A stretch of DNA of 64,000 nt from positions 1 through 64,000 of the forward strand of contig NZ_QKKX01000038.1 of NCBI RefSeq assembly GCF_003434305.1. Reading direction: 5' to 3'. Every line of letters starts with the position of its first letter. Position 1 is the stretch's first letter. Shown in pieces: positions 1 to 64,000 of the stretch. The notes under the pieces are model-generated. The model worked only from the letters and a program-made list of their open reading frames with translations. It did not search any database and was not told the origin of the DNA. Both the position numbers and the translations under genes were made by a program. This stretch comes from Micromonospora sp. MW-13. Its GTDB lineage: Bacteria > Actinomycetota > Actinomycetes > Mycobacteriales > Micromonosporaceae.

Positions 1-1644
1 GCGCCGGTGGCCGCCGCCGACGCCGGGTTCGACATCGCCGACACCGAGTACGCCGACACCGTGGCCCGGGTGCTCGCCGAGGAGATCGGCCGGGGCGAGG
101 GCGCGAACTTCGTGATCCACCGCACCCTGCGGGCCACGGTGCAGGGCTCCCCGCTGGTCGCCGCCCTGGCCGCGCTGCGCCGGCTGCTGCTACGCGAGCG
201 CGGCGCGTACTGGACGTTCGTGGTGCACACCGGGACGCGGATCCTGGTCGGAGCCAGCCCGGAGCGGCACGTGAGCGTCGATGACGGCCTCGTCATGATG
301 AACCCGATCAGCGGCACCTTCCGGCACGGCGGGACGGCGGACCGGGCGGGCCTGCTGCGCTTCCTCACCGACCCGAAGGAGGTCGACGAGCTGTACATGG
401 TGCTCGACGAGGAGCTGAAGATGATGGCGACCGTCGCCGAACGCGGCGGACAGGTCGTCGGCCCGTACCTCAAGGAGATGTCCCACCTAACGCACACCGA
501 GTACCTGCTGGCCGGGCGGGGCTGCCTGGACGTGCGGGCGGTGCTGCGGGAGACGATGTTCGCCCCGACCGTGACCGGCAGCCCGATGGAGAACGCCTGC
601 CGGGTGATCGCCCGGCACGAGACGAGCGGACGGCGCTACTACGCCGGGGTGCTGGCCCTGCTGGGCCGCGACGACGCCGGCCGGCAGACCCTGGACGCGC
701 CGATCCTGATCCGCACCGCCGAGATCTCCCCCGCCGGCGAGCTACGGGTGCCGGTCGGGGCGACCCTGGTACGCCACTCCACGCCCGAGTCAGAGGTGGC
801 CGAGACCCACGCCAAGGCCGCCGGGGTGCTGGCCGCCCTCGGCCTGCGCCCGGACGCCCCCGACCCCGGGCCGGGACCGGCGCCGAGGCTGGCCGACGAC
901 CCGCAGGTACGCGCCGCGCTGGCTGCCCGCAACGCCCCGCTGGCCCGGTTCTGGCTGGACCAGCGGCCCCCCGGTGCGCTGGCGCTACCCGGGCTGGCCG
1001 GCCGCCGGGCACTGATCGTGGACGGCGAGGACACCTTCACCGGCATGCTGGCCCACCAGCTACGGGCCCTCGGTCTGACCGTCGAGCTGACCCCGTGGCA
1101 CCGGCCCACCCCCGACGACGGGTACGACCTGGTGGTGGTCGGCCCCGGCCCGGGCGACCCGCGGGTCGTGGACCGGCCCAAGATGGCCGCGTTGCGCACG
1201 CTGCTCGCCGGGCGGCTCGCCGCCGGGGCGCCCACCCTGGCGGTGTGTCTGGGCCACCAGCTCCTGGCCGGGCTGCTCGGGCTGCCGCTGCACCGCCGGG
1301 ACGTGCCCTACCAGGGGTTGCAGCGCGACGTGACGGTGTTCGGCGCGACCCGGCGGGTCGGCTTCTACTCCACCTTCACCGCGCTCGCCGACGCCGACCG
1401 GGTGGCCACCGCGTACGGGCCGGTGGAGCTGTCCCGGGACCCGGTCGACCGGGCGGTGCACGCGCTGCGCGGGCCCGGCTTCGCCGGGGTGCAGTTCCAC
1501 CCCGAGTCGGTGCTCAGCCGCGACGGCCTGACGGTCCTGGCCGACCTGCTCGGGCACCTGCTGTCGGTGCCGCTGAGCCGGTCGCCGGCCGCCGCGCGCC
1601 CGGCGCCGGCGGGGCTGGCGCAGGGGCCGGCCGATCGGGCGTAG
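1..1644 (+). CDS. Fused anthranilate synthase / PhzE-type chorismate-utilising enzyme (5' end outside window)
   Basis: Two-domain enzyme that aminates chorismate using ammonia from glutamine. The visible part starts inside the chorismate-binding domain (motifs ASPERHV, NPISGTF, THTEYLL, then TGSPMENACRVI with the closing RTAEIS and VGATLVRHS blocks). A class I glutamine amidotransferase domain follows, with nucleophile Cys in VCLGHQ and the His-Glu pair in FHPES. The reading frame is open at base 1 and a complete family member is roughly 600 or more residues, so the true start lies to the left; the GTG at base 7 is not the start. The fused TrpE-TrpG order is found both in actinobacterial anthranilate synthases and in PhzE (2-amino-2-deoxyisochorismate synthase). 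The sequence alone does not separate them, and no phenazine genes follow here. Confidence 0.85.
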   Translation, partial: APVAAADAGFDIADTEYADTVARVLAEEIGRGEGANFVIHRTLRATVQGSPLVAALAALRRLLLRERGAYWTFVVHTGTRILVGASPERHVSVDDGLVMMNPISGTFRHGGTADRAGLLRFLTDPKEVDELYMVLDEELKMMATVAERGGQVVGPYLKEMSHLTHTEYLLAGRGCLDVRAVLRETMFAPTVTGSPMENACRVIARHETSGRRYYAGVLALLGRDDAGRQTLDAPILIRTAEISPAGELRVPVGATLVRHSTPESEVAETHAKAAGVLAALGLRPDAPDPGPGPAPRLADDPQVRAALAARNAPLARFWLDQRPPGALALPGLAGRRALIVDGEDTFTGMLAHQLRALGLTVELTPWHRPTPDDGYDLVVVGPGPGDPRVVDRPKMAALRTLLAGRLAAGAPTLAVCLGHQLLAGLLGLPLHRRDVPYQGLQRDVTVFGATRRVGFYSTFTALADADRVATAYGPVELSRDPVDRAVHALRGPGFAGVQFHPESVLSRDGLTVLADLLGHLLSVPLSRSPAAARPAPAGLAQGPADRA

Positions 1645-1713
1645 GGATGCCGCGACCGGCGGTCCGGACGGGGCGGGAGCCCTCGCCCGGGCCACCGGTC
1701 GCCCGACGAGGGG

Positions 1714-2334
1714 TCAGCCGGCGGCCATGCCCCTCTTCAGCGCCGTGCCGATCTGCACCGCCCGCCGCGCGGTCAGCGCCGTCGCGCCGAGCGCCACGGA
1801 GTCCGGCGCCACCTCGCCGTTGTTGCTGGTGTGCGAGGCGCCGTACGGGTTGCCGGCGACGAACTGGCTCGGATCGGTGTAGCCGGGGGTGACCACGATG
1901 CCACCCCAGTGGTAGAAGACCGTGAGCAACGACAGCAGGGTGGACTCCTGCCCGCCGTGCGACGTCGCCGTCGAGGTGAACGCGGCGTACACCTTGTTCG
2001 CCAGCGTGCCCTGCGCCCACAGCGGGCCGGTGGTGTCGATGAACTGCTTGAGCTGCGCGGCGACCATGCCGTACCGGGTCGGTGAACCGAAGATCACCAC
2101 ATCGGCCCAGGACAGGTCGTCCGGCTCGGCCTCCTCGACCTCCTGGGTCTCCAGGCGGTGCGCCTGCCACCCCGAGTTGGAGCGGATCGCCTCGTCCGGC
2201 GCCAGCTCACGCACCTTGCGCAGGCGGACCTCGGCTCCGGCCTCACCGGCGGCATCCGCAGCCGCCTGCGCCATCTGGTACGTGATGCCGGTCGCGCTGT
2301 AGTAGATCACCGCGACCTTGGTCTGGCCGTCCAT
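1714..2334 (-). CDS. wrbA: NAD(P)H:quinone oxidoreductase, WrbA type
   Basis: 206-residue flavodoxin-fold protein of the WrbA family, which binds FMN and carries out two-electron reduction of quinones in the cytosol. The N-terminal FMN phosphate loop reads YYSATGITYQMA at about residues 11-22. The flavin-contacting segment FGSPTRYG and the C-terminal PYGASHTS stretch are also present. Length matches the family (about 200). The ATG is preceded by GAGGAGG at good spacing. It is divergent from the acetyltransferase gene, with about 104 bases between the starts for both promoters. Nothing looks broken. Confidence 0.93.
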   Translation of the reverse strand: MDGQTKVAVIYYSATGITYQMAQAAADAAGEAGAEVRLRKVRELAPDEAIRSNSGWQAHRLETQEVEEAEPDDLSWADVVIFGSPTRYGMVAAQLKQFIDTTGPLWAQGTLANKVYAAFTSTATSHGGQESTLLSLLTVFYHWGGIVVTPGYTDPSQFVAGNPYGASHTSNNGEVAPDSVALGATALTARRAVQIGTALKRGMAAG

Positions 2335-2438
2335 CAGATCCTCCTCGGTTCGGGTCAGCTCCGACGACTACCCGTTACTTGCGGCGTCAAACGCCGGGTC
2401 GGTGCCGCCGCCCGGCCGCGCGCTGGCATTCTCGACGC

Positions 2439-2927
2439 ATGGTGATCAGGGAGGCCAGCGCCGCAGACTGGCCCGGAATATGGCCGTTCCTGCGCCGGAT
2501 CGTGGCCGCCGGTGAGACGTACACCTGGCCCCGGGACATCGACGAGTCGACCGGCCGGCGGCGGTGGCTGCCCGGCCCGCCCGCCCGCGTGGTCGTCGCC
2601 GTCGACGACACCGGGACGGTGCTCGGGACGGCGAAGCTGGCCCCCAACCAGCTCGGCCCCGGCGACCACGTGGCCAACGCCAGCTTCATGGTCTCCCCGG
2701 CCGCCGCCGGGCGCGGGGTGGGCCGGGCGCTGGGCGCGCACGTGCTGGACCTGGCCCGGGCCGAGGGCTACCGGGCGATGCAGTTCAACGCGGTGGTGGC
2801 CAGCAACGAACGGGCGGTGGCACTGTGGCGGTCCCTCGGCTTCACGGTGGTCGGCCGGATCCCCGAGGGCTTCCGGCACCCGAGCCAGGGGTACGTCGAC
2901 CTGCTCGTCATGCACCGCGGGCTCTGA
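2439..2927 (+). CDS. GNAT-family N-acetyltransferase
   Basis: 162-residue GNAT fold beginning MVIREASAADW, the usual first strand of the family. The acetyl-CoA pyrophosphate loop is at about residues 89-96 (AAGRGVGRAL), followed by the ASNERAVALWRSLGF motif near residue 125, common in acetyltransferases acting on small amines or amino acid-like drugs. The substrate cannot be told. The frame stays open 20 codons upstream, but that part is arginine-rich and unlike the family, so the ATG at 2439 is preferred. The gene is followed immediately by a broken HAD hydrolase on the same strand. Confidence 0.85.
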   Translation: MVIREASAADWPGIWPFLRRIVAAGETYTWPRDIDESTGRRRWLPGPPARVVVAVDDTGTVLGTAKLAPNQLGPGDHVANASFMVSPAAAGRGVGRALGAHVLDLARAEGYRAMQFNAVVASNERAVALWRSLGFTVVGRIPEGFRHPSQGYVDLLVMHRGL

Positions 2928-3387
2928 CCGGACCTCTTCTACGCCTGGGCGGGCCGGCCGGTGGCCGACATCGTCGCCGACCTCAACGCCCGACACGACC
3001 TGACCATGCCGGTGGCGGCCGTCGCCGCCCGCCGGGAGGCCCTGTACCAGCAACTCCTGCCGACGGCGGCCGGCGTGCCCGGGGTGCTGCGGCACATCGA
3101 CGACGCCCACGGACGGGTCCCGTTCGCCGTGGTCTCCGGCAGCACCCGCGAGTCCGTCACCGCCTCGCTGTCCGCGCTCGGCCTCCTCGACCGGTTCGAC
3201 GTGCTGGTCTGCGCCGGGGACTACGCGCGACCCAAGCCCGACCCGGGAGACGTTCCTGCTCGCCGCCCGGCTGCTCGGCGTACCCCCGCGGTCCTGCCTG
3301 GTCTTCGAGGACGCCGACCTGGGCATTCGGGCCGCCACCGAGGCGGGGATGGTTCCGGTGCGCGTCCCGCAGCCGCGCCAGGGGTGA
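2928..3387 (+). pseudogene. HAD-superfamily hydrolase remnant (5' truncated, frameshifted)
   Basis: Reading straight after the acetyltransferase stop gives FYAWAGRPVADIVADLNARHD and then the core of a beta-phosphoglucomutase-like HAD protein: FAVVSGSTRE (motif II Ser), RPKPDP (motif III Lys), then in another frame CLVFEDADLGIRAATEAGM (motif IV acidic pair). The frame changes within a GGG run near 3243-3250, where one extra G would explain it. The N-terminal nucleophile motif DxDGT is absent altogether. Loss of the nucleophile plus a frameshift makes this a pseudogene. The frameshift alone could be a sequencing error, but the missing start could not. Confidence 0.75.
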
Positions 3388-3821
3388 CTGCTCAAGATTT
3401 GCGCAAGTTCCACGGTCGGCGGGCCCCGGCGGGGCGGGTAAGCGCCATCCTGAGCGGACCGGCGCCGGTGGCCTGGGGCCACGCGCCGGGCGACCTGAAC
3501 GGGGGATCGCGCTCCGCCGGCGGCGGGCCGGCGTAGCGCGATCAGGGGCACCCCGCACGCAGCGCGCTCAGCGGACCAGGGCACCCAGCAGCTGGTCCAG
3601 CTCCGCCGCCGGCTGACCGTCGACCCGTCGAACCACAGCACCCGGGACGCCAGCGCGGTGGGGTGACATACCGGATCCCGGTGACCTGACGGAGCGCGAG
3701 CCCACCCTAGCCGGCACCCGGCCGAGGCCGCCCGGCCCTGCTCCTGTTCACGACCGTCGCGGCGAATGCGCCCCCGCCGCTCGGGTAGGCACGTCGTGAC
3801 CCACGAGAGGAAGGACGAACC
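3388..3821. other. Intergenic region with a possible short gene remnant
   Basis: No complete gene is visible. On the minus strand at about 3568-3670 the translation gives HPTALASRVLWFDGS and, one frame away, DGQPAAELDQLLGALVR followed by a stop. This looks like the last 30-35 residues of a protein with one frameshift; I do not recognise the family. The part nearest 3822 carries the GAGAGGAAGG ribosome binding site of the PRC-barrel gene. Confidence 0.35.
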
Positions 3822-4529
3822 ATGCGACTGACCGAACAGCAGGTCCGCTCGCTGTACGGGCAGGACGTCCAGGACCGCTCGGGTGCGAAGATCGGCAGCG
3901 TGGGCCAGGTGTGGGCCGACGCCGCCGGCGAGGCGACCTGGGTCAGCGTCCAGACCGGCACGACGGGCCGCCAGGAGTCGATGGCCCCGCTCCAGTCGGC
4001 CCAGGTGCGGCAGAACAACGTGACCCTGCCGTACGACAAGGCGACGGTGCGCGGGGCGCCCAGCGTCGAGACCGGCACCGACGAGCCGCTGAACGCGCAG
4101 CAACTCAGCCAGCTCTACGCGCACTACCAGCTCCAGCAGCCGGGCCAACGCCCGGAGGGGCCGGAGGTGACCCGCTCCGAGGAGCGGCTGCTGGTCGGCA
4201 CCGAGAGCGAGCCGGCCGGAACCGCCAGGCTGCGCAAACACGTCGTCACCGAGGACGTGCACACCACCGTCCCCGTGGAGCACGACGAGGTGCGGATCGA
4301 ACGCGAGCCGATCGCCCCGGGCGACCGCCGGGCGCGGGCCGGGATCGGCGACGAGCAGCGGGAGATCCCGCTGCGCGCCGAGCACCCCGTGACCAGCAAG
4401 GAGCAGGTTCCCGTCGAGCGGGTACGCCTGGCCAAGGACGAGGTGGTCGAGGACCGGCCCGTCGACGATCGGGTGCGCCGCGAACAGGTCGACGCGGACG
4501 TACCGGAACGGGCCCGTCGCCGCCGCTGA
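3822..4529 (+). CDS. PRC-barrel and DUF2382 domain protein
   Basis: 235 residues in two parts. Residues 1-90 are a PRC-barrel-like fold (starting MRLTEQQVRSLYGQDVQD, with a GAKIGSVGQVW turn). Residues about 120-232 are a DUF2382/YsnF-type stress domain rich in charged repeats such as EERLLVG, VRIEREPI and VERVRLAKDEVVEDRPV. Proteins of this architecture are common in actinomycetes and are linked to general stress; their biochemical role is not established. There is no signal peptide or membrane segment. The strong ribosome binding site and a GC-rich hairpin just downstream suggest a single-gene unit. Confidence 0.85.
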   Translation: MRLTEQQVRSLYGQDVQDRSGAKIGSVGQVWADAAGEATWVSVQTGTTGRQESMAPLQSAQVRQNNVTLPYDKATVRGAPSVETGTDEPLNAQQLSQLYAHYQLQQPGQRPEGPEVTRSEERLLVGTESEPAGTARLRKHVVTEDVHTTVPVEHDEVRIEREPIAPGDRRARAGIGDEQREIPLRAEHPVTSKEQVPVERVRLAKDEVVEDRPVDDRVRREQVDADVPERARRRR

Positions 4530-4552
4530 CGCGACGACCGGCGCAGCCCTCG

Positions 4553-4581
4553 GGCGGGCGGACCTCGGTGGTCCGCCCGCC
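4553..4581 (+). terminator. GC-rich hairpin after the PRC-barrel gene
   Basis: Perfect 12-base arms (GGCGGGCGGACC and its complement) flank a 5-base loop, 23 bases after the stop codon at 4529. There is no T-tract, as is usual in high-GC actinomycetes. Confidence 0.6.
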
Positions 4582-4653
4582 GACGCACGGGCCCGGCCGC
4601 TGTCGGTGCCCGGTCCTATGCTGGCCGTCGACCGGATGAAAGGCGGCTGACCA

Positions 4654-5817
4654 GTGGCAACGAGCGACGCGGGGAGACGGACATCGGCGGCACCGGCCGG
4701 GTCGGCGCGGCTGACCGGCCCGGAGGCGCTCGCGCTGCGGATGACCAGCCTGCTGCTGCGCCCACACCCCACCGCCCGGCCCACCGACGTGACCGGGGTG
4801 GTCGAGTGGTTCGGCGCGATGCAGGCGCAGGACGTGGCGAGCGGCCTGTGGTCGCTCGGGCTGCGGCTGCCCGGCTGGACGCAGGCCGACGTGCACCAGG
4901 CGCTGGAGCGCCGGGAGGCGCTGCGCACCTGGCCGATGCGCGGCACCGTGCACCTCGTGCCGTCCCGGGACGCCCGCTGGCTGCTGGAGGTGACCGGCGT
5001 GCGGGCCCTGGCCGGGGCGGAGCGGCGGCGGGCGTTCCTCGGGCTCACCGAGGCCGAGGCCGACCGGGCCGCCGACGTGCTCGGCGAGGCGCTGGCCGGC
5101 GGCCTCCGGATGACCCGGGCGGAATGCCTGGGCACGCTCAACGCGGCCGGCATCGAAACCACCGGCCAGCGCGGCTACCACCTGCTCTGGTACGCGGCCC
5201 AGCGTGGCGTCACCTGCATCGCCCCGCACATCGGCACCGAACAGACGTTCGCGCTGCTCGACGAGTGGGTGCCGGACCCGCACCGCCCCGACCGCGACGA
5301 GGCGCTCGGCATCCTGGCGCTGCGCTACTTCCGCAGCCACGGCCCGACCACCCGGCAGGACTTCGCCGGCTGGACGGGCCTGACCGCCGCCGACGCCAAG
5401 CGGGGCATCGCCGCCGCCGGGGCGGCGCTGACCACCGTGTCGGTGGACGGGGTGGAGGCGGTGGTCGACCCGGCCCTACTCGACGCGCCCCGGTCCCCGG
5501 TCGACGACGTGCACGCGCTGCCCGGCTTCGACGAGTACCTGCTGGGCTACAAGGACCGGTCGCTGATGCTCGACGAGGCGCACAAGCAGGCGATCATCCC
5601 CGGTGGCAACGGGGTGTTCCAGTCGACGGTGGTGTGCGGCGGGCGGGTGGTCGGCACCTGGAAGCGGACGCTGGGCAGGACCCGGGTGAAGGTGGCGGTT
5701 CGCCCACTGGCCGACGTCGACGCCGACAGCCGGGCGAGGGTGGGGGTGGCCCTGGAGGCGTACGCGACGTTCGTCGGGCTCCCGCTCGCCGTCGAGTGGG
5801 CCGCCCGCACTCCATGA
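4654..5817 (+). CDS. Winged-helix DNA-binding domain protein (HTH_42 / YcaQ-like family)
   Basis: 387 residues matching the crosslink-repair/winged-helix family that includes YcaQ and AlkX-type proteins. Features are the GAMQAQDVASGLWSLGLR block near residue 55, the WPMRGTVHLV motif near residue 92 and FDEYLLGYKDRS with HKQAIIPGGNG near residues 290-320. YcaQ-type relatives unhook interstrand DNA crosslinks, and related genes sit in clusters for DNA-alkylating natural products; the target of this one is unknown. The GTG start follows AAAGGCGG. It stands alone, convergent with the sugar transporter operon and separated from it by a long inverted repeat. Confidence 0.75.
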   Translation: MATSDAGRRTSAAPAGSARLTGPEALALRMTSLLLRPHPTARPTDVTGVVEWFGAMQAQDVASGLWSLGLRLPGWTQADVHQALERREALRTWPMRGTVHLVPSRDARWLLEVTGVRALAGAERRRAFLGLTEAEADRAADVLGEALAGGLRMTRAECLGTLNAAGIETTGQRGYHLLWYAAQRGVTCIAPHIGTEQTFALLDEWVPDPHRPDRDEALGILALRYFRSHGPTTRQDFAGWTGLTAADAKRGIAAAGAALTTVSVDGVEAVVDPALLDAPRSPVDDVHALPGFDEYLLGYKDRSLMLDEAHKQAIIPGGNGVFQSTVVCGGRVVGTWKRTLGRTRVKVAVRPLADVDADSRARVGVALEAYATFVGLPLAVEWAARTP

Positions 5818-5822
5818 TCGCT

Positions 5823-5906
5823 CTCTTGATCGACTCGAGTTCACTGACGACGCGCTGTCCCGGCGACCCGAACCCGCCAGGTCAGTGACCTGGAGTCGAT
5901 CAAGAG
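5823..5906. repeat. Long imperfect inverted repeat between convergent genes
   Basis: A 26-base arm at 5823-5848 (CTCTTGATCGACTC followed by AGTTCACTGAC) pairs with 5881-5906 with two mismatches, around a 32-base loop. It lies between the convergent winged-helix gene and the sugC-like gene, so it could end transcription from both sides. The arm is not unusually GC-rich, unlike the other terminators here, and may instead be a dispersed intergenic repeat. Confidence 0.7.
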
Positions 5907-5975
5907 CGGCCGGGGTGCCGCGGCCCGCCCCGGTGCCCGCCGTCGGGCGACCGGGGCGGGCCCGAGCCAGCACGG

Positions 5976-7181
5976 TCAGTCGGCCAACGCGCCGGACGAC
6001 CGCCCCTCGTGCAGGGTCAGGTTCCGGCCCGTCGACGGGTCGAACAGGTGGATCTTCTCCAGGTTGAACCAGACCCGCCGGCTCTCCCCCTCGCGTACGG
6101 CGGACTCGGCCGACAGCCGGGTGACCAGGCCGGCGCCGCCGCCGCTGAAGTCGGCCCCGGCGTCGGCCGCCAGCTCCTCCAGCTCGGCGGCGCTGGCCCG
6201 CTCCCCCTCGACCGTGAAGTAGACGTACTTGTCGGAGCCCATCGACTCGACGATGTCCACCGGTGCCTCGAACTCCAGCCCCCGGCGGCGGGTGTCGTCG
6301 TCGACCAGCTCGGCGTCCTCGAAGTGCTCGGGGCGGATGCCGAGGATCAGCTCGCGCGGGGCGTCGCCGGCCTCCAGCCCGCGGCGGATCCGGTCGCCGA
6401 TCGGCACGTCGCCGACCGCCGTGCGCAGCTTTCCGTCCTGCACGGCGGCGTGCAGGAAGTTCATCGACGGGGAGCCGATGAAGCCCGCGACGAACAGATT
6501 GCGCGGGTGGTCGTACAACTCCTGCGGCGGCCCGACCTGCTGCACCGCGCCGCCCCGCATGATCACCACCCGGTCGCCGAGGGTCATCGCCTCGGTCTGG
6601 TCGTGGGTGACGTAGACAGTGGTGGTGCCGAGCTGCTTCTGGAGCCGGGACACCACCGTGCGCATCTGCACCCGCAGCTTCGCGTCCAGATTCGACAGCG
6701 GCTCATCCATCAGGAACGCCTTGGGCTGGCGGACGATCGCCCGGCCCATCGCCACCCGCTGCCGCTGGCCGCCGGAGAGGTTGGCGGGCCTACGGTCCAG
6801 CAACGGGGTCAGCTCCAGCACCTTGGCCGCCTCCTCGACCTTGGAGTTGATCGTCTCCTTGTCGAGCTTGGCCAGCCGCAGCGGGAACGCCATGTTCTCC
6901 CGGACGGTCATGTTCGGGTAGAGCGCGTACGACTGGAACACCATCGCGATGTCCCGGTCCCGGGGGGCCTTGTCGTTGACCCGCTGGCCGCCGATGCGCA
7001 GCTCACCGGAGCTGATGTCCTCCAGCCCGGCGATCATGTTGAGGGTGGTGGACTTCCCGCAGCCGGACGGGCCAACCAGGATGACGAACTCGCCGTCGGC
7101 GATCTCCAGGTCCACGTCGCGCACCGCGACGGTCCCGTCCGGGAACCGCTTGCCCACCTTGTCCAGCACGATGTCAGCCAT
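5976..7181 (-). CDS. sugC: Sugar ABC transporter ATP-binding protein, UgpC/SugC/MsiK type
   Basis: 401-residue ATPase of the carbohydrate importer (CUT1) class. Walker A GPSGCGKST is at residues 37-45, the Q-loop at VFQSY, signature LSGGQ at 135-139, Walker B FLMDEP at 156-161 and the switch His at about 193. The C-terminal half is the TOBE-type regulatory domain (ILGIRPEHF). It is last in a four-gene minus-strand operon after the binding protein and two permeases, 11 bases after the previous stop. In actinomycetes one MsiK-type ATPase often powers several importers. This is the only such ATPase in the window, so it may also serve the two NgcEFG systems near 26-38 kb (inference). Confidence 0.92.
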   Translation of the reverse strand: MADIVLDKVGKRFPDGTVAVRDVDLEIADGEFVILVGPSGCGKSTTLNMIAGLEDISSGELRIGGQRVNDKAPRDRDIAMVFQSYALYPNMTVRENMAFPLRLAKLDKETINSKVEEAAKVLELTPLLDRRPANLSGGQRQRVAMGRAIVRQPKAFLMDEPLSNLDAKLRVQMRTVVSRLQKQLGTTTVYVTHDQTEAMTLGDRVVIMRGGAVQQVGPPQELYDHPRNLFVAGFIGSPSMNFLHAAVQDGKLRTAVGDVPIGDRIRRGLEAGDAPRELILGIRPEHFEDAELVDDDTRRRGLEFEAPVDIVESMGSDKYVYFTVEGERASAAELEELAADAGADFSGGGAGLVTRLSAESAVREGESRRVWFNLEKIHLFDPSTGRNLTLHEGRSSGALAD

Positions 7182-7192
7182 GACTACACCAC

Positions 7193-8026
7193 CTATCCCT
7201 TGACTGCGCCGGAGGTCAGGCCGGAGACGATGCGGCGCTGGAAGAAGAGCACGAACAGGATGATCGGAACGGTGATCACCACGGCGGCGGCGCAGATCGC
7301 CCCGGTGGGATCCTCGAACTGCGACTCGCCGGTGAAGAACGACAGCGCCACCGGCACCGTGCGGGCCCGTTCGGTGGAGGTGAGCGTGATGGCGAACAGG
7401 AAGTCGTTCCAGCAGAAGATGAAGACCAGGATCGCCGTGGTGAACAGCCCCGGCGCGGCCAGCGGGGCGATGACCCGCCGGAACGCCTGGCCCTGCGTCG
7501 CGCCGTCCATCTTCGCCGCCTTCTCCAGGTCCCACGGGATCTGCTTGAAGAACGCCGACAGCGTGTAGATCGCCAGCGGCAGCGCGAAGGTGATGTAGGG
7601 CAGGATCAGCCCCGGCCAGGTGTCGAACAGCCCGAGCTGCCGCTCGATCTCGAACAGCGGCGACACCAGCGACACCTGCGGGAACATCGCGATCAGCAGG
7701 GAGACACCGACGAGCAGCTTCTTGCCGGGGAAGTCCAGCCGGGAGATCGCGTACGCGGCCATCGCGCCGAGCACCACCGCGATCGCGGTGGCGATCAGGG
7801 CGATGCCGATCGAGTTGGCCAGGGCCCGGACGAACTGGTCCGTCTCGAAGATCGTCCGGTAGTTGTCCAGCGTCCACTCCCGGGGCCAGAACCTGCCGTC
7901 GGTGAGGGTGCCCGGGGTCTTGAACGACAGCGAGGCGATCCAGAGCACCGGGACCAGCGCGAAGACGACGACGATGACGTCCAGCAGGCCCCAGCGCAGC
8001 TTCGCCCGCGTGGTGGTCTCGGCCAT
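7193..8026 (-). CDS. sugB: Trehalose-type ABC transporter permease, SugB-like
   Basis: 277-residue inner-membrane permease of the MalG class with six predicted membrane segments, the first [15 protein letters not shown] near residue 15. The cytoplasmic EAA loop that docks the ATPase reads [23 protein letters not shown]. The ATG at 8026 follows the stop of the preceding permease by a single base. A start at 8050 is possible but would overlap that gene. Its substrate assignment rests on the LpqY-like binding protein two genes upstream. Confidence 0.88.
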
Positions 8027-8027
8027 G

Positions 8028-9014
8028 TCAGCGCCTCTCCGAGTCGTCACTGCCCGGAGCAGCGGTGCCGAACAGCTTCACGAAGACGAACGCGATGACC
8101 GCCACGGTGAGGAAGATCAACACCGACATCGTGGACCCGATGCCGAGGTTCAGCCCCCGGATCAGGTTGTTGTAGGCGAGCATCGACACCGACGAGGTCT
8201 CGTTGCCGCCGGCGGTCAGCACGAAGATGTTGTCGAAGACCCGGAACGCGTCCAGCGTGCGGAACAGCAGGGCGACCAGGATCGCCGGCTTCATCACCGG
8301 CAGCATCACCTTGGTGAACCGCTGCCACCCGGTCGCGCCGTCGGTGGAGGCCGCCTTCAGCAGGTCCTCCGGCACCAGCGCCAGGCCGGCCATCAGCAGC
8401 AGCGCCATGAACGGCGTGGTCTTCCAGATCTCCGCGAGCATGACGATCGCCAGCGAGCTGGCCCGCTCGGTCAGCGGCGCGCCGTCGCCGAACAGGTTCG
8501 CCAGGTAGCCGGTGCCCGGCGTCCAGGCGTACCGCCAGGAGAACGCGGCTACGACCGTGACGATCCCGTACGGGATCAGCGCCGCCGTGCGGACGATGCC
8601 CCGGCCGACCAGGGTCCGGTGCATGATCAGCGCCAGGCCCATGCCGAGCACCAGCTCGACCGCCACGGTGACCACCGTGATCAGCGCGGTCACGCCGAAC
8701 GCCGTCCACCAGAACTCGTTGGTCAGCACGGTCACGTAGTTCTCCAGCCCGACGAACTCGCGCTGGTCGGGGAAGCGCAGGTCGAAGCGCTGCAACGACA
8801 GCCAGACCGAATAGCCGATCGGGTACGCCGTGACCAGCACCATGACCAGCGCGGCGGGGGCGCAGAGCAGCCAGCCGAGCCTGCGTTCGGCCTTCTTGTT
8901 CTCGCTCAGCGGTGCCCTGCCCCGGCGGCCGGCCCGCTGGGCGGGCACCTCCGGCCGCCGGCCGGTCCCGTCGGCCGCGGCCCGCGCCCCGGGCGCGGAA
9001 GCGTCGACGCTCAC
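8028..9014 (-). CDS. sugA: Trehalose-type ABC transporter permease, SugA-like
   Basis: 328-residue MalF-class permease. A polar N-terminal tail of about 45 residues precedes the first membrane segment [25 protein letters not shown]; the EAA loop reads [23 protein letters not shown] near residue 220. The GTG start overlaps the stop of the binding-protein gene by four bases (GTGA), implying coupled translation. Together with the next gene it forms the membrane channel of a CUT1 importer. Confidence 0.9.
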
Positions 9015-10291
9015 GGCAGCACCCCCTTCGACTCCAGCGCATCGGCGATGGCGTCACGCAGCTCGTCGGCCGTCCGCTCCGGCCTGATCGCCGACGGCGG
9101 CGACAGGATCGCCGACATCACGGTGGAGATGCTCTGGTACGCGGGGGTCAGCGGACGCGTCCCCGGCTCCTTCAGCTCCTCCAGGATGGTCTCCTTCATC
9201 GGGTACGCCTCGTCCATCTCCGGGTCGTCGTAGACCCGCTCGATGGTCGGCGGCACGCCGTCGTTGACCGCGGAGAACTTCTGGTTCGCGGCGTTGCGGA
9301 CGCACCGGGCCGCCTCGAAGGACTCCGTCGGGTGCTTCGAGTACGCGCTGACGGCCAGGTTCACCCCGCCGATGGTGACCTTGCTCGGGGTGTCGGCGTC
9401 GATCCCCGGCACCCGGGCCCACTTCACCTTCTTCGCCAGCTCCGGGTCGGCCTCCTGCAACGCCGGATAGACGAAGGGCCAGTTGACCTGGAACGCGCCG
9501 TCGCCGGACTGGAACTCCAGCCGGACCGGGTCCTCCGTGGCGTTGCTGAACGACGGGGAGGTCACGCCGGAGGCGGCGAACCGCTGGAGCTGGTCCAGCG
9601 CCTTGACGGTGCCGGCGTCCATCACGGCCCTCTTGCCGTCGTCGCTGAGGATCTGCCCGCCGGCGCTCTCGGCCAGGGTGTTGTAGAGGACGACCAGGCC
9701 CTCGTACTGCGCCCCCATGGTGAGCACCTGGTACGGCTTGCCCTGGGCCTTCAGGTCCTGGGCGGCGCTGATCATCTCGTCCCAGGTCTTCGGCGGCTGC
9801 CGCACCAGGTCGGTGCGGTACCAGAGGAGCTGTACGTTGGTGTTCTTCGGCGCGCCGTACAGCCTGTCCCGGTAACGGGCGGTGTCGAGCGGCCCGGCGA
9901 GGGTGCCCTGCTCCACCTCGGCCCTGTCCTGCCCGGTCCACTCCCGGATCCAGTCGGCGCTGGCGAACTCCTGCGTCCAGGTGACGTCGAGGCCCAGCAC
10001 GTCCATCCCGGTGTCCCCGGCGGCGAGCCGGCGGACGAGCTGCACCCGCTGGTCGTCGGCCTGTCGCGGCAGCACCCGGTACGCGATCTCGTAGCGCCCC
10101 CGGGCCTGGGCGTTGCAGTCGTCGACCACCTTCTGCAGGTTCTGCTCGGGCGGGTAGTACAGGTTGATGGTGGGCGTGCCGCCGTCGTCGCCGGAGCCGC
10201 ACGCGGCCAGCGGCGCGACCAGCGTGAGCGCCGCGGTGGCCGCCGCCAGCCGGGCCACCGGTCGGCGCCGACGTCGGGCCGGATCTGTCAT
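9011..10291 (-). CDS. lpqY: Trehalose-binding lipoprotein, LpqY-like
   Basis: 426-residue extracytoplasmic solute-binding protein. The lipoprotein signal runs from a polyarginine start through LTLVAPLAAC, with the lipidated Cys at residue 31. The mature part follows the mycobacterial LpqY pattern: YYPPEQNLQKVVDDCN, LLWYRTDLV, EGLVVLYNTL, FQVNWPFVYP, KVTIGGVNLAVS and ERVYDDPEMDEAYPM. LpqY recovers trehalose released during cell-envelope synthesis in mycobacteria; here the gene order lpqY-sugA-sugB-sugC is the same. Upstream GAGGGGGAGGG is a strong ribosome binding site. The frame continues upstream past the ATG at 10291, but that part has no signal-peptide features. Confidence 0.88.
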   Translation of the reverse strand: MTDPARRRRRPVARLAAATAALTLVAPLAACGSGDDGGTPTINLYYPPEQNLQKVVDDCNAQARGRYEIAYRVLPRQADDQRVQLVRRLAAGDTGMDVLGLDVTWTQEFASADWIREWTGQDRAEVEQGTLAGPLDTARYRDRLYGAPKNTNVQLLWYRTDLVRQPPKTWDEMISAAQDLKAQGKPYQVLTMGAQYEGLVVLYNTLAESAGGQILSDDGKRAVMDAGTVKALDQLQRFAASGVTSPSFSNATEDPVRLEFQSGDGAFQVNWPFVYPALQEADPELAKKVKWARVPGIDADTPSKVTIGGVNLAVSAYSKHPTESFEAARCVRNAANQKFSAVNDGVPPTIERVYDDPEMDEAYPMKETILEELKEPGTRPLTPAYQSISTVMSAILSPPSAIRPERTADELRDAIADALESKGVLP

Positions 10292-10439
10292 CGCCCTCCC
10301 CCTCTCTTCGGCGAACGGCCGGGGAAGCTCGCCCGTGCCCCGGCGCACGGCGGAACGGTCCGGAGCGGGCCACCACCGGCCCCGTCCCGGGCGCGCTTCG
10401 TGCCCGGAACACTGCCCGACCTGCGCAGCCGCGAAACCT

Positions 10440-10580
10440 GAGGGCGACGCCGCCGCCACGGAGCTGCTGGCGGCCGGAGCCCGGCTGGTCCGCGAGCCGG
10501 ACGTGGAGGTGAGCTGGTGGGTGCTGGCCGACCCGGAGGGCAACGAGTTCTGCGCCTTCGCGCCGCGCCCGAGGTCCTGA
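10440..10580 (+). pseudogene. Glyoxalase/VOC-family C-terminal remnant
   Basis: About 46 codons ending in a stop encode ATELLAAGARLVREPDVEV followed by WWVLADPEGNEFCAFAP, the closing motif of VOC (glyoxalase-like) proteins, including the metal-binding Glu region. The rest of the family fold (about 70-100 residues) is missing: upstream lies the promoter region of lpqY on the other strand. This is a 5'-truncated relic. Confidence 0.7.
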
Positions 10581-10810
10581 GCGCCGGTCCGTCGCCCCGG
10601 CGCGCCGACACGTGACCGGCGATGCTACCCAGCGTCCGCCGGTTCGACTAGCGTTTCCCTGGCGTTCCCCCACTCCGCTGCCAGCGCGTCGCCGTCGAAG
10701 TCGATACGCCTCCGGCCGGACGCTGCCTGCCCGATCGGTGGGTAATCGAGCGAACCCCCGCCGCCGGTCCACCGGTTGGGCAGGATCGTTGACGACGAGG
10801 AGGTGCCGTC

Positions 10811-11242
10811 GTGCAGGACACCCGCGCTCTCGCCCTGACGTTCGAGGTGAGCGGCCTGCCACCGGTGAAGACCGAAGCCCTGTCCATCTTCGCCGCCGGG
10901 CACCGGCAGGCGGCGAGGGTCCGGACCCTGCTCCTGGCGGCCTGCTCGGCGGCCCAGCGCACCGGCTGGACCCCGCTGGACGGGTCGGTGGAGGTGGAGG
11001 TGACCCTGCGCTGTCCGCCGGGGCACCGCACCTCCGACGCCAGCACCCTGCTCGGCGGGATCTGCGCGGTGCTGCAGGACAAGAAGCGGGTCGCGACGAT
11101 CGGCCTGACCCACCTCGGGGTCCTCGCCGACGTCGCCCTCTACACCGACGACCGGCAGATCCGCCGGCTGTCGTACCTGGAGGAGCCGGCGGAGGAGTTC
11201 TCCTACCAGGTACGGGTGGCCGCCCTGCCGGCCAGGGTTTGA
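10811..11242 (+). CDS. RusA-like fold protein, possibly without nuclease activity
   Basis: 143 residues that resemble RusA-type Holliday junction endonucleases: a first strand LTFEVSGLPPVKTEA, then VEVTLRCPPGHRTSDASTLL near residue 60 where RusA has PPxxRxxDxDN, and DDRQIRRLS near residue 117 matching the late DD motif. The second Asp and the Lys of the catalytic cluster are not seen (DAST, then LLGG), so activity is doubtful. The GTG start follows GAGGAGG. It sits on the same strand 47 bases before a small unknown gene. No phage genes are nearby. Assignment is by pattern only. Confidence 0.5.
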   Translation: MQDTRALALTFEVSGLPPVKTEALSIFAAGHRQAARVRTLLLAACSAAQRTGWTPLDGSVEVEVTLRCPPGHRTSDASTLLGGICAVLQDKKRVATIGLTHLGVLADVALYTDDRQIRRLSYLEEPAEEFSYQVRVAALPARV

Positions 11243-11289
11243 CCGACGTCCACGGTGGGGTACCGCGGACGCCGACGAAGGGAGCGCCG

Positions 11290-11565
11290 ATGTCGGAGCC
11301 ACATGTCACGCTCGACCCGAGCGGGCTCGACCCCGTGCAGCAGAAGCTGCGGGGTCCGCTGGAGGATCAGCTGACCTCGGCTCTACAGGCGGCCACCGAG
11401 CGGATCCGGGCCAGCTACGCGGGCGAACCGGTCGAGCAGGTCTGCCAGCGGCTGCTGGACGAGACGAGGTCCGGGCTGCACCCGGACATCGCCGCCGGCT
11501 TCCAGCCGGACATGGACGAGTTCTGCCGGGTCGCGGTGGCGATCGTCCGGGGCGAGATCTCCTGA
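11290..11565 (+). CDS. Small protein of unknown function
   Basis: 91 residues, acidic and soluble, with regular amphipathic spacing (LEDQLTSALQAATERIRASYAG, VEQVCQRLLDETRSGL) that suggests a mostly helical bundle. There are no membrane segments and no known motif. ATG at 11290 follows GAAGGGAGCGCCG. High G/C in third positions and its close spacing after the RusA-like gene support a real gene, perhaps co-transcribed with it. Confidence 0.7.
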   Translation: MSEPHVTLDPSGLDPVQQKLRGPLEDQLTSALQAATERIRASYAGEPVEQVCQRLLDETRSGLHPDIAAGFQPDMDEFCRVAVAIVRGEIS

Positions 11566-12006
11566 CCCGCGGTCGCGGGCGCCGGCCTGCCCGGGACCGG
11601 TGGCGTCGGCCCGACGGGCCGGCACGGGTCAGGACCGGGTCCGCAACTCCCCGGCCCTGACCCACCAGCCGTCCGGCATGGCAGCGGAATCCGCCGCGAG
11701 GAGCGCGTGGGCGCGGCACGCCGCCCACGCGCGGCTCAACGCGACGGGCCAGCCCGCTCGCACTCAGCTCCACGGTGCCCCACCGCCGGACTTCGGCGCG
11801 CTCGTGATTCACCCCGAAGAGCCGCGAGCGCCGGCCCAGGTTAGGCCCGTCGCCGCAGGTCGGACAAGGTTCTCCCGCTGCCCGGCGGGGTGATTGATGT
11901 CAAGGCTGAAAACCGGCATGTCCCCGTAACACGGTCAGCGCCCCCGGCGCTGTTCCCACCGGGAGCGGGTCCGTCCGGGGGAGTTCGCAAGGACCGGACG
12001 GCTGGC
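11566..12006. other. Intergenic region, no gene recognised
   Basis: 441 bases between the small protein gene and a convergent HAD gene. Short frames are present on both strands but none has a plausible ribosome binding site, known motif or matching codon bias. A locally AT-richer patch lies at about 11890-11930. I see no tRNA or clear hairpin. Confidence 0.6.
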
Positions 12007-12717
12007 TCAGAAGTGCCGGAGCAGGTCCGGGAAGGTGGCCAGCCGGAGCACCCCGGTGTCCGTCGGGTCCAGGTCGTCGTGCTCCAGCACCCAGGTGTTC
12101 TCGTTGGGGATGAACACCGCCCGCATCCCGGCCGCCCGCGCCGGCAGGATGTCCGACCTCGGGGAATTGCCGATCATCCAGGCGTCGGCCGGATCGATGT
12201 CGTGCTCTCCGACCAGCCACCGGTAGGTCTCGGCGTCCTTCTCCCGCACGATGTGCGCGGCGTGGAAGTGGTGCAGCAGCCCGGACGCGTCCAGCTTGCG
12301 CTGCTGCTCCGCCAGGTCACCCTTGGTGAGCAGCAGCAGCCGGTGCCGCCCGGCCAGCGCGTCGAGCGTCTCGGCGACCCCGGGCATCAGCTCGACCCGG
12401 TGCGCGACGAGCGCCTCGGCCAGCAGGTCGATCTCCCGGCGCTCGGCGTCCGTGGTGGGGCGCTCGCGCAGCCGCTCCAGGCACTCACCCAGGCTGCGCA
12501 GGAAGACCTTGCTGCCGTACCCGTGGACGGCGGCGTTGGCCCGCTCCACGTCGTCGAGCACCTTCCGGATCTCGACCCGGTCGAGCGTGGGGTGGTCCAG
12601 CCAGTCGAGGTAGTCGTGGATCACCCGCTCGAACAGCACGTTGTTCTCCCACAGCGTGTCGTCGGCGTCGAAGACCAGCACCTGCGCGTCCCGGCGCTGC
12701 CCGGTGGCGTGTTCCAT
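12007..12717 (-). CDS. HAD-superfamily hydrolase
   Basis: 236-residue phosphatase-like protein with all four HAD motifs: nucleophile FDADDTLW at about residues 16-23, motif II LLLLTKGD, motif III Lys in IVREKDAE, and motif IV MIGNSPRSDILPA. The cap is helical, as in the subfamily I phosphatases. Substrate unknown. ATG at 12717 follows GGAAGGGAAGAG. It lies 63 bases downstream of the large GH63-like gene on the same strand, so the two are probably one operon. Confidence 0.85.
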   Translation of the reverse strand: MEHATGQRRDAQVLVFDADDTLWENNVLFERVIHDYLDWLDHPTLDRVEIRKVLDDVERANAAVHGYGSKVFLRSLGECLERLRERPTTDAERREIDLLAEALVAHRVELMPGVAETLDALAGRHRLLLLTKGDLAEQQRKLDASGLLHHFHAAHIVREKDAETYRWLVGEHDIDPADAWMIGNSPRSDILPARAAGMRAVFIPNENTWVLEHDDLDPTDTGVLRLATFPDLLRHF

Positions 12718-12780
12718 CGCTCTTCCCTTCCGCACGGCCCGGGACACCGTACTGCCGGCGCCTGGACGGGGGCCGGCGGG

Positions 12781-15507
12781 TCAGCGGCGCAGGGTGAGGA
12801 TCAGGTCGGCGACCAGCGCCGTCCAGCCGGTCTGGTGCCACGCGCCCAGGCCCGCGCCGTTGTCGCCGTGGAAGTACTCGGGGAAGCAGATCAGGTCCCG
12901 CCAGTCCGGGTGGGTCTGGAAGAGCTGGGCGGCCCCGTAGATCGGCCGCCGGCCCCAGCCGTCCCGGGTGAACAGCGCGATCAGCCGGGCGGAGAGGTCG
13001 TCGGCGATCTCGTCGAGGGTGCGCTTCACCCCCGACCTGGTCGGGTACTCCACCTGGAGGTCGTCGCCGAAGAACGCGGCGTAGTCGCGCAGCGCGCTGA
13101 TCAGCAGGAAGTTGGTCGGCATCCAGATCGGGCCGCGCCAGTTGGAGTTGCCGCCGAACAGGCCGCTGGTCGACTCGGCCGGCTCGTAGCCGACGCTGAA
13201 CTCCTGCCCGCCGAGGGTGACGGTGAACGGCTTGTCCAGGTGGGCGCGGCTGAGCGTGCGCAGGCCGTACTCGGAGAGGAACTCGTCGGGGTCCAGCATC
13301 CGGGCCAACAGCCGGACCACCTGCTCGGGGCCGACCATGGACAGCAGCCGCTGCTGGCTGCCGTCCGGGCCGATCCGGCGGGTGCCGATCACGTCGGCGT
13401 ACTCGGGGCGGTTGGTGAGGAACCAGCGCAGCCGGGCCCCCAGCTCGGGCAGCCGGCGCAGGGTCCGCGCGGTGAGCCGGGTGGTGGCGGCCAGCGGCAG
13501 CAGCCCGACCACCGAGCGCACCTTCAGCGGCACCTGGCTGCCGTCGGCCAGCCGCAGCACGTCGTAGAAGAACGCGTCCTCGTCGTCCCACAGCCCCTGC
13601 TCGTACGCGGCGGCGGCGATGTAGGCGAAGTGTTCGAAGAACTTGGTGGCGGTGTCGGCCCAGGTGCGGTCGTGCTCGGCCAGGACGACGGCGATGTCGA
13701 GCAGGTTGAGCGCGTACATGCCCATCCAGCCGGTGCCGTCGGACTGCTCCAGCACCCCGGCCACCGGCAACGCCGCCGAGCGGTCGAACGGGCCGACGTT
13801 GTCGAGCCCGAGGAAGCCGCCCTCGAAGACGTTGTTGCCGCCGGTGTCCTTGCGGTTGACCCACCAGGTGAAGTTGAGCAGCAGCTTGTGCATCACCCGG
13901 GCCAGGAACTCGTGGTCGCGGGAGCCGTCGATCTCGAAGACCTTCAGCGCGGCCCAGGCGTGCACCGGCGGGTTCACGTCGCCGAACGCCCACTCGTACG
14001 CGGGGATCTGCCCGTTGGGGTGCAGGTACCACTCGCGGAGCAGGAGCAGGACCTGCGACTTGGCGAAGCCCGGGTCGACCCGGGCGATGCTGACGCAGTG
14101 GAAGGCCAGGTCCCAGGCCGCGTACCAGGGGTACTCCCACGGATCCGGCATGGAGATCACGTCGAAGCTGGTCATGTGCCACCAGTGGCTGTTGCGCCCG
14201 TGCCGGCGGCCGGCCGGCGGGGGCGACGAGCCGGGGTCGCCCTCCAGCCACCGCTTGACGTCGAAGTGGTAGAACTGCTTGCCCCACATCAGCCCGGCGA
14301 TGGCCTGCCGGGCCACGAGGGCCTCGTCGGCGGTGGCGGCGGCCGGGACGACACTGTCGAAGAACCGGTTCGCCTCGGCCCGCCGGGCCCACACCACCGC
14401 GTCGAAGCCGTCCCCGAGGTCGGCCCGGGGCGGCGTCGTGTCGCCGGGCGGCGGGGCGGTGCGGGTCAGCCGCAGCCGGATCTGACGCTGCCCGCCGGCC
14501 GGCACGTCGAACACGTAGTGCAGCGCGCCCTTGGTGCCGACCCGGTCCGGGTTGACCGTCGGCGCGCCGTCGACCACGTGGTCGTTGATCCCGTCCTTCG
14601 GGTACGCCGAGCGGCCGGGCAACCCCCACAGCCGCTCGGCGTTGGTGTCGTTGTCGCACAGCAGCGGGACCGGGTCGCCGTCGCCCTCCAGGAGGATCTG
14701 GCCGAGCACCCAGTGCTCGCCCACCAGCCGGGCGGCGGAGCCGGAGCCGGCGGCGGAGCCGACGATCCGGGGCACCCGGTCCCCGCCGGGCAGTCCCCAC
14801 GCCCAGGTGTTGCGGAACCACAGCGACGGCAGCACGTGCAGCCGCTCGTCGGTGTCCCCCCGGTTGGCGACGGTCACCACGACGCACATGTCGGTCGGGG
14901 ACGCCTTGGCGTAGTCGACGCTCACCGCCCAGTACCGGTCGTCGTCGAAGACGCCGGTGTCGACCAGCTCGTACTCCGTGTCGTCACGACCGCGCAGGGC
15001 GTTGACGGCGACCAGCTCGTCGTACGGGAAGGCGGCCTGGGGGTAGTGGTAGCGCCAGCGCATCCAGGAGTGGGTGGGCGTGGAGTCCAGATACCACCAG
15101 TAGTCCTTGACGTCCTCGCCGTGGTTGCCGCCGTCCCCGCCGAGGCCGAACATCCGCTCCTTGAGGATCGGGTCCCGGCCGTTCCACAGGGCGAGCGCGA
15201 AGCAGAACGTCTGCCGGTCGTCGCAGACGCCCGCCATGCCGTCCTCGTTCCACCGGTAGGCTCTGGACCGCGCGTGGTCGTGGGGGAAGTAGTCCCACGC
15301 CGTACCGTGCTCGCTGTAGTCCTCCCGTACCGTCCCCCACGCCCGCTCGGACAGATAGGGACCCCATGCGCGCCAGTCCTGCTCCCCCGAGTCGGCCTGG
15401 GCCAGCCGGAGCCGTTCAGCGTCGGCTGCGGACGCGGTTGCGGGGGGCACGTCGGTGATCACGTGCCTATCTTCGACGCCGCCGGGGTACTTCACCACAG
15501 CGGCCAT
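12781..15507 (-). CDS. Large glucosidase, GH63/MGH1-like family
   Basis: 908 residues. The N-terminal region has the signature of the large bacterial glucosidase family: ERAWGTVREDYSEHGTAWDYF, then YRWNEDGMAGVCDDRQ and GNHGEDVKDYWWYLD. The C-terminal (alpha/alpha)6-barrel region includes WHMTSFDVISMPDPWEYPWYAAWDLAFH, YEWAFGDVNPPVHAWA and FNW-type repeats, then NSNWRGPIWMPTNFLL. These enzymes cleave alpha-glucosidic bonds; the natural substrate is uncertain. No signal peptide is visible, so it is cytosolic. The start is 42 bases from the divergent debranching-enzyme gene, so the two promoters overlap each other's 5' ends. Confidence 0.82.
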   Translation of the reverse strand: MAAVVKYPGGVEDRHVITDVPPATASAADAERLRLAQADSGEQDWRAWGPYLSERAWGTVREDYSEHGTAWDYFPHDHARSRAYRWNEDGMAGVCDDRQTFCFALALWNGRDPILKERMFGLGGDGGNHGEDVKDYWWYLDSTPTHSWMRWRYHYPQAAFPYDELVAVNALRGRDDTEYELVDTGVFDDDRYWAVSVDYAKASPTDMCVVVTVANRGDTDERLHVLPSLWFRNTWAWGLPGGDRVPRIVGSAAGSGSAARLVGEHWVLGQILLEGDGDPVPLLCDNDTNAERLWGLPGRSAYPKDGINDHVVDGAPTVNPDRVGTKGALHYVFDVPAGGQRQIRLRLTRTAPPPGDTTPPRADLGDGFDAVVWARRAEANRFFDSVVPAAATADEALVARQAIAGLMWGKQFYHFDVKRWLEGDPGSSPPPAGRRHGRNSHWWHMTSFDVISMPDPWEYPWYAAWDLAFHCVSIARVDPGFAKSQVLLLLREWYLHPNGQIPAYEWAFGDVNPPVHAWAALKVFEIDGSRDHEFLARVMHKLLLNFTWWVNRKDTGGNNVFEGGFLGLDNVGPFDRSAALPVAGVLEQSDGTGWMGMYALNLLDIAVVLAEHDRTWADTATKFFEHFAYIAAAAYEQGLWDDEDAFFYDVLRLADGSQVPLKVRSVVGLLPLAATTRLTARTLRRLPELGARLRWFLTNRPEYADVIGTRRIGPDGSQQRLLSMVGPEQVVRLLARMLDPDEFLSEYGLRTLSRAHLDKPFTVTLGGQEFSVGYEPAESTSGLFGGNSNWRGPIWMPTNFLLISALRDYAAFFGDDLQVEYPTRSGVKRTLDEIADDLSARLIALFTRDGWGRRPIYGAAQLFQTHPDWRDLICFPEYFHGDNGAGLGAWHQTGWTALVADLILTLRR

Positions 15508-15549
15508 TCTCGTCGTGGCGTGTTACACCTCGCGGCTGGTGGAGGAAAG

Positions 15550-17493
15550 TTGATCGACATTCGTTTCGGCCCCCAGGTGTGCGGGGAGCTGACCGGCGGG
15601 GCCACCAGGGAGTGGCTGGTCCCGGACGGCCTGGGCGGGTACGCGATGGGCACCGTGAGCGGGCTGCGCACCCGGCGCTACCACGGGCTGCTGGTGATAG
15701 CCGGCCAGACACCGGCGTCCCGACGGATGGGACTGGTCAGCCTGGACCCGACGGTCACCCTCCCCTCCGGGGCGCGGCTGCGCCTCGGCGCGCACGAGTG
15801 GTCCTCCGGCGACGTCGACCCGCGCGGCTTCGAGCTGCTGGAACGCTTCGACCTGACCGACGGCCTGCCCCGCTGGCGGTGGCGCGTCGGCGATGTGGTG
15901 ATCGAGCGCGAACTGGCCATGGCGTACGGGCGCTCGTGCGTGGCCGTGGTGCACCGGCTGGTCGCCGGCGGTCCGGTCCGGCTGGACCTGTCGGCGGCCT
16001 GCACCTGGCGGGACGCGCACGGCGAGCGGCGCGCGGACGGCCCGGCGCCCCGGGTCGAGCCGGTGGACGGCGGCGCCGTGGTGGAGGACGCGTTCCGGCT
16101 CGCCGGGCCGGGCTGGGCCCCGGAGGGCCAGTGGTGGGTCGGGGTGCACCACCGCGAGGAGGAGACCCGGGGCCTACACCCGGACGAGGACGTGTGGCAC
16201 GCCGGCCGGTTCTCCGGTGCCCTGGAGCGCCCCGGCGACACGGTGTCGGTACTGGCCTGGGCCGGCGACCTGGCCGCCGAACCGCCCCCGGCGGAGGAGA
16301 TCGTCGCGGCGGCCCGGCGGCGCAACCGGCGGGTGGTGGCGCGGGCCGCGCCCGCCGACGCGGTCGAGGCCACCCTCGCGCTGGCCGCCGACGCGTTCGT
16401 GGTGCGCACCGCCGCCGGCCCCGACGTGGTCGCCGGCTACCCCTGGTTCGGCGCCTGGTCGCGGGACACGATGACCTCCTACGAGGGGCTCTTCCTGAGC
16501 ACCGACCGGGCCGACGAGGGGCGGGAGCTGCTGCGGGCGTACGCGGCGACCCTGTCGGAGGGGATGCTCGCCAACACCGCCGACACCGGGCGGGTGGAGT
16601 ACAACACGGTCGACGCGACGCTGTGGTTCCTGCACGCGGTGAGCCGGCACGTCACCGTCACCGGCGACACCGACCTCGGCGACGAGCTGCTGCCCGCGCT
16701 GCGCGGGGTGGTCGACGCGCACCTGGCCGGCACCCGGTACGGCATCGCCGTCGACCCGGCCGACGGGCTGATCACCCAGGGCGGCACCCCGGACACGGCG
16801 CTGACCTGGATGGACGCCCGGGTGTACGGGGTGCCGGTCACCCCGCGCACCGGCAAGCCGGTGGAGGTCAACGCGCTGTGGGTCAACGGCCTCGCGGGGC
16901 TGGCCGAGCTGACCGAGCTGGCCGGCGCCGACGCCGACGGGCTGTGGCGGCTGCACGCCCGGGCCACCGCCTCGTTCGCCGCCCGCTTCCCCTCGCCGGC
17001 CGGCTGGCTGCACGACGTGGTGGACGCGCCCGCGCCCGCGTACCCGCTGGGTGGGGCGCCGCTGCACGACGACGACCTGCTGCGACCGAACCAGTTGCTG
17101 GCCTGGTCGCTGCCGTACGCGCCGCTGGAGCCGGACGAGTCGACCCTGCGCCGGGTGGCCGCCGGGCTGCTCACCCCGCTCGGGCCGCGCAGCCTCTCCC
17201 CCGACTGCCCCGGCTACGTCGGCCGGCACCGGGGCGGCCCGGCCGAGCGGGACGGCGGCTACCACCAGGGCACGGTGTGGCCGTGGCTGCTCGGGCCGTA
17301 CGTGGACGCCGCCCGGCGGGCGAAGCTCGACGTCGACGGGTTGTTCGTGGGCGTCGACGCACACCTGACCGAGTACGGGCTGGGTTCGGTCAGCGAGACC
17401 GCCGACGGGGCGGCGCCGCACGGCGCGACCGGCTGCCCGTTCCAGGCGTGGTCGGTGGCCGAGGTGCTGCGCGCCCGGCGGGTCCGCCGGTAG
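15550..17493 (+). CDS. Glycogen debranching enzyme family protein (amylo-alpha-1,6-glucosidase type)
   Basis: About 647 residues. The N-terminal domain carries the GDE_N signature EWLVPDGLGGYAMGTVSG and TRRYHGLLV at residues 21-49. The C-terminal barrel has GYPWFGAWSRDTM near residue 300, NTADTGRVEYNTVDATLWFLHAV, VEVNALWVNGLAGLAEL and GYHQGTVWPWLLGPY. It would remove alpha-1,6 branches from glycogen or related glucan. The proposed start is TTG at 15550 directly after GGAGGAAAG; the frame is open far upstream, but that part is antisense to the glucosidase gene. The short ribosome-site spacing (4 bases) leaves some doubt about the start. Confidence 0.82.
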   Translation: MIDIRFGPQVCGELTGGATREWLVPDGLGGYAMGTVSGLRTRRYHGLLVIAGQTPASRRMGLVSLDPTVTLPSGARLRLGAHEWSSGDVDPRGFELLERFDLTDGLPRWRWRVGDVVIERELAMAYGRSCVAVVHRLVAGGPVRLDLSAACTWRDAHGERRADGPAPRVEPVDGGAVVEDAFRLAGPGWAPEGQWWVGVHHREEETRGLHPDEDVWHAGRFSGALERPGDTVSVLAWAGDLAAEPPPAEEIVAAARRRNRRVVARAAPADAVEATLALAADAFVVRTAAGPDVVAGYPWFGAWSRDTMTSYEGLFLSTDRADEGRELLRAYAATLSEGMLANTADTGRVEYNTVDATLWFLHAVSRHVTVTGDTDLGDELLPALRGVVDAHLAGTRYGIAVDPADGLITQGGTPDTALTWMDARVYGVPVTPRTGKPVEVNALWVNGLAGLAELTELAGADADGLWRLHARATASFAARFPSPAGWLHDVVDAPAPAYPLGGAPLHDDDLLRPNQLLAWSLPYAPLEPDESTLRRVAAGLLTPLGPRSLSPDCPGYVGRHRGGPAERDGGYHQGTVWPWLLGPYVDAARRAKLDVDGLFVGVDAHLTEYGLGSVSETADGAAPHGATGCPFQAWSVAEVLRARRVRR

Positions 17494-17586
17494 CGCTCTG
17501 CATCCCGGCAACGGTGACGTCTCCGCTGGTTATCCGGCCGGGGGCCGGATTGGTCCCCGATCCAGGGCGCGTCGTCGGCATCCGGG

Positions 17587-17895
17587 CTGCGGGTGGTGAT
17601 CGCCGGCGACGGCCCTGCCCGCACAGCGACCCGGACGCGCCCGCCGGCGCGGTCGACCGGCTCCTCCGGCGACGAGGTCTTCGCCCGCCGGGTGGCCCGC
17701 CGGGCCCGCACCATGGTCAGCGAGCGGTACGGCTGGGCGACCATCGCCGCCCACACCGCGAGCAGCTACGCCGCGGCCCGCCGCGAGCACGACACGTTCC
17801 AGGCCCGGCGGGCGGCGAGCCGGCTGGCCGCCGGGCGGGCCCGGATCGTCATCCCGGAGGGGAACCTGCTGACGGCCGGGCCCGCGGCCTGCTGA
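17587..17895 (+). pseudogene. Glycosyltransferase (GT4-like) remnant with internal deletion
   Basis: The frame encodes LRVVIAGDGPAR, the nucleotide-sugar-site strand typical of GT4 enzymes, then a low-complexity join, then the C-terminal helix DEVFARRVARRARTMVSERYGWATIAAHTASSYAAA that normally ends such proteins. About 300 N-terminal residues and the central donor-binding part are missing. No start codon with a ribosome binding site precedes it. The intergenic remainder up to the kinase at 17975 shows only that gene's GGAGGAG site. Confidence 0.7.
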
Positions 17896-17974
17896 CCGTT
17901 TCCCGGCCTGTCGTCCGATAGGTCGACGCCGATCCGCTGGCTATGGTGTACGTCGCGGCCAGCGGAGGAGAACG

Positions 17975-19696
17975 GTGCAGCAGGTAGTGATCGCCGGCCG
18001 GTACCTCCTGCTCGACCTCGTGGGTCGCGGCGGGATGGGCCGGGTGTGGCGGGCGAGAGACGACGTGCTGCACCGCGACGTCGCGGTCAAGCAGGTCGTC
18101 CCGCCGGCCTGGTTGTCCGACGACGAGCGCGACGAGCTGCGCCTGCGCACCCTGCGGGAGGGCCGGACGGCGGCCCGGCTGAACCACCCCAACGTGGTCC
18201 GGGTCTACGACGTGGTGTCGGTGGGCGACGACCCGTGGTTGATCATGGAGTACGTCCCGTCCCGGTCGTTGCAGAACGTGCTGGACAGTTCCGGGCCGGT
18301 GTCGCCCCGGCAGGCCGCGGTGATCGGGCTGGCGCTGCTGGCCGCGCTGCGCGCCGCGCACCACGCCGGGGTGCTGCACCGCGACGTGAAGCCGGCCAAC
18401 GTGCTGATCGCCCACGACGGGCGGGTCATGCTCACCGACTTCGGGCTGGCCGTGTTCGACGGCGGGGACGGGGCGATGACCCGGCCGGGCCTGGTGCTCG
18501 GCTCGCCGCAGTTCGTCGCCCCGGAGCGGGCCGCCGAGGGGCGCTCCAGCGTGGAGGCGGATCTGTGGTCGCTCGGGGCGACCCTGCACTCGGCCGTCGA
18601 GGGCCGGTCCCCGTACGCCCGCAGCACCGCGATGGCGACGCTGAGCGCCCTGGCCACCCGGCCGCCCGACGCGGCGCCGCACGCCGGCCCGCTGCGCCCG
18701 GTCCTGGCCGGCCTGCTGCGCCGCGAGCCGCGCGACCGCACCGGCCACGACGAGACGCGGCGGCGGCTGGCCTCGGCCGCCACCGGGATCGGGCAGCCGT
18801 GCCCCCTGGCCCTCGCCGCGCCGGCCGCGGTGCTGCCACCGGACCTCCTCGACCCGGACAGCGTCCCCGGACCGTCCGGCCCCGCCGGCCCGGCGTCCGC
18901 CGGCGGGGGCCCCGACACCTTCGCCACCTGGGCCAGCGGCACCCCCGGCGCCGCTGGCCGGGGCACCGCCGGCCCAGGCACCGATGCGGCCGGATCGGGT
19001 GGCCGGCGCTGGCCGTTGGCCGTGGCGGCCGGGGCGTTCGCCGCGCTCGCCGCGGTCTCCACCGCGATCGCGCTCGGGCAACGCGAGCACGAGCGGGGGG
19101 CGCCGCCGGGGATCGGGGCCGGGCGACCGGGAGCCGAGCCCTGGGCGGGGCCGCCGCCCGACGGAGGCGTACCGCCCCCGCCCTTCCCCTGCCTGCGGCC
19201 CTACCCCGCCGGCAAACCCGCCCCCACCGTCTCCCCCGCCCGGGGCGAGCGGCTCCGGCTGCCGGTCGGTTGGCGCTGGTACGCCGACCCGGCCGGGTTC
19301 CGGCTCGCCGTGCCGCCCGGCTGGCGGCACTACCGGCAGGGGGTCGCGGTGTGCTTCCAGGACCCGACGGCCCGGCGGGTGCTGACCGTCGCCCCGGCGG
19401 GCGATCCCGCCGCCGCCGCACTGACCCGACTACGGTCGAACGAGTGGCGCGCGCTGGACGCGGGCGCCCTGCCCGGGTACGCCAGGATCCGGCTGGAGAC
19501 GGTCGCCGGCCGGGGAGCGGAGTGGGAGGCCACCTGGGACGCCCCGTACGGGGCCCGGCTGCGCGCGGTGCAACTGATCCCACGCGAGGCCCGGGCGTGG
19601 TCGCTGGCCTGGAGCGGCCCCGACGCGGACTGGTCGGCCGGCGCGACCGAGCGGAACAGGGTGCGGGTCAGCTTCCGGCCCGGCGACCCGGGCTGA
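17975..19696 (+). CDS. Transmembrane serine/threonine protein kinase
   Basis: 573 residues. The kinase domain spans residues 1-270: glycine loop VGRGGMGRVW at 16-25, catalytic Lys39, HRDVKPAN at 135-142, DFG at 155-157 and the APER motif. A proline/glycine-rich linker follows, then one membrane segment near residues 346-367 (WPLAVAAGAFAALAAVSTAIAL). A roughly 200-residue extracytoplasmic C-terminal domain of unknown fold contains two Cys, at VPPPPFPCL and at VAVCFQD. This is the PknB-like topology of actinobacterial sensor kinases but without PASTA repeats, so the signal sensed is unknown. GTG start after GGAGGAG. Confidence 0.92.
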   Translation: MQQVVIAGRYLLLDLVGRGGMGRVWRARDDVLHRDVAVKQVVPPAWLSDDERDELRLRTLREGRTAARLNHPNVVRVYDVVSVGDDPWLIMEYVPSRSLQNVLDSSGPVSPRQAAVIGLALLAALRAAHHAGVLHRDVKPANVLIAHDGRVMLTDFGLAVFDGGDGAMTRPGLVLGSPQFVAPERAAEGRSSVEADLWSLGATLHSAVEGRSPYARSTAMATLSALATRPPDAAPHAGPLRPVLAGLLRREPRDRTGHDETRRRLASAATGIGQPCPLALAAPAAVLPPDLLDPDSVPGPSGPAGPASAGGGPDTFATWASGTPGAAGRGTAGPGTDAAGSGGRRWPLAVAAGAFAALAAVSTAIALGQREHERGAPPGIGAGRPGAEPWAGPPPDGGVPPPPFPCLRPYPAGKPAPTVSPARGERLRLPVGWRWYADPAGFRLAVPPGWRHYRQGVAVCFQDPTARRVLTVAPAGDPAAAALTRLRSNEWRALDAGALPGYARIRLETVAGRGAEWEATWDAPYGARLRAVQLIPREARAWSLAWSGPDADWSAGATERNRVRVSFRPGDPG

Positions 19697-19912
19697 GCGC
19701 TGGTCCCTTGCCGAGATCCGCCCCCGGTTCGGGTGGGGCGCGCCGGACGGGGAAGTGTCGGATCCCCCCGGTACGGTGCCCAGGGAGGCGACGCGCACCC
19801 GCCGCAGCCCGACACCGTCCCCTGTGGACCGTCCGGGTGATTGCCCTCGGGCGGCGGCTCTGCCAGAGTGGCGTAGTTTGTCGATCAAGATCCCTGGGGA
19901 GGGCGAGGCGTC

Positions 19913-20722
19913 ATGATGGGACCGTCCCACGCACTGTCCGGCGCGGCGGTGTGGCTGACCGGGTCCTGGGCGCTCGACCAGTTCGCCGACTACCACCAGT
20001 CGCCGCTGGCACTGGCGGTCGGCACCGCGGTCTGCGCGGGCGGGGCGCTCTTCCCCGACCTCGACCTGTCCGGCAAGGTGACCCGCAACCAGGGCGGCGC
20101 CACGGTGGCCCGCACGTTCGGGGTGTTCAGCCTCTTCGTCGCCGAGGTGATGGAGAAGATCTCGCTCGGCGTCTACTACGCCACGAAGCTGAGCAAGGAC
20201 CCGCGGCGCAACAACGGCCACCGCACCCTGACCCACACCATCCCGTTCACCGTGCTGGTCGGCTGGGGCACCACCACGTTGTGCGCGGCGTACGGCAAGT
20301 GGGCCGTGGTCGGCATCCTGTTCTTCATGTTCGGGCTGGCCCTGCGCGGGCTGTTCGACCGGTGGGCCGAGCGTGCCGGCTGGGTGATCGTGACGCTGAC
20401 CTCGGCCGCCGCCGCCTGGTACACCTTCGCCAACCTGCCCGGCGACCGGGGATACCCGCTGATCGGGCTGGCCGTCGGGGTGGGCTGCTTCGTGCACATC
20501 CTCGGCGACATGATCACCCGGGCCGGGGTGCCGATCCTCTGGCCGATCCCGATCAAGCGCCGGATGTGGACGATGGTCGGCCTGCCGAACAGCATCGCCC
20601 TGCGCACCGGCAGCAAGGCCGAGGTGATCGTGCTGCGCGCCGCGATGACCGCCGTCGCCGTGCTGGCCGCCGTAGGCCTGGTCGCCCCCTCGGTGCTGCG
20701 GAAGTTCAACATCGAGATCTGA
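19913..20722 (+). CDS. YdjM-type integral membrane protein (metal-dependent hydrolase family)
   Basis: 269 residues with several membrane segments. It matches the YdjM family: N-terminal PSHALSGAAVW, acidic FPDLD near residue 49, HRTLTHTIPF near residue 103 and GCFVHILGDMITRAGVPILWPI near residue 195. The conserved His/Asp residues suggest a metal site in the membrane. In E. coli ydjM is LexA-controlled; no SOS box was recognised here. ATG follows GGGGAGGGCGAGGCGTC. It is monocistronic and ends at a strong bidirectional hairpin. Confidence 0.85.
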   Translation: MMGPSHALSGAAVWLTGSWALDQFADYHQSPLALAVGTAVCAGGALFPDLDLSGKVTRNQGGATVARTFGVFSLFVAEVMEKISLGVYYATKLSKDPRRNNGHRTLTHTIPFTVLVGWGTTTLCAAYGKWAVVGILFFMFGLALRGLFDRWAERAGWVIVTLTSAAAAWYTFANLPGDRGYPLIGLAVGVGCFVHILGDMITRAGVPILWPIPIKRRMWTMVGLPNSIALRTGSKAEVIVLRAAMTAVAVLAAVGLVAPSVLRKFNIEI

Positions 20723-20753
20723 CCGCGCCCGGGCTCGCGTCGACGACCCGCCC

Positions 20754-20800
20754 GCCGAGGGCGGTGCCGCCCGCCGGTTCCCGGCGGCACCGCCCTCGGC
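20754..20800. terminator. Strong bidirectional hairpin terminator
   Basis: Perfect 18-base arms (GCCGAGGGCGGTGCCGCC and its complement) around an 11-base loop, placed exactly between the convergent YdjM and GT2 genes. Confidence 0.8.
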
Positions 20801-20808
20801 CCGGGCGA

Positions 20809-22092
20809 TCAGCCGGCCGTGTCGGACGCGGGCTCGGCGGCCTCCAACAGCGGCCCGCGTACGGATCGGCCGATGCGGTGGGCCTCGGCCAGGATGTGGG
20901 TGCGCCAGCGTCGCCACAGTGGGGTGAGCCGGGAGGTGATCAGGACGACGTCGACGGCGGCGTCGGGCAGGACGGTGCGGATGCCGATGGCGTGGTGGGT
21001 GGGGTGTGCCGGGTCGGTGGGCAGCCGTTGGCGCAGCGTCTCGTCGTAGTCGAACAGGTCGGCGGGCGGGAACCCGGCCGGCAGTTCGCCGCCGCAGCCG
21101 AACACGGCGACCCGGGTGCCCGGCGGCAGGGTGTCGCGCAGGTGGGCCAGCTCCGCCGTCACGTCCAGGCTGCGGGCCCGGTTGACCGCCCGGCGGACGG
21201 CGGGCAGTTCCAGCCTGACGTGCCAGTCGCGGGTGTCCTCAAGCTGGGGCAGGTGCTTGGAGTACCAGGCCCAGAGCAGTTCCAGCACCGGCTCGGGATG
21301 CTTGTGCAGGAACGTGAGCATGTTGCTGCGGTTGTCGCTGAGGTCCGGGTCCGACCGGCGCGGATGCGGCGAGTCCACCGCCCAGCCCTCGCGGCTGACC
21401 TCGAACGACAGGCCGTGCCGGTACAGGCGGAAGCCCAACTCCGTGTCCTCGGCGCCCCAGGAGCGGAAGTCCTCGTCGAAGCCGCCGACGGCCCAGAACT
21501 CCGCCGCCGGGACGGAACAGTTGCAGGTCCAGAACAGCTGCCACGGCAGCGCCGTACGGGCGAGGTAGAAGCGGGCGGTCGCGAAGAGGGAGTGCCGGGA
21601 GTCCTGGAATGCCGGGACGGCGCCGTAGTCGCGCACGACCTCCTCGGGGGTGTGCGTCCGGAGGATCTCCTCCAGTCCTGGTGTCGGGTGCTCGGGACGG
21701 AACCCGTAGGTGTAGCCGACCACCGCCCGGGCCGGGCCGGGCTCGCGGTGCGCGGCCAGGTGCCCGGTGACGAAGTCGGGGCCGGGGAGGATGCCGCTGT
21801 CCACGAAGGCCAGGATCGCGCCACGGGCGAGCCGGGCACCGGCGTTGCGGGCGGCGCCGGCGCGGAAGCCCAGGTCCTCCTGGAAGTGGTACCGCAGGCG
21901 GAGCCGGTCGGTGAAGTCCTCCACCGTCTGGCGGGTGTCGTCGGTCGACCCGTCGTCGGCGACGACGACCTCGAAGACGTCCGTCGATGCATGCTGGTCG
22001 GCCAGTGCCGTCAGCGTGCTGCGCAACAGACGGGAGCGGTTGTAGGTGGGAATAATGACGGAGATCATTGGCGTTGCGGCGCCAGAGGACAT
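20809..22092 (-). CDS. GT2-family glycosyltransferase with extra C-terminal domain
   Basis: 427 residues from the ATG at 22092, or 419 from the ATG at 22068 (MISVIIPTYN). The GT-A fold has DDGSTDDT for nucleotide binding, a GFRAGAARNAGARLARG helix, and FVDSGILPGP where most relatives have a D-x-D metal motif: the second Asp is Gly here. The acceptor region has WGAEDTELGFRLYRHG. After residue 300 an additional Rossmann-like segment (RVAVFGCGGELPAGF, AVDVVLITSRLTPLWRRW) is not part of the usual GT2 core. The 22092 start has GGAG at good spacing. The 22068 start overlaps the stop of a 34-codon ORF by ATGA. Substrates unknown. Confidence 0.82.
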   Translation of the reverse strand: MSSGAATPMISVIIPTYNRSRLLRSTLTALADQHASTDVFEVVVADDGSTDDTRQTVEDFTDRLRLRYHFQEDLGFRAGAARNAGARLARGAILAFVDSGILPGPDFVTGHLAAHREPGPARAVVGYTYGFRPEHPTPGLEEILRTHTPEEVVRDYGAVPAFQDSRHSLFATARFYLARTALPWQLFWTCNCSVPAAEFWAVGGFDEDFRSWGAEDTELGFRLYRHGLSFEVSREGWAVDSPHPRRSDPDLSDNRSNMLTFLHKHPEPVLELLWAWYSKHLPQLEDTRDWHVRLELPAVRRAVNRARSLDVTAELAHLRDTLPPGTRVAVFGCGGELPAGFPPADLFDYDETLRQRLPTDPAHPTHHAIGIRTVLPDAAVDVVLITSRLTPLWRRWRTHILAEAHRIGRSVRGPLLEAAEPASDTAG

Positions 22093-22169
22093 TGTGGCGA
22101 CTCCGTGTGGTCGGGGCGTAACAACGTAGCTGTCGCCGAATGCCGGGGACCATCATCCATGAGGGTCAT
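22065..22169 (-). CDS. Possible 34-residue peptide coupled to the GT2 gene
   Basis: A short frame begins at ATG 22169 after GGGGAGG with ideal spacing, and its TGA overlaps an in-frame GT2 ATG (22068) as ATGA. The peptide starts MTLMDDGPRHSATATLL, is polar and has one Cys at residue 27 (PQCPLAP). It contains a TTA leucine codon, rare in high-GC actinomycetes and a hallmark of bldA-type control. Third-position GC is lower than in neighbouring genes, which argues against an ordinary protein gene. It could be a translational leader, a peptide substrate of the transferase, or chance. Confidence 0.35.
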   Translation of the reverse strand: MTLMDDGPRHSATATLLRPDHTESPQCPLAPQRQ

Positions 22170-22347
22170 TCGTATTCCTCCCCGCGATCCGTCCCGACCG
22201 ACTTCCACCGAGCGGGCGATTACGCATCGTCGGGCGTGATCCGCGCGGGGCGGGCCGATCACGCGGGTCGGGCCGGGCGGCGGGTCGCCGCAGCGCCGCT
22301 CACCGAGGGTGCCGCACCACCGGTGATCGAGGGGGCGGCCGGTCTGC
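22170..22347. other. Divergent intergenic region
   Basis: Probable promoter region of the GT2 transcript (minus strand). No further gene is supported. Confidence 0.4.
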
Positions 22348-22372
22348 CGAAACGCTTCGTCGAAGCGTTTCG
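22348..22372. promoter_or_regulatory. Perfect palindromic LacI-type operator
   Basis: The 12-base arm CGAAACGCTTCG is repeated in perfect inverse around a single T. Each half also contains the GAAnCGnTTC core common to LacI/GalR operators of sugar regulons. It lies 47 bases before the start of a decayed lacI gene, where an autoregulatory operator would be expected. Confidence 0.65.
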
Positions 22373-22418
22373 ACACAGCCCGCGAGGCTCGCCGGCCCAC
22401 CGCTGGAGGAGGTGCGCG

Positions 22419-22475
22419 ATGGCCACCATGCACGACGTCGCCCGCCTCGCGCGGGTCTCCGTCAGCACGGTGTCA
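22419..22475 (+). pseudogene. LacI-family regulator remnant (first 19 codons)
   Basis: After a good GGAGGAGG site the ATG opens MATMHDVARLARVSVSTVS, an unmistakable LacI helix-turn-helix N-terminus. Homology stops at codon 19 and the frame then runs into unrelated Cys-rich sequence. The ligand-binding domain of about 280 residues is absent. The remaining bases to 22576 hold nothing recognisable. Confidence 0.8.
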
Positions 22476-22576
22476 TGCTGCGCCGACTGCACGAGCGCGG
22501 CGCTCCTGACCGTCCCCACGCTGCGCAGCCGTCCGCGCGCTCCACAGCCGTCCCTCCGGGGCGGCGGCCGGCGCGC

Positions 22577-23351
22577 TCAGCGGAGCTGCTCGTCCGCCCA
22601 GCGGGCGAGCAGCTCCAGCACCGGCCGGCGGCCGGAGAACATCTCGATCTCGCCGCGCCGGTCGTAGCTCTGCACCGTGCCGCCCCCGGCCCGGCAGAGC
22701 ATCAGCGGGGCCAGCCAGAAGTACTTCGCCGCCCCGGTGAGCCGGACCGCGCGGACGACCACGTCCGGGCTGACGGCCCCGGCCAGGCCGGCGGCGTACC
22801 GGTCGACGACCGTCGCCGCCACCTCGTCGAGCAGGGCGACGTCGACCAGCCCGTCGAGGAAGGTGTCCAGCACCAGGTTGGCGGCGTCCTCGCCGACCGG
22901 CCCGGGGCCGACGAACGACCAGTCCAGCAGCACCGGGCCGGCGTCGCCGAACACCAGGTTCATCGGCCAGCAGTCGTGGTGGCACAGGGTGCCCGGCAGC
23001 CCGTCGACGGCGGCCAGCAGCGCGTGCCGGTGGCCCCAGAGCCCGCGCAGGGCGGCGCGCAGCGGCGCGGGCCACGCGGCCACGGCGACCGGGTGGTCCC
23101 ACGGCACCGGCTCGACGACCGGCCGGGTCAGGGTGTAGTCGCGCAGCCAGTCCCGGGCCAGCCAGTCGTAACCGGGCGACCGGCCGAGCCAGGCGGCGTG
23201 CCCGGCGCCGAGGCGGTGCGCGGCGTCACCGAGGTCGGCGACCGTGCCGGCGGGTCCGCCAGATGCCGCCGGTCACCGCGTTGAACGGGTTGTGGGTCAG
23301 TTCCTCGGCCGGCTCGTCGGCGGGCACCAGGTCGACGGGGGGACGGGGCAC
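22577..23351 (-). pseudogene. Aminoglycoside phosphotransferase-like (APH) gene with internal deletion
   Basis: From a GTG at 23351 the frame reads [34 protein letters not shown], the usual N-terminus of a phosphotransferase subfamily. It then meets a stop. A second frame resumes with [20 protein letters not shown] and continues intact to 22577 through the Brenner motif [12 protein letters not shown] and [10 protein letters not shown]. The ATP-binding N-lobe between the two pieces is deleted, together with a frame change. The C-terminal 176 codons are open but cannot form a working kinase. Confidence 0.75.
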
Positions 23352-23442
23352 CCGTTCGACCCTACGTCCTGCCGACCCGCCCGTGGCACGGCACCCGTCG
23401 CCTTGATCACCCGGCCGGGGTGGGGGTGGGATGGGGTGGGGG

Positions 23443-24051
23443 TCAGGCGCCGATGCGTTGGGGTGGGACGGTCAGGCCGTACAGGGCCATCAGTTCGGGG
23501 GTGTCGACCCGGCTGCCGTCGGCCACCGAGTCGCAGGAGATGTCCACGATCTGGTCCTTGTGCGCCAGCAGATAGGGCCGGGCGCCGACGTCCGCGCTGG
23601 CCAGGGTGGCGATACCGGCCCAGTGCCGGCGGCCGAAGATCATCGGGTACCCGCGCAGCCCGCTGTAGGTGGCACAGGCCAGCACGTCGGGGTACGGCAG
23701 CGCGGCCACCCGCCGGACCGCTGCCGGCGTGAGCCCCGGCATGTCCACCGGCACCACCACCACCGCCTCGACCGCCTCGTCGGTCAGCGCGGCCAGGCCC
23801 GCCCGGATCGACGAGCCGACCCCGGTCCCCCACGCGCGGTTGACCACCACGGTGGCCCGGCTCAGGTCGGCGGTCTGCCGGACCTGGTCGGCCGCCGCGC
23901 CCAGCACCACCACGAGCTGTTCACAGCCCGCCTCGGTCATCGTGTCGATCATCCGGTCCACCAGGGATTGCTCGCCCTTGTGGAGCAATGCCTCGGGGCC
24001 GCCGAGGCGGCGTCCCCCGCCCGCCGCGATGATCATTCCTGCGATTCGCAC
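23443..24051 (-). CDS. MobA/MocA-like nucleotidyltransferase
   Basis: About 202 residues in the molybdenum-cofactor nucleotidyltransferase fold: IIAAGGGRRLGGPEALL at the N-terminus, RAWGTGVGSSIRAGLAAL near residue 85, VVPVDMPGLTPAAVRRV with the metal Asp, and YPMIFGRRHW. In most relatives the P-loop-like motif ends PKALL with an NTP-binding Lys; here it is PEALL, so nucleotide binding may be altered. GTG at 24051 is chosen because family members start a few residues before the glycine loop. ATG 24036 is possible, and neither has a strong ribosome site. No molybdoenzyme genes are nearby. Confidence 0.72.
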   Translation of the reverse strand: MRIAGMIIAAGGGRRLGGPEALLHKGEQSLVDRMIDTMTEAGCEQLVVVLGAAADQVRQTADLSRATVVVNRAWGTGVGSSIRAGLAALTDEAVEAVVVVPVDMPGLTPAAVRRVAALPYPDVLACATYSGLRGYPMIFGRRHWAGIATLASADVGARPYLLAHKDQIVDISCDSVADGSRVDTPELMALYGLTVPPQRIGA

Positions 24052-24469
24052 ACCGAAAGCAACGAGCGCCCGACAGATCAGTGTCGGGGCGAAACGGATA
24101 TTTGCCCACATTCGCCCCGGGGGTCGGCTCAGCGACGGTATCAGCGACCTACTCGTCGGCCAGCGGCGGTTCGAGGACCGGGCGTCGGCGAGGAGCCGGA
24201 GCTGCTGGCCCAGTCGCAGGAGCAGGCCGGCGCCGCCGGGACGGCCGGCTGGCTGGCGGTCCCCGACCGCGCCGTCGCCCGGGGGCAGGCGCCGCCCGAG
24301 GCCCGACACCCCCGGTGGCCACGGTGGCCCTCCCGCTGCTGCGCGGGCGCGCGCACCCGGGAACCGCCTGACCGGCACAGCCCCACCGCGCCCGCCGGAG
24401 CCGGTCGCCGCTGCGGACGGGGCGGTGCGGCGGACCGGCGGCGGGGCGGGGCTGGCCGCAGGGCGGCGG
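24052..24469. other. Intergenic region with a possible degraded frame
   Basis: 418 bases. On the plus strand one frame gives PELLAQSQEQAGAAGTAGWL and AVPDRAVARGQ, and a second frame about 100 bases later gives PVATVALPLLRGRAHPGTA then stop. This is reminiscent of a small actinobacterial protein broken by a frameshift, but I do not know the family. No confident gene. Confidence 0.3.
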
Positions 24470-26146
24470 TCAGGCGTCGGCGTAACAATCGACGACGGAC
24501 AGGTCCAGCGGGAACCGGACCGGGGTGTCGCCGAACAGCAGCGCGGCGGCCCGCTCACCGCTGGCCCGGACCGCCGCGGCCACCGCGTCGGCCTGCGCCG
24601 CCGGGCAGTGCACGATCACCTCGTCGTGCTGGAAGAAGACCAGCTCGGCGTCGGTGCCGGCGAGCGCCGTCCGCAGGGTGGCCAGCAGGGTCGAGGCCCA
24701 CTCGGCGGCCGTCGCCTGGATGACGAAGTTGCGGGTGAACCGGCCCCGGGAGCGGGCCGCCCGGGCCCTCGGCCCCTGCGGGTCGGCCGCCGCGTCCGGG
24801 TCGCCCCCGCCGTCGGCGCCGTCGGCGAACCCGGCCGTGCCGGGCGGGCACGTCCGGCCCAGCCAGGACCGGACCAGCCCGCCAGCCTCGCCGGTACGGG
24901 CCGCCGCCTCGACGTACGCGAAGGCGGTCGGGTAGTTGCGCCGCAGCACCGCGAGGGCGGGGACGGCCATCCCGCCGGTCTGCCCGTACATCGCGCCGAG
25001 CAGGGCCAGCTTGGCCCGGGCACGGTCGCCACCGAAGGAGTCCCGGGCGAGGGCGGCGTAGAGGTCGCCGGCCCCGCCGGCGGCGGCGAGCCGGGCGTCG
25101 CCGGAGACCGCGGCGAGCACCCTCGGTTCGAGCTGTCCGGCGTCGGCGACGACGAGCCGCCAGCCCGGGTCGGCCAGCACCGCCCGCCGGATCACCTTCG
25201 GGATCTGCAACGCTCCACCGCCCCTGGTGGCCCACCGGCCGGAGACCACCCCGCCGGGGACGTACTCCGGGTGGAACCGGCCGCCGCGCACCCAGGCGTC
25301 CCGCCAGGCCCAGCCGTGCGCCGTCCAGATCCGGTAGAGCTCCTTGTGCTCCAGCACCAGCGGCACCGCGGGGTGGTCGACCCCGCGCAGCACCCAGGCC
25401 CGGGTGTTGGGCAGCTCCACCCCGGCCCGGGCGAACGCCTTGAGCAGCTCGGCCGGGGAGTCGGCGTGCAGCCGGCGCAGCCCGAACGCCTCGGCGATCC
25501 GGGCGGCCAGCTCGGCCAGCCGGCGGGGCGGGCCGCCGACCGGGGACGGCTCGCCGAGCAGCTCGGTGAGGATCTCGTCGTGCACCTCGGCCCGCCAGGG
25601 CAGGCCGGTCGCACCCATCTCGGCCGCGATCAGCGCGCCGGCCGACTCGGCGGCCACCAGTAGGCGGAACCGGCCGGGGTGCTCGGTGGCGGCGATCCGG
25701 GCGAGCTGGTCGGCGTACACCCGGGTCAGGGCCTCGACGCCGGGGCCCGGCGGCCCTGGCAGCGCGTCGAAGAGCGCGCCCTGGCCGTGGCCCGGCGGCT
25801 CGGCCGGGCGGGGCGGCGGGTCGGGCGGCACCGGTGCCCCGCTGAGCCGGGCCCAGGCTGCGGCGAACGAGCGGGGCTCGCCCCAGCGGCCGGCGTGCCC
25901 GAGCAGCAGCGACTCGGTCAGCTCCACGTCGTGGCAGCGGTCGAGCCGGACCCCGGCGCGCAGCAGCGCCGGGTAACCGGCGGCGCCGCAGGCCCAGACC
26001 CAGCGCGGGTGCTCGGCGGCCTCCCGGGCGGCCACCGCGGCGGCGAGGTCGGCCACCGGCTCGGCGGGGGCGGTGGGCCGGCCGGCGGGGTCGAGGGGTT
26101 GCAGGACTCCCCCGCCCCGGTCATCCGACACCACCGCCACCAGCAC
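24470..26146 (-). CDS. Bifunctional 3'-5' exonuclease/DNA polymerase (PolA-like)
   Basis: About 558 residues. The N-terminal 190 residues are a degenerate 3'-5' exonuclease-like domain (VAVVSDDRGGGVLQPL start, DVELTESLLLG). The polymerase A domain follows: SGRWATRGGGALQIPK for template contact, motif A VVADAGQLEPRVLA, motif B RAKLALLGAMYGQTGGMAVPAL, and motif C FFQHDEVIVHCP with its catalytic acidic residue. It is shorter than DNA polymerase I and lacks the 5'-nuclease domain, as usual for this actinobacterial family. GTG at 26146 matches the family's usual start; GTG 26191 is an alternative. It lies downstream of the ngc terminator. Confidence 0.85.
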   Translation of the reverse strand: MLVAVVSDDRGGGVLQPLDPAGRPTAPAEPVADLAAAVAAREAAEHPRWVWACGAAGYPALLRAGVRLDRCHDVELTESLLLGHAGRWGEPRSFAAAWARLSGAPVPPDPPPRPAEPPGHGQGALFDALPGPPGPGVEALTRVYADQLARIAATEHPGRFRLLVAAESAGALIAAEMGATGLPWRAEVHDEILTELLGEPSPVGGPPRRLAELAARIAEAFGLRRLHADSPAELLKAFARAGVELPNTRAWVLRGVDHPAVPLVLEHKELYRIWTAHGWAWRDAWVRGGRFHPEYVPGGVVSGRWATRGGGALQIPKVIRRAVLADPGWRLVVADAGQLEPRVLAAVSGDARLAAAGGAGDLYAALARDSFGGDRARAKLALLGAMYGQTGGMAVPALAVLRRNYPTAFAYVEAAARTGEAGGLVRSWLGRTCPPGTAGFADGADGGGDPDAAADPQGPRARAARSRGRFTRNFVIQATAAEWASTLLATLRTALAGTDAELVFFQHDEVIVHCPAAQADAVAAAVRASGERAAALLFGDTPVRFPLDLSVVDCYADA

Positions 26147-26226
26147 GAACGTGATTCTGCCTCGCCCCTGTGACAGTCCGCGCCCCACCACCCGCCCTCC
26201 GGACGCCGTCGGGCTGGCCGCGCTCT

Positions 26227-26276
26227 TTCCCGGAAAGAGTGGCCATTCCGCGTCGAATGGCCACTCTTTCCGGGAA
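26227..26276. terminator. Perfect 22-bp hairpin after the first ngc operon
   Basis: Arms of 22 bases (left arm begins TTCCCGGAAAGAGTGG) pair without mismatch around a 6-base loop. It follows the stop of the last permease gene by about 30 bases on the minus strand and precedes the polymerase gene. Confidence 0.8.
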
Positions 26277-26306
26277 TTCGCGCCCGCAGTAGGGGTGGGT
26301 GGGGGG

Positions 26307-27266
26307 TTACTTGCCTACGCCGGCGGTTAGGCCGGACTGGACCTGGCGTTGGAAGACGATGTAGACGATGAGCACCGGCAGCATCGCCATGGTCACCCCG
26401 GCGAACAGGCCGGACCAGTCGGACTTGTAGCCCTGGTTGACCGACAGCTCGATCAGCCCCTGGGAGATCACCTGGTTCTTGGGCTCGCCCGCCACCGACT
26501 GCATCAGCAGCGTCGGCAGGTACCACTGGTTCCACTGGCCCAGCACGTTGAAGATGCCGATGCTGATCAAACCGGGCTTGGACATCGGCAGCATGACGCT
26601 GAAGAACAGCCGGCTGTGCGAGGCCCCGTCGACCATCGCCGCCTCGGCGATCGAGTTCGGCAGCGTCCGGAAGAACGAGTGCATGAAGAAGATCGTGAAC
26701 GACAGCGACCAGGCCACGTACACGAAGATCAGCATGAGGTGCTTGTTCGGGCCCAGCAGCGGGAACGCGATCCCCAGGTTGTAGACGCCCTTGAACAGCG
26801 GCACCGCGGCGAGGTAGATGGGCAGCGTCAGGCCCGACAGGAACATGTAGTAGATCAGCCGGTTGCCGGGGAACTCGTAGCGGGCCAGCACGTACGCGGC
26901 CATCGAGCCGAGCAGCATGGTCAGGAAGACGCTGCCGACCAGGACCAGCAGGGTGTTCAGGAAGAACGCCCCGAGGTGGCCCTCGCCCCAGGCCCGGCTG
27001 AAGTTGTCCCAGTGCAGCTCGTCGGGGATCAGCGACAGCGGCTCGCGGATGACCTGCGAGTCGTCCTTGAGCGCCGACATCACCACCCACAGCAGCGGGT
27101 AGATCACCATGACGGCCCAGACCGCCAGGAACACGTGCGAGAAACCGTTGAAGATGCGTCCGCCCAGCTCGCGGCCACGGCTCAGGACGCCGTCGGGCGT
27201 GGCGGGCGGCGGGGTGTGCCGCTTCGGGCTGGTCCGGTCACCGGACGGGTGGGTCACCGTGCTCAT
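26307..27266 (-). CDS. ngcG: N-acetylglucosamine/chitobiose-type ABC permease, NgcG-like
   Basis: 319-residue MalG-class permease. A polar N-terminal 40 residues precede six membrane segments, the first VFLAVWAVMVIYPLLWVVMSAL. The EAA loop reads EAAMVDGASHSRLFFSVMLPMS near residue 210. It ends QRQVQSGLTAGVGK, as in NgcG/DasC proteins. ATG at 27266 is preceded by GAGGAGG and lies 12 bases after the stop of the partner permease. It is last gene of a five-gene operon that contains no ATPase. Confidence 0.88.
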   Translation of the reverse strand: MSTVTHPSGDRTSPKRHTPPPATPDGVLSRGRELGGRIFNGFSHVFLAVWAVMVIYPLLWVVMSALKDDSQVIREPLSLIPDELHWDNFSRAWGEGHLGAFFLNTLLVLVGSVFLTMLLGSMAAYVLARYEFPGNRLIYYMFLSGLTLPIYLAAVPLFKGVYNLGIAFPLLGPNKHLMLIFVYVAWSLSFTIFFMHSFFRTLPNSIAEAAMVDGASHSRLFFSVMLPMSKPGLISIGIFNVLGQWNQWYLPTLLMQSVAGEPKNQVISQGLIELSVNQGYKSDWSGLFAGVTMAMLPVLIVYIVFQRQVQSGLTAGVGK

Positions 27267-27278
27267 CGTCCAGCCTCC

Positions 27279-28220
27279 TCAGTACTCGATCCGCTCACGG
27301 CGGGTGATCCGGAGCTGGAGCGCGGCCAGCAGGATCGTGAAGATGGCCAGCGAGACACCCATCGCGCAGGCGTAACCGAACTGGCCCTTCTGGAACGCGG
27401 TGAAGTTGAGCACCGACGCGAAGATCTCACTGGCGTGGTTGGGCCCGCCCTGGCTGGGCGTCATGACGAAGACCAGGGCGTACATGTCCAGCGCGATGAA
27501 GCCCAGGTAGACCCAGGCCACGGAGATGGTGTCCCGCAGCAGCGGCAGGGTGATCCGGAAGAAGGTGTGGAACCGGCCCGCGCCGTCGAGGATGGCCGCC
27601 TCGTAGATGTCCTTCGGGATCGACTGCATCGCGGCGGAGAAGAGCACCATGTAGAAGCCGGCGCCGCTCCACACCGCGATCAACAGCAGCCACCAGAGCA
27701 CCGCGGGCACGCCGAGGAAGGGCTCGGGGTCGGCGGTGAAGGCGATCGGGTTGTCCGCGTCGACCAGCCCGACCTTTATCAGCAGGCCGTTGATCAGGCC
27801 CTGCCCGTCGGACCGGTAGATCTGCTGCCACATCACGGCGATGACCACGAGTGACAGGACCTGCGGGAAGAAGAAGATGACCTTGTAGATCCCGGAGCCG
27901 AAGATGCCCCGGATGCCGGCCCTGTCCTCGCGTCCGCCCACGTTGAGCAGGAACGCGAGGAACAGGGCCAGCGCGATCGTGAACAGCGGCACGGTCACCA
28001 GGAAGAACACGTTGTGCCAGAACGCCTTCCTGATCAGTTCGTCGGAGAACAGCCGGACGTAGTTGTCCAACCCGACGAACTCCTGCTTGTCGGAGTAGCC
28101 TCCCCAGCTGGTCAGCGAGTATCCGGCTGCCTGGGCGAAGGGCCACACCACGTAGAAGAGGTACAGCGCGACGGGGAGGGCCAGGAAGCCCGTGACGAAG
28201 CGCGCGACACCGTGCCGCAT
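27279..28220 (-). CDS. ngcF: N-acetylglucosamine/chitobiose-type ABC permease, NgcF-like
   Basis: About 313-residue MalF-class permease with six membrane segments, the first FVTGFLALPVALYLFYVVWPF. The EAA loop is EAAILDGAGRFHTFFRITLPLL near residue 210. It ends RITRRERIEY, a tail shared with the second NgcF copy in this window. The ATG at 28220 is chosen; a GTG nine bases upstream (28229) in the same frame is also possible. Confidence 0.88.
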   Translation of the reverse strand: MRHGVARFVTGFLALPVALYLFYVVWPFAQAAGYSLTSWGGYSDKQEFVGLDNYVRLFSDELIRKAFWHNVFFLVTVPLFTIALALFLAFLLNVGGREDRAGIRGIFGSGIYKVIFFFPQVLSLVVIAVMWQQIYRSDGQGLINGLLIKVGLVDADNPIAFTADPEPFLGVPAVLWWLLLIAVWSGAGFYMVLFSAAMQSIPKDIYEAAILDGAGRFHTFFRITLPLLRDTISVAWVYLGFIALDMYALVFVMTPSQGGPNHASEIFASVLNFTAFQKGQFGYACAMGVSLAIFTILLAALQLRITRRERIEY

Positions 28221-28262
28221 TCCACTCACTCTCTCGTTCGGATCAGTGGTCCGTCGCCGCCA

Positions 28263-29675
28263 TCAGGCGCGGGTCTGCTTCTTGATCGACGAGTCCTTGG
28301 CGACCTTGTCGGCGGCCGCCTGCATCTTGTCGACGAACTGCTGCGCGTTGAGCCGGCCGGCCATCAGCTCCTCGGAGAGGTTCTGGCTCTCCTTGTCCAG
28401 GTCGGCGTAGAAGTCGAAGAACTTGGCCTTGATCAGGTCCTTGGGCGCGTTCTTCATCAGCTCGTTGGCGGTGGACAGCGCCGAGTCCTGCACCCCGTCG
28501 CCGGAGCCCTTGGTGGAGGCGAGCGACTTGGTCAGCTCCGCGAACTTGGTGGAGCCGGACTTGGACAGCACGGCCCGCAGGAACTCCTTCGCCGCCGCCT
28601 TGTTCGGGGCCTTGCTCGGCACCACCAGGCCCTCGCCGGCACCGGCGAAGACGTCCTTGGGCGCCTTGTCGGTGGCGCCCAGGCCCCAGTAGTCCGACAG
28701 CTTCATCTCGAAGCCCGGCGGGATCGTCGCCGCCATCTCGTTCTTCAGCCAGGTGCCGACCTGGATGAACGCCGCCTTGCCGTCGAGCCACGCCTGCTGC
28801 GACTGGGTGTGGTTGAGGTTGCCCGGCAGGAGCAGCTTGTCCTTGACCAGCTTCTCCCACGCCTGCAGGGCGGGCAGGACACCGTCCGCCTTCCAGGCGT
28901 TCTCCTTCAGGTTGTCGATGTCGATGACGACCTGCCGACCGGCCGACTTCCAGATCGTCGCCATCAGCGCCCAGCGCGGGTAGTAGCCGTGCACCGCGTC
29001 GTGCACGTACGGGGCGATGCCCTTGGCCTTGATCTTCGGCGCCAGGGCGAAGAACTCGTCGAACGTCTTCGGCGGCTCCCAGCCCTCCTTGGTGAACAGC
29101 GCGCCGTTGTACCAGTTGCCCCAGACGGTGTAGGCCACGTTGACCACGAAGAACTTGCCCTGGAAGGTGCCGTCCTCGACGGTGCCCGGCAGCAGCGTGT
29201 CGGCGACGGTGCCCTCGCCGTCCCAGGCCGGGGCGGCGAGCAGGTCGTCCAGCGGCTCGATGGCGCCCTCGTTGACCAGGGTGCTGATGTCCATCATGTC
29301 CGCGCCCGAGTTCATCACGAGGTCGCTCGGCTGCGTCGACATCTTCGGCTGTTCTTCGGTCTTGATCTTCTGGGTGGAGCTCATGTTGACCGTCACGCCC
29401 GCGTGCTTGGCGTTGAAGACGGTCTTGTCCTCCTTGGCCCACTGGTCGCCGAGGCCGCCGTTGAAGATGACCACCTTGACGGCGCTGCCGTCCTTCAGGC
29501 CGAACGGGTTGTCCTTGCTCTTGGCGGCCCCGGAGTCGTCGGACTTGCTCGGCTCGCTGCCGGCGCAGGCGCTGAGCAGACCGGCGGCGGGAGTGACGAG
29601 CAGGCCCGCGGCGGCGGCGCGCCGCAGCAGGGTCCGGCGGCTCAGGTCGGCCGGGTGCTCGGGGGTAACCGACAT
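28263..29675 (-). CDS. ngcE: N-acetylglucosamine/chitobiose-binding lipoprotein, NgcE-like
   Basis: 470-residue extracytoplasmic binding protein. The signal has a twin-arginine motif SRRTLLRR and a lipobox LLSAC with the lipidated Cys near residue 37. The mature protein has the NgcE features VVIFNGGLGDQWA, DLVMNSGADMMD, LLPGTVEDGTF, YYPRWALMATIWKSAG and GYTWG-like middle segments, and ends with SSIKKQ as its paralogue does (TSIKKY). NgcE in Streptomyces binds GlcNAc and chitobiose; the ligand here is inferred. AAGGAGAG precedes the ATG. Confidence 0.9.
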   Translation of the reverse strand: MSVTPEHPADLSRRTLLRRAAAAGLLVTPAAGLLSACAGSEPSKSDDSGAAKSKDNPFGLKDGSAVKVVIFNGGLGDQWAKEDKTVFNAKHAGVTVNMSSTQKIKTEEQPKMSTQPSDLVMNSGADMMDISTLVNEGAIEPLDDLLAAPAWDGEGTVADTLLPGTVEDGTFQGKFFVVNVAYTVWGNWYNGALFTKEGWEPPKTFDEFFALAPKIKAKGIAPYVHDAVHGYYPRWALMATIWKSAGRQVVIDIDNLKENAWKADGVLPALQAWEKLVKDKLLLPGNLNHTQSQQAWLDGKAAFIQVGTWLKNEMAATIPPGFEMKLSDYWGLGATDKAPKDVFAGAGEGLVVPSKAPNKAAAKEFLRAVLSKSGSTKFAELTKSLASTKGSGDGVQDSALSTANELMKNAPKDLIKAKFFDFYADLDKESQNLSEELMAGRLNAQQFVDKMQAAADKVAKDSSIKKQTRA

Positions 29676-29701
29676 CTTTTGTCTCTCCTTGTGGTGTCGA
29701 A

Positions 29702-30451
29702 TCAGGCGGTACGCCGGAGACGCCCGGCGTACCTCGACTCGAGGGCGAGGTTGTGCTCGTCCCCACCGGGGACGTTGGCGGAGAGGTAGATAGGGGGTAC
29801 CTCTCCGGCCTGGTGGAACCGTCGTACGACCTCGGCGGTCAGTAGCTGCGCCAGCAGCGCGGCGGTGACCGAGGAGACCGCACAGACCGCGCCGCCGCCC
29901 TCGAGCGGCAGCAGTGCGTCGCCGTACGGCGCGCCGTTGTCCAGCACGACGTCGGCGAGGTCGGCGAGCCGGTACCCCGACGGGTGCCGAGGGGCGACCC
30001 GCGCGGTGTGCTCGACGGACGTGACCGCGATCAGCGGGTGGCCGTTGCCCCTGACCAGCGTCGCCAGCTCGACCACCGAGCCGTTGATGCCGGACTGGGA
30101 CGCGACCAGGAAGACGTCCCGCGGGTGCGGGGCGGCCAGGGCGTAGAGCTGGTGGGCGACGGCCGGGTCGCGTTCCAGCTTCGGATCGGCGAGCACGTCG
30201 CGGGGCGCGTCGCCGTGCAGCACGAGGTCGTGCAGGGTGAGCCGGTTGGTCGGGACCAGCCCGCCGGCCCGGGCCACCAGTTCGGCGGCGAACGCCTCGG
30301 AGTGGCCGGCGCCGAACGCCTGGAGCACCCCGCCGGCGCGCAGGCTGGCGACGATCAGGTCGGCGGCCCGGCCGACCGCCTCCGCCTGCGAGTCGACGAC
30401 CCGGTCGAGGACGGGACGGACGGCGTCGGCGTACCCCTGTGCGCTGATCAT
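29702..30451 (-). CDS. SIS-domain sugar-phosphate-binding protein
   Basis: 249-residue single SIS-domain protein of the UPF0309 type: GGVLQAFGAGHSEAFAAEL for phosphate binding near residue 40, VFLVASQSGINGSVVELA near residue 113, and the C-terminal IYLSANVPGGDEHN. Such proteins isomerise or sense amino-sugar phosphates. The ATG overlaps the stop of the RpiR gene (ATGA), and the binding-protein gene follows 26 bases later, so it belongs to the amino-sugar uptake operon. Confidence 0.85.
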   Translation of the reverse strand: MISAQGYADAVRPVLDRVVDSQAEAVGRAADLIVASLRAGGVLQAFGAGHSEAFAAELVARAGGLVPTNRLTLHDLVLHGDAPRDVLADPKLERDPAVAHQLYALAAPHPRDVFLVASQSGINGSVVELATLVRGNGHPLIAVTSVEHTARVAPRHPSGYRLADLADVVLDNGAPYGDALLPLEGGGAVCAVSSVTAALLAQLLTAEVVRRFHQAGEVPPIYLSANVPGGDEHNLALESRYAGRLRRTA

Positions 30452-31404
30452 GCGGTGGCCCCCTTCGCGGCCTTGTGCCCGTCGACGGCCTGGGCGGTGC
30501 GCCGGAAGGCCGCGTGGGCGCGGGCGTGGGTGCGCTGCGCCACCGCGATGTAGAGCAGGTCGAGCACGACGAGTTGCGGGTGCCGGGCGGACAGCGCGTC
30601 CGGCCGGAAGGTGGTGGCCTGGCTCGCGGTGAGCAGCACGATGTCCGCCAGTTCGGCCAGCGGCGAGCGGGGGAAGCCGGTGAGGGCGACGGTGCTCGCG
30701 CCCCGGCTGCCCGCCTCGGCGAGCATCTCGATGGTCTCCCGGGTCTGCCCGGTGTGCGAGATGCCCAGCGCCACGTCACCGGGGCCCAGCAGCGCGGCGC
30801 TGGCCAGCCCCTCGTGCACGTCGCTCCAGGCCCAGGCGGCCACCCCGATGCGGTGCAGACTGAACTGCATCTCCGCGCCGACGAGGGCGCTGCCGGAGGC
30901 GCCGAAGATGTTGACCCGGCTGGCGCCGGCGATGGCCACCGCCGCCCGCTCGACCTCGGTCAGGTCGAGCAGCGCCGCGGTGTCGTGCATGGCCCGGGTG
31001 TCGGCCGCCATGATCTGGCCGAGCACCCGCTCCAGGGGGTCGCCGGGCTGGATCTCCCGGCCGATGTCGACGGTCCAGCCGGCAGAGCGGGCCCGGCCGG
31101 TCTCGGCGGCGATGCCGAGGCGCAGGTCCGCGTACCCCTCGAAGCCCATCGCCCGGCAGAACCGGGTGATGGTGGCCGGGGAGGTGCCACTGCGCTCGGC
31201 CAGCTCGACGATGGTCGCCCGGGCGGCGGCCTCCGGGTCGCTGAGCACGTGCTCGGCGACCCGGCGGAGCGCCCCCGTCAGCTCCCCGACGCCGGCCCGG
31301 ACCCGGACCAGCACACCGTCGGCGGGGATCCCACCCCGCCGGTCGGCCGTGTCGGCGTCGACCACGGCGGCCCCCGCGGGGGTGTCCACCTCGTGATCCA
31401 CCAT
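30448..31404 (-). CDS. RpiR-family transcriptional regulator
   Basis: 318 residues. The N-terminal helix-turn-helix (TIVELAERSGTSPATITRFCRAMGF at about 63-88) is followed by a C-terminal SIS domain from about residue 160 (VNIFGASGSALVGAEM, ALGISHTGQTRETIEMLAEA). It would sense a sugar phosphate and control the ngc operon it heads. The gene is divergent from a sugar kinase, and the shared 200-base region carries a candidate operator. A disordered 30-residue N-terminal tail precedes the DNA-binding domain. Confidence 0.9.
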   Translation of the reverse strand: MVDHEVDTPAGAAVVDADTADRRGGIPADGVLVRVRAGVGELTGALRRVAEHVLSDPEAAARATIVELAERSGTSPATITRFCRAMGFEGYADLRLGIAAETGRARSAGWTVDIGREIQPGDPLERVLGQIMAADTRAMHDTAALLDLTEVERAAVAIAGASRVNIFGASGSALVGAEMQFSLHRIGVAAWAWSDVHEGLASAALLGPGDVALGISHTGQTRETIEMLAEAGSRGASTVALTGFPRSPLAELADIVLLTASQATTFRPDALSARHPQLVVLDLLYIAVAQRTHARAHAAFRRTAQAVDGHKAAKGATA

Positions 31405-31440
31405 GGGACGCCTTTCGAGAAAGAGTGTTAACTGTTAGTG

Positions 31441-31454
31441 GTAAAAGTTCTTAC
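31441..31454. promoter_or_regulatory. Candidate RpiR operator, rpiR/kinase intergenic region
   Basis: GTAAAAGTTCTTAC is partly palindromic (GTAA...TTAC) and sits in an AT-rich island 37 bases upstream of rpiR. A related sequence, GTAGAAATTCTTCAG, occurs before the second ngcE gene on its coding strand. Regulation by this RpiR protein is inference. Confidence 0.4.
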
Positions 31455-31606
31455 TGAAGGGCCCTCCCTGTCAAGACCGTGGTCGAAGTTTTCAAACTGT
31501 TACCTGGCGCACAGCGCTGCCCGGGCCGGGAATCTTGCCTCGAGCAGCCGGGCCGACCAGCATGAACCCGCCCGCTCCACCCCGCAGCGCCCAGGAGGCC
31601 CAACGG

Positions 31607-32596
31607 ATGTCCGACACCGTCGTGGTCGGTCTCGACGTCGGGGGTACGTCCACCCGGGCGCTCGCCGTCACCCTGTCCGGGAACCGCCTCGGCACGGGCC
31701 GGGCCGGCGGGGGCAACCCCACCAGCCACGGCGCCGAGCGGGCCGCCGGCGAACTGCTGGCCGCCCTGCGCGGCGCGCTGGCCGGCGTGGACCCGGCCCG
31801 GGTCCGGGCCGGCACGATCGGGCTGGCCGGGGCGGGCCGGCTGCTCGCCGACCCGGCCGGGCGGGCCGCGTTCGACCGGGCCTGGCGGGACGCCGGGCTA
31901 CGCTGCCCGTACGCGGTGCACGGCGACGCCCTCGTCGCATACGCCTCGGGCACCGCCAGCACCGCCGGGACGGTGCTGATCGCCGGCACCGGGGCGATCG
32001 CGGCACAGGTCCGCGACCTGCGCCTGGACCGGATCGCGGACGGCCACGGCTGGCTGCTCGGCGACGCCGGCTCGGGCTTCTGGCTGGGCCGCGAGGCGGT
32101 CCGCCGGCTCCTGGCCGACCTGGACGCCGGCCGGGAGCCGGGCCCGCTGGGCCGGCGGGCGCTCGGCGAGCTGCTGGGCGGCGACGAGGTGGCCGACCGC
32201 CCCCGGGACACGGTGGACGCCGTGGTCCAGGCCGTCACCCGCCGTCCGCCGGTGGAGCTGGCCCGGCTCGCGCCGCTGGTGGTGACCTCCGCCGACGAGG
32301 GCGAACCGGTCGCCGCGGAGCTGATCGCGGAGGCCGCCGCGCACCTCGCGGAGAGCGTCGCGCGGATCCGGCCGGCCGGCGCGCAGGACCCGGTGGTCCT
32401 CGGGGGCGGCCTGCTCACGGCGGACACCCCGCTGGCCGTCGCGGTCCGGCGGGAGTTGGCCCGGCGGTGGCCGGGCGCGCCGCTGCGCGCGGCCGGCGAC
32501 GGGGCCGCGGGGGCGGCCTGGCTCGCCGCCCGGGACCTGTCCGAGGTCACCGACCCGACGGCCCTTCATCCGCTGCTGGTGCCGCCGACGACATGA
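31607..32596 (+). CDS. N-acetylglucosamine kinase-like protein (BadF/BadG/BcrA ATPase family)
   Basis: About 329-residue actin-fold sugar kinase: phosphate-1 motif VVGLDVGGTSTRALAV at the N-terminus, VRAGTIGLAGAG near residue 65, TVLIAGTGAIAAQV near residue 123 and HGWLLGDAGSGFWLGREAV near residue 145. It probably phosphorylates the imported amino sugar, giving the ligand for the RpiR/SIS pair it is divergent from. ATG at 31607 follows CCAGGAGG; the frame extends 24 codons upstream without family likeness. Confidence 0.85.
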   Translation: MSDTVVVGLDVGGTSTRALAVTLSGNRLGTGRAGGGNPTSHGAERAAGELLAALRGALAGVDPARVRAGTIGLAGAGRLLADPAGRAAFDRAWRDAGLRCPYAVHGDALVAYASGTASTAGTVLIAGTGAIAAQVRDLRLDRIADGHGWLLGDAGSGFWLGREAVRRLLADLDAGREPGPLGRRALGELLGGDEVADRPRDTVDAVVQAVTRRPPVELARLAPLVVTSADEGEPVAAELIAEAAAHLAESVARIRPAGAQDPVVLGGGLLTADTPLAVAVRRELARRWPGAPLRAAGDGAAGAAWLAARDLSEVTDPTALHPLLVPPTT

Positions 32597-33022
32597 CGAC
32601 GCCGGCGCGGGCCGACGCACCTGACGGCGCAGCCGACCCGGGCCGGCGGTCGGCGCGGACCACGCCGCGACGGCGGTGCCGGCCGGCTCCGGCCGGTCCC
32701 GCGGGCGCGCGCCGGCCGCCGCCGAGCACGACCCACGTCCGCCGGCGCTCCCGCTGCTCCCCCGTCTCTCCGAGCAGCCGGAGCGACTCACCCACCACCG
32801 CAGGGGCTCACCCACCAGCGGACGCGGGCCGTCGATCACGCCCGGGTGCTGATGATCGACGGCCAGCACCGCCGATCCGAATCGGGACTGTCGCAGACCC
32901 CGAGCTTGACCAACCTGTCGGGTGAGTGCGGCGATCCGTCGATGGTGACATCCGGGCGCGGCAGCGCCCCGATTGTTGGACGTGCGTGGACGACCGTGGA
33001 CGGCGCCTGGCAGGATGCGCGG
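32597..33022. other. Intergenic region before the STAND gene
   Basis: 426 bases without a supported gene. The downstream frame is open back to 32846, but those 59 codons have no homology-like features and poor codon bias. A possible promoter (TGGACG, 18 bases, CAGGAT) ends six bases before the GTG at 33023, which would give a leaderless mRNA. Confidence 0.4.
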
Positions 33023-35509
33023 GTGAGCGACAAGTCCCGTGACCGGTCCAGATTGGACAGCCGTGGGACCGAGCGGGAGTTGTTGGCGGAGCTGAACTCG
33101 CTACGGGTCCGCGCGGCCCGCCGACGCGGCAAGGCCAGGCTGTCGCTCCAGGATCTGACGGCGGCCACCGGCGTGCCCAAGAGCAGCCTGGCGAACTACC
33201 TGACCGGGCGCACCGCCATGCCCCTCGATGTCCTCGACCGGCTGCTGCTCGCCCTCGGGGTGGATCCGGTCGACGCGGGGGCCTGGGCGACGCGGTGGGA
33301 ACGGCTCACCGGGGAGCGGCTGGGCAACCGGACAGCCGACAGCGGCCTGAGCCGCGCCGGGACCACCGAGGGCCGGCGGGGCGACGAGCCGGCACAGGGT
33401 CCGGACCCGACGGCCCCCGGAACCCCGGACCGGCCCGGTCCGGCGCTGCCGGTGCCCGCCCAGCTCCCACCCGCCTCGACCGCGTTCACCGGTCGGCAGC
33501 ACGCCCTGGCGGGCCTCGACGAGCTGCTCGCCGAGGTCGACGGGAAGCCGGGCGCCCCGGTGATCGCGGTCGTCACCGGGACCGCCGGGGTGGGCAAGAC
33601 CACCCTGGTGACCCACTGGGCACAGCGGGTCCGCGACCGTTTTCCGGACGGTCAGCTCCACGTCAACCTGCGGGGTTTCGATCCGGCGCGGGATCCGGTC
33701 CCGCCCGCCGAGGCGGTACGCGGCTTCCTGGACGCCTTCGACGTCCCCCGGCACCGGGTCCCGACCGGCATCGACGCGCAGATCAACCTGTTCCGCAGCC
33801 TGCTGACCGGCCGGCGGATGCTGCTGGTCCTCGACAACGCCCGGGACGCCGACCAGGTCCGCCCGCTGCTGCCGGGCTGCTCCGGCTGCATGGCGCTGAT
33901 CACCAGCCGCAGCCAGCTACCCGGCCTGATCGCGGTCCAGGGCGCCCGGCCGATCGCCCTGGAACTGCTCGCCACCGAGGAGTCGACCGCGCTGCTGGCC
34001 CGCCGGCTCGGCGCCGGCCGGGTGGCGGCGGAACCGGCGGCGGTCGACGAGATCGTGCGGCACTGCGCCGGGCTGCCACTGGCCCTGGCGGTCGTCGCCG
34101 CCCGCGCCACCACCCGGCCGAGATTCCCGCTGGCGGCCATCGCCGCCGAGCTGCGCGAGGCCCCCCGGCGCCTCGACCCGCTCGCCGGCACCGAGCCCGG
34201 CATCGACGTCCGGGCCGTCCTCTCCTGGTCGTACGCCCAGGTCGGCGCGCCGGCCGCCCGGCTGTTCCGGCAGTTCGGGCTGGTCCCGGGGCCGGACATC
34301 GGGGTCGCCGCGCTGGCCAGCCTCGCCGGCGCGTCGGTGCCCGAGGTCCGGCAGCCGCTCGCCGAGTTGGTCGACGCGCACCTGGTCACCGAGCACCGGC
34401 CCGGCCGGTTCACCTGTCACGACCTGCTGCGCGCGTACGCCCGGGAGCTGGCCGACGCGGACCCGGAGCCCGACCGGCGGGCGGCGACCCGCCGGGTGCT
34501 CGACCACTACCTGCACGCCGCGCACGGCGCCGAACGGCCGTTGCAGCCGCCCCGGGGTCCGATCGCGCTCGCCGAGCCGGCGCCCGGGGTGACCCCGGAA
34601 CGTCTCGACGACCGGGCCGCCGCGCTGGTCTGGTTCGCCGCGGAGCACCGGGCGCTCGCCGCCGCCGTCGAGCACGCGGCCGACACCGGCCACGACGGGC
34701 ACGCCTGGCAGCTCGCCGCCGCCTGCGTCAGCTTCTTCGACCTGCGCGGGCACTGGCACGACTGGACCGGCACCCAGGAGATCGCGCTGGGCGCCGCCCG
34801 CCGGCTCGGCGACCGGGCCGCCGAGGCACACGCGCACCGTTTTCTCGGCGGCGCCGCCACCCGGCTCGGCCGGTTCGTGGCCGCCCACGCCCACCAGTCG
34901 CGCGCGCTGGAGCTGTTCGGCGAGCTGGGCGACCAGCTCAACCAGGCGTTCACGCACCGCAGCCTGGGCTGGATCGCCGAGCGGTCGGGCCAGCACGCCA
35001 CCGCGCTGCGGCACGACCTGCGGGCCCTGGAGCTGTTCCGGCGCACCGGCCACCGCGTCCAGGAGGCGAGGACCCTCAACTCGGTCGGCTGGTGCCACGC
35101 CCAGCTCGGCGACCACCGGCAGGCGATCGCGGACTGCGAGCGGGCGCTGGCCCTGCTCGACGAGAAGGGCGACCTGGACGGCGTCGCCATGACCCTGGAC
35201 AGCCTCGGCTACGTCCACCGGCTGCTCGGCGAGCACGCCCGGGCCGCCGAGCTGTACCGCCGGGCCCAGGAGCTGTTCGTGGCGCTCGGTGACCGGCACG
35301 GCGAGGCCGAGGCCGGGGCGAACCTCGGCGACACCCTGCGCGAGGCCGGCGACCCCGAGCGGGCCGCCGCCGCGTGGCGGCACGCGCTGGCCATCCTCGA
35401 CGACGTCGACGACCCGAAGGCCGCCCGGGTCCGGGCCAGCCTCGACGAGCTGGTCTGCGCCGAGCTGGACCCGGACGGCCCCCGAACCGGCTGGCGGTCG
35501 GCTATTTGA
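33023..35509 (+). CDS. STAND NTPase with XRE-type HTH, NB-ARC and TPR domains
   Basis: 828 residues. The N-terminal HTH lies at about 15-85 (LSLQDLTAATGVPKSSLANYLTGRTAMP). The NB-ARC NTPase has Walker A GTAGVGKTT near 186-194, Walker B MLLVLDNARD near 268, ITSRSQLPGL sensor and GLPLALAVVAAR, followed by a winged-helix part (FTCHDLLRAYARELA). TPR repeats run from about residue 590 to the end. These AfsR/SARP-like proteins act as signal-gated regulators; the DNA site and ligand are unknown. It lies between two sugar-uptake operons and overlaps the last gene of the second by 8 bases, tail to tail. Confidence 0.85.
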   Translation: MSDKSRDRSRLDSRGTERELLAELNSLRVRAARRRGKARLSLQDLTAATGVPKSSLANYLTGRTAMPLDVLDRLLLALGVDPVDAGAWATRWERLTGERLGNRTADSGLSRAGTTEGRRGDEPAQGPDPTAPGTPDRPGPALPVPAQLPPASTAFTGRQHALAGLDELLAEVDGKPGAPVIAVVTGTAGVGKTTLVTHWAQRVRDRFPDGQLHVNLRGFDPARDPVPPAEAVRGFLDAFDVPRHRVPTGIDAQINLFRSLLTGRRMLLVLDNARDADQVRPLLPGCSGCMALITSRSQLPGLIAVQGARPIALELLATEESTALLARRLGAGRVAAEPAAVDEIVRHCAGLPLALAVVAARATTRPRFPLAAIAAELREAPRRLDPLAGTEPGIDVRAVLSWSYAQVGAPAARLFRQFGLVPGPDIGVAALASLAGASVPEVRQPLAELVDAHLVTEHRPGRFTCHDLLRAYARELADADPEPDRRAATRRVLDHYLHAAHGAERPLQPPRGPIALAEPAPGVTPERLDDRAAALVWFAAEHRALAAAVEHAADTGHDGHAWQLAAACVSFFDLRGHWHDWTGTQEIALGAARRLGDRAAEAHAHRFLGGAATRLGRFVAAHAHQSRALELFGELGDQLNQAFTHRSLGWIAERSGQHATALRHDLRALELFRRTGHRVQEARTLNSVGWCHAQLGDHRQAIADCERALALLDEKGDLDGVAMTLDSLGYVHRLLGEHARAAELYRRAQELFVALGDRHGEAEAGANLGDTLREAGDPERAAAAWRHALAILDDVDDPKAARVRASLDELVCAELDPDGPRTGWRSAI

Positions 35510-36407
35510 GCTGGCCGGCGGTGAGGCCGGTCTGCACCTGACGCTGGAAGATCAGGTACACCAGCAGCACCGGAATCACGGCGATGGTGAGGCCGGCGAA
35601 GAGCTGGGCGTAGTCGCCGGCGTACCCCTGGCTGATCGACAGCGCGGCCAGGCCCTGGGCCAGCATCCACTTCGAGTCGTCGCCCTGGAGCAGCACCTGG
35701 GGCAGCAGGAACTGGTTCCAGTGGCTGAGGAAGTTGAAGATGGCGACGCTGACCAGTCCCGGCCGGGCCATCGGCAGCATCACCCGGAAGAACAGCCGGA
35801 AGTGGCCGCACCCGTCGACCAGCGCCGCCTCCGCGATCGAGGTGGGCAGGGTGCGGAAGAACGCGGTGAGGAAGAAGACCGTGAACGGCAGCGAGTACGC
35901 CGCGTAGACCAGCACCAGCCCGGTCCAGGTGCCGAAGAGCCCGGCGTTGCGGACTACGAAGAACAGCGGCACCAGGGCCAGGAAGACCGGGAACATCAGC
36001 CCGCCGACGAACAGGTAGTAGGCGAGCTGGCGGCCCCGGAACTCGTACCGGGCGAAGACGTACGCGGCGGTGGCCCCCATCAGCATGGTGAGGGCGACCG
36101 AGCCGGTGACCACGACCGCGCTGTTGAGGAAGTACCGGCCGATGTGCGCCTCTCCCCAGGCGCGGGCCCAGTTGTCGAACCGCAGCGCGCCGGGCAGCCC
36201 CCACGGGTCGGCGATGATCTCGGCGTTGCTCTTGAACGAGCTGAGGAACATCCACAGCAGCGGCAGCACGGTCAGCGCGCCCCAGAACAGCAGGAAGCCG
36301 TGCGAGAGGAAATTCACGACCCCCCGCTCGCGGCGCACCGGCCGGGATCCCCGGGCGTCCCGGTCACCGTCGACGGCCACGCCGGCGGGCCTGTCCAGAG
36401 CGGTCAT
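35502..36407 (-). CDS. Sugar ABC permease, second NgcG-like copy
   Basis: 301-residue MalG-class permease, paralogous to the gene at 26307-27266: same EAA loop pattern (EAALVDGCGHFRLFFRVMLPMA) and same ending QRQVQTGLTAGQLK. Its ATG overlaps the stop of the partner permease (ATGA). The stop codon lies inside the 3' end of the STAND gene on the other strand. The substrate may be a different amino sugar or oligosaccharide from the first system. Confidence 0.87.
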   Translation of the reverse strand: MTALDRPAGVAVDGDRDARGSRPVRRERGVVNFLSHGFLLFWGALTVLPLLWMFLSSFKSNAEIIADPWGLPGALRFDNWARAWGEAHIGRYFLNSAVVVTGSVALTMLMGATAAYVFARYEFRGRQLAYYLFVGGLMFPVFLALVPLFFVVRNAGLFGTWTGLVLVYAAYSLPFTVFFLTAFFRTLPTSIAEAALVDGCGHFRLFFRVMLPMARPGLVSVAIFNFLSHWNQFLLPQVLLQGDDSKWMLAQGLAALSISQGYAGDYAQLFAGLTIAVIPVLLVYLIFQRQVQTGLTAGQLK

Positions 36408-37312
36408 GACAGCTCGATCCGTTCCCGCCGGCCGACCCGCAGGGCCAGCACGGCCACCGACAGGGTCAGGAAGAACATCACCACGCCGATCGCCGACGCG
36501 TAGCCGAACTTGGTCTCGCTGCCGAACGCGGTGTCGTACATCCGCACGCCGATCACGTCCGAGGAGAAGTTGGGGCCGCCGTTGGTCATGAGCTGCACCA
36601 GGATGAACCCGTCCAGCGCGGCCACGGCCAGGTAGATCCAGGCGACCTGCACGGTGTCCCAGAGCAGCGGGATGGTGATCCGGCACAGGGTGGTCCACCG
36701 GGAGGCGCCATCGAGCAGCACCGCCTCGTAGATCTCCCTCGGGATCGCCGACATGGCGGCGCCGAAGAGCACCACGTAGAACCCGACGTTGGCCCAGACC
36801 ATCACCGCCAGCACGCACCAGAAGGCGGTGTCCGGGTCGCCGAGCCAGGCCGGCCCGGACACCCCCACCACCCTGAGGATGCCGTTGAGCAGACCGCTCG
36901 TCGGGTGGTAGGCCTCCTTCCACAGCGCCGCGATGATCACCACGGAGAGCACCTGGGGGAAGAAGTACACGGTGCGGTAGAACGCGCCGCCGCGTACCCC
37001 GGTGACCCCCGCCCGGCCCCGGCGCCCGCCCATGCTGAGCATGGTGGCGAAGAACAGCCCGAACGCGATGGTGAACACCGGCACCAGGGCGAGCAGGATC
37101 GCGTTGTTCTTCAGCGCGTTCCACACGTAGTCGTCGTGCCACAGGGCCCGGAAGTTGGCCAGGCCCACCGGGTTGGCCTCGGCGGAGTAGCCGAGCCAGT
37201 CGGTGGTGGAGATCTGGAACGCCTGGAGGTACGGCGACACGACGAAGACGACGTAGAGCAGCAGGGGCGGTACCAGGAAGGTGACGATCAGCGGGATCTT
37301 GCCGTGCTTCAC
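36404..37312 (-). CDS. Sugar ABC permease, second NgcF-like copy
   Basis: 302-residue MalF-class permease starting MKHGKIPLIVTFLVPPLLLYVV, with EAA loop EAVLLDGASRWTTLCRITIPLL and ending RVGRRERIELS, close to the tail of the first NgcF. The GTG start overlaps the binding-protein stop by four bases (GTGA), and its own stop overlaps the next ATG. All three genes of this operon are therefore coupled. Confidence 0.87.
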   Translation of the reverse strand: MKHGKIPLIVTFLVPPLLLYVVFVVSPYLQAFQISTTDWLGYSAEANPVGLANFRALWHDDYVWNALKNNAILLALVPVFTIAFGLFFATMLSMGGRRGRAGVTGVRGGAFYRTVYFFPQVLSVVIIAALWKEAYHPTSGLLNGILRVVGVSGPAWLGDPDTAFWCVLAVMVWANVGFYVVLFGAAMSAIPREIYEAVLLDGASRWTTLCRITIPLLWDTVQVAWIYLAVAALDGFILVQLMTNGGPNFSSDVIGVRMYDTAFGSETKFGYASAIGVVMFFLTLSVAVLALRVGRRERIELS

Positions 37313-38724
37313 GCCGACCGCTTGTACTTCTTGATCGAGGTGTCCGCGGCGATCGAGTCGGCGCCCTTCTGGCACTGGTCGAGGAACTCCGCCGGGCCGA
37401 TCCGCCCGCTGAAGAACTCGCCGCACGCGGCGTCGACCAGGTTGCGCTCCAGCTTGCGGTAGTAGTTGTTGTAGACCCAGTTGAAGCCGTTGGCACCGGA
37501 CGCCTCCAGGGCCTTGACCACGGTGGTCAGCCCGTACGGCAGCTCGACGCCCTCGGTGGCCCCGGCGACGACGGTCAGGCTGGCGACCTTCTTCGTGAAG
37601 TCCTGGGCGCCCTGCTTCGACAGCATGGTGCGGAAGTACTCCAGGCCGCCGGCGACGTTCTTCGCCTTGGCCGGCACCATGAACGGCTCGCCGGCGGTGC
37701 CCCGGACCGCCTCGAACGGCAGCTTGTCGCCGCCGCCCAGGCTCGGCGTGGGCGCGACGGTCATGTTGAACCCGGCCGGGGTGACCGACTTCTGCTCGCT
37801 CTCCAGCCAGGAGCCGCAGGAGATGAACGCGGCCTTGCCCTGGCACCACGCGGTCTGCGACTGGACGTGGTCCAGGCCGGGCGTGCCGTCGAGGATGAAC
37901 TTGTCCTTGACGATCTGGTGCCAGGCGTCGGCGGCGGCCTTCATCGCGTCGGACTTCCAGGCGTTCGGCTCCAGGTTGTCGATCGCGGTGGCGACCGAGG
38001 TGCCGCCGAACTTGATCGCGGTGGAGATCACCGGCCAGCTCATGTAGCGGGGGTGCTTGCCAGCGTACGTCCAGGGGGCGATGCCCGCCGCCTTGATCTT
38101 CTTGCACAGGGCGATGTGCTCGTCCCAGGTCTTCGCGTACTCCCAGCCCCGGTCGGCGAAGAGCTTGGTGGAGTGCCAGATGCCGTAGACGGTGTAGGTG
38201 TAGTTCATCACCAGGAACCGACCGTCGTACGAGCCGACCTCGACCGCGCCCGGCAGCAGGGTGTCCTTGACGGTCTTGCCGGGGATGTCGAGGCTCGGCG
38301 CGGCCAGCAGCTCGCCCAGGTCGGCGAGGGCGTTCTGGGAGACCAGGCCGTTGAAGTCGATCTGCCCGGCGCCGGAGTTGTTCACCACGTCCGGCGGGGT
38401 GCCGTCGACGAAGCGGGGCTGGAGGGTCTTGCTGATCTCCGTGGTGGCCGAGTGCTGGATCTTGGCCTTCGGGTGGTTCGCGGTGTACATGGCCTCGTGG
38501 GCCTTGGCGTAGTCCTCGCCGAAGCCGCCGTTGAAGATCACCACCTCCAGCGGGGCGTCCTCGGCGACCCCGAGCGGGTTCTGCGCGGACTTGGTGCCCT
38601 GGTACGTCTTCGTGTCACCGGAGTCGCCGCCGCCACCGGTGGCGCAGCCGGCGAGCAGGCCGGCGGCGGGGGTGGCCAGCAGGCCGGCGGCGGCGCTGCG
38701 CCGCAGGATGTCACGCCTGTCCAT
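37309..38724 (-). CDS. Sugar-binding lipoprotein, second NgcE-like copy
   Basis: 471-residue binding protein with a twin-arginine-like MDRRDILRRS signal and lipobox LLAGC (Cys near residue 28). It shares with the first NgcE the blocks VVIFNGGFGEDYA, DVVNNSGAGQIDFNGL, DTLLPGAVEVGSYDGRF, MSWPVISTAIKFGG and the end TSIKKYKRSA. The C-terminal third differs (YNNYYRKLERNLVDAACGEFF), which may reflect another ligand. GAGGAG precedes the ATG. The operon has no ATPase, kinase or regulator of its own. Confidence 0.88.
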   Translation of the reverse strand: MDRRDILRRSAAAGLLATPAAGLLAGCATGGGGDSGDTKTYQGTKSAQNPLGVAEDAPLEVVIFNGGFGEDYAKAHEAMYTANHPKAKIQHSATTEISKTLQPRFVDGTPPDVVNNSGAGQIDFNGLVSQNALADLGELLAAPSLDIPGKTVKDTLLPGAVEVGSYDGRFLVMNYTYTVYGIWHSTKLFADRGWEYAKTWDEHIALCKKIKAAGIAPWTYAGKHPRYMSWPVISTAIKFGGTSVATAIDNLEPNAWKSDAMKAAADAWHQIVKDKFILDGTPGLDHVQSQTAWCQGKAAFISCGSWLESEQKSVTPAGFNMTVAPTPSLGGGDKLPFEAVRGTAGEPFMVPAKAKNVAGGLEYFRTMLSKQGAQDFTKKVASLTVVAGATEGVELPYGLTTVVKALEASGANGFNWVYNNYYRKLERNLVDAACGEFFSGRIGPAEFLDQCQKGADSIAADTSIKKYKRSA

Positions 38725-38783
38725 CGTCACTCCTCGGATCGTCCCGGCGGATCTGTCGTTTCTCTTCATTTCATTGATCTTTG

Positions 38784-38798
38784 CTGAAGAATTTCTAC
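38784..38798 (-). promoter_or_regulatory. Candidate RpiR-type operator before the second ngcE
   Basis: On the coding strand GTAGAAATTCTTCAG lies 60 bases upstream of the start, in a notably AT-rich stretch. It shares GTAnAAnTTCTT with the site in front of rpiR at 31441. Confidence 0.35.
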
Positions 38799-38879
38799 GG
38801 CAGGAGCGCGTCGACTTCAAGACCTGGCCGCCGAACCGTTATCACCACCGGGCCGGCCGGGCTGGCATAGCCTGAGCCC

Positions 38880-40253
38880 ATGCGCCGCCTCCGGCAGCTC
38901 GCCGAGCGCACGCCGGCAGGGCGCGAGCGCTACGTCGACCTGCTCCGGGCGGTCGCGATCGGGATGGTCGTCGTCGGGCACTGGGGCGTCACCGTGGTCG
39001 GCCGGGACGCGGCCGGGCGGCCCACCGGGCACTCGGCGCTCAGCGACCTGCCGTGGGCGTACCCGCTGACCTGGGTCGCCCAGGTGCTGCCGGTGTTCTT
39101 CCTGGTCGGCGGGTTCGCCAACGCCGCCTCGCTGGCCGCGCACCGCAGCCGGGGCGGCGACGCCACCGGCTGGCTGCTCGACCGCAGCGCCCGGCTGGTG
39201 CCGCCGACCACCGTCCTGCTGCTGGCCCTGGCCGTCGGCGCGGCGGGCGCCCACCTCTTCGGCGTCGGGGCGGCCCAGACCCGCCAGGTGGCCTGGTTCG
39301 CCACCATCCCACTGTGGTTCCTCGTGCCCTACCTGGCCGTCGTGGCCCTCACCCCGCCGATGCACGCGCTGCACCGTCGCTTCGGCCTGGCCGTGCCGGT
39401 GGCGCTGGCCGGGCTGGTGGCCCTCGGCGACCTGGGTCGGCTGACCGGTCCGGCGGCGCTGGCCACCGGCAACCAGCTCGCCGGCTGGCTCGCCATGCAC
39501 CAGGTCGGCTTCGCCTGGTACGACGCCCGCGCCCGCCCCGCCGGGGACCCGGGACCCGACCGCGCCCGACACCCCCTGCCCACCTCGCGGCGGGCGGCGA
39601 CGACCCTGCTGGCCGGCGGGTTCGGCGCGCTGCTGCTGCTCACCACGATCGGGCCGTACCCGGTCGCCATGCTGCACGTGCCCGGCGAGCGGCTGGAGAA
39701 CGACGGCCCGCCCAGCCTGGCGCTGCTCGCCCTGGCCACCGCCCAGCTCGGGCTGATCCTGCTGCTGCGGCAACCGGCGCAGCCGTGGCTGCGCCGGCCC
39801 GGGCCGTGGCAGGCGGTGATCGCGGTCAACTCCGTGGTGCTGACCGTGTTCCTCTGGCACCTCACCGCCGCCCTGCTGCTGATCGGGCTGCTGGACGCGG
39901 TCGGCCTGCTGCCCACCCCGGCGGCGGGGACCGCGGCCTGGTACGCCTGGCGGGTGCCGTGGCTGCTGCTGCTCGCCGTGGTGCTGGCCGGCCTCGTCGC
40001 CGTCGTCGGGCCGGTCGAGGCCCGGGCCGGCCGGCACCGGCCGGCCGAGGGCCGGTCGACGGCCGCCCGGCCGGCCCGGTCGGCGCTGGTGGTCGCCGGG
40101 TACGCCGCGGTGATCGCGGGGCTGCTGGTCAACACCGTCACCCCGCAGAAGGCGCCCGCGCCGCTGGGGCTGCCCGCCCCGGCGCTGGTGGCGTACCTGG
40201 CCGGGGCGGGGCTGCTGCGGCTGCTCAGGTCTGGGTGGGGAACCCGAGGTTGA
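38880..40253 (+). CDS. Membrane acyltransferase, acyltransferase-3 family
   Basis: 457-residue integral membrane protein with about ten segments. The family's N-terminal block is present: RYVDLLRAVAIGMVVVGHWG, with the catalytic His near residue 38, and FFLVGGFANAASL near residue 78. Such proteins O-acetylate or otherwise acylate extracytoplasmic polysaccharides, lipids or antibiotics; the target is not evident. The 3' end overlaps the convergent dehydrogenase gene by 29 bases, which leaves no room for a separate terminator. Confidence 0.85.
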   Translation: MRRLRQLAERTPAGRERYVDLLRAVAIGMVVVGHWGVTVVGRDAAGRPTGHSALSDLPWAYPLTWVAQVLPVFFLVGGFANAASLAAHRSRGGDATGWLLDRSARLVPPTTVLLLALAVGAAGAHLFGVGAAQTRQVAWFATIPLWFLVPYLAVVALTPPMHALHRRFGLAVPVALAGLVALGDLGRLTGPAALATGNQLAGWLAMHQVGFAWYDARARPAGDPGPDRARHPLPTSRRAATTLLAGGFGALLLLTTIGPYPVAMLHVPGERLENDGPPSLALLALATAQLGLILLLRQPAQPWLRRPGPWQAVIAVNSVVLTVFLWHLTAALLLIGLLDAVGLLPTPAAGTAAWYAWRVPWLLLLAVVLAGLVAVVGPVEARAGRHRPAEGRSTAARPARSALVVAGYAAVIAGLLVNTVTPQKAPAPLGLPAPALVAYLAGAGLLRLLRSGWGTRG

Positions 40254-41721
40254 CCCCGCCGTGGCGGGGATCCAGCCACCGGCTGGTGACCACCTTGCCG
40301 CGGGTGAAGAACGCCACCCCGTCGGCGCCGTGGGCGTGCAGGTCGCCGAAGAGGGACGCCTTCCAGCCGCCGAACGAGTAGTACGCCATCGGCACCGGGA
40401 TCGGCACGTTGATCCCGACCATGCCGACCTCCACCTCGTGCTGGTAGCGCCGGGCCGCGCCGCCGTCGTTGGTGAAGATCGCCGTGCCGTTGCCGTACGG
40501 GTTGGCGTTGACCAGCTCCACCGCCTCGTCGTACGAGCCGACCCGCAGGACGCCGAGCACCGGGCCGAAGATCTCGTCGGTGTAGATCGACATGTCCGGG
40601 GTGACCCGGTCGAACAGCGTCGGGCCGAGCCAGAACCCGCCGGGGTCCCCGTCCTGGGCGACGTCCCGCCCGTCGACCACCGGGACCGCCCCGGCGGCCA
40701 CCCCGGCCTCGACGTACCCGCGCACCTTCGCCGCGTGCGCGGCGGTCACCAGGGGACCCATGTCGCAGCCCCGCCGGCCGTCGCCGGTGCGCAGCCGGGC
40801 CATCCGCTCGGCGATCCGCGCCACCAGGGCGTCGGCGACCGGCTCCACCGCGACCAGCGCGGAGATCGCCATGCACCGCTCCCCCGCCGAGCCGAACCCG
40901 GCGTTGACCGCCGCGTCGGCGGCCAGGTCCAGGTCGGCGTCCGGGAGCACCACCATGTGGTTCTTCGCCCCGCCGAGGGCCTGCACCCGCTTGCCGGCGG
41001 CGGTGCCGCGCTGGTGCACGTGCCGGGCGACCGGGGTGGAGCCGACGAACGACACCGCCCGCACGTCGGGGTGGTCGAGCAGGGCGTCGACCGCCTCCGC
41101 GTCGCCGTTGACCACGTTGAGCACCCCGTCGGGCAGGCCGGCCTCGGCGAACCACTCGGCCAGCAGCAGCGCCGCGCCCGGGTCCTTCTCGCTCGGCTTG
41201 AGCACCACCGCGTTGCCGCAGGCCACCGCGATCGGGACGAACCACAGCGGCACCATCACCGGGAAGTTGAACGGGGAGATCACCGCGACCACCCCGAGCG
41301 GCTGGCGCAGGCTGTACGAGTCGACCTCGGTGGAGACGTTCTCGCTGAATCCGCCGCGCAGCGCCGAGGGGATGCCGCAGGCGTACTCGATGACCTCCAG
41401 GCCGCGCTGCACCTCGCCGGCGGCGTCGGCGAGCACCTTGCCGTGCTCGGCGGTGATCACCTCGGCGAGCCGGTCCCGGCGGGCGTTCACCAGCTCGCGG
41501 AAGGCGAACAGCACCGCCGTGCGCCTGGCCAGGGAGGTGTCCCGCCAGCTCCGCGCGGCCCGCCCGGCGGCCTGCACCGCAGCCGCCACGTCCGCGGCGC
41601 AGGCCAGCGCCACCTGCCCGGTACGCCGGCCGGTGGCCGGGTCGAAGACGTCCCCGAACCGGGTGGCCGTGCCGTCGACCCGCTTGCCGTCGACGAAGTG
41701 CCCGATCACCGTCGCGCTCAC
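40225..41721 (-). CDS. mmsA: CoA-acylating methylmalonate-semialdehyde dehydrogenase
   Basis: 498 residues of the aldehyde dehydrogenase fold: SPFNFPVMVPLWFVPIAVACGN at 149-170, FVGSTPVARHV near 225, nucleophile Cys283 in GERCMAIS. LGGAKNH stands where ordinary dehydrogenases carry the general-base Glu; lack of that Glu marks the CoA-dependent MmsA class. It converts malonate or methylmalonate semialdehyde to acetyl- or propionyl-CoA. The GTG start overlaps the aminotransferase stop by four bases, so the pair would catabolise beta-alanine, beta-aminoisobutyrate or a similar omega-amine. Confidence 0.9.
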   Translation of the reverse strand: MSATVIGHFVDGKRVDGTATRFGDVFDPATGRRTGQVALACAADVAAAVQAAGRAARSWRDTSLARRTAVLFAFRELVNARRDRLAEVITAEHGKVLADAAGEVQRGLEVIEYACGIPSALRGGFSENVSTEVDSYSLRQPLGVVAVISPFNFPVMVPLWFVPIAVACGNAVVLKPSEKDPGAALLLAEWFAEAGLPDGVLNVVNGDAEAVDALLDHPDVRAVSFVGSTPVARHVHQRGTAAGKRVQALGGAKNHMVVLPDADLDLAADAAVNAGFGSAGERCMAISALVAVEPVADALVARIAERMARLRTGDGRRGCDMGPLVTAAHAAKVRGYVEAGVAAGAVPVVDGRDVAQDGDPGGFWLGPTLFDRVTPDMSIYTDEIFGPVLGVLRVGSYDEAVELVNANPYGNGTAIFTNDGGAARRYQHEVEVGMVGINVPIPVPMAYYSFGGWKASLFGDLHAHGADGVAFFTRGKVVTSRWLDPRHGGVNLGFPTQT

Positions 41722-43025
41722 GCCGCCGTCTCCGCCGCCGCCACCGAGGCGCGGATCGCGTCGACCAGGATGGCCAGCCCCTCGCGGGCCTCGTCCTCGG
41801 TGAGGGTCAGCGGCGGGCCCATCCGCAGCACGTTGCCGTACAGGCCGCCCTTGCCGACCAGCAGGCCGCCGGCCCGGCACGCCTCGAACACGTGCGCGGT
41901 CAGCGTCGGGTCGGGCTCGACGCCGCCGGGGTGGACGAACTCGATGCCGAGCATCAGGCCCTTGCCGCGCACCTCCGCGACGCGGTCGAGGTCGCCCACG
42001 GCGGCGCGCAGGCCGTCGGCGAGGATCGCCCCGGTACGGGCGGCGTTGGCCTGGAGGTCGTGGTCGAGCAGATAGTCCAGGACGGCGTTGCCGGCGGCCG
42101 TGGAGACCGGGTTGCCGCCGAAGGTGGAGAAGCTGATCGCCGGCATCGCCTCCATGATCTCGGCCCGGCCGACCACCCCGGCCAGGGCGAAGCCGTTGCC
42201 GATGCCCTTGGCGAAGGTGAGCAGGTCCGGGGTGACGCCGTGCGCCTGGTACCCCCAGAAGTGCTCGCCGGTGCGCCCCCAGCCGGTCTGCACCTCGTCG
42301 GAGATCAGCAGGATGCCGTGGGCGTCGAGCTCCTTCTTCCACGCGGCGAACAGGCCGTCCGGGCCGTGCACGAAGCCGCCGACGCCCTGGATCGGCTCGG
42401 CGATCAGGCAGGCCACGTCGCCGGCGGTCTGGGTGGCGAGCACCTCGCGCAGGTCCTCCACCGCCGCGTCCACCCGGTCGGCCGGGTCGAGCCGGGACAG
42501 CAGGCCGCGCAGCCGCTCGCCGGAGTGCAGCCAGGCCACCTGGAGGGGGTTGAGCGCGCTGGCCGACCAGTTCCGGTTCCCGGTGATACCCATCGCCGCG
42601 TACGACCGGCCGTGGTAGCTGTTGCGCACCGCGAGGATCTGGTGCGAGCGGCGGTGGTTGGTGGCGGCCAGCAGGGCGGCCTCGTTGGCCTCGGTGCCGG
42701 AGTTGGTGAAGAACACCCGCGCGTCGGGGATGCCGGAGAGCCGGGCGACCTTCTCGGCCAGCTCGACCTGCTGGCGGATCAGGTAGAGCGTGGAGCTGTG
42801 CACGACGCCCGTGCGGAGCTGCCGCTCGACGGCCTCCCGGATCTCCGGGATGTCGTAGCCGATCATGTTGGTCAGTACGCCACCGAAGAAGTCCAGGTAG
42901 CTGCGCCCCCGCGCGTCGGTGACCCGGCGACCGGAGCCGGCGACCAGCTCGATCGGCTCGGCGTAGTAGAGCGGCATCCAGGACGGCAGCACGGCCCGGT
43001 GCCGGGCCAGCAGGTCGTCAGTCAT
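41718..43025 (-). CDS. Class III (omega-type) aminotransferase
   Basis: 435-residue PLP enzyme: NSGTEANEAAL at 109-119, SYHGRSYAAMGITGN, SDEVQTGWGR with the pyridine-N Asp243, and the Schiff-base Lys273 in FAKGIGNGFA. The overall pattern is that of beta-alanine/beta-aminoisobutyrate or other omega-amino acid transaminases. It is translationally coupled to mmsA, which consumes the semialdehyde produced. The ATG at 43025 is preferred over an upstream GTG. A PucR-type regulator lies 9 kb away and could control it, but that is a guess. Confidence 0.87.
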   Translation of the reverse strand: MTDDLLARHRAVLPSWMPLYYAEPIELVAGSGRRVTDARGRSYLDFFGGVLTNMIGYDIPEIREAVERQLRTGVVHSSTLYLIRQQVELAEKVARLSGIPDARVFFTNSGTEANEAALLAATNHRRSHQILAVRNSYHGRSYAAMGITGNRNWSASALNPLQVAWLHSGERLRGLLSRLDPADRVDAAVEDLREVLATQTAGDVACLIAEPIQGVGGFVHGPDGLFAAWKKELDAHGILLISDEVQTGWGRTGEHFWGYQAHGVTPDLLTFAKGIGNGFALAGVVGRAEIMEAMPAISFSTFGGNPVSTAAGNAVLDYLLDHDLQANAARTGAILADGLRAAVGDLDRVAEVRGKGLMLGIEFVHPGGVEPDPTLTAHVFEACRAGGLLVGKGGLYGNVLRMGPPLTLTEDEAREGLAILVDAIRASVAAAETAA

Positions 43026-43293
43026 TCGTCGCACCCTCCAAGACGTTGGCGGTCACCGCACGCTCCCATCCGGACGGCGCGGGGACAACTGCCACTGTGT
43101 AGCGCAGCGCCGACCGCCGCCTGACACCACGTCAACCACACACCACGATTTCCGGCGGCCTGCGGGCATCGGAGCTGCGTTTCCGGTGGTCAGAGCCGAC
43201 CGATGCGACTCTTTCCGCAGCGGGTGGCCGGGCGGCACGCCGACGGAATCGGGTCGCCCGGGCGGGCGGCCGGGTGCCGGTACGATCCGGCGG

Positions 43294-44313
43294 GTGCCGA
43301 TCATCCCGGACGACCCGTCGGCGCCGCGCCCGCGGCCCGTCGACGCCCACGTGGCGCTGCCCGGCGGCGGGGCGGGCACGAGCCCGCGGGAGATCGTCGA
43401 CGGCGTGCGGTCCTGGGTGACCTCGCCGCCGCTGCGGGAGTTGGTGGCGCGCTTCGGCGGGGACTGGCCGGCCGGGGACCTGGCGGCGGTGCTGGCCTGG
43501 CTGGACGACTTCTCCGCCCGGCACTGGGACTTCCGGGGCGGCCGGGAACGCCCCGAGGCCCGGGAGCCGGCCCTCGACCCGCGCACCGCCGCGCTGGTGC
43601 TCGCCGCGGCGTCCGCCCTCGGCCTGGTCCGCCCGGTCCCGCCGGCCCGCCCCGGGTACGCCCACCTGGTCGTCCTCGGCGGGCTGGCGCACGCCTGCCT
43701 GCGCCGGGTCGGGTACGCCGCGCACTTGTTGCGCCACGGCACCCGGGTGGCCGGCGAGGTGGCCGTGCTGGGCAGCTTCCGTCCGCTGTCCGGGGCCGAA
43801 CTGCGGGCGCTGGCCGAGGCGGGCGTGGCGGGCGGCGGCACCGAGGTGGACGCCCTGGACGCGGCGGTCCGGCTGGCGTTCCGGGTGGCCGGGCCGGCCG
43901 CGTCCGAGGGGGTGGACGCCGGGCACCCGGACCACTCCTGGTCCTCGCGGACCTACCGGCCGGCGGGGCTGCCCCCGGTGCGGGTGCTCGCCGCCCCGTC
44001 CAGCGAGCCGGACCGGCGGCGGGCGCACACGGCCGACACCCAGCGGTTCTGGGCCGAGCACGTGCGGCTCTCGCCGGGCGATCCGGTGCTGGTGGTCACC
44101 GCGCCGATCTACGTGCCGTTCCAGCACTGCGACGCGCTGCGCACCCTCACCGTGCCGTACGGGTGCGCGATCGAGACCGTCGGCGTCGACCCGGACGTGC
44201 CCGACCTGGCCCGGCTGCCCGAGCCGGCGCTCACCCCGGGCCGCCACCTCCAGGAGATCCGCTCGGCGATCCGGTCGATGCGCGCCCTGCACGCGAGTCT
44301 CGCCGGCGGCTGA
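43294..44313 (+). CDS. Protein of unknown function
   Basis: 339 residues, soluble, high coding bias throughout, GTG start at 43294 (VPIIPDDPSAP). The order of elements is faintly like DUF218/YdcF proteins: HLVVLGGLAHACLRRVGYAAHLL near residue 128, VAVLGSFRPLSGAEL near residue 158, and VLVVTAPIYVPFQHCDALRTL near residue 270 with YGCAIETVGVD. No signal peptide or membrane segment is seen. I do not recognise the family with confidence. It stands alone, convergent with the secreted-protein gene. Confidence 0.75.
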   Translation: MPIIPDDPSAPRPRPVDAHVALPGGGAGTSPREIVDGVRSWVTSPPLRELVARFGGDWPAGDLAAVLAWLDDFSARHWDFRGGRERPEAREPALDPRTAALVLAAASALGLVRPVPPARPGYAHLVVLGGLAHACLRRVGYAAHLLRHGTRVAGEVAVLGSFRPLSGAELRALAEAGVAGGGTEVDALDAAVRLAFRVAGPAASEGVDAGHPDHSWSSRTYRPAGLPPVRVLAAPSSEPDRRRAHTADTQRFWAEHVRLSPGDPVLVVTAPIYVPFQHCDALRTLTVPYGCAIETVGVDPDVPDLARLPEPALTPGRHLQEIRSAIRSMRALHASLAGG

Positions 44314-44372
44314 GGCGGCGCGGGCCGGCGCCCGACGGGGGTGTCGGACGCCGACCCGGACCGGGCGCGCGG

Positions 44373-45526
<1,154 letters not shown>

Positions 45527-46315
45527 ATGTCAATGTCGCTGGCACCCCACCCGGCAGCCGGGGCGACCCCCCTGCCCGGCGCCCGCCCCGGCCGCGACCC
45601 CGAACGGGCGATCAAACGCGGCCCGCGCCGCCTGTCCGCCGAGGTGGTGGCGGCGACCCAGCGCGACCGACTGTTCGACGGGCTCGTCCACGAGGTGGCG
45701 GCCAGGGGCTACGACAACGCCCGGGTCACCGACATCTGCCACGCGGCCGGGGTGACCCGCCCCGCCTTCTACGCCCTCTTCGCCGGCAAGGAGGACGCCT
45801 TCCTGGCCACCTACCGGCACGGCACCGCCGTCCTGCTGCGCCTGATGGACGACGCCTACGCCGCCGCCGGGCCGGACTGGGCGGGCGCCGCCCGGGCCAC
45901 CCTGCGGACCCTGCTGGAGGTGCTGGCCAGCGTGCCCGCGTTCGCCCGGATGGCGCTGGTGGAGATCGACGCCGCCGGCCCGGCCGCCCGGGGCGAGCGG
46001 GACCTGCTGCTGGCGGAGTTCCACCGGTTCTTCCGCCCACCCCGCCCCCGCTCGCCGCTGACCGAAAAGGACGACGAACTGCTGGTCACCGCCGTGGTCG
46101 GCGGCATCCACACCACCGTCCGACAGCGGGTCGCCCAGGGGCGCACAGCGGAACTGCCCCAGCTCCTGCCGGCGCTGACGTACGCCATGACCGCGCCGTT
46201 CCTCGGCCCGGCCGCCGGCGGGCGGGCCGCCCGGACCGCCGGCGCGGACGCCAGCCCCGGCGTCACCGCCCCCTGCGCCGCCGACCCGGTCCGCCCGCCC
46301 CGCCGGGACGCCTGA
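45527..46315 (+). CDS. TetR-family transcriptional regulator
   Basis: About 262 residues. The TetR helix-turn-helix is at about 60-95 (ARGYDNARVTDICHAAGVTRPAFYALFAGKEDAFLATY), followed by an all-helical ligand domain and a proline/alanine-rich tail. Two ATGs (45527, 45533) are possible; AGAGAGG serves either. It is followed after 230 bases by the DUF6230/DUF6114 pair and is divergent from the secreted-protein gene, so it may control the whole module. Confidence 0.85.
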   Translation: MSMSLAPHPAAGATPLPGARPGRDPERAIKRGPRRLSAEVVAATQRDRLFDGLVHEVAARGYDNARVTDICHAAGVTRPAFYALFAGKEDAFLATYRHGTAVLLRLMDDAYAAAGPDWAGAARATLRTLLEVLASVPAFARMALVEIDAAGPAARGERDLLLAEFHRFFRPPRPRSPLTEKDDELLVTAVVGGIHTTVRQRVAQGRTAELPQLLPALTYAMTAPFLGPAAGGRAARTAGADASPGVTAPCAADPVRPPRRDA

Positions 46316-46335
46316 CCGATCCGCCGACCACGATC

Positions 46336-46354
46336 AGAAACCGCTGCGGTTTCT
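46336..46354. terminator. Palindrome after the TetR gene (terminator or operator)
   Basis: AGAAACCGC and its exact complement are separated by one T, 21 bases after the TetR stop and 50 bases before the DUF6230 promoter. Position fits a terminator, and the AT-rich arms would also suit an operator. Confidence 0.45.
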
Positions 46355-46403
46355 CACTATTGGCCGCATTTCGCAGATCGACCGATTCCCCCGGTCGTCA
46401 ATC

Positions 46404-46432
46404 TTGACCGCCCCTTTACCCGGCGGTAACTT
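46404..46432 (+). promoter_or_regulatory. Sigma-70-type promoter of the DUF6230 gene
   Basis: TTGACC, exactly 17 bases, then TAACTT. The predicted start of transcription near 46439 leaves a leader of about 105 bases before the ATG at 46545. Confidence 0.6.
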
Positions 46433-46544
46433 CGCGGTGCAGCGACCCGAACAGCACAACGCGCAGCCAATTCAGATCATCCCCATGATCCGCGGTGCGT
46501 TCTTCGCATTGTCGCGGACGAATCGATCTCGAAGAGGAGCCGTC

Positions 46545-47174
46545 ATGTCGGACGACACCGTACCCATCGAGCCGGTCCCGCCCCAGGGCGGCGTGCGCTG
46601 GCGGCGGTTCGCGGCCAGCCTGGCCGTCGTCGGCGCCGGTGCCGCCGGCATGGTGGTGCTGACCGCCCAGGGGGTGCTCGGCGCGCAGTTCGCGATCTCC
46701 GGAATGCCCTTCGTGGTCACGGCCGACAAGCTGAGCGGGACCGGGTTCGAGCAGTTCGCCACCCTCGACCAGATGATCGAGGACAGCCCCAACGAGGGCG
46801 ACACGGGCGGCCAGATCGTCGTGATCGTCTCAGCGGTCGACAGGGCCGAACTCACCAACCTGTGCCAGAGCATCAACCTCGGCGGCATGTACATGAAGCT
46901 CACCGCCGGCAACGACGGCAAGCCGGTCAGCGCCCGCACCCTGGTCGTGGACTCGGACGAGCTCTCCGGCAACGCCTCGTTCAAAAAGATCGACATCGGC
47001 CAGGACGCCAGCACGCTGGACCAGGTGCCCGGGGTGCGGGGCAACCCGGGAGTCTTCGGCCAGCAGGCCGACACGGTGACCATCACCGACCTGCGGCAGA
47101 ACAACTACGCCACCACGGCGGCGGTCTTCACCCTGCCGAACCTGCGGATGCGGTTCACCTCCGAAGGGTGCTGA
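46545..47174 (+). CDS. DUF6230 family membrane-anchored protein
   Basis: 209 residues. A basic segment (RWRRF) precedes one membrane anchor at about 22-45 (LAVVGAGAAGMVVLTAQGVLGAQF). The rest is an extracytoplasmic domain with FVVTADKLSGTGFEQF, LCQSINLGGMYMKLTAG and a final EGC. It matches the DUF6230 family, whose function is unknown. ATG follows AGAGGAG; the DUF6114 gene begins one base after its stop. Confidence 0.82.
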   Translation: MSDDTVPIEPVPPQGGVRWRRFAASLAVVGAGAAGMVVLTAQGVLGAQFAISGMPFVVTADKLSGTGFEQFATLDQMIEDSPNEGDTGGQIVVIVSAVDRAELTNLCQSINLGGMYMKLTAGNDGKPVSARTLVVDSDELSGNASFKKIDIGQDASTLDQVPGVRGNPGVFGQQADTVTITDLRQNNYATTAAVFTLPNLRMRFTSEGC

Positions 47175-47175
47175 G

Positions 47176-47694
47176 ATGGCCGACGGGGACGCCCCGGCAC
47201 ACGCCGGCCGGGCGACGGGGCCACCGGCGCGGCTGACCGGCGCGGGGCCGGGGGCGACGCGGCGGCGGTGGCGGGCCTGGCGGCGCAGCCGCCCCTTCTG
47301 GGGCGGGCTGCTGGTCGCCCTCGGCGGCGCCGAGATCCTGGTGACCCTGCGCGCCCCGCTGCCGGTGATCCTGCACATCGGGCCCCAGGGGCTGGCCGGC
47401 TACCTCGGGCCGGTCATCCTGCTGCTGTGCGGCGTGCTGCTGGTGGCCCACCCGCCCCAGCGGGTCTTCTACGCGCTGGTCTCCCTGGTGCTCGCCCTGG
47501 TCTCCTGGCTGACCTCCAACCTGGGCGGGTTCTTCGTCGGGATGCTGCTCGCGCTGGTGGGCGGCTGCCTGGCGTTCGCCTGGACCCCGGTCAGGAAGCC
47601 CCGCCCCGGCACCGCCCCGGCGACCCACCCCACCACGCCGCTGCCCGCCCCCGTGGCCGACGGGCGGCACCGGCGGGAGGTCGACCAGACGTAG
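47176..47694 (+). CDS. DUF6114 family integral membrane protein
   Basis: 172 residues with four membrane segments: FWGGLLVALGGAEILVTL, LAGYLGPVILLLCGVLLVA, VFYALVSLVLALVSWL and GFFVGMLLALVGGCLAFAW. A polar 35-residue N-terminus and a Pro/Thr-rich cytosolic tail flank them. It is the usual partner of DUF6230 proteins in actinomycetes; function unknown. Its start is one base after the preceding stop. Confidence 0.82.
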   Translation: MADGDAPAHAGRATGPPARLTGAGPGATRRRWRAWRRSRPFWGGLLVALGGAEILVTLRAPLPVILHIGPQGLAGYLGPVILLLCGVLLVAHPPQRVFYALVSLVLALVSWLTSNLGGFFVGMLLALVGGCLAFAWTPVRKPRPGTAPATHPTTPLPAPVADGRHRREVDQT

Positions 47695-47847
47695 TCGCGC
47701 CGCCGGGCGGCCGGCAGAACACCGGCGAGCGGGCCGGCCGGGACGGCTTTCCCGGGGACGCCGACCCCCGCGCCGTCCGGTGCGTAACCTGTGCCCTGAT
47801 CGGGGTGGCCCTGCGGAACAGACCGGCCCCGCCGGGACGGGAGAAGC

Positions 47848-48807
47848 ATGACCGACGTGCCCACACCAGGACGGGAGCCGTACGTACTGGGCCTGGTGGC
47901 TCATCCGCGCAACGACGTCAGCGAGTCGGTCGCCACGGTGACGCGGGCCGCCGCGCGTCACGGCTCACCCGTCGTGGCCCGCCCGAGCGACGCCGCCCGG
48001 CTGGGCGACGGCGTGCTGGCCATGGACGACCACGAGTTCGTCGAACGCGTCGACGCCGTGATCAGCCTCGGCGGGGACGGCACCATGCTCGGCGCCATGC
48101 GCCTGATGGCGGGGCGGCAGACCCCCGTGCTCGGCGTCAACCACGGCAACCTCGGGTTCCTCATCGAGGTCTCCCCGGCGCAACTGCCCGCGGCACTCGA
48201 CGAGATGGTCAACGGCCGGTTCAGCCTCGAACCACACTGCTGCCTGGAGGTCGAGGGCGACGCGGGACCGACGACCGCGTTCAACGACATCGTGCTCGCC
48301 GGCGAACACCCGGGGACGACGGCGAACCTGGACTTGGAGATCAACGACGTCCGCCACGGCTACTACCGCTGCGACGCGGTGGTCGCGTGCACACCCACCG
48401 GTTCGACCGCCTACAACTACGCCGCCGGGGGCCCGATCATCTCCCCGTCGACCCCCGCGATCGGGCTGACCCCGGTCGCGCCCATGTCGGGCATCAGCCG
48501 CACCATCGTCCTCGGCGGCGAGGACGTCGTCACGCTCCGCAACCCCTCCGAGCGGGCGGCCCTGCGGATGTCCCTCGACGGCGCGGCCGTCCGCCGGGTC
48601 GAGCCCCGGGGCCACGTGACCCTGCGGCTGCGGCCGGACGTCGTCAACGTGGTCCGGTTCGACCCCGCCGCCCTCGGCCAGCGCAACCGCGTCAAGCTCA
48701 GCCTCCTCGACCTTCCACTGCGCCCGGACCAACTGCTCGAACTCGTGCCCGAGCACCTGCGCGAGCGGGCCAGGCAGCTACGGCGCGAGGGAACTCTCCT
48801 GAGCTAA
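47848..48807 (+). CDS. nadK: NAD kinase
   Basis: 319 residues that phosphorylate NAD to NADP with ATP or polyphosphate. The GGDGT motif is at 75-79, NHGNLGFLIEVSP near 105, the second conserved motif CTPTGSTAYNYAAGGPI near 180, and PISGISRTIVL-like block near 215. Length is typical. ATG follows GGGACGGGAGAAGC. It is convergent with murD2, with 17 bases between the stops. A genome usually holds another NAD kinase; whether this is the only one cannot be seen here. Confidence 0.92.
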   Translation: MTDVPTPGREPYVLGLVAHPRNDVSESVATVTRAAARHGSPVVARPSDAARLGDGVLAMDDHEFVERVDAVISLGGDGTMLGAMRLMAGRQTPVLGVNHGNLGFLIEVSPAQLPAALDEMVNGRFSLEPHCCLEVEGDAGPTTAFNDIVLAGEHPGTTANLDLEINDVRHGYYRCDAVVACTPTGSTAYNYAAGGPIISPSTPAIGLTPVAPMSGISRTIVLGGEDVVTLRNPSERAALRMSLDGAAVRRVEPRGHVTLRLRPDVVNVVRFDPAALGQRNRVKLSLLDLPLRPDQLLELVPEHLRERARQLRREGTLLS

Positions 48808-48824
48808 CCGGCGGCGGGGGTGGA

Positions 48825-50174
48825 CTACCCGGCGGCGGTGTCCCGGACCGCCTCGGCGAAGACCTCGGAGCGGTGCTCGAAGTTGCGGAACCGCCCGTAG
48901 CTGGGCGCGGCCGGGGAGAGCAGCACCACCCCGTCGGCCGGGGTCAGCTCCCGGGCCCGGCGCACGGCGGCGACCAGGTCCTCGACCACCTCGGTACGCA
49001 CCTGCGGCAGCCCGGCGAGGGCGCCCACGATCCGCTCCCCGCTGTCCGGGATGCCGAGCACGGTCAGCTCCCGCTCGGCCAGGTGATCGCGCAGCGGCGT
49101 GTAGTCCAGCCCCCGGTCGGTGCCCCCGACGATCACCGTCAACGGCCGCCCCTCGTACGCGTCGATCGCGTGCATCGCCGCGTACGGGCTGGTGGCCAGG
49201 GTGTCGTCGACGAAGGTCAACCCGGACGGGTCGGCGATCTCGGTGAGCCGGTGGGCCAGCCCCTGGAACCCGGCGACCGCCACCGCGAGGGTGTCCTTGC
49301 GGGCCACCACGTCCACGCCGAGGGCGTCGAGCACGGCCAGGGCGACGCACAGGTTGCCCTCGTTGTGCCGGCCCACCAGGGGCAGCACGGCGCGCGGGAA
49401 CAGCGGCCGGTCGGCGAGGTGGAACCAGGGCGCGCCGTCCGGGCCGGGGGCCACCTGGGTGGTGTCCGGGGAGCCCGCCCGCACGGCCGGCCGGTCGCCC
49501 AGCTCGGCGAGGAGCCGCGGGTCGGCGCCGTTGACCACCACGGTCTCCGGGCCGTGCGCCAGCAGGTTGAGCTTGTCCCGGTAGTACTCCCGCTCGCCGC
49601 CGTGCGCGTCCAGGTGCTCGGGGAAGAGCGCGGTGACCACCGCCACCCGGGGCGAGTCGGTCAGGTCGGTGCACTGGTAGCTGGACAGCTCCAGCACGTA
49701 CCGGTCGGCCTCGGGCAGGTCGAGCAGCGGCACCCCGATGTTGCCGCCGAAGACGTTCGGCCGGTCGACCGCGGTGAGCAGGTGGCTGATCAGGCTGGAC
49801 GTGGTGGACTTGCCCTTGCTGCCGGTCACCCCGACGGTGCGCCGGGCGTGGTCGGCCATCCACAGTGCGCTGCCCTGGGTGACGGTGGCCCCCCGGCGGC
49901 GCAGCTCGACCATCCACGGGTGGGTGTTCGGCACCCCGGGCGAGCGGACCACCACGTCGGCGGCGGCCAGCCGGGCGAAGCCCTCCTCGCCGGTGACCAG
50001 CGGGGCCGCCTCGGCCAGCGGGCCGTCCCACGGCAGGGCGAGGAAGTTGGCGCTGTCGTCCACGGCGACCAGGCCGGCCGGGCCGTGCGCGGCGATCGCG
50101 GTCACCGCCGCCCGGCCCTCCCGACCGGTCCCCCAGACGGCGACGGTACGTCCGCGCAGGTCAGACAGTCGCAC
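48825..50174 (-). CDS. murD2: UDP-N-acetylmuramoyl-L-alanine--L-glutamate ligase, MurD2
   Basis: 449-residue Mur ligase. An N-terminal Rossmann part (VAVWGTGREGRAAV) is followed by ATP-binding GVTGSKGKSTT at 115-125, NVFGGNIGVPLL, LELSSYQCTDL, FPEHLDAHGGEREYYRDKLNL and the C-terminal FVDDTLATSP. Beside murL it fits MurD2, known from Xanthomonas to add L-glutamate instead of D-glutamate to UDP-MurNAc-L-Ala. The GTG start follows GAGGAG. The SYQ and HLDAHG blocks are as in classical MurD, so substrate choice is inferred from the murL neighbour. Confidence 0.87.
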   Translation of the reverse strand: MRLSDLRGRTVAVWGTGREGRAAVTAIAAHGPAGLVAVDDSANFLALPWDGPLAEAAPLVTGEEGFARLAAADVVVRSPGVPNTHPWMVELRRRGATVTQGSALWMADHARRTVGVTGSKGKSTTSSLISHLLTAVDRPNVFGGNIGVPLLDLPEADRYVLELSSYQCTDLTDSPRVAVVTALFPEHLDAHGGEREYYRDKLNLLAHGPETVVVNGADPRLLAELGDRPAVRAGSPDTTQVAPGPDGAPWFHLADRPLFPRAVLPLVGRHNEGNLCVALAVLDALGVDVVARKDTLAVAVAGFQGLAHRLTEIADPSGLTFVDDTLATSPYAAMHAIDAYEGRPLTVIVGGTDRGLDYTPLRDHLAERELTVLGIPDSGERIVGALAGLPQVRTEVVEDLVAAVRRARELTPADGVVLLSPAAPSYGRFRNFEHRSEVFAEAVRDTAAG

Positions 50175-50250
50175 AGGTGTTCTCCTCGGGCTGGGGGTCG
50201 GTCGGCGGCCCGGTCCGGCGCAGCCGGACACGGCCGGACGAACCAGGGCC

Positions 50251-50256
50251 TAGTAT
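50251..50256 (+). promoter_or_regulatory. -10 box of a probably leaderless murL promoter
   Basis: TAGTAT lies six bases before the GTG at 50262, with no ribosome binding site between, the standard spacing for a leaderless mRNA in actinomycetes. Confidence 0.5.
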
Positions 50257-50261
50257 GGCGT

Positions 50262-51611
50262 GTGCCCAACGAGCAGCTCCGGCGGATGGACGCCTTCACC
50301 TTCCCGTCCTACTCGATCGACCTCGCCACCGGCGAGGCGTTGTTCGACTACGCTCTGACCGGTCCGCGCGGCGAGCAGCGGTTCACCGAAGTGATCACCC
50401 TGCCGCTGCCGGCCGAACCGCCCTCGGACGAGACGGTGGCCACCCTGGGGCGCGTCCTGGAGCTGCTGCACGTCGTCGCCGGGGTCAGCTACTACAAGGC
50501 CGCCGCGCCGCCCCGGCTGGTGCTGCCGGCGCCGCTCGGCCCGGCCGCCGCCGAGCTGGTCACCGCCGTCTACACCAAGGGCCTCGCCGAGTACGCGTAC
50601 CGCAACCAGCTCCCGCACGTGCTGGAGCTGGCCCCGGAGGTCCCGCCGGGCTCGGTGTCACCCGCCCGCGAGTACGACAACTCCGACCTGCGCCCGCTGT
50701 CAGCCGTCGGCGGCGGCAAGGACTCCATCGTCAGCCTGGAGGCGCTGCGCCGGGCCGGCCTCGACCCGGTGCCGTTCTCGGTGAACCCGAACCACGTCAT
50801 CGTCTCGGTCAACGAGGCGTCCGGGCTGGCCCCCCTGGCCGCCCGGCGGCGGCTCGACCCGGTGCTGTTCGACCTCAACGCGGCCGGCGCACGCAACGGC
50901 CACATCCCGGTCACCGCGATCAACTCGCTGATCGCGGTCGCCACGGCGGTGCTCAACGGCCTCGGCCCGGTGGTGATGTCCAACGAGCGGTCCGCGTCCG
51001 ACCCGAACCTGGTCTGGAACGGGCACGAGATCAACCACCAGTGGTCCAAGGGGGTCGAGGCGGAGGCGCTGCTGCGGGCGGCGCTGGCCGAGCACGCGGG
51101 GCTCACCGAGCCGTACTTCTCGCTGCTGCGGTCACTGTCCGAGCTGCACATCGCCCGGCTGTTCGCCGCGATCGACCGGTACGACGACGTGGTGACGAGC
51201 TGCAACGCCGCGTTCAAGCTGCGCGACGCGAGCGAGCGGTGGTGCCGCGACTGCCCGAAGTGCCGGTTCGTCTTCCTGGCCATGGCGCCGTTCATGCCGC
51301 GCGAGCGGATCATCCACATCTTCGGCGGGGACCTGCTGGCCGACGAGGCCCAGATCCCCGGGTACCGGGAGCTGCTGGGCGTGGACGGGCACAAGCCGTT
51401 CGAGTGCGTCGGCGAGGTCGAGGAGTCGGTGGTGGCGCTCAGCCTGCTGGCCGAGCAGGACCAGTGGCGCGCCGCCCCGGTGGTCCGCGCCCTGGTCGAC
51501 GCGGTCCCGGAGACCGCCTGGTCGGCGGCGGCCAACTCGGACGTCTTCACTCCCGGCGGCCCCAACCACATCCCCCCGCCCTACGCCAAGTCCCTAACCG
51601 CGCTAACCTGA
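50262..51611 (+). CDS. murL: UDP-MurNAc-L-Ala-L-Glu epimerase, MurL
   Basis: 449 residues. The central PP-loop-like SAVGGGKDSIVSLEALRRAG (residues 147-166) would bind ATP. It is followed by FSVNPNHVIVSVNEASG, NGHIPVTAINSLIAV, SNERSASDPNLVWNG, and a Cys cluster WCRDCPKCRFVFLAM near 327-341. This is the pattern of MurL, which epimerises the L-Glu residue of the MurD2 product to D-Glu and so replaces the need for glutamate racemase. The gene is divergent from murD2, 87 bases apart. An ATG at 50286 is an alternative start, but the -10 box favours GTG 50262. Confidence 0.88.
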   Translation: MPNEQLRRMDAFTFPSYSIDLATGEALFDYALTGPRGEQRFTEVITLPLPAEPPSDETVATLGRVLELLHVVAGVSYYKAAAPPRLVLPAPLGPAAAELVTAVYTKGLAEYAYRNQLPHVLELAPEVPPGSVSPAREYDNSDLRPLSAVGGGKDSIVSLEALRRAGLDPVPFSVNPNHVIVSVNEASGLAPLAARRRLDPVLFDLNAAGARNGHIPVTAINSLIAVATAVLNGLGPVVMSNERSASDPNLVWNGHEINHQWSKGVEAEALLRAALAEHAGLTEPYFSLLRSLSELHIARLFAAIDRYDDVVTSCNAAFKLRDASERWCRDCPKCRFVFLAMAPFMPRERIIHIFGGDLLADEAQIPGYRELLGVDGHKPFECVGEVEESVVALSLLAEQDQWRAAPVVRALVDAVPETAWSAAANSDVFTPGGPNHIPPPYAKSLTALT

Positions 51612-51646
51612 CCCACCCCAACCCCCGGGCCCCGGCCCCTGGCGGG

Positions 51647-53506
51647 TCAGGGGGTGCGGACGGCGTCCAGGGCGAGCAGGGCGACGTGCAGCGAGAGGCA
51701 TGCCTCCACGGAGTCGAGGTCGACGTCGAGGACGCGGGCGATGCGGGCCAGCCGCTCGTAGAAGGCGGGCCGGGACAGGTGCGCCGCGGCGGCCCCGGCC
51801 GACTTGTTCCGGCCCTGCTCCAGGTACGCCCGCAGGGTGCCGAGCAACTGCTCCCGGGGGTGCCGGGCGTCGTACGCCAGCAGGGCGCCCAGCTCACGCT
51901 CCACGAACGTCTGCAACCGCGGCTCGTCCCGCAGCAGGTGCAGCAGACCGGCCAGCCCGACGTGCGGCAGCCGGTAGATCGGCAGGTCCCGGCGGTCCCG
52001 GCGGGCCGCGTCGGCGACCTGCCGCGCCTCGACCAGCGAGCGACGGGCCTCCCGCAGGCTGCCCACCCCGGACCCGGCGGCGACGATCACCGCAGCCGGG
52101 CCGGCCGCGGTCCGGGCCGCCGGAGTCGGGCCGGGCCACGCCGGGGCGGGGGGACCTCCCGACCGGCCGGACCCGCCACCGGCGGCGCTGCGGGCCGGCG
52201 CGGAGTCGGGCGGCCGGGGCGGGCCGGCGTCCACCCGGTTGCGCCGCAGCGCGGCGGCGAACGCGTTCAGCGCCCGCTCCTCGGCCGCCGGGTCGGGCAG
52301 GGCCAGCAGCACGCCGACGGCCTGGTCGTCGACGGCGCTGCTCAGCCCGGTCAGCTTCGCCTCGCGCAGGGCCTGCCCGACCGCCTCGGACAGGTCCCGC
52401 AGCCGGGCCGGGCCGGCCTCCGGGTCGACCGGGCCGGGCTCGCCCGGCGCGCCCCCTTCGGCGGCCGGCTCGTCGGCCCGGTACCGCACCACCACGCCGA
52501 CCAGGTGCCGGCGTTCCAGCGCCACCCCGAGCGCCCGGGCCCGCAGGGCCACCTCGTCGACCGGGCGGGAGTGGTCCAGCAGGGCGGTGAGCAGGGTCCG
52601 GTGGATCTGCCGCTCCAGCCCCTCGGCGTCGCGCCGGATCAGCCGGCCCAGCGCGAGCGCGGAGGCGGCCCGCTCGACGAGGATGGTCAGCCGGGTCGGC
52701 AGCGCGCCCGGCGGCGGGGCGGGGTGCCCCGGGTCCGGGTCCGACACCCCGTCGGGGACCGGCGTGGGGGTGGCCAGCTCGCCGCCGCCGGGCCAGCGCA
52801 GCAGCAGCCGACCCCAGTCCTGCCCCCGGGCCCCGACGGTGGTCACCAGCCAGCCGCTGTCCGGGTCGTACGCGGTGCGCCCGGCCGGGCTGATCCGCCG
52901 CGAGTGCTGCTCCCAGCCGTCCAGCAGCAGCTCGGCGCTCTCCCCCGCCGGGTCGTACGCGAGCACCTGGCGGGACAGGTTCTCCAGCACCACCGGGCAG
53001 CCGGACAGCTCGGCGGCCTGCCGGACCACCTCCGCCGGGCCGGCGCCCTCGACCGACAGCTCGGTGAACCGCTGGTGGATCTCCTCGGTCGCCCGCAGCT
53101 CGGTGAGCTGGGCGTCGACGATCAGCGCGTGCACGGCCTCGGTCACCCGGACGAACGGGGTGGCCCGGCGCAGCTCCACCAGCGGCAGACCGCGCCGCTC
53201 GGCGGCGGCGGCCATCACCCGGGGCACGCCGCTGACGTACCGGCGGCCCAGCTCGACCACCAGACCGGAGACCCCGACGTCGGCCAGCGCGCCGATGAAC
53301 GCGCGCAGGCCGACGTCGTCGGCGGGCAGCCCGATGCCGGTGGTGAGCACCAACTCGCCGCCGCGCAGCAGGGTGGCGATGTCCGGCACCTCGGCCACGT
53401 GCACCCAGCGCACCGGCCGGTCCAGGCCGGCCTCCCCGGCGACCAGGCGGGGCGCGCCATGGCGGACCGGGTCCAGCGCGAGGACCTCACGGACGGTAGG
53501 AAACAC
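51647..53506 (-). CDS. PucR-family transcriptional regulator
   Basis: About 619 residues. The N-terminal PucR domain (FPTVREVLAL, WVHVAEVPDIATLLRGGELVLTTG) would bind an effector. The middle is a degenerate cyclase-like region with a long Pro/Gly-rich insertion near residues 430-470. The C-terminal HTH_30 helix reads LLGTLRAYLEQGRNKSAGAAAAHLSRPAFYERLARI. Relatives control purine, polyamine or amino acid breakdown. The GTG at 53506 lies seven bases after TAGCGT, again suggesting leaderless translation; GTG 53515 is three codons upstream. Confidence 0.87.
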   Translation of the reverse strand: MFPTVREVLALDPVRHGAPRLVAGEAGLDRPVRWVHVAEVPDIATLLRGGELVLTTGIGLPADDVGLRAFIGALADVGVSGLVVELGRRYVSGVPRVMAAAAERRGLPLVELRRATPFVRVTEAVHALIVDAQLTELRATEEIHQRFTELSVEGAGPAEVVRQAAELSGCPVVLENLSRQVLAYDPAGESAELLLDGWEQHSRRISPAGRTAYDPDSGWLVTTVGARGQDWGRLLLRWPGGGELATPTPVPDGVSDPDPGHPAPPPGALPTRLTILVERAASALALGRLIRRDAEGLERQIHRTLLTALLDHSRPVDEVALRARALGVALERRHLVGVVVRYRADEPAAEGGAPGEPGPVDPEAGPARLRDLSEAVGQALREAKLTGLSSAVDDQAVGVLLALPDPAAEERALNAFAAALRRNRVDAGPPRPPDSAPARSAAGGGSGRSGGPPAPAWPGPTPAARTAAGPAAVIVAAGSGVGSLREARRSLVEARQVADAARRDRRDLPIYRLPHVGLAGLLHLLRDEPRLQTFVERELGALLAYDARHPREQLLGTLRAYLEQGRNKSAGAAAAHLSRPAFYERLARIARVLDVDLDSVEACLSLHVALLALDAVRTP

Positions 53507-53557
53507 GGGCGACACGCTACCGTCCGTGACGTCAATTCCGCACCGGCCCGCGCCGGC

Positions 53558-53806
53558 TCAGTCTCGGGCCCGCGCCCAGTTGAGGCAGCGCTCGTGCAGG
53601 TTGACGACGCGTTCGGGGTTGAGCTGGACGAGCTGGGCACGGGCCTCGGCCATCAGCCCGCTCAGGTAGATCAGCAGGCCGGTGCGGTCGCCCCGGTACT
53701 CCACCAGCAGGCCGAGCCGGGCCGGCTGGCAGGGCCACTCCGCGCCGCAGTTGCGGCACCGCCAGAGCGGGCGCATCGGTACGTGCGGGATCATCCGGTG
53801 CGTCAT
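53558..53806 (-). CDS. Small protein with CxxC-type motif, unknown function
   Basis: 82 residues. LWRCRNCGAEWPCQPARLGLL near residues 14-34 holds three Cys in a zinc-ribbon-like arrangement, followed by a helical segment (LIYLSGLMAEARAQLVQL). Its ATG overlaps the stop of the next gene upstream (ATGA), so the two are coupled. The same Cys pattern recurs in that neighbour, pointing to duplication. Function unknown. Confidence 0.72.
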   Translation of the reverse strand: MTHRMIPHVPMRPLWRCRNCGAEWPCQPARLGLLVEYRGDRTGLLIYLSGLMAEARAQLVQLNPERVVNLHERCLNWARARD

Positions 53807-54084
53807 CGGCTCATCCGCAGGGCGATGGCGCGGGCCTCCTCGTGGCTCAGCGGCAGCCACCAGAGGAACCGCCGCACCACGTCGATCGGGTCGGGGCCGC
53901 CCGGCCGGCCGCGAAGGTCGCGGATCGCGGTGGTGATCAGGGTCGAGACCACCGGAAGCAGGTCGCGCGTCGCGAGGTTCGGCATCGCCCGCAGCTCGAG
54001 GCAGGGCCAGGGCTCCGCGCATCCCCGGCACCGCCAGTCGGGCGAGCCCGCCGCGTGGCCGGCGACCTGGACTGTCGTCGTCAC
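53803..54084 (-). CDS. Small CxxC-motif protein, paralogue of its neighbour
   Basis: About 93 residues from GTG 54084, with DWRCRGCAEPWPCLELRAMP near residues 15-34 aligning with the neighbour's Cys motif, then a helical tail containing FLWWLPLSHEEARAIA. GTG 54084 has AGAGG upstream, and that start makes the two paralogues begin at the same distance from the Cys motif. However, the frame is open and well biased back to ATG 54342, which would add an 86-residue Pro-rich N-terminus. Divergent from the XRE/DUF397 pair. Confidence 0.65.
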   Translation of the reverse strand: MTTTVQVAGHAAGSPDWRCRGCAEPWPCLELRAMPNLATRDLLPVVSTLITTAIRDLRGRPGGPDPIDVVRRFLWWLPLSHEEARAIALRMSR

Positions 54085-54540
54085 GAGAGACGGCCTCTGT
54101 TCGCCCGCCACTACGGGGTCAGACCCCCGCCATGCCCCGGGTTTCCGCGCCGCCATCGGCCGGCTCGGCGGGAGCGACGACTCCGGCGGGAGCGACGACT
54201 CCGGCGGCCGGCGCATCGGCTCCGGCGGGCGCATCAGCTCCCGGTGGCGCGCGCCCGGCACGCGTCTGGGCAGGACGGGCAGCACCGCGAACACCCGCTG
54301 GTACCAGGGAACACACACGTCGGCCTCCATCGGCAGGGACGGGCCGCACGGAAGCGGGGCGGCCCGGAGGGCAGGACCCGCCCGAGCCCTCTCTGGCGAC
54401 GGGCGGGTCCGCCTGCGTGACAGTCTGGTGAGTACGCGACTACCGTCGGAAAGCATTCAGCCCGGTCGTGGCCACACGTCGACGGCGGTGCGCCAAGCCG
54501 GATTCCCGAGTGGATCTCACGTGACCTTTGTGGAGGAACT
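54085..54540. other. Divergent region upstream of the XRE gene
   Basis: 456 bases. Contains an exact 18-base tandem duplication (unit GGCGGGAGCGACGACTCC) at 54167-54202. Part of it (54085-54342) may code for an extended N-terminus of the minus-strand Cys-motif protein. The 3' end carries the TGTGGAGGA ribosome site of the XRE gene. Confidence 0.45.
54167..54202. repeat. Two-copy 18-bp tandem repeat
   Basis: Two identical 18-base units, in phase with codons on both strands: on the minus strand they would read PESSLP twice. No mismatch between copies, so it is recent or selected. Confidence 0.75.
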
Positions 54541-55347
54541 GTGGAGGAAGCGACCACCGACCTGATTCGCACCCAGCTTCGCCGGCTGCGGATGAACGCC
54601 GGCCTGAGCCAGGAGGAGTTCGGCCGACTGGTGCACTACTCGGCGTCGCTGGTGTCCGCCGTGGAGACCGGCACCCGCCCGCTCGACCGGGTGTTCCTCG
54701 CCCGCGCGGACGAGGCGCTCAAGTCCGGCGACCTGCTCGTGGCGCTGCTCCGGATCGCCGAGCGGGACCGGGAGCCCTCGTGGTTCAAGCCGTGGCTGGA
54801 GGCCGAACGCGCCGCCAGGCAGCTCCGGTACTTCAACCCAGCTCTGATTCCCGGCCTGTTCCAGACGGAGAACTACGCCCGCGCCGTGCTGCGCTTCAAC
54901 GACACCTTCTCCGAGGCCGAGGTCGAGCGGAAGTTGGCCGCGCGGCTGGCCCGGCAGGACGTCCTGACCCGGGAGGACCCGCCGCAGCTCGTCGTGGTCC
55001 TGGACGAGTCGGTGCTGAGCCGGACGGCCGAGGGGCTGAGCGGGATCATGGTGGAGCAGATCGGCCGGCTGATCGAGCTGGCCGAGCTGCCGCACGTCCA
55101 CATCCACCTTGTCCCCAGGACCACCGGCCTGCACATCGGGTCGTCGGGCCCGTTCGCGCTGGCCCGCTCCGCCGACGGCGGGTGGGTCGGGCACCTGGAG
55201 CACCAGCTCGGCGGGGCCGTGGTCGACGACGAGGACGGGGTGGCTGCCCTCCTGGCGAGGTGGGAGAATGTCCGGACCGAGGCGCTGCCCCGCCGGCAGT
55301 CCATCGACCTGATGAAGGAAGTGCAGGCTCACCATGAACCTCAGTGA
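54541..55347 (+). CDS. XRE-family regulator with DUF5753 domain
   Basis: 268 residues. The N-terminal HTH (LRRLRMNAGLSQEEFGRLVHYSASLVSAVETG, residues 14-45) is followed by the DUF5753 domain, with FNPALIPGLFQTENYARAVL near residue 98 and PHVHIHLVPRTTGLHIGSSGPF near residue 185. Streptomyces carry many such regulators paired with a DUF397 protein, a system linked to development and antibiotic production. GTG start after GGAGGAACT. It overlaps the DUF397 gene by 14 bases. Confidence 0.9.
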   Translation: MEEATTDLIRTQLRRLRMNAGLSQEEFGRLVHYSASLVSAVETGTRPLDRVFLARADEALKSGDLLVALLRIAERDREPSWFKPWLEAERAARQLRYFNPALIPGLFQTENYARAVLRFNDTFSEAEVERKLAARLARQDVLTREDPPQLVVVLDESVLSRTAEGLSGIMVEQIGRLIELAELPHVHIHLVPRTTGLHIGSSGPFALARSADGGWVGHLEHQLGGAVVDDEDGVAALLARWENVRTEALPRRQSIDLMKEVQAHHEPQ

Positions 55348-55522
55348 CGCCACGTGGCGCAAGTCCACCCGCAGCGGGTCGAGCGGCGGCGAATGCGTCG
55401 AGGTCGCCGACAACCTGCCCGGCGTCGTCGCCATCCGCGACAGCAAGGACCCGGCAGGCCCGGCGCTCACCTTCGACCCGGCCGCCTGGACGGCGTTCCT
55501 CGGCCTCGCCAAGCGCGCCTGA
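55334..55522 (+). CDS. DUF397 small protein
   Basis: 62 residues with the complete family pattern: ATWRKSTRSGSSGGECVEVA, VAIRDSKDPAGPALTF and AWTAFLGLAK. It begins inside the XRE gene (14-base overlap), so translation is coupled. DUF397 proteins act as partners, probably antagonists, of the neighbouring XRE/DUF5753 regulator. Confidence 0.9.
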   Translation: MNLSDATWRKSTRSGSSGGECVEVADNLPGVVAIRDSKDPAGPALTFDPAAWTAFLGLAKRA

Positions 55523-55625
55523 CCGACACCGACCCGAAGACCCTCGCGCCGAAGGTCTTCGTCGTCTTTCCGTACGGCGGCCTGGATCCTGTTCAACGAC
55601 CCCAGTCCCGCTTGCCCTCTGCACG

Positions 55626-55726
55626 ACCCTCGAACCGTCAAGCGAGTAGCCGCCCAGGAGACGATCTTGCACAGCAAAGTGAAGGAAAACCCGACTGTTG
55701 ATCTTTAGAGCCCCAGGTCAGCAAGT
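55626..55726 (+). promoter_or_regulatory. CRISPR leader
   Basis: The 100 bases before the first repeat are clearly AT-richer than the surroundings (for example AAAGTGAAGGAAAAC and TTGATCTTTAGAG) and end CAGGTCAGCAAGT at the repeat. The opposite end of the array carries the degenerate repeats, which places the leader here and transcription rightward. Confidence 0.6.
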
Positions 55727-56242
55727 CTGCTCCCCGCGCACGCGGGGGTGATCCGGTGTGCGCGGAAAAGTGGCTAGAGGAAAGGGGCTGCTCCCCGCGC
55801 ACGCGGGGGTGATCCGGTCGTCCTGGCGTCCCTGGTCGGCGTCTTCGTCTGCTCCCCGCGCACGCGGGGGTGATCCAGACACGCATGTGGACCGACAATG
55901 GCGAGCCGACTGCTCCCCGCGCACGCGGGGGTGATCCCACCGGGCACGCAAGGACACCCGCGTTGTACCGCTGCTCCCCGCGCACGCGGGGGTGATCCGG
56001 CCGGGCATCGGCATGAGGTGCGGTACCGCTGCTGCTCCCCGCGCACGCGGGGGTGATCCCAGCGCGCTGGTGGGTACGCGCAGGGCGCGGGCCTGCTCCC
56101 CGCGCACGCGGGGATGATCCGCACACCCGGGACACCTCACGCAAGGAGTGTCCCTGCTCCCCGCGCACGCGGGGGTGATCCTCAAGGCAGGCATGACGCC
56201 GCCGAGCGATGGCGGCTGCTCCCCGCGTCGGGAAAGAAGAAG
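55727..56242 (+). CRISPR. CRISPR array, type I-E-like repeat, 8 spacers, no cas genes in view
   Basis: Eight 28-base repeats start at 55727, 55788, 55849, 55910, 55971, 56032, 56093 and 56154, each beginning CTGCTCCCCGCGCACGCG and ending GGGGGTGATCC. Seven spacers are 33 bases and the last is 34. The seventh repeat has one change (GGGGATGATCC). A terminal copy at 56216 keeps only the first 12 bases. The CCCCGCG-CAC-CGCGGGG hairpin and the 61-base period are those of actinobacterial type I-E arrays. All eight spacers differ. No cas gene lies on either side, so any interference must come from machinery elsewhere, or the array is idle. Confidence 0.97.
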
Positions 56243-56253
56243 CTGGAACGGCC

Positions 56254-56406
56254 ATGGTCGCCACAGCAGATTTCGGTATGGCAACGAAGACGGCACCCGA
56301 TGTGTTTGCGGCGGCCTCGCGACCGGACTTCCTCACTGTGGCTGAAAGCCTGGCCGTGGCCGCCGACGATGCCGGAAAGGAGAGCACTCACTCCTTCCAC
56401 TCCTAA
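56254..56406 (+). CDS. Possible 50-residue peptide next to the CRISPR array
   Basis: Frame from ATG 56254 to TAA 56406 encoding MVATADFGMATKTAPDVFAA and a Ser/His-rich end. Third-position GC is lower than in neighbouring genes and the ribosome site (GGAACGGCC) is poor. It lies between the degenerate last repeat and the rifamycin-associated element. I do not recognise it; chance frame or relic is equally likely. Confidence 0.25.
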   Translation: MVATADFGMATKTAPDVFAAASRPDFLTVAESLAVAADDAGKESTHSFHS

Positions 56407-56421
56407 CGTATAGCGCACCGG

Positions 56422-56440
56422 GGGGCTTGCGGCAAGACCC
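56422..56440 (+). promoter_or_regulatory. Rifamycin-associated element (RAE)
   Basis: GGGGCTTGCGGCAAGACCC differs at one position from the RAE sequence as I remember it (GGGGCTTGCGGCAAGGCCC), a 19-base inverted repeat found upstream of rifamycin-inactivation and helR genes in actinomycetes. Possible -35 TTGCGG lies inside it and CAGAAT follows 19 bases later. It sits 58 bases before a glycosyltransferase stub and 330 bases before helR. Confidence 0.85.
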
Positions 56441-56498
56441 GGGGCGTGCCGCAGAATCGCTGGCCGAGGCCAGGAACTGGGGAAATGGGAGCCGCGAA

Positions 56499-56684
56499 AT
56501 GCGAGTGTTGTTGTCGACGTATGACTCGCGCGGGTGGGTCGAACCGCTGGCGGGCCTCGCGGTGCGGTTGCGGGCAGCCGGCGCGGAGGTGCTGGTGTGC
56601 GCGCCGCCCGGCGGGGAGTTCACGAAACGGCTGGCCGGCGTCGGCGTGGCGGTCGGCCGAGAAAGGCCGCCGGTGACCGCGTGA
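56499..56684 (+). pseudogene. GT1 glycosyltransferase stub (possible rifamycin glycosyltransferase remnant)
   Basis: 61 codons reading MRVLLSTYDSRGWVEPLAGL, VRLRAAGAEVLVCAPPGGEF and RLAGVGVAVG, the N-terminal Rossmann strand set of GT1 natural-product glycosyltransferases, including the rifampin glycosyltransferase Rgt. The protein then stops; a full enzyme is about 400 residues. Its place directly behind an RAE supports an rgt origin, but other GT1 enzymes share this N-terminus. Confidence 0.7.
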
Positions 56685-56770
56685 ACCACGCGGAACCGTC
56701 GAGCCGGGACCCGGAACAAAAGAATCGGCGCGCAATGGGTTGCGAGCGACCCCAGATCGGAGCGGATGAC

Positions 56771-58924
56771 GTGAACTCCCCGACTACCAGCGTGTTCGAC
56801 ATTCCTGACCGCCTCTCCCCCAAGGCCGACCCGACGCTGATCGCGCGCGACGAGCACCATTTCGCGGCCATCGCGGAGAGCCTCGAACGGTTGTCCGCCG
56901 ACCTGTCCGACCGCCTCGACGCCGCGCGCAGGGCACCCGGCGGCAAAGGCCGGCAGGCGGTGGACCGGGACACGGAGGTCCGCCGGCTGACGGCTCGCCT
57001 CCGCACGCTGGGTCGCTTCGGGGTGGACCTGTGCCTCGGTCGCATGGTCAGCGCGGACAACCCCGAGCCCGTGTACGTCGGGCGACGTGGCCTCACCGAC
57101 AGCGCGGGTCGTCGGTTGTTGCTCGACTGGCGCTCTCCTGCGGCTGAGCCGTTCTTCGGAGCGACCCATGCCAATCCGATGGGTCTGGCGAGTCGCCGCA
57201 GGTATCGCTGGACCCTCGGGCGGATCAGCGACTACTGGGATGAGGTGTTCGCCTCGGACGGGCTTGAGGGGCACGCCGCGCTCGACGACCAGTCCGCCTT
57301 CATCGCCAGCCTGGGCGGCAGCCGGTCGGCCCGGATGCGGGACGTGCTAGGCACGATCCAGGCCGACCAGGATGCCATCATCCGCGCGGGATCCCGCGGC
57401 GCTCTCGTCGTGGACGGTGGCCCGGGTACGGGGAAGACCGTCGTCGCCCTGCACCGCACCGCCTACCTCCTCTACTCCGATCCTCGCCTCGGTCAACGCC
57501 AGGGCGGCGTGCTGTTCGTCGGTCCGCACCAGCCCTACCTGGCCTACGTCGCCGACGTCCTGCCCAGCCTCGGAGAGGAGGAGGTGCAGACCTGCACCCT
57601 GCGGGACCTCGTCGCCGAGGGAGCTGCGGCAACCGTCGAGACCGACCCGACCGTGGCCCTCCTGAAGTCGTCCGCGGGCCTGGTGGAGGCGATCGAGGCG
57701 GCCGTCAGGTTCTACGAGGAGCCGCCGGCCGAACCGATGACGGTCACGACCGACGCGTCCGACATCGGGCTGAGCGCCGACGACTGGGCCGAGGCGTTCG
57801 GGGCGCCGGGGCCCGGTGCCCCGCACAACGAGGCGCGCGACGAGGTCTGGGAGGAACTGCTCACGATCCTGACGGACAAGTACGACGGCGACGAGCCGGA
57901 TGACCTGGTCCGCAGGTCGCTGCTGCGGAACAGGGAGCTGCGCACGGCCTTCAACCGCGCCTGGCCGCTGCTCGACCCGGCCGACCTTGTCGGGGACCTG
58001 TGGTCGGTGCCCGCCTACCTGCGCAGGTGCGCTCCCTGGCTCAGCCCCGACGAGGTCCGCAAGCTACAGCGCGGCGACGCCCGGGCATGGACGGTGTCCG
58101 ACCTGCCGCTCCTGGACGCGGCACGGCGGCGGCTCGGCGATCCGGAGGCGTCAGGGCGTAAGCGTCGACATGATGCCGCCATCGCCACCGAACGCGCGCG
58201 GATGGCCACGGTCGTCGACGAGCTGATCGAGGCCCACGCCTATGACGACGGTGAAGGTGTGCTGTCGAGCCTGCGCCAACTGGATCTCCAGGATGCCCTG
58301 GTCGACGAGGCCGCGCTGCCCGGCACCGATCCGGACCTGCTCGCCGGCCCGTTCGCGCACATCGTCGTGGACGAGGCTCAGGAACTGACCGACGCCGAGT
58401 GGCAGATGCTGCTGCTCCGCTGCCCGTCCCGGAGCTTCACCATCGTCGGGGACCGCGCCCAGGCCAGGCACGGGTTCACGGAGTCGTGGCAGGAACGGCT
58501 CGAACGGATCGGGCTCGCCCGGATCAACCTGGCCTCCCTGAGCGTCAACTACCGGACGCCGGAGGAGGTCATGGCGGAAGCCGAGCCGGTGATCCGGGCC
58601 GCGCTGCCGGACGCCAACGTGCCGACCTCCATCCGCAGCGGCGGCGTCCCCGTCATACACGGATCGGTCGCGGATCTGGGGTCGGTCCTGGACGCCTGGC
58701 TCGCCGCGCATGCCGACGGGATCGCCTGCGTCATCGGCGCTCCCACGTTCCGGGCGACGTCCCGGGTCCGGTCGCTGACCCCGGAACTGTCGAAGGGGCT
58801 CGAATTCGACCTGGTCGTCCTCGTCGACCCCGCGACGTTCGGCGACGGCATCGAAGGAGCGGTCGACCGCTATGTCGCGATGACCCGGGCGACCCAGCAG
58901 CTCGTCGTCCTCACGAGCTGCTGA
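56771..58924 (+). CDS. helR: RNA polymerase recycling motor ATPase, HelR type
   Basis: 717-residue superfamily 1 helicase-like ATPase related to HelD. Walker A GGPGTGKTV lies near 216-224, the DEAQ box in IVVDEAQELTDAEWQ near 533, GDRAQARHGF and the terminal VAMTRATQQLVVLTS motif. The N-terminal coiled segment (RDEHHFAAIAESLERLSADLSDRLDAARRAPGG would be read across residues 20-52) and VDWRSPAAEPFF-like block LLLDWRSPAAEPFFGATHANPMG are diagnostic of HelR. In Streptomyces HelR displaces rifamycins from RNA polymerase and is induced through an RAE; here an RAE lies 330 bases upstream. GTG follows GGAGCGGATGAC. Confidence 0.88.
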   Translation: MNSPTTSVFDIPDRLSPKADPTLIARDEHHFAAIAESLERLSADLSDRLDAARRAPGGKGRQAVDRDTEVRRLTARLRTLGRFGVDLCLGRMVSADNPEPVYVGRRGLTDSAGRRLLLDWRSPAAEPFFGATHANPMGLASRRRYRWTLGRISDYWDEVFASDGLEGHAALDDQSAFIASLGGSRSARMRDVLGTIQADQDAIIRAGSRGALVVDGGPGTGKTVVALHRTAYLLYSDPRLGQRQGGVLFVGPHQPYLAYVADVLPSLGEEEVQTCTLRDLVAEGAAATVETDPTVALLKSSAGLVEAIEAAVRFYEEPPAEPMTVTTDASDIGLSADDWAEAFGAPGPGAPHNEARDEVWEELLTILTDKYDGDEPDDLVRRSLLRNRELRTAFNRAWPLLDPADLVGDLWSVPAYLRRCAPWLSPDEVRKLQRGDARAWTVSDLPLLDAARRRLGDPEASGRKRRHDAAIATERARMATVVDELIEAHAYDDGEGVLSSLRQLDLQDALVDEAALPGTDPDLLAGPFAHIVVDEAQELTDAEWQMLLLRCPSRSFTIVGDRAQARHGFTESWQERLERIGLARINLASLSVNYRTPEEVMAEAEPVIRAALPDANVPTSIRSGGVPVIHGSVADLGSVLDAWLAAHADGIACVIGAPTFRATSRVRSLTPELSKGLEFDLVVLVDPATFGDGIEGAVDRYVAMTRATQQLVVLTSC

Positions 58925-59032
58925 CGCCGGGATGCCCGTACCGGGAGGGCGACCGGCGGACGCGTACGGCCGGTCGGCGACGACGGCCGCGTTCGGGGCA
59001 CGGCGATGGGCACGTGCCTGCCCGGCGAGCGT

Positions 59033-59063
59033 GGGGTTGCGGGGCAGGCCGCCCCGCAACCCC
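59033..59063. terminator. Bidirectional hairpin between helR and the MFS gene
   Basis: Perfect 13-base arms (GGGGTTGCGGGGC and complement) with a 5-base loop, midway between the two convergent stop codons. Confidence 0.8.
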
Positions 59064-59070
59064 GCGGCTC

Positions 59071-60348
59071 TCAGTGTGCGGGTTGGTGTTCCGGCGTCGA
59101 GTCGCTGAGCGGGTGGGCGATCTCGTCCCGATGCAGGCCGGCGGCGACGATGGCGACGGCTGCCAGCGCGAGGGGCGCAAGCCCAGCGACGGAGAACAGA
59201 ACGCCGGCCGACAGGTGCTCGGACAGGACACCGACGAGGGCGATCGACAGGGGCATGAAGGCGATGGAGATGAGGAAGTCCAGGCTCGCGATCCGGCCGA
59301 TCATGTCGAGGGGGACGCGTTGCTGGAGCAGCGTCCCCCAGATGACCATACCGACGCCGGTGAGTGCTCCGTTGACGAACAGGGCGGCACCGATGGCCCA
59401 GAGCGAGCCCGTGACGGCCAGTGCGAGGATCGGAAGGCAGCCGAGTGCCCAACTTCCGATCATCGTGGTGAGGTAGCGGCGTGGCATGGTGATCGAGCCG
59501 GCGACGAGGGAGCCCACGAGGCCACCGACGCCCAGCGCGGCGACGAGGAGTCCGTAGGCGGAAGCGCCGTCGGCGTGCTGATTGCGGAGGGTGGCCGGGA
59601 GAATCACCTGGACAGGTCCGCTGACGACGAGTCCCATGACAGACGCGAAGGCGACGCTGGCGAGGATCCACGGGGTGCGGACGGCGTAGCGGAACCCGCT
59701 GACGAAGTCGTGGAGAGGATGTGCGCGTTCCGCGCCGCGGGTGACGGCGTCGGTGGGGAGGGCGAGCGAGCACAGCAGGGCGAGGCCGCACGCGGCGGCG
59801 ATGAGGGCGGCACCGGCGCCGGGGACGACGGCGCCGATGACGGCGCCGACGGCAGCGGGGGCCAGTGCCTGCTGGACGGTGGGCCGGGTGGCGCCCTCCA
59901 GTCCGTTGACGGCCATCAGGTCCCCGGTAGGCACGACGTGGGGCACCAGGGCGGTGTAGGCGGGGAAGAGGAAGGCGGCCGTCGCGCCCATGACGAAGGC
60001 GGAGACGCTGAGCTGCCACAGGTGGACGTTCCCGGTGAACGAGAGGATCGCGATCACGAGGGCTGTCGCCAGGTTGAGGGTCAGCACGCCGACCAGGATC
60101 AGCTTCTTGGGCATGCGGTCCGCGACGACACCGCCGACGAGGGACATGGCGAGGAGCCCGATGCCGGTCCAGGTCACCACCGAGGACAGTGCGGACGCGG
60201 TGGCGTCGAGAGCCAGTGCTTCCAGGACGAGGTAGATGCTCCAGGCCCCGCTGGCGAACAGTTCGAGCACCATGGCCGCGAACAGGAGCCGGTAGTTGCG
60301 GTGTCGCAGCGGGGCGAGGACGGAGACGCGAGGACGCGTGGTGGTCAT
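59071..60348 (-). CDS. MFS transporter, probable drug efflux
   Basis: 425 residues with about twelve membrane segments. The family's early motif [22 protein letters not shown] and the loop [11 protein letters not shown] after segment two are present. It resembles the MFS_3/DHA3-like exporters typical of macrolide and other antibiotic efflux. The ATG overlaps the ABC-F stop by four bases, so the two products are made together, a pairing that points to antibiotic resistance. Substrate unknown. Confidence 0.85.
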
Positions 60349-62045
60349 GACAGGTCCTTGCCGTCGGCGGAGAGCGGCAGGGTGGGCCATGCCGCGAGGT
60401 CGGTGAGCAGCTGACGGTCGTGGGTGGCGACGACGACCGCCGCTGGCGTCCTGAGCAGGGCGACGGTCAGCTCGTCGACCAGGGGCGCCGACAGGTGGTT
60501 GGTGGGTTCGTCGAGGATCAGCAGGTCAGGCAGCTCGGCCAGCCGCAGCGCGAGGGCCAGCCTGCGTTGCTGCCCCTGGGACATTCGCCCGACGGGGGTA
60601 CGAAGGGCCTCCCCGTCGAGCAGGTTGGTCGCGGTCAGGGGCAGGACGTCCCGGTCGCCGAGCTGTCCCGCGGACCGGAGCCGGCCGACGTGCTGGTCGT
60701 ACAACTCGTGGGCGAGCACGGTCGCCGGCCAGTCCGGGACTTCCTGCCCGAGGTGGGCCACGCGTGCCCGGGAGAGGTGCCGGACCTCCCCCGTCGACGG
60801 TTCGAGGTCTTCCGCCAGTACCGCGAGCAGTGTCGACTTGCCCGCCCCGTTCGGGCCGGTCACCAGCAGGCGGTCCCCGCCGTCGAGGGTGCACGTGACG
60901 GGTCGGTGGAGACGCCCGGTCACGGTGACGTCATGGCAGCGCAGGATGGGCAGTCCGGGACGGGTGCCGACGTCGGGCCAGCGCAGTGGCAGTGGCGGCT
61001 CCGGCACGGTTATCCGGTGCGCGTCGAGCGCCTCCTGCCGGCGGCGGAGCGCCTGGACGAGACCAGGGGCGCGGGACTGGCGCTGGTGTTTGCCGTGTCC
61101 CTTCTCCGGGCGCCAACCAGTGCTGAGTCGGCCCTGTGCCTCGTGCACCGCGCCGGCCAGCCGCTGTTGTTCGGCCTGTTGCGCCTCGTAGTCCCGGACC
61201 CAGCGCCCGCGGTCACGCAGACGCCCGTCCTGCCAGCCGGCGTACCCGCCGGCGAACAGGCGCGGTCGTCCGTCCGCACTCGGGTCGAGGTCCAGGAACT
61301 CCGCGGCCACGTCCCTGAGCAGGGCACGGTCGTGGGTCACGAGCACCACCCCGCCCGGGTGCTCACGCAGCCGTGCGGTGAGGAACGCCAGGCCGTCGGC
61401 GTCGAGATGATTGGTCGGCTCGTCCAGCATCAGCAGGTCGTAGCGGGCCCCCAGGAGGCACGCCAGGCGGACCCGGTAGCGCTGACCGACCGACAACGTC
61501 GACAGCGCACGCCCCCGGTCGGTACAGGCATCGAGTCCGGCCAACGCCATGTCGACCCGGCGCTCGGCGTCCCAGGCGTCCAGCCGGGTCGCCGCGTCGA
61601 GCGCGGTGGAGTACGCGGTGTCCGCGCCCGCCCTGCCCTCGGTCATCGCGGTCGCGGCGTCGTCGAGCGCCCGCAGGGCGCGCTGGGACTCCTGTGTCGC
61701 ACCCGCGAGGAGGGTGCCCACCGTCTCGCCGCCGCGCGCTTCCAGGGCCTGCCGGGCAACGCCGATCGTGCCGATCCGTTCCACCGTGCCCTGGTCGGGC
61801 GAGAGTATGCCGGCCAGCACGTGGAGCAACGTCGTCTTGCCGCGGCCGTTCTCGCCGACGAAGGCCAGGCGGGCGGTGGCGGAGACGGTCACGCTGACAC
61901 CGGACAGCACCACCCGTCCGCCCAGCACGACGCGTACGCCGTCAGCCCGGACATGTGCCCGGTCCCCGGCCGGCAGCCGGCCGTTCCAGGTGAGGTCAGG
62001 CCCCGCAGTCAGGTTCTGCGATGACGCTTGTTCAAGATTTTTCAC
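60345..62045 (-). CDS. ABC-F family protein, probable ribosome-protection type
   Basis: 566 residues with two ATPase domains and no membrane segments. First Walker [10 protein letters not shown] at 64-72, signature LSVGQ at 184-188 (variant), Walker [13 protein letters not shown]; linker of charged helix ([20 protein letters not shown]) with HGKHQRQS; second Walker [10 protein letters not shown] at 397-405, signature MSQGQ, Walker [17 protein letters not shown] proteins of this length in actinomycetes often dislodge macrolides, lincosamides or similar drugs from the ribosome. GTG start. The operon partner is an MFS exporter. A 14-codon leader frame and a hairpin lie upstream. Confidence 0.87.
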
Positions 62046-62070
62046 TCTGCGCTCTTCGGCTCGTCATGGA

Positions 62071-62098
62071 GCCGGGCAGCACAAGGAGACCGCCCGGC
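62071..62098 (-). promoter_or_regulatory. Hairpin in the ABC-F leader, possible attenuator
   Basis: GCCGGGC and its complement enclose a 14-base loop, 25 bases before the ABC-F start and downstream of a short leader frame. Placement suits ribosome-mediated attenuation, known for other ABC-F resistance genes; the structure is short and unproven. Confidence 0.3.
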
Positions 62099-62158
62099 GG
62101 GAACGCCAGGACGGCGGAGCAGAGCTACATCAGAGGAAGTCGGTCAACCCTGCCGCCG

Positions 62159-62203
62159 TCAGCGGAGGGACCAGGGCTTCATCATGCCGATACCTGAGTA
62201 CAT
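62159..62203 (-). CDS. Possible 14-residue leader peptide upstream of the ABC-F gene
   Basis: Minus-strand frame MYSGIGMMKPWSLR followed by TGA, ending 113 bases before the ABC-F GTG. Internal ATGs at 62185 and 62182 could give the shorter MMKPWSLR; AGG lies seven bases before the first of these. It is short enough to occur by chance. Confidence 0.3.
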   Translation of the reverse strand: MYSGIGMMKPWSLR

Positions 62204-62292
62204 GTCGAGAACCATATCCGACGAGCCGGGTGCTCAAAAGCCGCGAGCCAGGGTTCCATGATGCGGCCGGCTCGGGCTGGCCAGCCCGATGG

Positions 62293-62781
<489 letters not shown>

Positions 62782-62791
62782 CGCACGATGA

Positions 62792-62837
62792 GGGCCTGTT
62801 CCCCTCCACCTCGGGCGAGGTGGAGGCGAACAGGCCC
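62792..62837. terminator. Long hairpin downstream of the rtcB-like gene
   Basis: Arms of about 21-22 bases starting GGGCCTGTTC pair with a single mismatch around a loop of two or three bases. It is about 100 bases downstream of the rtcB stop and abuts the truncated end of the DHFR-like relic, so it may also mark the deletion junction. Confidence 0.75.
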
Positions 62838-62934
62838 GGGCAGGACTACCGCCAATGTCAGCGCTCCGGTGCGGCGGCCGTCCGCACGGTGGGGCTGTCC
62901 GGCCGACCCCGGCCGGGTCGCCGGTACGGCACGG

Positions 62935-64000
62935 TCAGCCCTTCACCGTCAGGATGGGCTGGAGTTCGGCGACGGGCCGGGCGACGTCCGCTCGATGGAG
63001 GCTGTTGACGACCGGGCCGACGTCCTTGTACGCCCACGGCGCTTCCTGTTTGAGGTCACGGCGCCAGGCATCGATGATGTCCCGGCGGGCGGCCACGGCC
63101 GGGTCGCGGTGGTTGAGCGGGGTGACGACCCGGAACTCCCGGAGGAAGGCGTCCAGTTCGGCGTCGCTGCCACGGGCCGCCGCGCCGCGGGGAACCCGAC
63201 GGCCAGCGCCGTGGCAGGCGCTACTCAGTGCGCGGGGTTCGCCGAGCCCGCGGAGCAGGTAGCTGGGTGCGCCCATGGAGCCGGGCACGATGACCGGCTC
63301 GCCCCACAGCTCGGGGCCCCGGTGCGCATGGCCGATGATTCCTCCCGCCGGGGTGGCACCCTTGCGGTGCAAGACGGTGCCGTCGTCGCCGGGCCAGAGC
63401 AGGTTATGCGGCGCGTCGTAGATCAGCCGAGCACCGGTCTCGCCGACCAAATCGGCAAGGCCGGCGCGCAGCATCAACGCCAGGAAGAACCGATTGCCGA
63501 TGGCGAAGTTGGCCGCGTTGGCGAACGCGGTCAGGTACCGTTCCCGCCGCGACGCGCTCGGTTCGTCGAGCAGCAACGGCAGGATCCGGTTGTTCGGCAT
63601 CGGTACACCGCGCGGCCAGGCTGCACGGGCCTGGTCCTGGCCGGTGGCGTTGGCCTGGTGCCCCAGCGACAGCGAGCCGCTGTGCACCATCAGCACCACC
63701 CGGCCGGGTACCAGGCCCCAGGCGTGCGCGGCCGCACCGTCATGGATGGCCGACACGTACTGCACTTCGGCGAAGTGATTGCCGCCGCCGACACTGCCGA
63801 TCACGCTGTCGTAGCTCGTCCCGCCACCGCTGCTGATCCAGTCACGGAACCCGGACGCGGACGTGACCGGGAAGCCTGTCGCGTGGAGCCGTCCACTGAG
63901 GTCGGTCGTGTCATCCGGGCGGACCTGCCGCCACGCGCCGTCGGCGTCGGTCGGGACACCACTGTCGAGCAACCCAGGCAGCCCGTCGCGGAGCAATCCT
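62935..64000 (-). CDS. rtcB: RtcB-type RNA ligase (5' end outside window)
   Basis: About 354 C-terminal residues of a tRNA-splicing/RNA-repair ligase that joins 2',3'-cyclic phosphate or 3'-phosphate to 5'-hydroxyl ends using GTP and manganese. Visible are GSVGGGNHFAEVQ with a metal His, LMVHSGSLSLGHQ, YDAPHNLLW, VIVPGSMGAPSYLLRG, the guanylated-His motif SSACHGAGRRVPRGAA, and the family's ending EAPWAYKDVGPVVNSLHRADV through LTVKG. The gene continues to the right. No archease gene is visible in the window. Confidence 0.9.
   Translation of the reverse strand, partial: GLLRDGLPGLLDSGVPTDADGAWRQVRPDDTTDLSGRLHATGFPVTSASGFRDWISSGGGTSYDSVIGSVGGGNHFAEVQYVSAIHDGAAAHAWGLVPGRVVLMVHSGSLSLGHQANATGQDQARAAWPRGVPMPNNRILPLLLDEPSASRRERYLTAFANAANFAIGNRFFLALMLRAGLADLVGETGARLIYDAPHNLLWPGDDGTVLHRKGATPAGGIIGHAHRGPELWGEPVIVPGSMGAPSYLLRGLGEPRALSSACHGAGRRVPRGAAARGSDAELDAFLREFRVVTPLNHRDPAVAARRDIIDAWRRDLKQEAPWAYKDVGPVVNSLHRADVARPVAELQPILTVKG

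Follow-up and report, generated by a model that had tools for sequence, protein, structure and literature searches.

The closest described systems are the MurD2/MurL pairs, and some of them come from the genus studied here. The available excerpts of PMC8788868 name Micromonospora, Actinoplanes, Verrucosispora and Salinispora as carriers, attribute the MurD2/MurL route to Micromonospora sp. ATCC 39149, and describe an in vitro confirmation for the Micromonospora sp. and Salinispora tropica orthologs. Both reactions, the use of ATP, the formation of AMP and the single direction are described in print for orthologs. The system is thus already known in the genus Micromonospora. The earlier note had assigned the present pair to a route known from Xanthomonas. 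The match to MurD2/MurL stands, but the route is not limited to Xanthomonas.

The window, i.e. the whole stretch of 64,000 nucleotides analysed here, belongs to a Micromonospora genome of 7.09 Mb in 152 contigs that is rated 100% complete. It carries murD2 and murL on opposite strands with 87 bp between their starts (Table 1). The Mur ligase and the protein with a GGGKDS motif and a cysteine cluster, which had been placed back to back and divergently in the earlier note, are both found at the positions claimed. The murD2 start is most likely the GTG from which its homologs align. The end of an NAD-kinase gene (47848-48807) adjoins murD2, and a gene for a PucR-type regulator (51647-53515, minus strand) comes after murL.

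Table 1. Coordinates of the murD2-murL locus and of its features in the window
Feature	Position	Strand	Basis or remark
murD2	48825..50174	-	stop at 48825; GTG at 50174 as most likely start; TIGR01087 283 bits (cut-off 212); nearest solved structures are MurD ligases
Pro424 of MurD2	48903..48905	-	position of E. coli MurD Ala414; alignment
Arg354 of MurD2	49113..49115	-	position of E. coli MurD Lys348; alignment, role from PMC8788868
Leu326 of MurD2	49197..49199	-	position of E. coli MurD Lys319; alignment
Glu186 of MurD2	49617..49619	-	position of E. coli MurD Asp182; alignment, role from PMC8788868
Shine-Dalgarno-like GAGGAG	50182..50187	-	seven bases ahead of the murD2 start; sequence
-10-like hexamer TAGTAT	50251..50256	+	five bases ahead of the murL GTG; sequence
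murL	50262..51611	+	GTG start, 449 aa
GGGKDS, PP-loop (residues 150-155)	50709..50726	+	aligned with QueC SGGxDS
C314, C328, C331, C334, predicted zinc site	51201..51263	+	C(x)13CxxCxxC, aligned with QueC cysteines
C382 in HKPFECVGE	51405..51407	+	catalytic candidate; not part of the predicted zinc site

A comparison with the pair of ATCC 39149 shows 95% identity for MurL and 93% for MurD2, the same divergent order and the same TAGTAT-GGCGT-GTG start. MurL is also 97% identical to the protein of Micromonospora rubida and 84% identical to that of Salinispora vitiensis. Since the near-identical pair of ATCC 39149 is divergent too and is said to use the route, neither the pathway nor the gene order is new; a novel pathway is rejected because PMC8788868 already names Micromonospora among the carriers. 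With the Xanthomonas oryzae pair (XOO_1320/XOO_1319, compared through excerpts of PMC8788868 and PMC5808125) the window shares both enzymes, the Glu and Arg switch residues, the lack of murI and the adjacency of the genes. It differs in its divergent genes, as against the consecutively numbered ones of X. oryzae, and in a Tyr instead of a Phe at the Leu416 position of MurD2. Compared with the canonical route of MurI and MurD, MurD2 belongs to the MurD family, but the route in the window would proceed without free D-glutamate, MurI is absent and MurD2 lies in a separate clade.

The pair very probably represents the MurD2-MurL route to the D-glutamate of peptidoglycan, a reading that rests on sequence: the identity of the genes, the L-glutamate ligase residues, the lack of murI, the single murD, and the conserved order and start. 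MurD2 would put L-glutamate into the cell-wall precursor, and MurL would then flip this residue to D-glutamate. The pathway is known and the pair is a common example of it, so its discovery value is low. The present analysis contributes a structural hint at the mechanism of MurL and indications that both genes together take the place of the usual route, and the main interest lies in the chemistry of MurL rather than in the presence of the pair.

Ligase residues and sources of D-glutamate

MurD2 scores above the cut-off of TIGR01087 and thus falls within the MurD family; the NCBIfam name of this model, 'D-glutamate ligase', lands on MurD2 proteins that should use L-glutamate. According to the excerpts of PMC8788868, Xanthomonas MurD2 differs from E. 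coli MurD by Glu197 in place of Asp182 and Arg358 in place of Lys348, reversion of both residues leads to the use of D-glutamate, the K319T mutant of E. coli MurD accepts L-glutamate, and mutation of the Ala414-equivalent position leaves the stereospecificity unchanged. The ligase of the window carries Glu186 and Arg354 at the two switch positions. Among distinct MurD2 sequences with a letter at the position, Arg replaces Lys348 in 114/114 and Leu or Ile replaces Lys319 in 115/115. The canonical MurD proteins of the same bacterial family, taken as the 30 best-scoring murD loci of a 150-genome search, have Asp, Lys and Lys at the 182, 319 and 348 positions in 30/30.

Two residues were rejected as marks of MurD2. 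Glu at the Asp182 position is found in 100 of 116 distinct MurD2 sequences and is missing in the other 16 (15 Asp, one Cys), so this residue alone is no MurD2 marker. In other families MurD2 often has another residue here. Phe or Tyr at the Leu416 position is not diagnostic either, because canonical MurD of the family mostly has Tyr as well (19/30), as does MurD2 of the window.

The ligase could instead be an ordinary D-glutamate-specific MurD beside an unrelated PP-loop enzyme, with D-glutamate provided by another racemase. The TIGR01087 score speaks for it, as do two non-MurI members of the Asp/Glu racemase superfamily found in the genome. One of these is nearest to cysteate and aspartate racemases, under both cut-offs, and the other belongs to a subfamily without a name; either may racemise glutamate, which counts against the MurD2-MurL reading. 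Against an ordinary MurD stand the residues at the Lys319 and Lys348 positions, which are MurD2-like and unlike those of all 30 canonical proteins, and the orthologs confirmed in vitro (PMC8788868). In a tree of 59 sequences (quick and unrooted, with no bootstrapping and with L212 on a very long branch), 29 MurD2 and 30 MurD are separated by a single branch with an SH-aLRT value of 99. The low-scoring murD type also goes with MurL and the high-scoring type with MurI, as detailed below. We therefore regard an ordinary MurD as highly improbable and retain the assignment to MurD2.

Our genome-wide search for a hidden murI, D-amino-acid transaminase or second murD found none of them. The murI model TIGR00067 has 0 matches at E<=10 in the whole genome. 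TIGR01087 has six matches, and only murD2 of the window exceeds the cut-off; the other five are murC, murF, murE and two weak ones. The dcw cluster consists of an FtsI-type PBP, murE, murF, mraY, ftsW, murG, murC and ftsQ (ftsW and ftsQ being best matches, each below its curated cut-off). No murD was found in this cluster, where ftsW directly follows mraY. The two class IV aminotransferases of the genome are IlvE and a PRK09266-type protein; IlvE reaches 41 bits with the D-amino-acid transaminase model TIGR01121, whose cut-off is 277.

Micromonospora is rich in natural products, and the PucR and NAD-kinase neighbours are not cell-wall genes. A side pathway, e.g. to a D-glutamate-containing natural product, could thus be served by the pair while the cell wall draws on another source of D-glutamate. 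This is scarcely credible for a genome with no other murD and no murI, and all of the 16 genomes sampled from the genus have the pair, as they should if it is essential. The order of events suggested in the earlier note, in which L-glutamate is added and then epimerised on the precursor, is supported by the ligase residues, the absent murI and the single murD. The genome also lacks the murI and ordinary murD that, by the earlier note, would have made the pair redundant.

Predicted fold of MurL and its possible chemistry

Excerpts of PMC5808125 and PMC8788868 describe MurL as a protein without known domains that converts ATP to AMP in a one-way reaction, and propose an adenylate of the α-carboxyl group; in the review (PMC8788868), one ATP is spent and AMP is formed by MurL. 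Our sequence searches give no fold for it. NCBIfam, Pfam and PADLOC searches return neither a QueC link nor a fold, a Pfam search with 14 MurL members returns no fold assignment, and phmmer against the PDB returns no solved structure of the family. The QueC model PF06508 matches 0/14 MurL sequences at E<=10, and its one weak match in the source genome lies elsewhere than murL.

The predicted structure of MurL from the window (pLDDT 91.8) resembles QueC-type proteins. Its best match among solved structures is QatC, with Z 18.9 over 320 residues and an rmsd of 4.0, which spans residues 8-414 of the model and hence nearly the whole chain; Foldseek gives E 2.3e-4 but a TM-score of only 0.41 for the same protein. 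QueC follows with Z 13.4 over 186 residues (rmsd 3.3) and Cap9 with Z 13.0 over 168 residues, while the next matches are YcfA at Z 9.3 and TtuA and LarE at Z ~8.5. The shared fold with the QueC family is found in the predicted MurL model. A single-pair hhalign comparison between profiles built from 27 MurL and 26 QueC sequences gives E 2.2e-5, a probability of 76% and a score of 44.7; among the controls, none of 15 column shuffles exceeds 20.7, the reversed alignment scores 17.5 and MurD 15.7. The 26 QueC loci were picked by the GG.DS motif, and all 26 also contain C(x)7-10CxxCxxC. In this unguided alignment GGGKDS falls on SGGxDS, and C314, C328, C331 and C334 fall on the four cysteines of QueC. 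MurL thus appears to resemble QueC and QatC in its predicted fold and, weakly, in its profile.

The C(x)8CxxCxxC motif of QueC binds zinc, according to the excerpt of PMC13329287. MurL shares with the QueC family (PF06508, including QatC and Cap9) the predicted PP-loop fold and, in variant forms that align in register, a GG.DS loop and a four-cysteine C(x)nCxxCxxC motif. It differs in having GGGKDS instead of SGGxDS and a spacing of C(x)13CxxCxxC where QueC has C(x)8CxxCxxC, in an additional invariant cysteine, C382, in its substrate, and in being missed by PF06508. C382 is the fifth and last cysteine of the protein, and all five are kept in 132/132 distinct MurL sequences; the three glycines, the Asp and the Ser of the GGGKDS loop are also invariant among MurL. 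A QueC-like ATP loop and zinc site would fit the proposed adenylate mechanism and leave C382 as a catalytic candidate. MurL would then be a PP-loop adenylating enzyme of the QueC/QatC type with a structural zinc site, and C382, which lies beyond the QueC-like part, would be the best candidate for a role in proton transfer.

Cysteine-pair racemases are common, and five invariant cysteines would also suit a metal- or cysteine-based racemase site that works without adenylation. The likeness to QueC would in this case reflect only a shared Rossmann-like core, and distant PP-loop folds do reach Z 8-9. However, QatC, QueC and Cap9 lie at Z 13-19 and the next rows at 9.3 or below, four of the cysteines land on those of QueC in an alignment made unguided, and one ATP is used with formation of AMP (excerpt of PMC8788868). 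A non-adenylating MurL is accordingly unlikely, and the QueC/QatC-type adenylating enzyme is preferred. If this holds, the mechanism could be tested by mutating single residues and trapping adenylates, and inhibitors designed on the structure are conceivable against a pathway that has been proposed as a narrow-spectrum target. The excerpts of the QueC-family papers of 2026 do not mention MurL, and our literature search found no paper that links MurL with QueC, QatC or PP-loops.

Exclusion of MurI and probable exchange of the module

MurL and MurI exclude each other in both of our genome samples, and the frequency of MurL in the family shows that the pair did not turn up by chance. In 150 genomes of the Micromonosporaceae, MurL is matched in 79 (57-92% identity outside the window's own genome) and MurI over the cut-off in 70, with both in 0 and neither in 1. 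Of 366 genomes of the phylum, 25 have MurL and 305 MurI over the cut-off, again 0 have both, and 36 have neither; 23 of these 36 show no match to either at E<=0.001. Chance alone would give an expected overlap of 36.9 genomes in the family and 20.8 in the phylum if kinship is ignored. Matches to MurI below the cut-off occur in five MurL genomes of the family and three of the phylum. With a completeness of 77% and a murD that is only partial (297 bits, positions 96-440), the lone family genome with neither protein (G063) is best taken for an incomplete one.

The type of murD follows this division. At E<=1e-40 murD is found in 148/150 family genomes, as one gene each (in two pieces in G035), and both genomes in which it is not found carry MurI. 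Where MurI is present, murD scores 339.7-390.0 bits, and where MurL is present, 241.6-303.5 bits, with the partial or split genes of five genomes (G035, G037, G057, G059 and G063) left out of these ranges. Four genera (g40, g138, g175 and g197) contain both MurL and MurI genomes, e.g. Longispora albida with MurL and G062 with MurI in g40, and in all four the murD type changes along with the switch. In the tree the canonical MurD proteins cluster by family. Among the MurD2 proteins, those of G406 (family f31) and G401 (f45) group as sisters (97), and so do those of G486 (f42) and G346 (f21) (88). We read the mixed genera and the tree as a transfer of the two-gene module; alternatively, an ancestor may have had both routes and its descendants may have lost one or the other.

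Taken together, we consider it fairly likely that two things hold jointly. MurL would be an unrecognised cell-wall branch of the QueC/QatC PP-loop enzymes, whose common scaffold is used to adenylate a deazaguanine carboxylate and also in phage defence. It would have become a peptide epimerase by adenylating the glutamyl carboxylate but not transferring it further, with the zinc site of QueC kept and the new invariant C382 in the active site. At the same time MurD2-MurL would be an exchangeable module that has repeatedly replaced MurI-MurD by transfer within genera of Actinomycetota. Because MurI and MurL strictly exclude each other while single genera contain both kinds, nature provides an experiment on the swapping of an essential pathway.

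Gene order and the murL start

The best 80 of 515 confirmed MurL loci, referred to here as named loci, comprise 74 with divergent genes, one with tandem genes (Longispora albida) and five without murD2 in the stretch examined. One of these five has just 158 bases of upstream sequence. The earlier note had set the divergent order apart from a tandem one. The genes are indeed divergent, but this is the rule in the group and nothing special, and a novel gene order is rejected on the same count. In other families of Actinomycetota, with 23 such genomes carrying MurL, murL is followed by murD2 on one strand in 18/18 loci examined. The divergent order is therefore probably a rearrangement inside the Micromonosporaceae.

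The leaderless appearance of the murL start is real as a sequence feature, TAGTAT-GGCGT-GTG. The motif used to search the window for such starts precedes 1 of 1998 start codons on the plus strand, murL itself fitting it, and 0 of 1825 on the minus strand. It stands ahead of murL in 49 of the 80 named loci: 43/44 of Micromonospora, 3/3 of Salinispora, 1/1 each of Verrucosispora and Asanoa, and one of an unplaced member of the Micromonosporaceae. From this pattern murL would be transcribed as a leaderless message. In other murL loci, e.g. those of M. pattaloongensis and Spirilliplanes, TAGTAT is found at a greater distance upstream and the start follows a purine-rich leader.

An enlarged spacer and the murL start

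The murD2-murL spacer is about 1.7 kb in three Micromonospora genomes (G127, G045 and G096), compared with 87 bp in the window. In G127 it contains a TnpB-like gene, recognized by domain matches to OrfB_IS605 and Cas12f1-like TNB domains, and this gene stops just 5' of the TAGTAT of murL. The -10-like box is thus retained, while all sequence upstream of it has been exchanged.

At four murL loci, namely L062, L083 (Asanoa-like genus g34), L162 and L189, TAGTAT lies 30–40 bases upstream of the murL start and a purine-rich stretch precedes the GTG. From their sequence these starts look leadered, in contrast to the leaderless-looking murL starts of Micromonospora.

Coordinates of the enlarged spacer and of the repeat array
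Feature	Position	Remarks
Enlarged murD2-murL spacer	L069:13475-15171	also at L070, L071
Repeat array, 8 repeats, 61-base period	window 55713-56184	common part CTGCTCCCCGCGCACGCGGGGGTGATCC

MurL and MurI in other genomes

MurL with a tandem murD2 is also found in small-genome Actinomycetota families outside the class of the window (loci L199-L216; genome size 1.5–5.6 Mb). These groups are absent from the MurL carriers named in parts 1–2 of 3 of the review PMC8788868. Neither MurL nor MurI scores over the cut-off in G063, 23 genomes of the phylum sample match neither at E<=0.001, and G257, G374 and G474 combine MurL with a weak racemase match. All of these genomes may be incomplete or may have another source of D-Glu.

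Repeat array in the window

Judged from its repeats, the array in the window looks like a CRISPR array and is a candidate for one.
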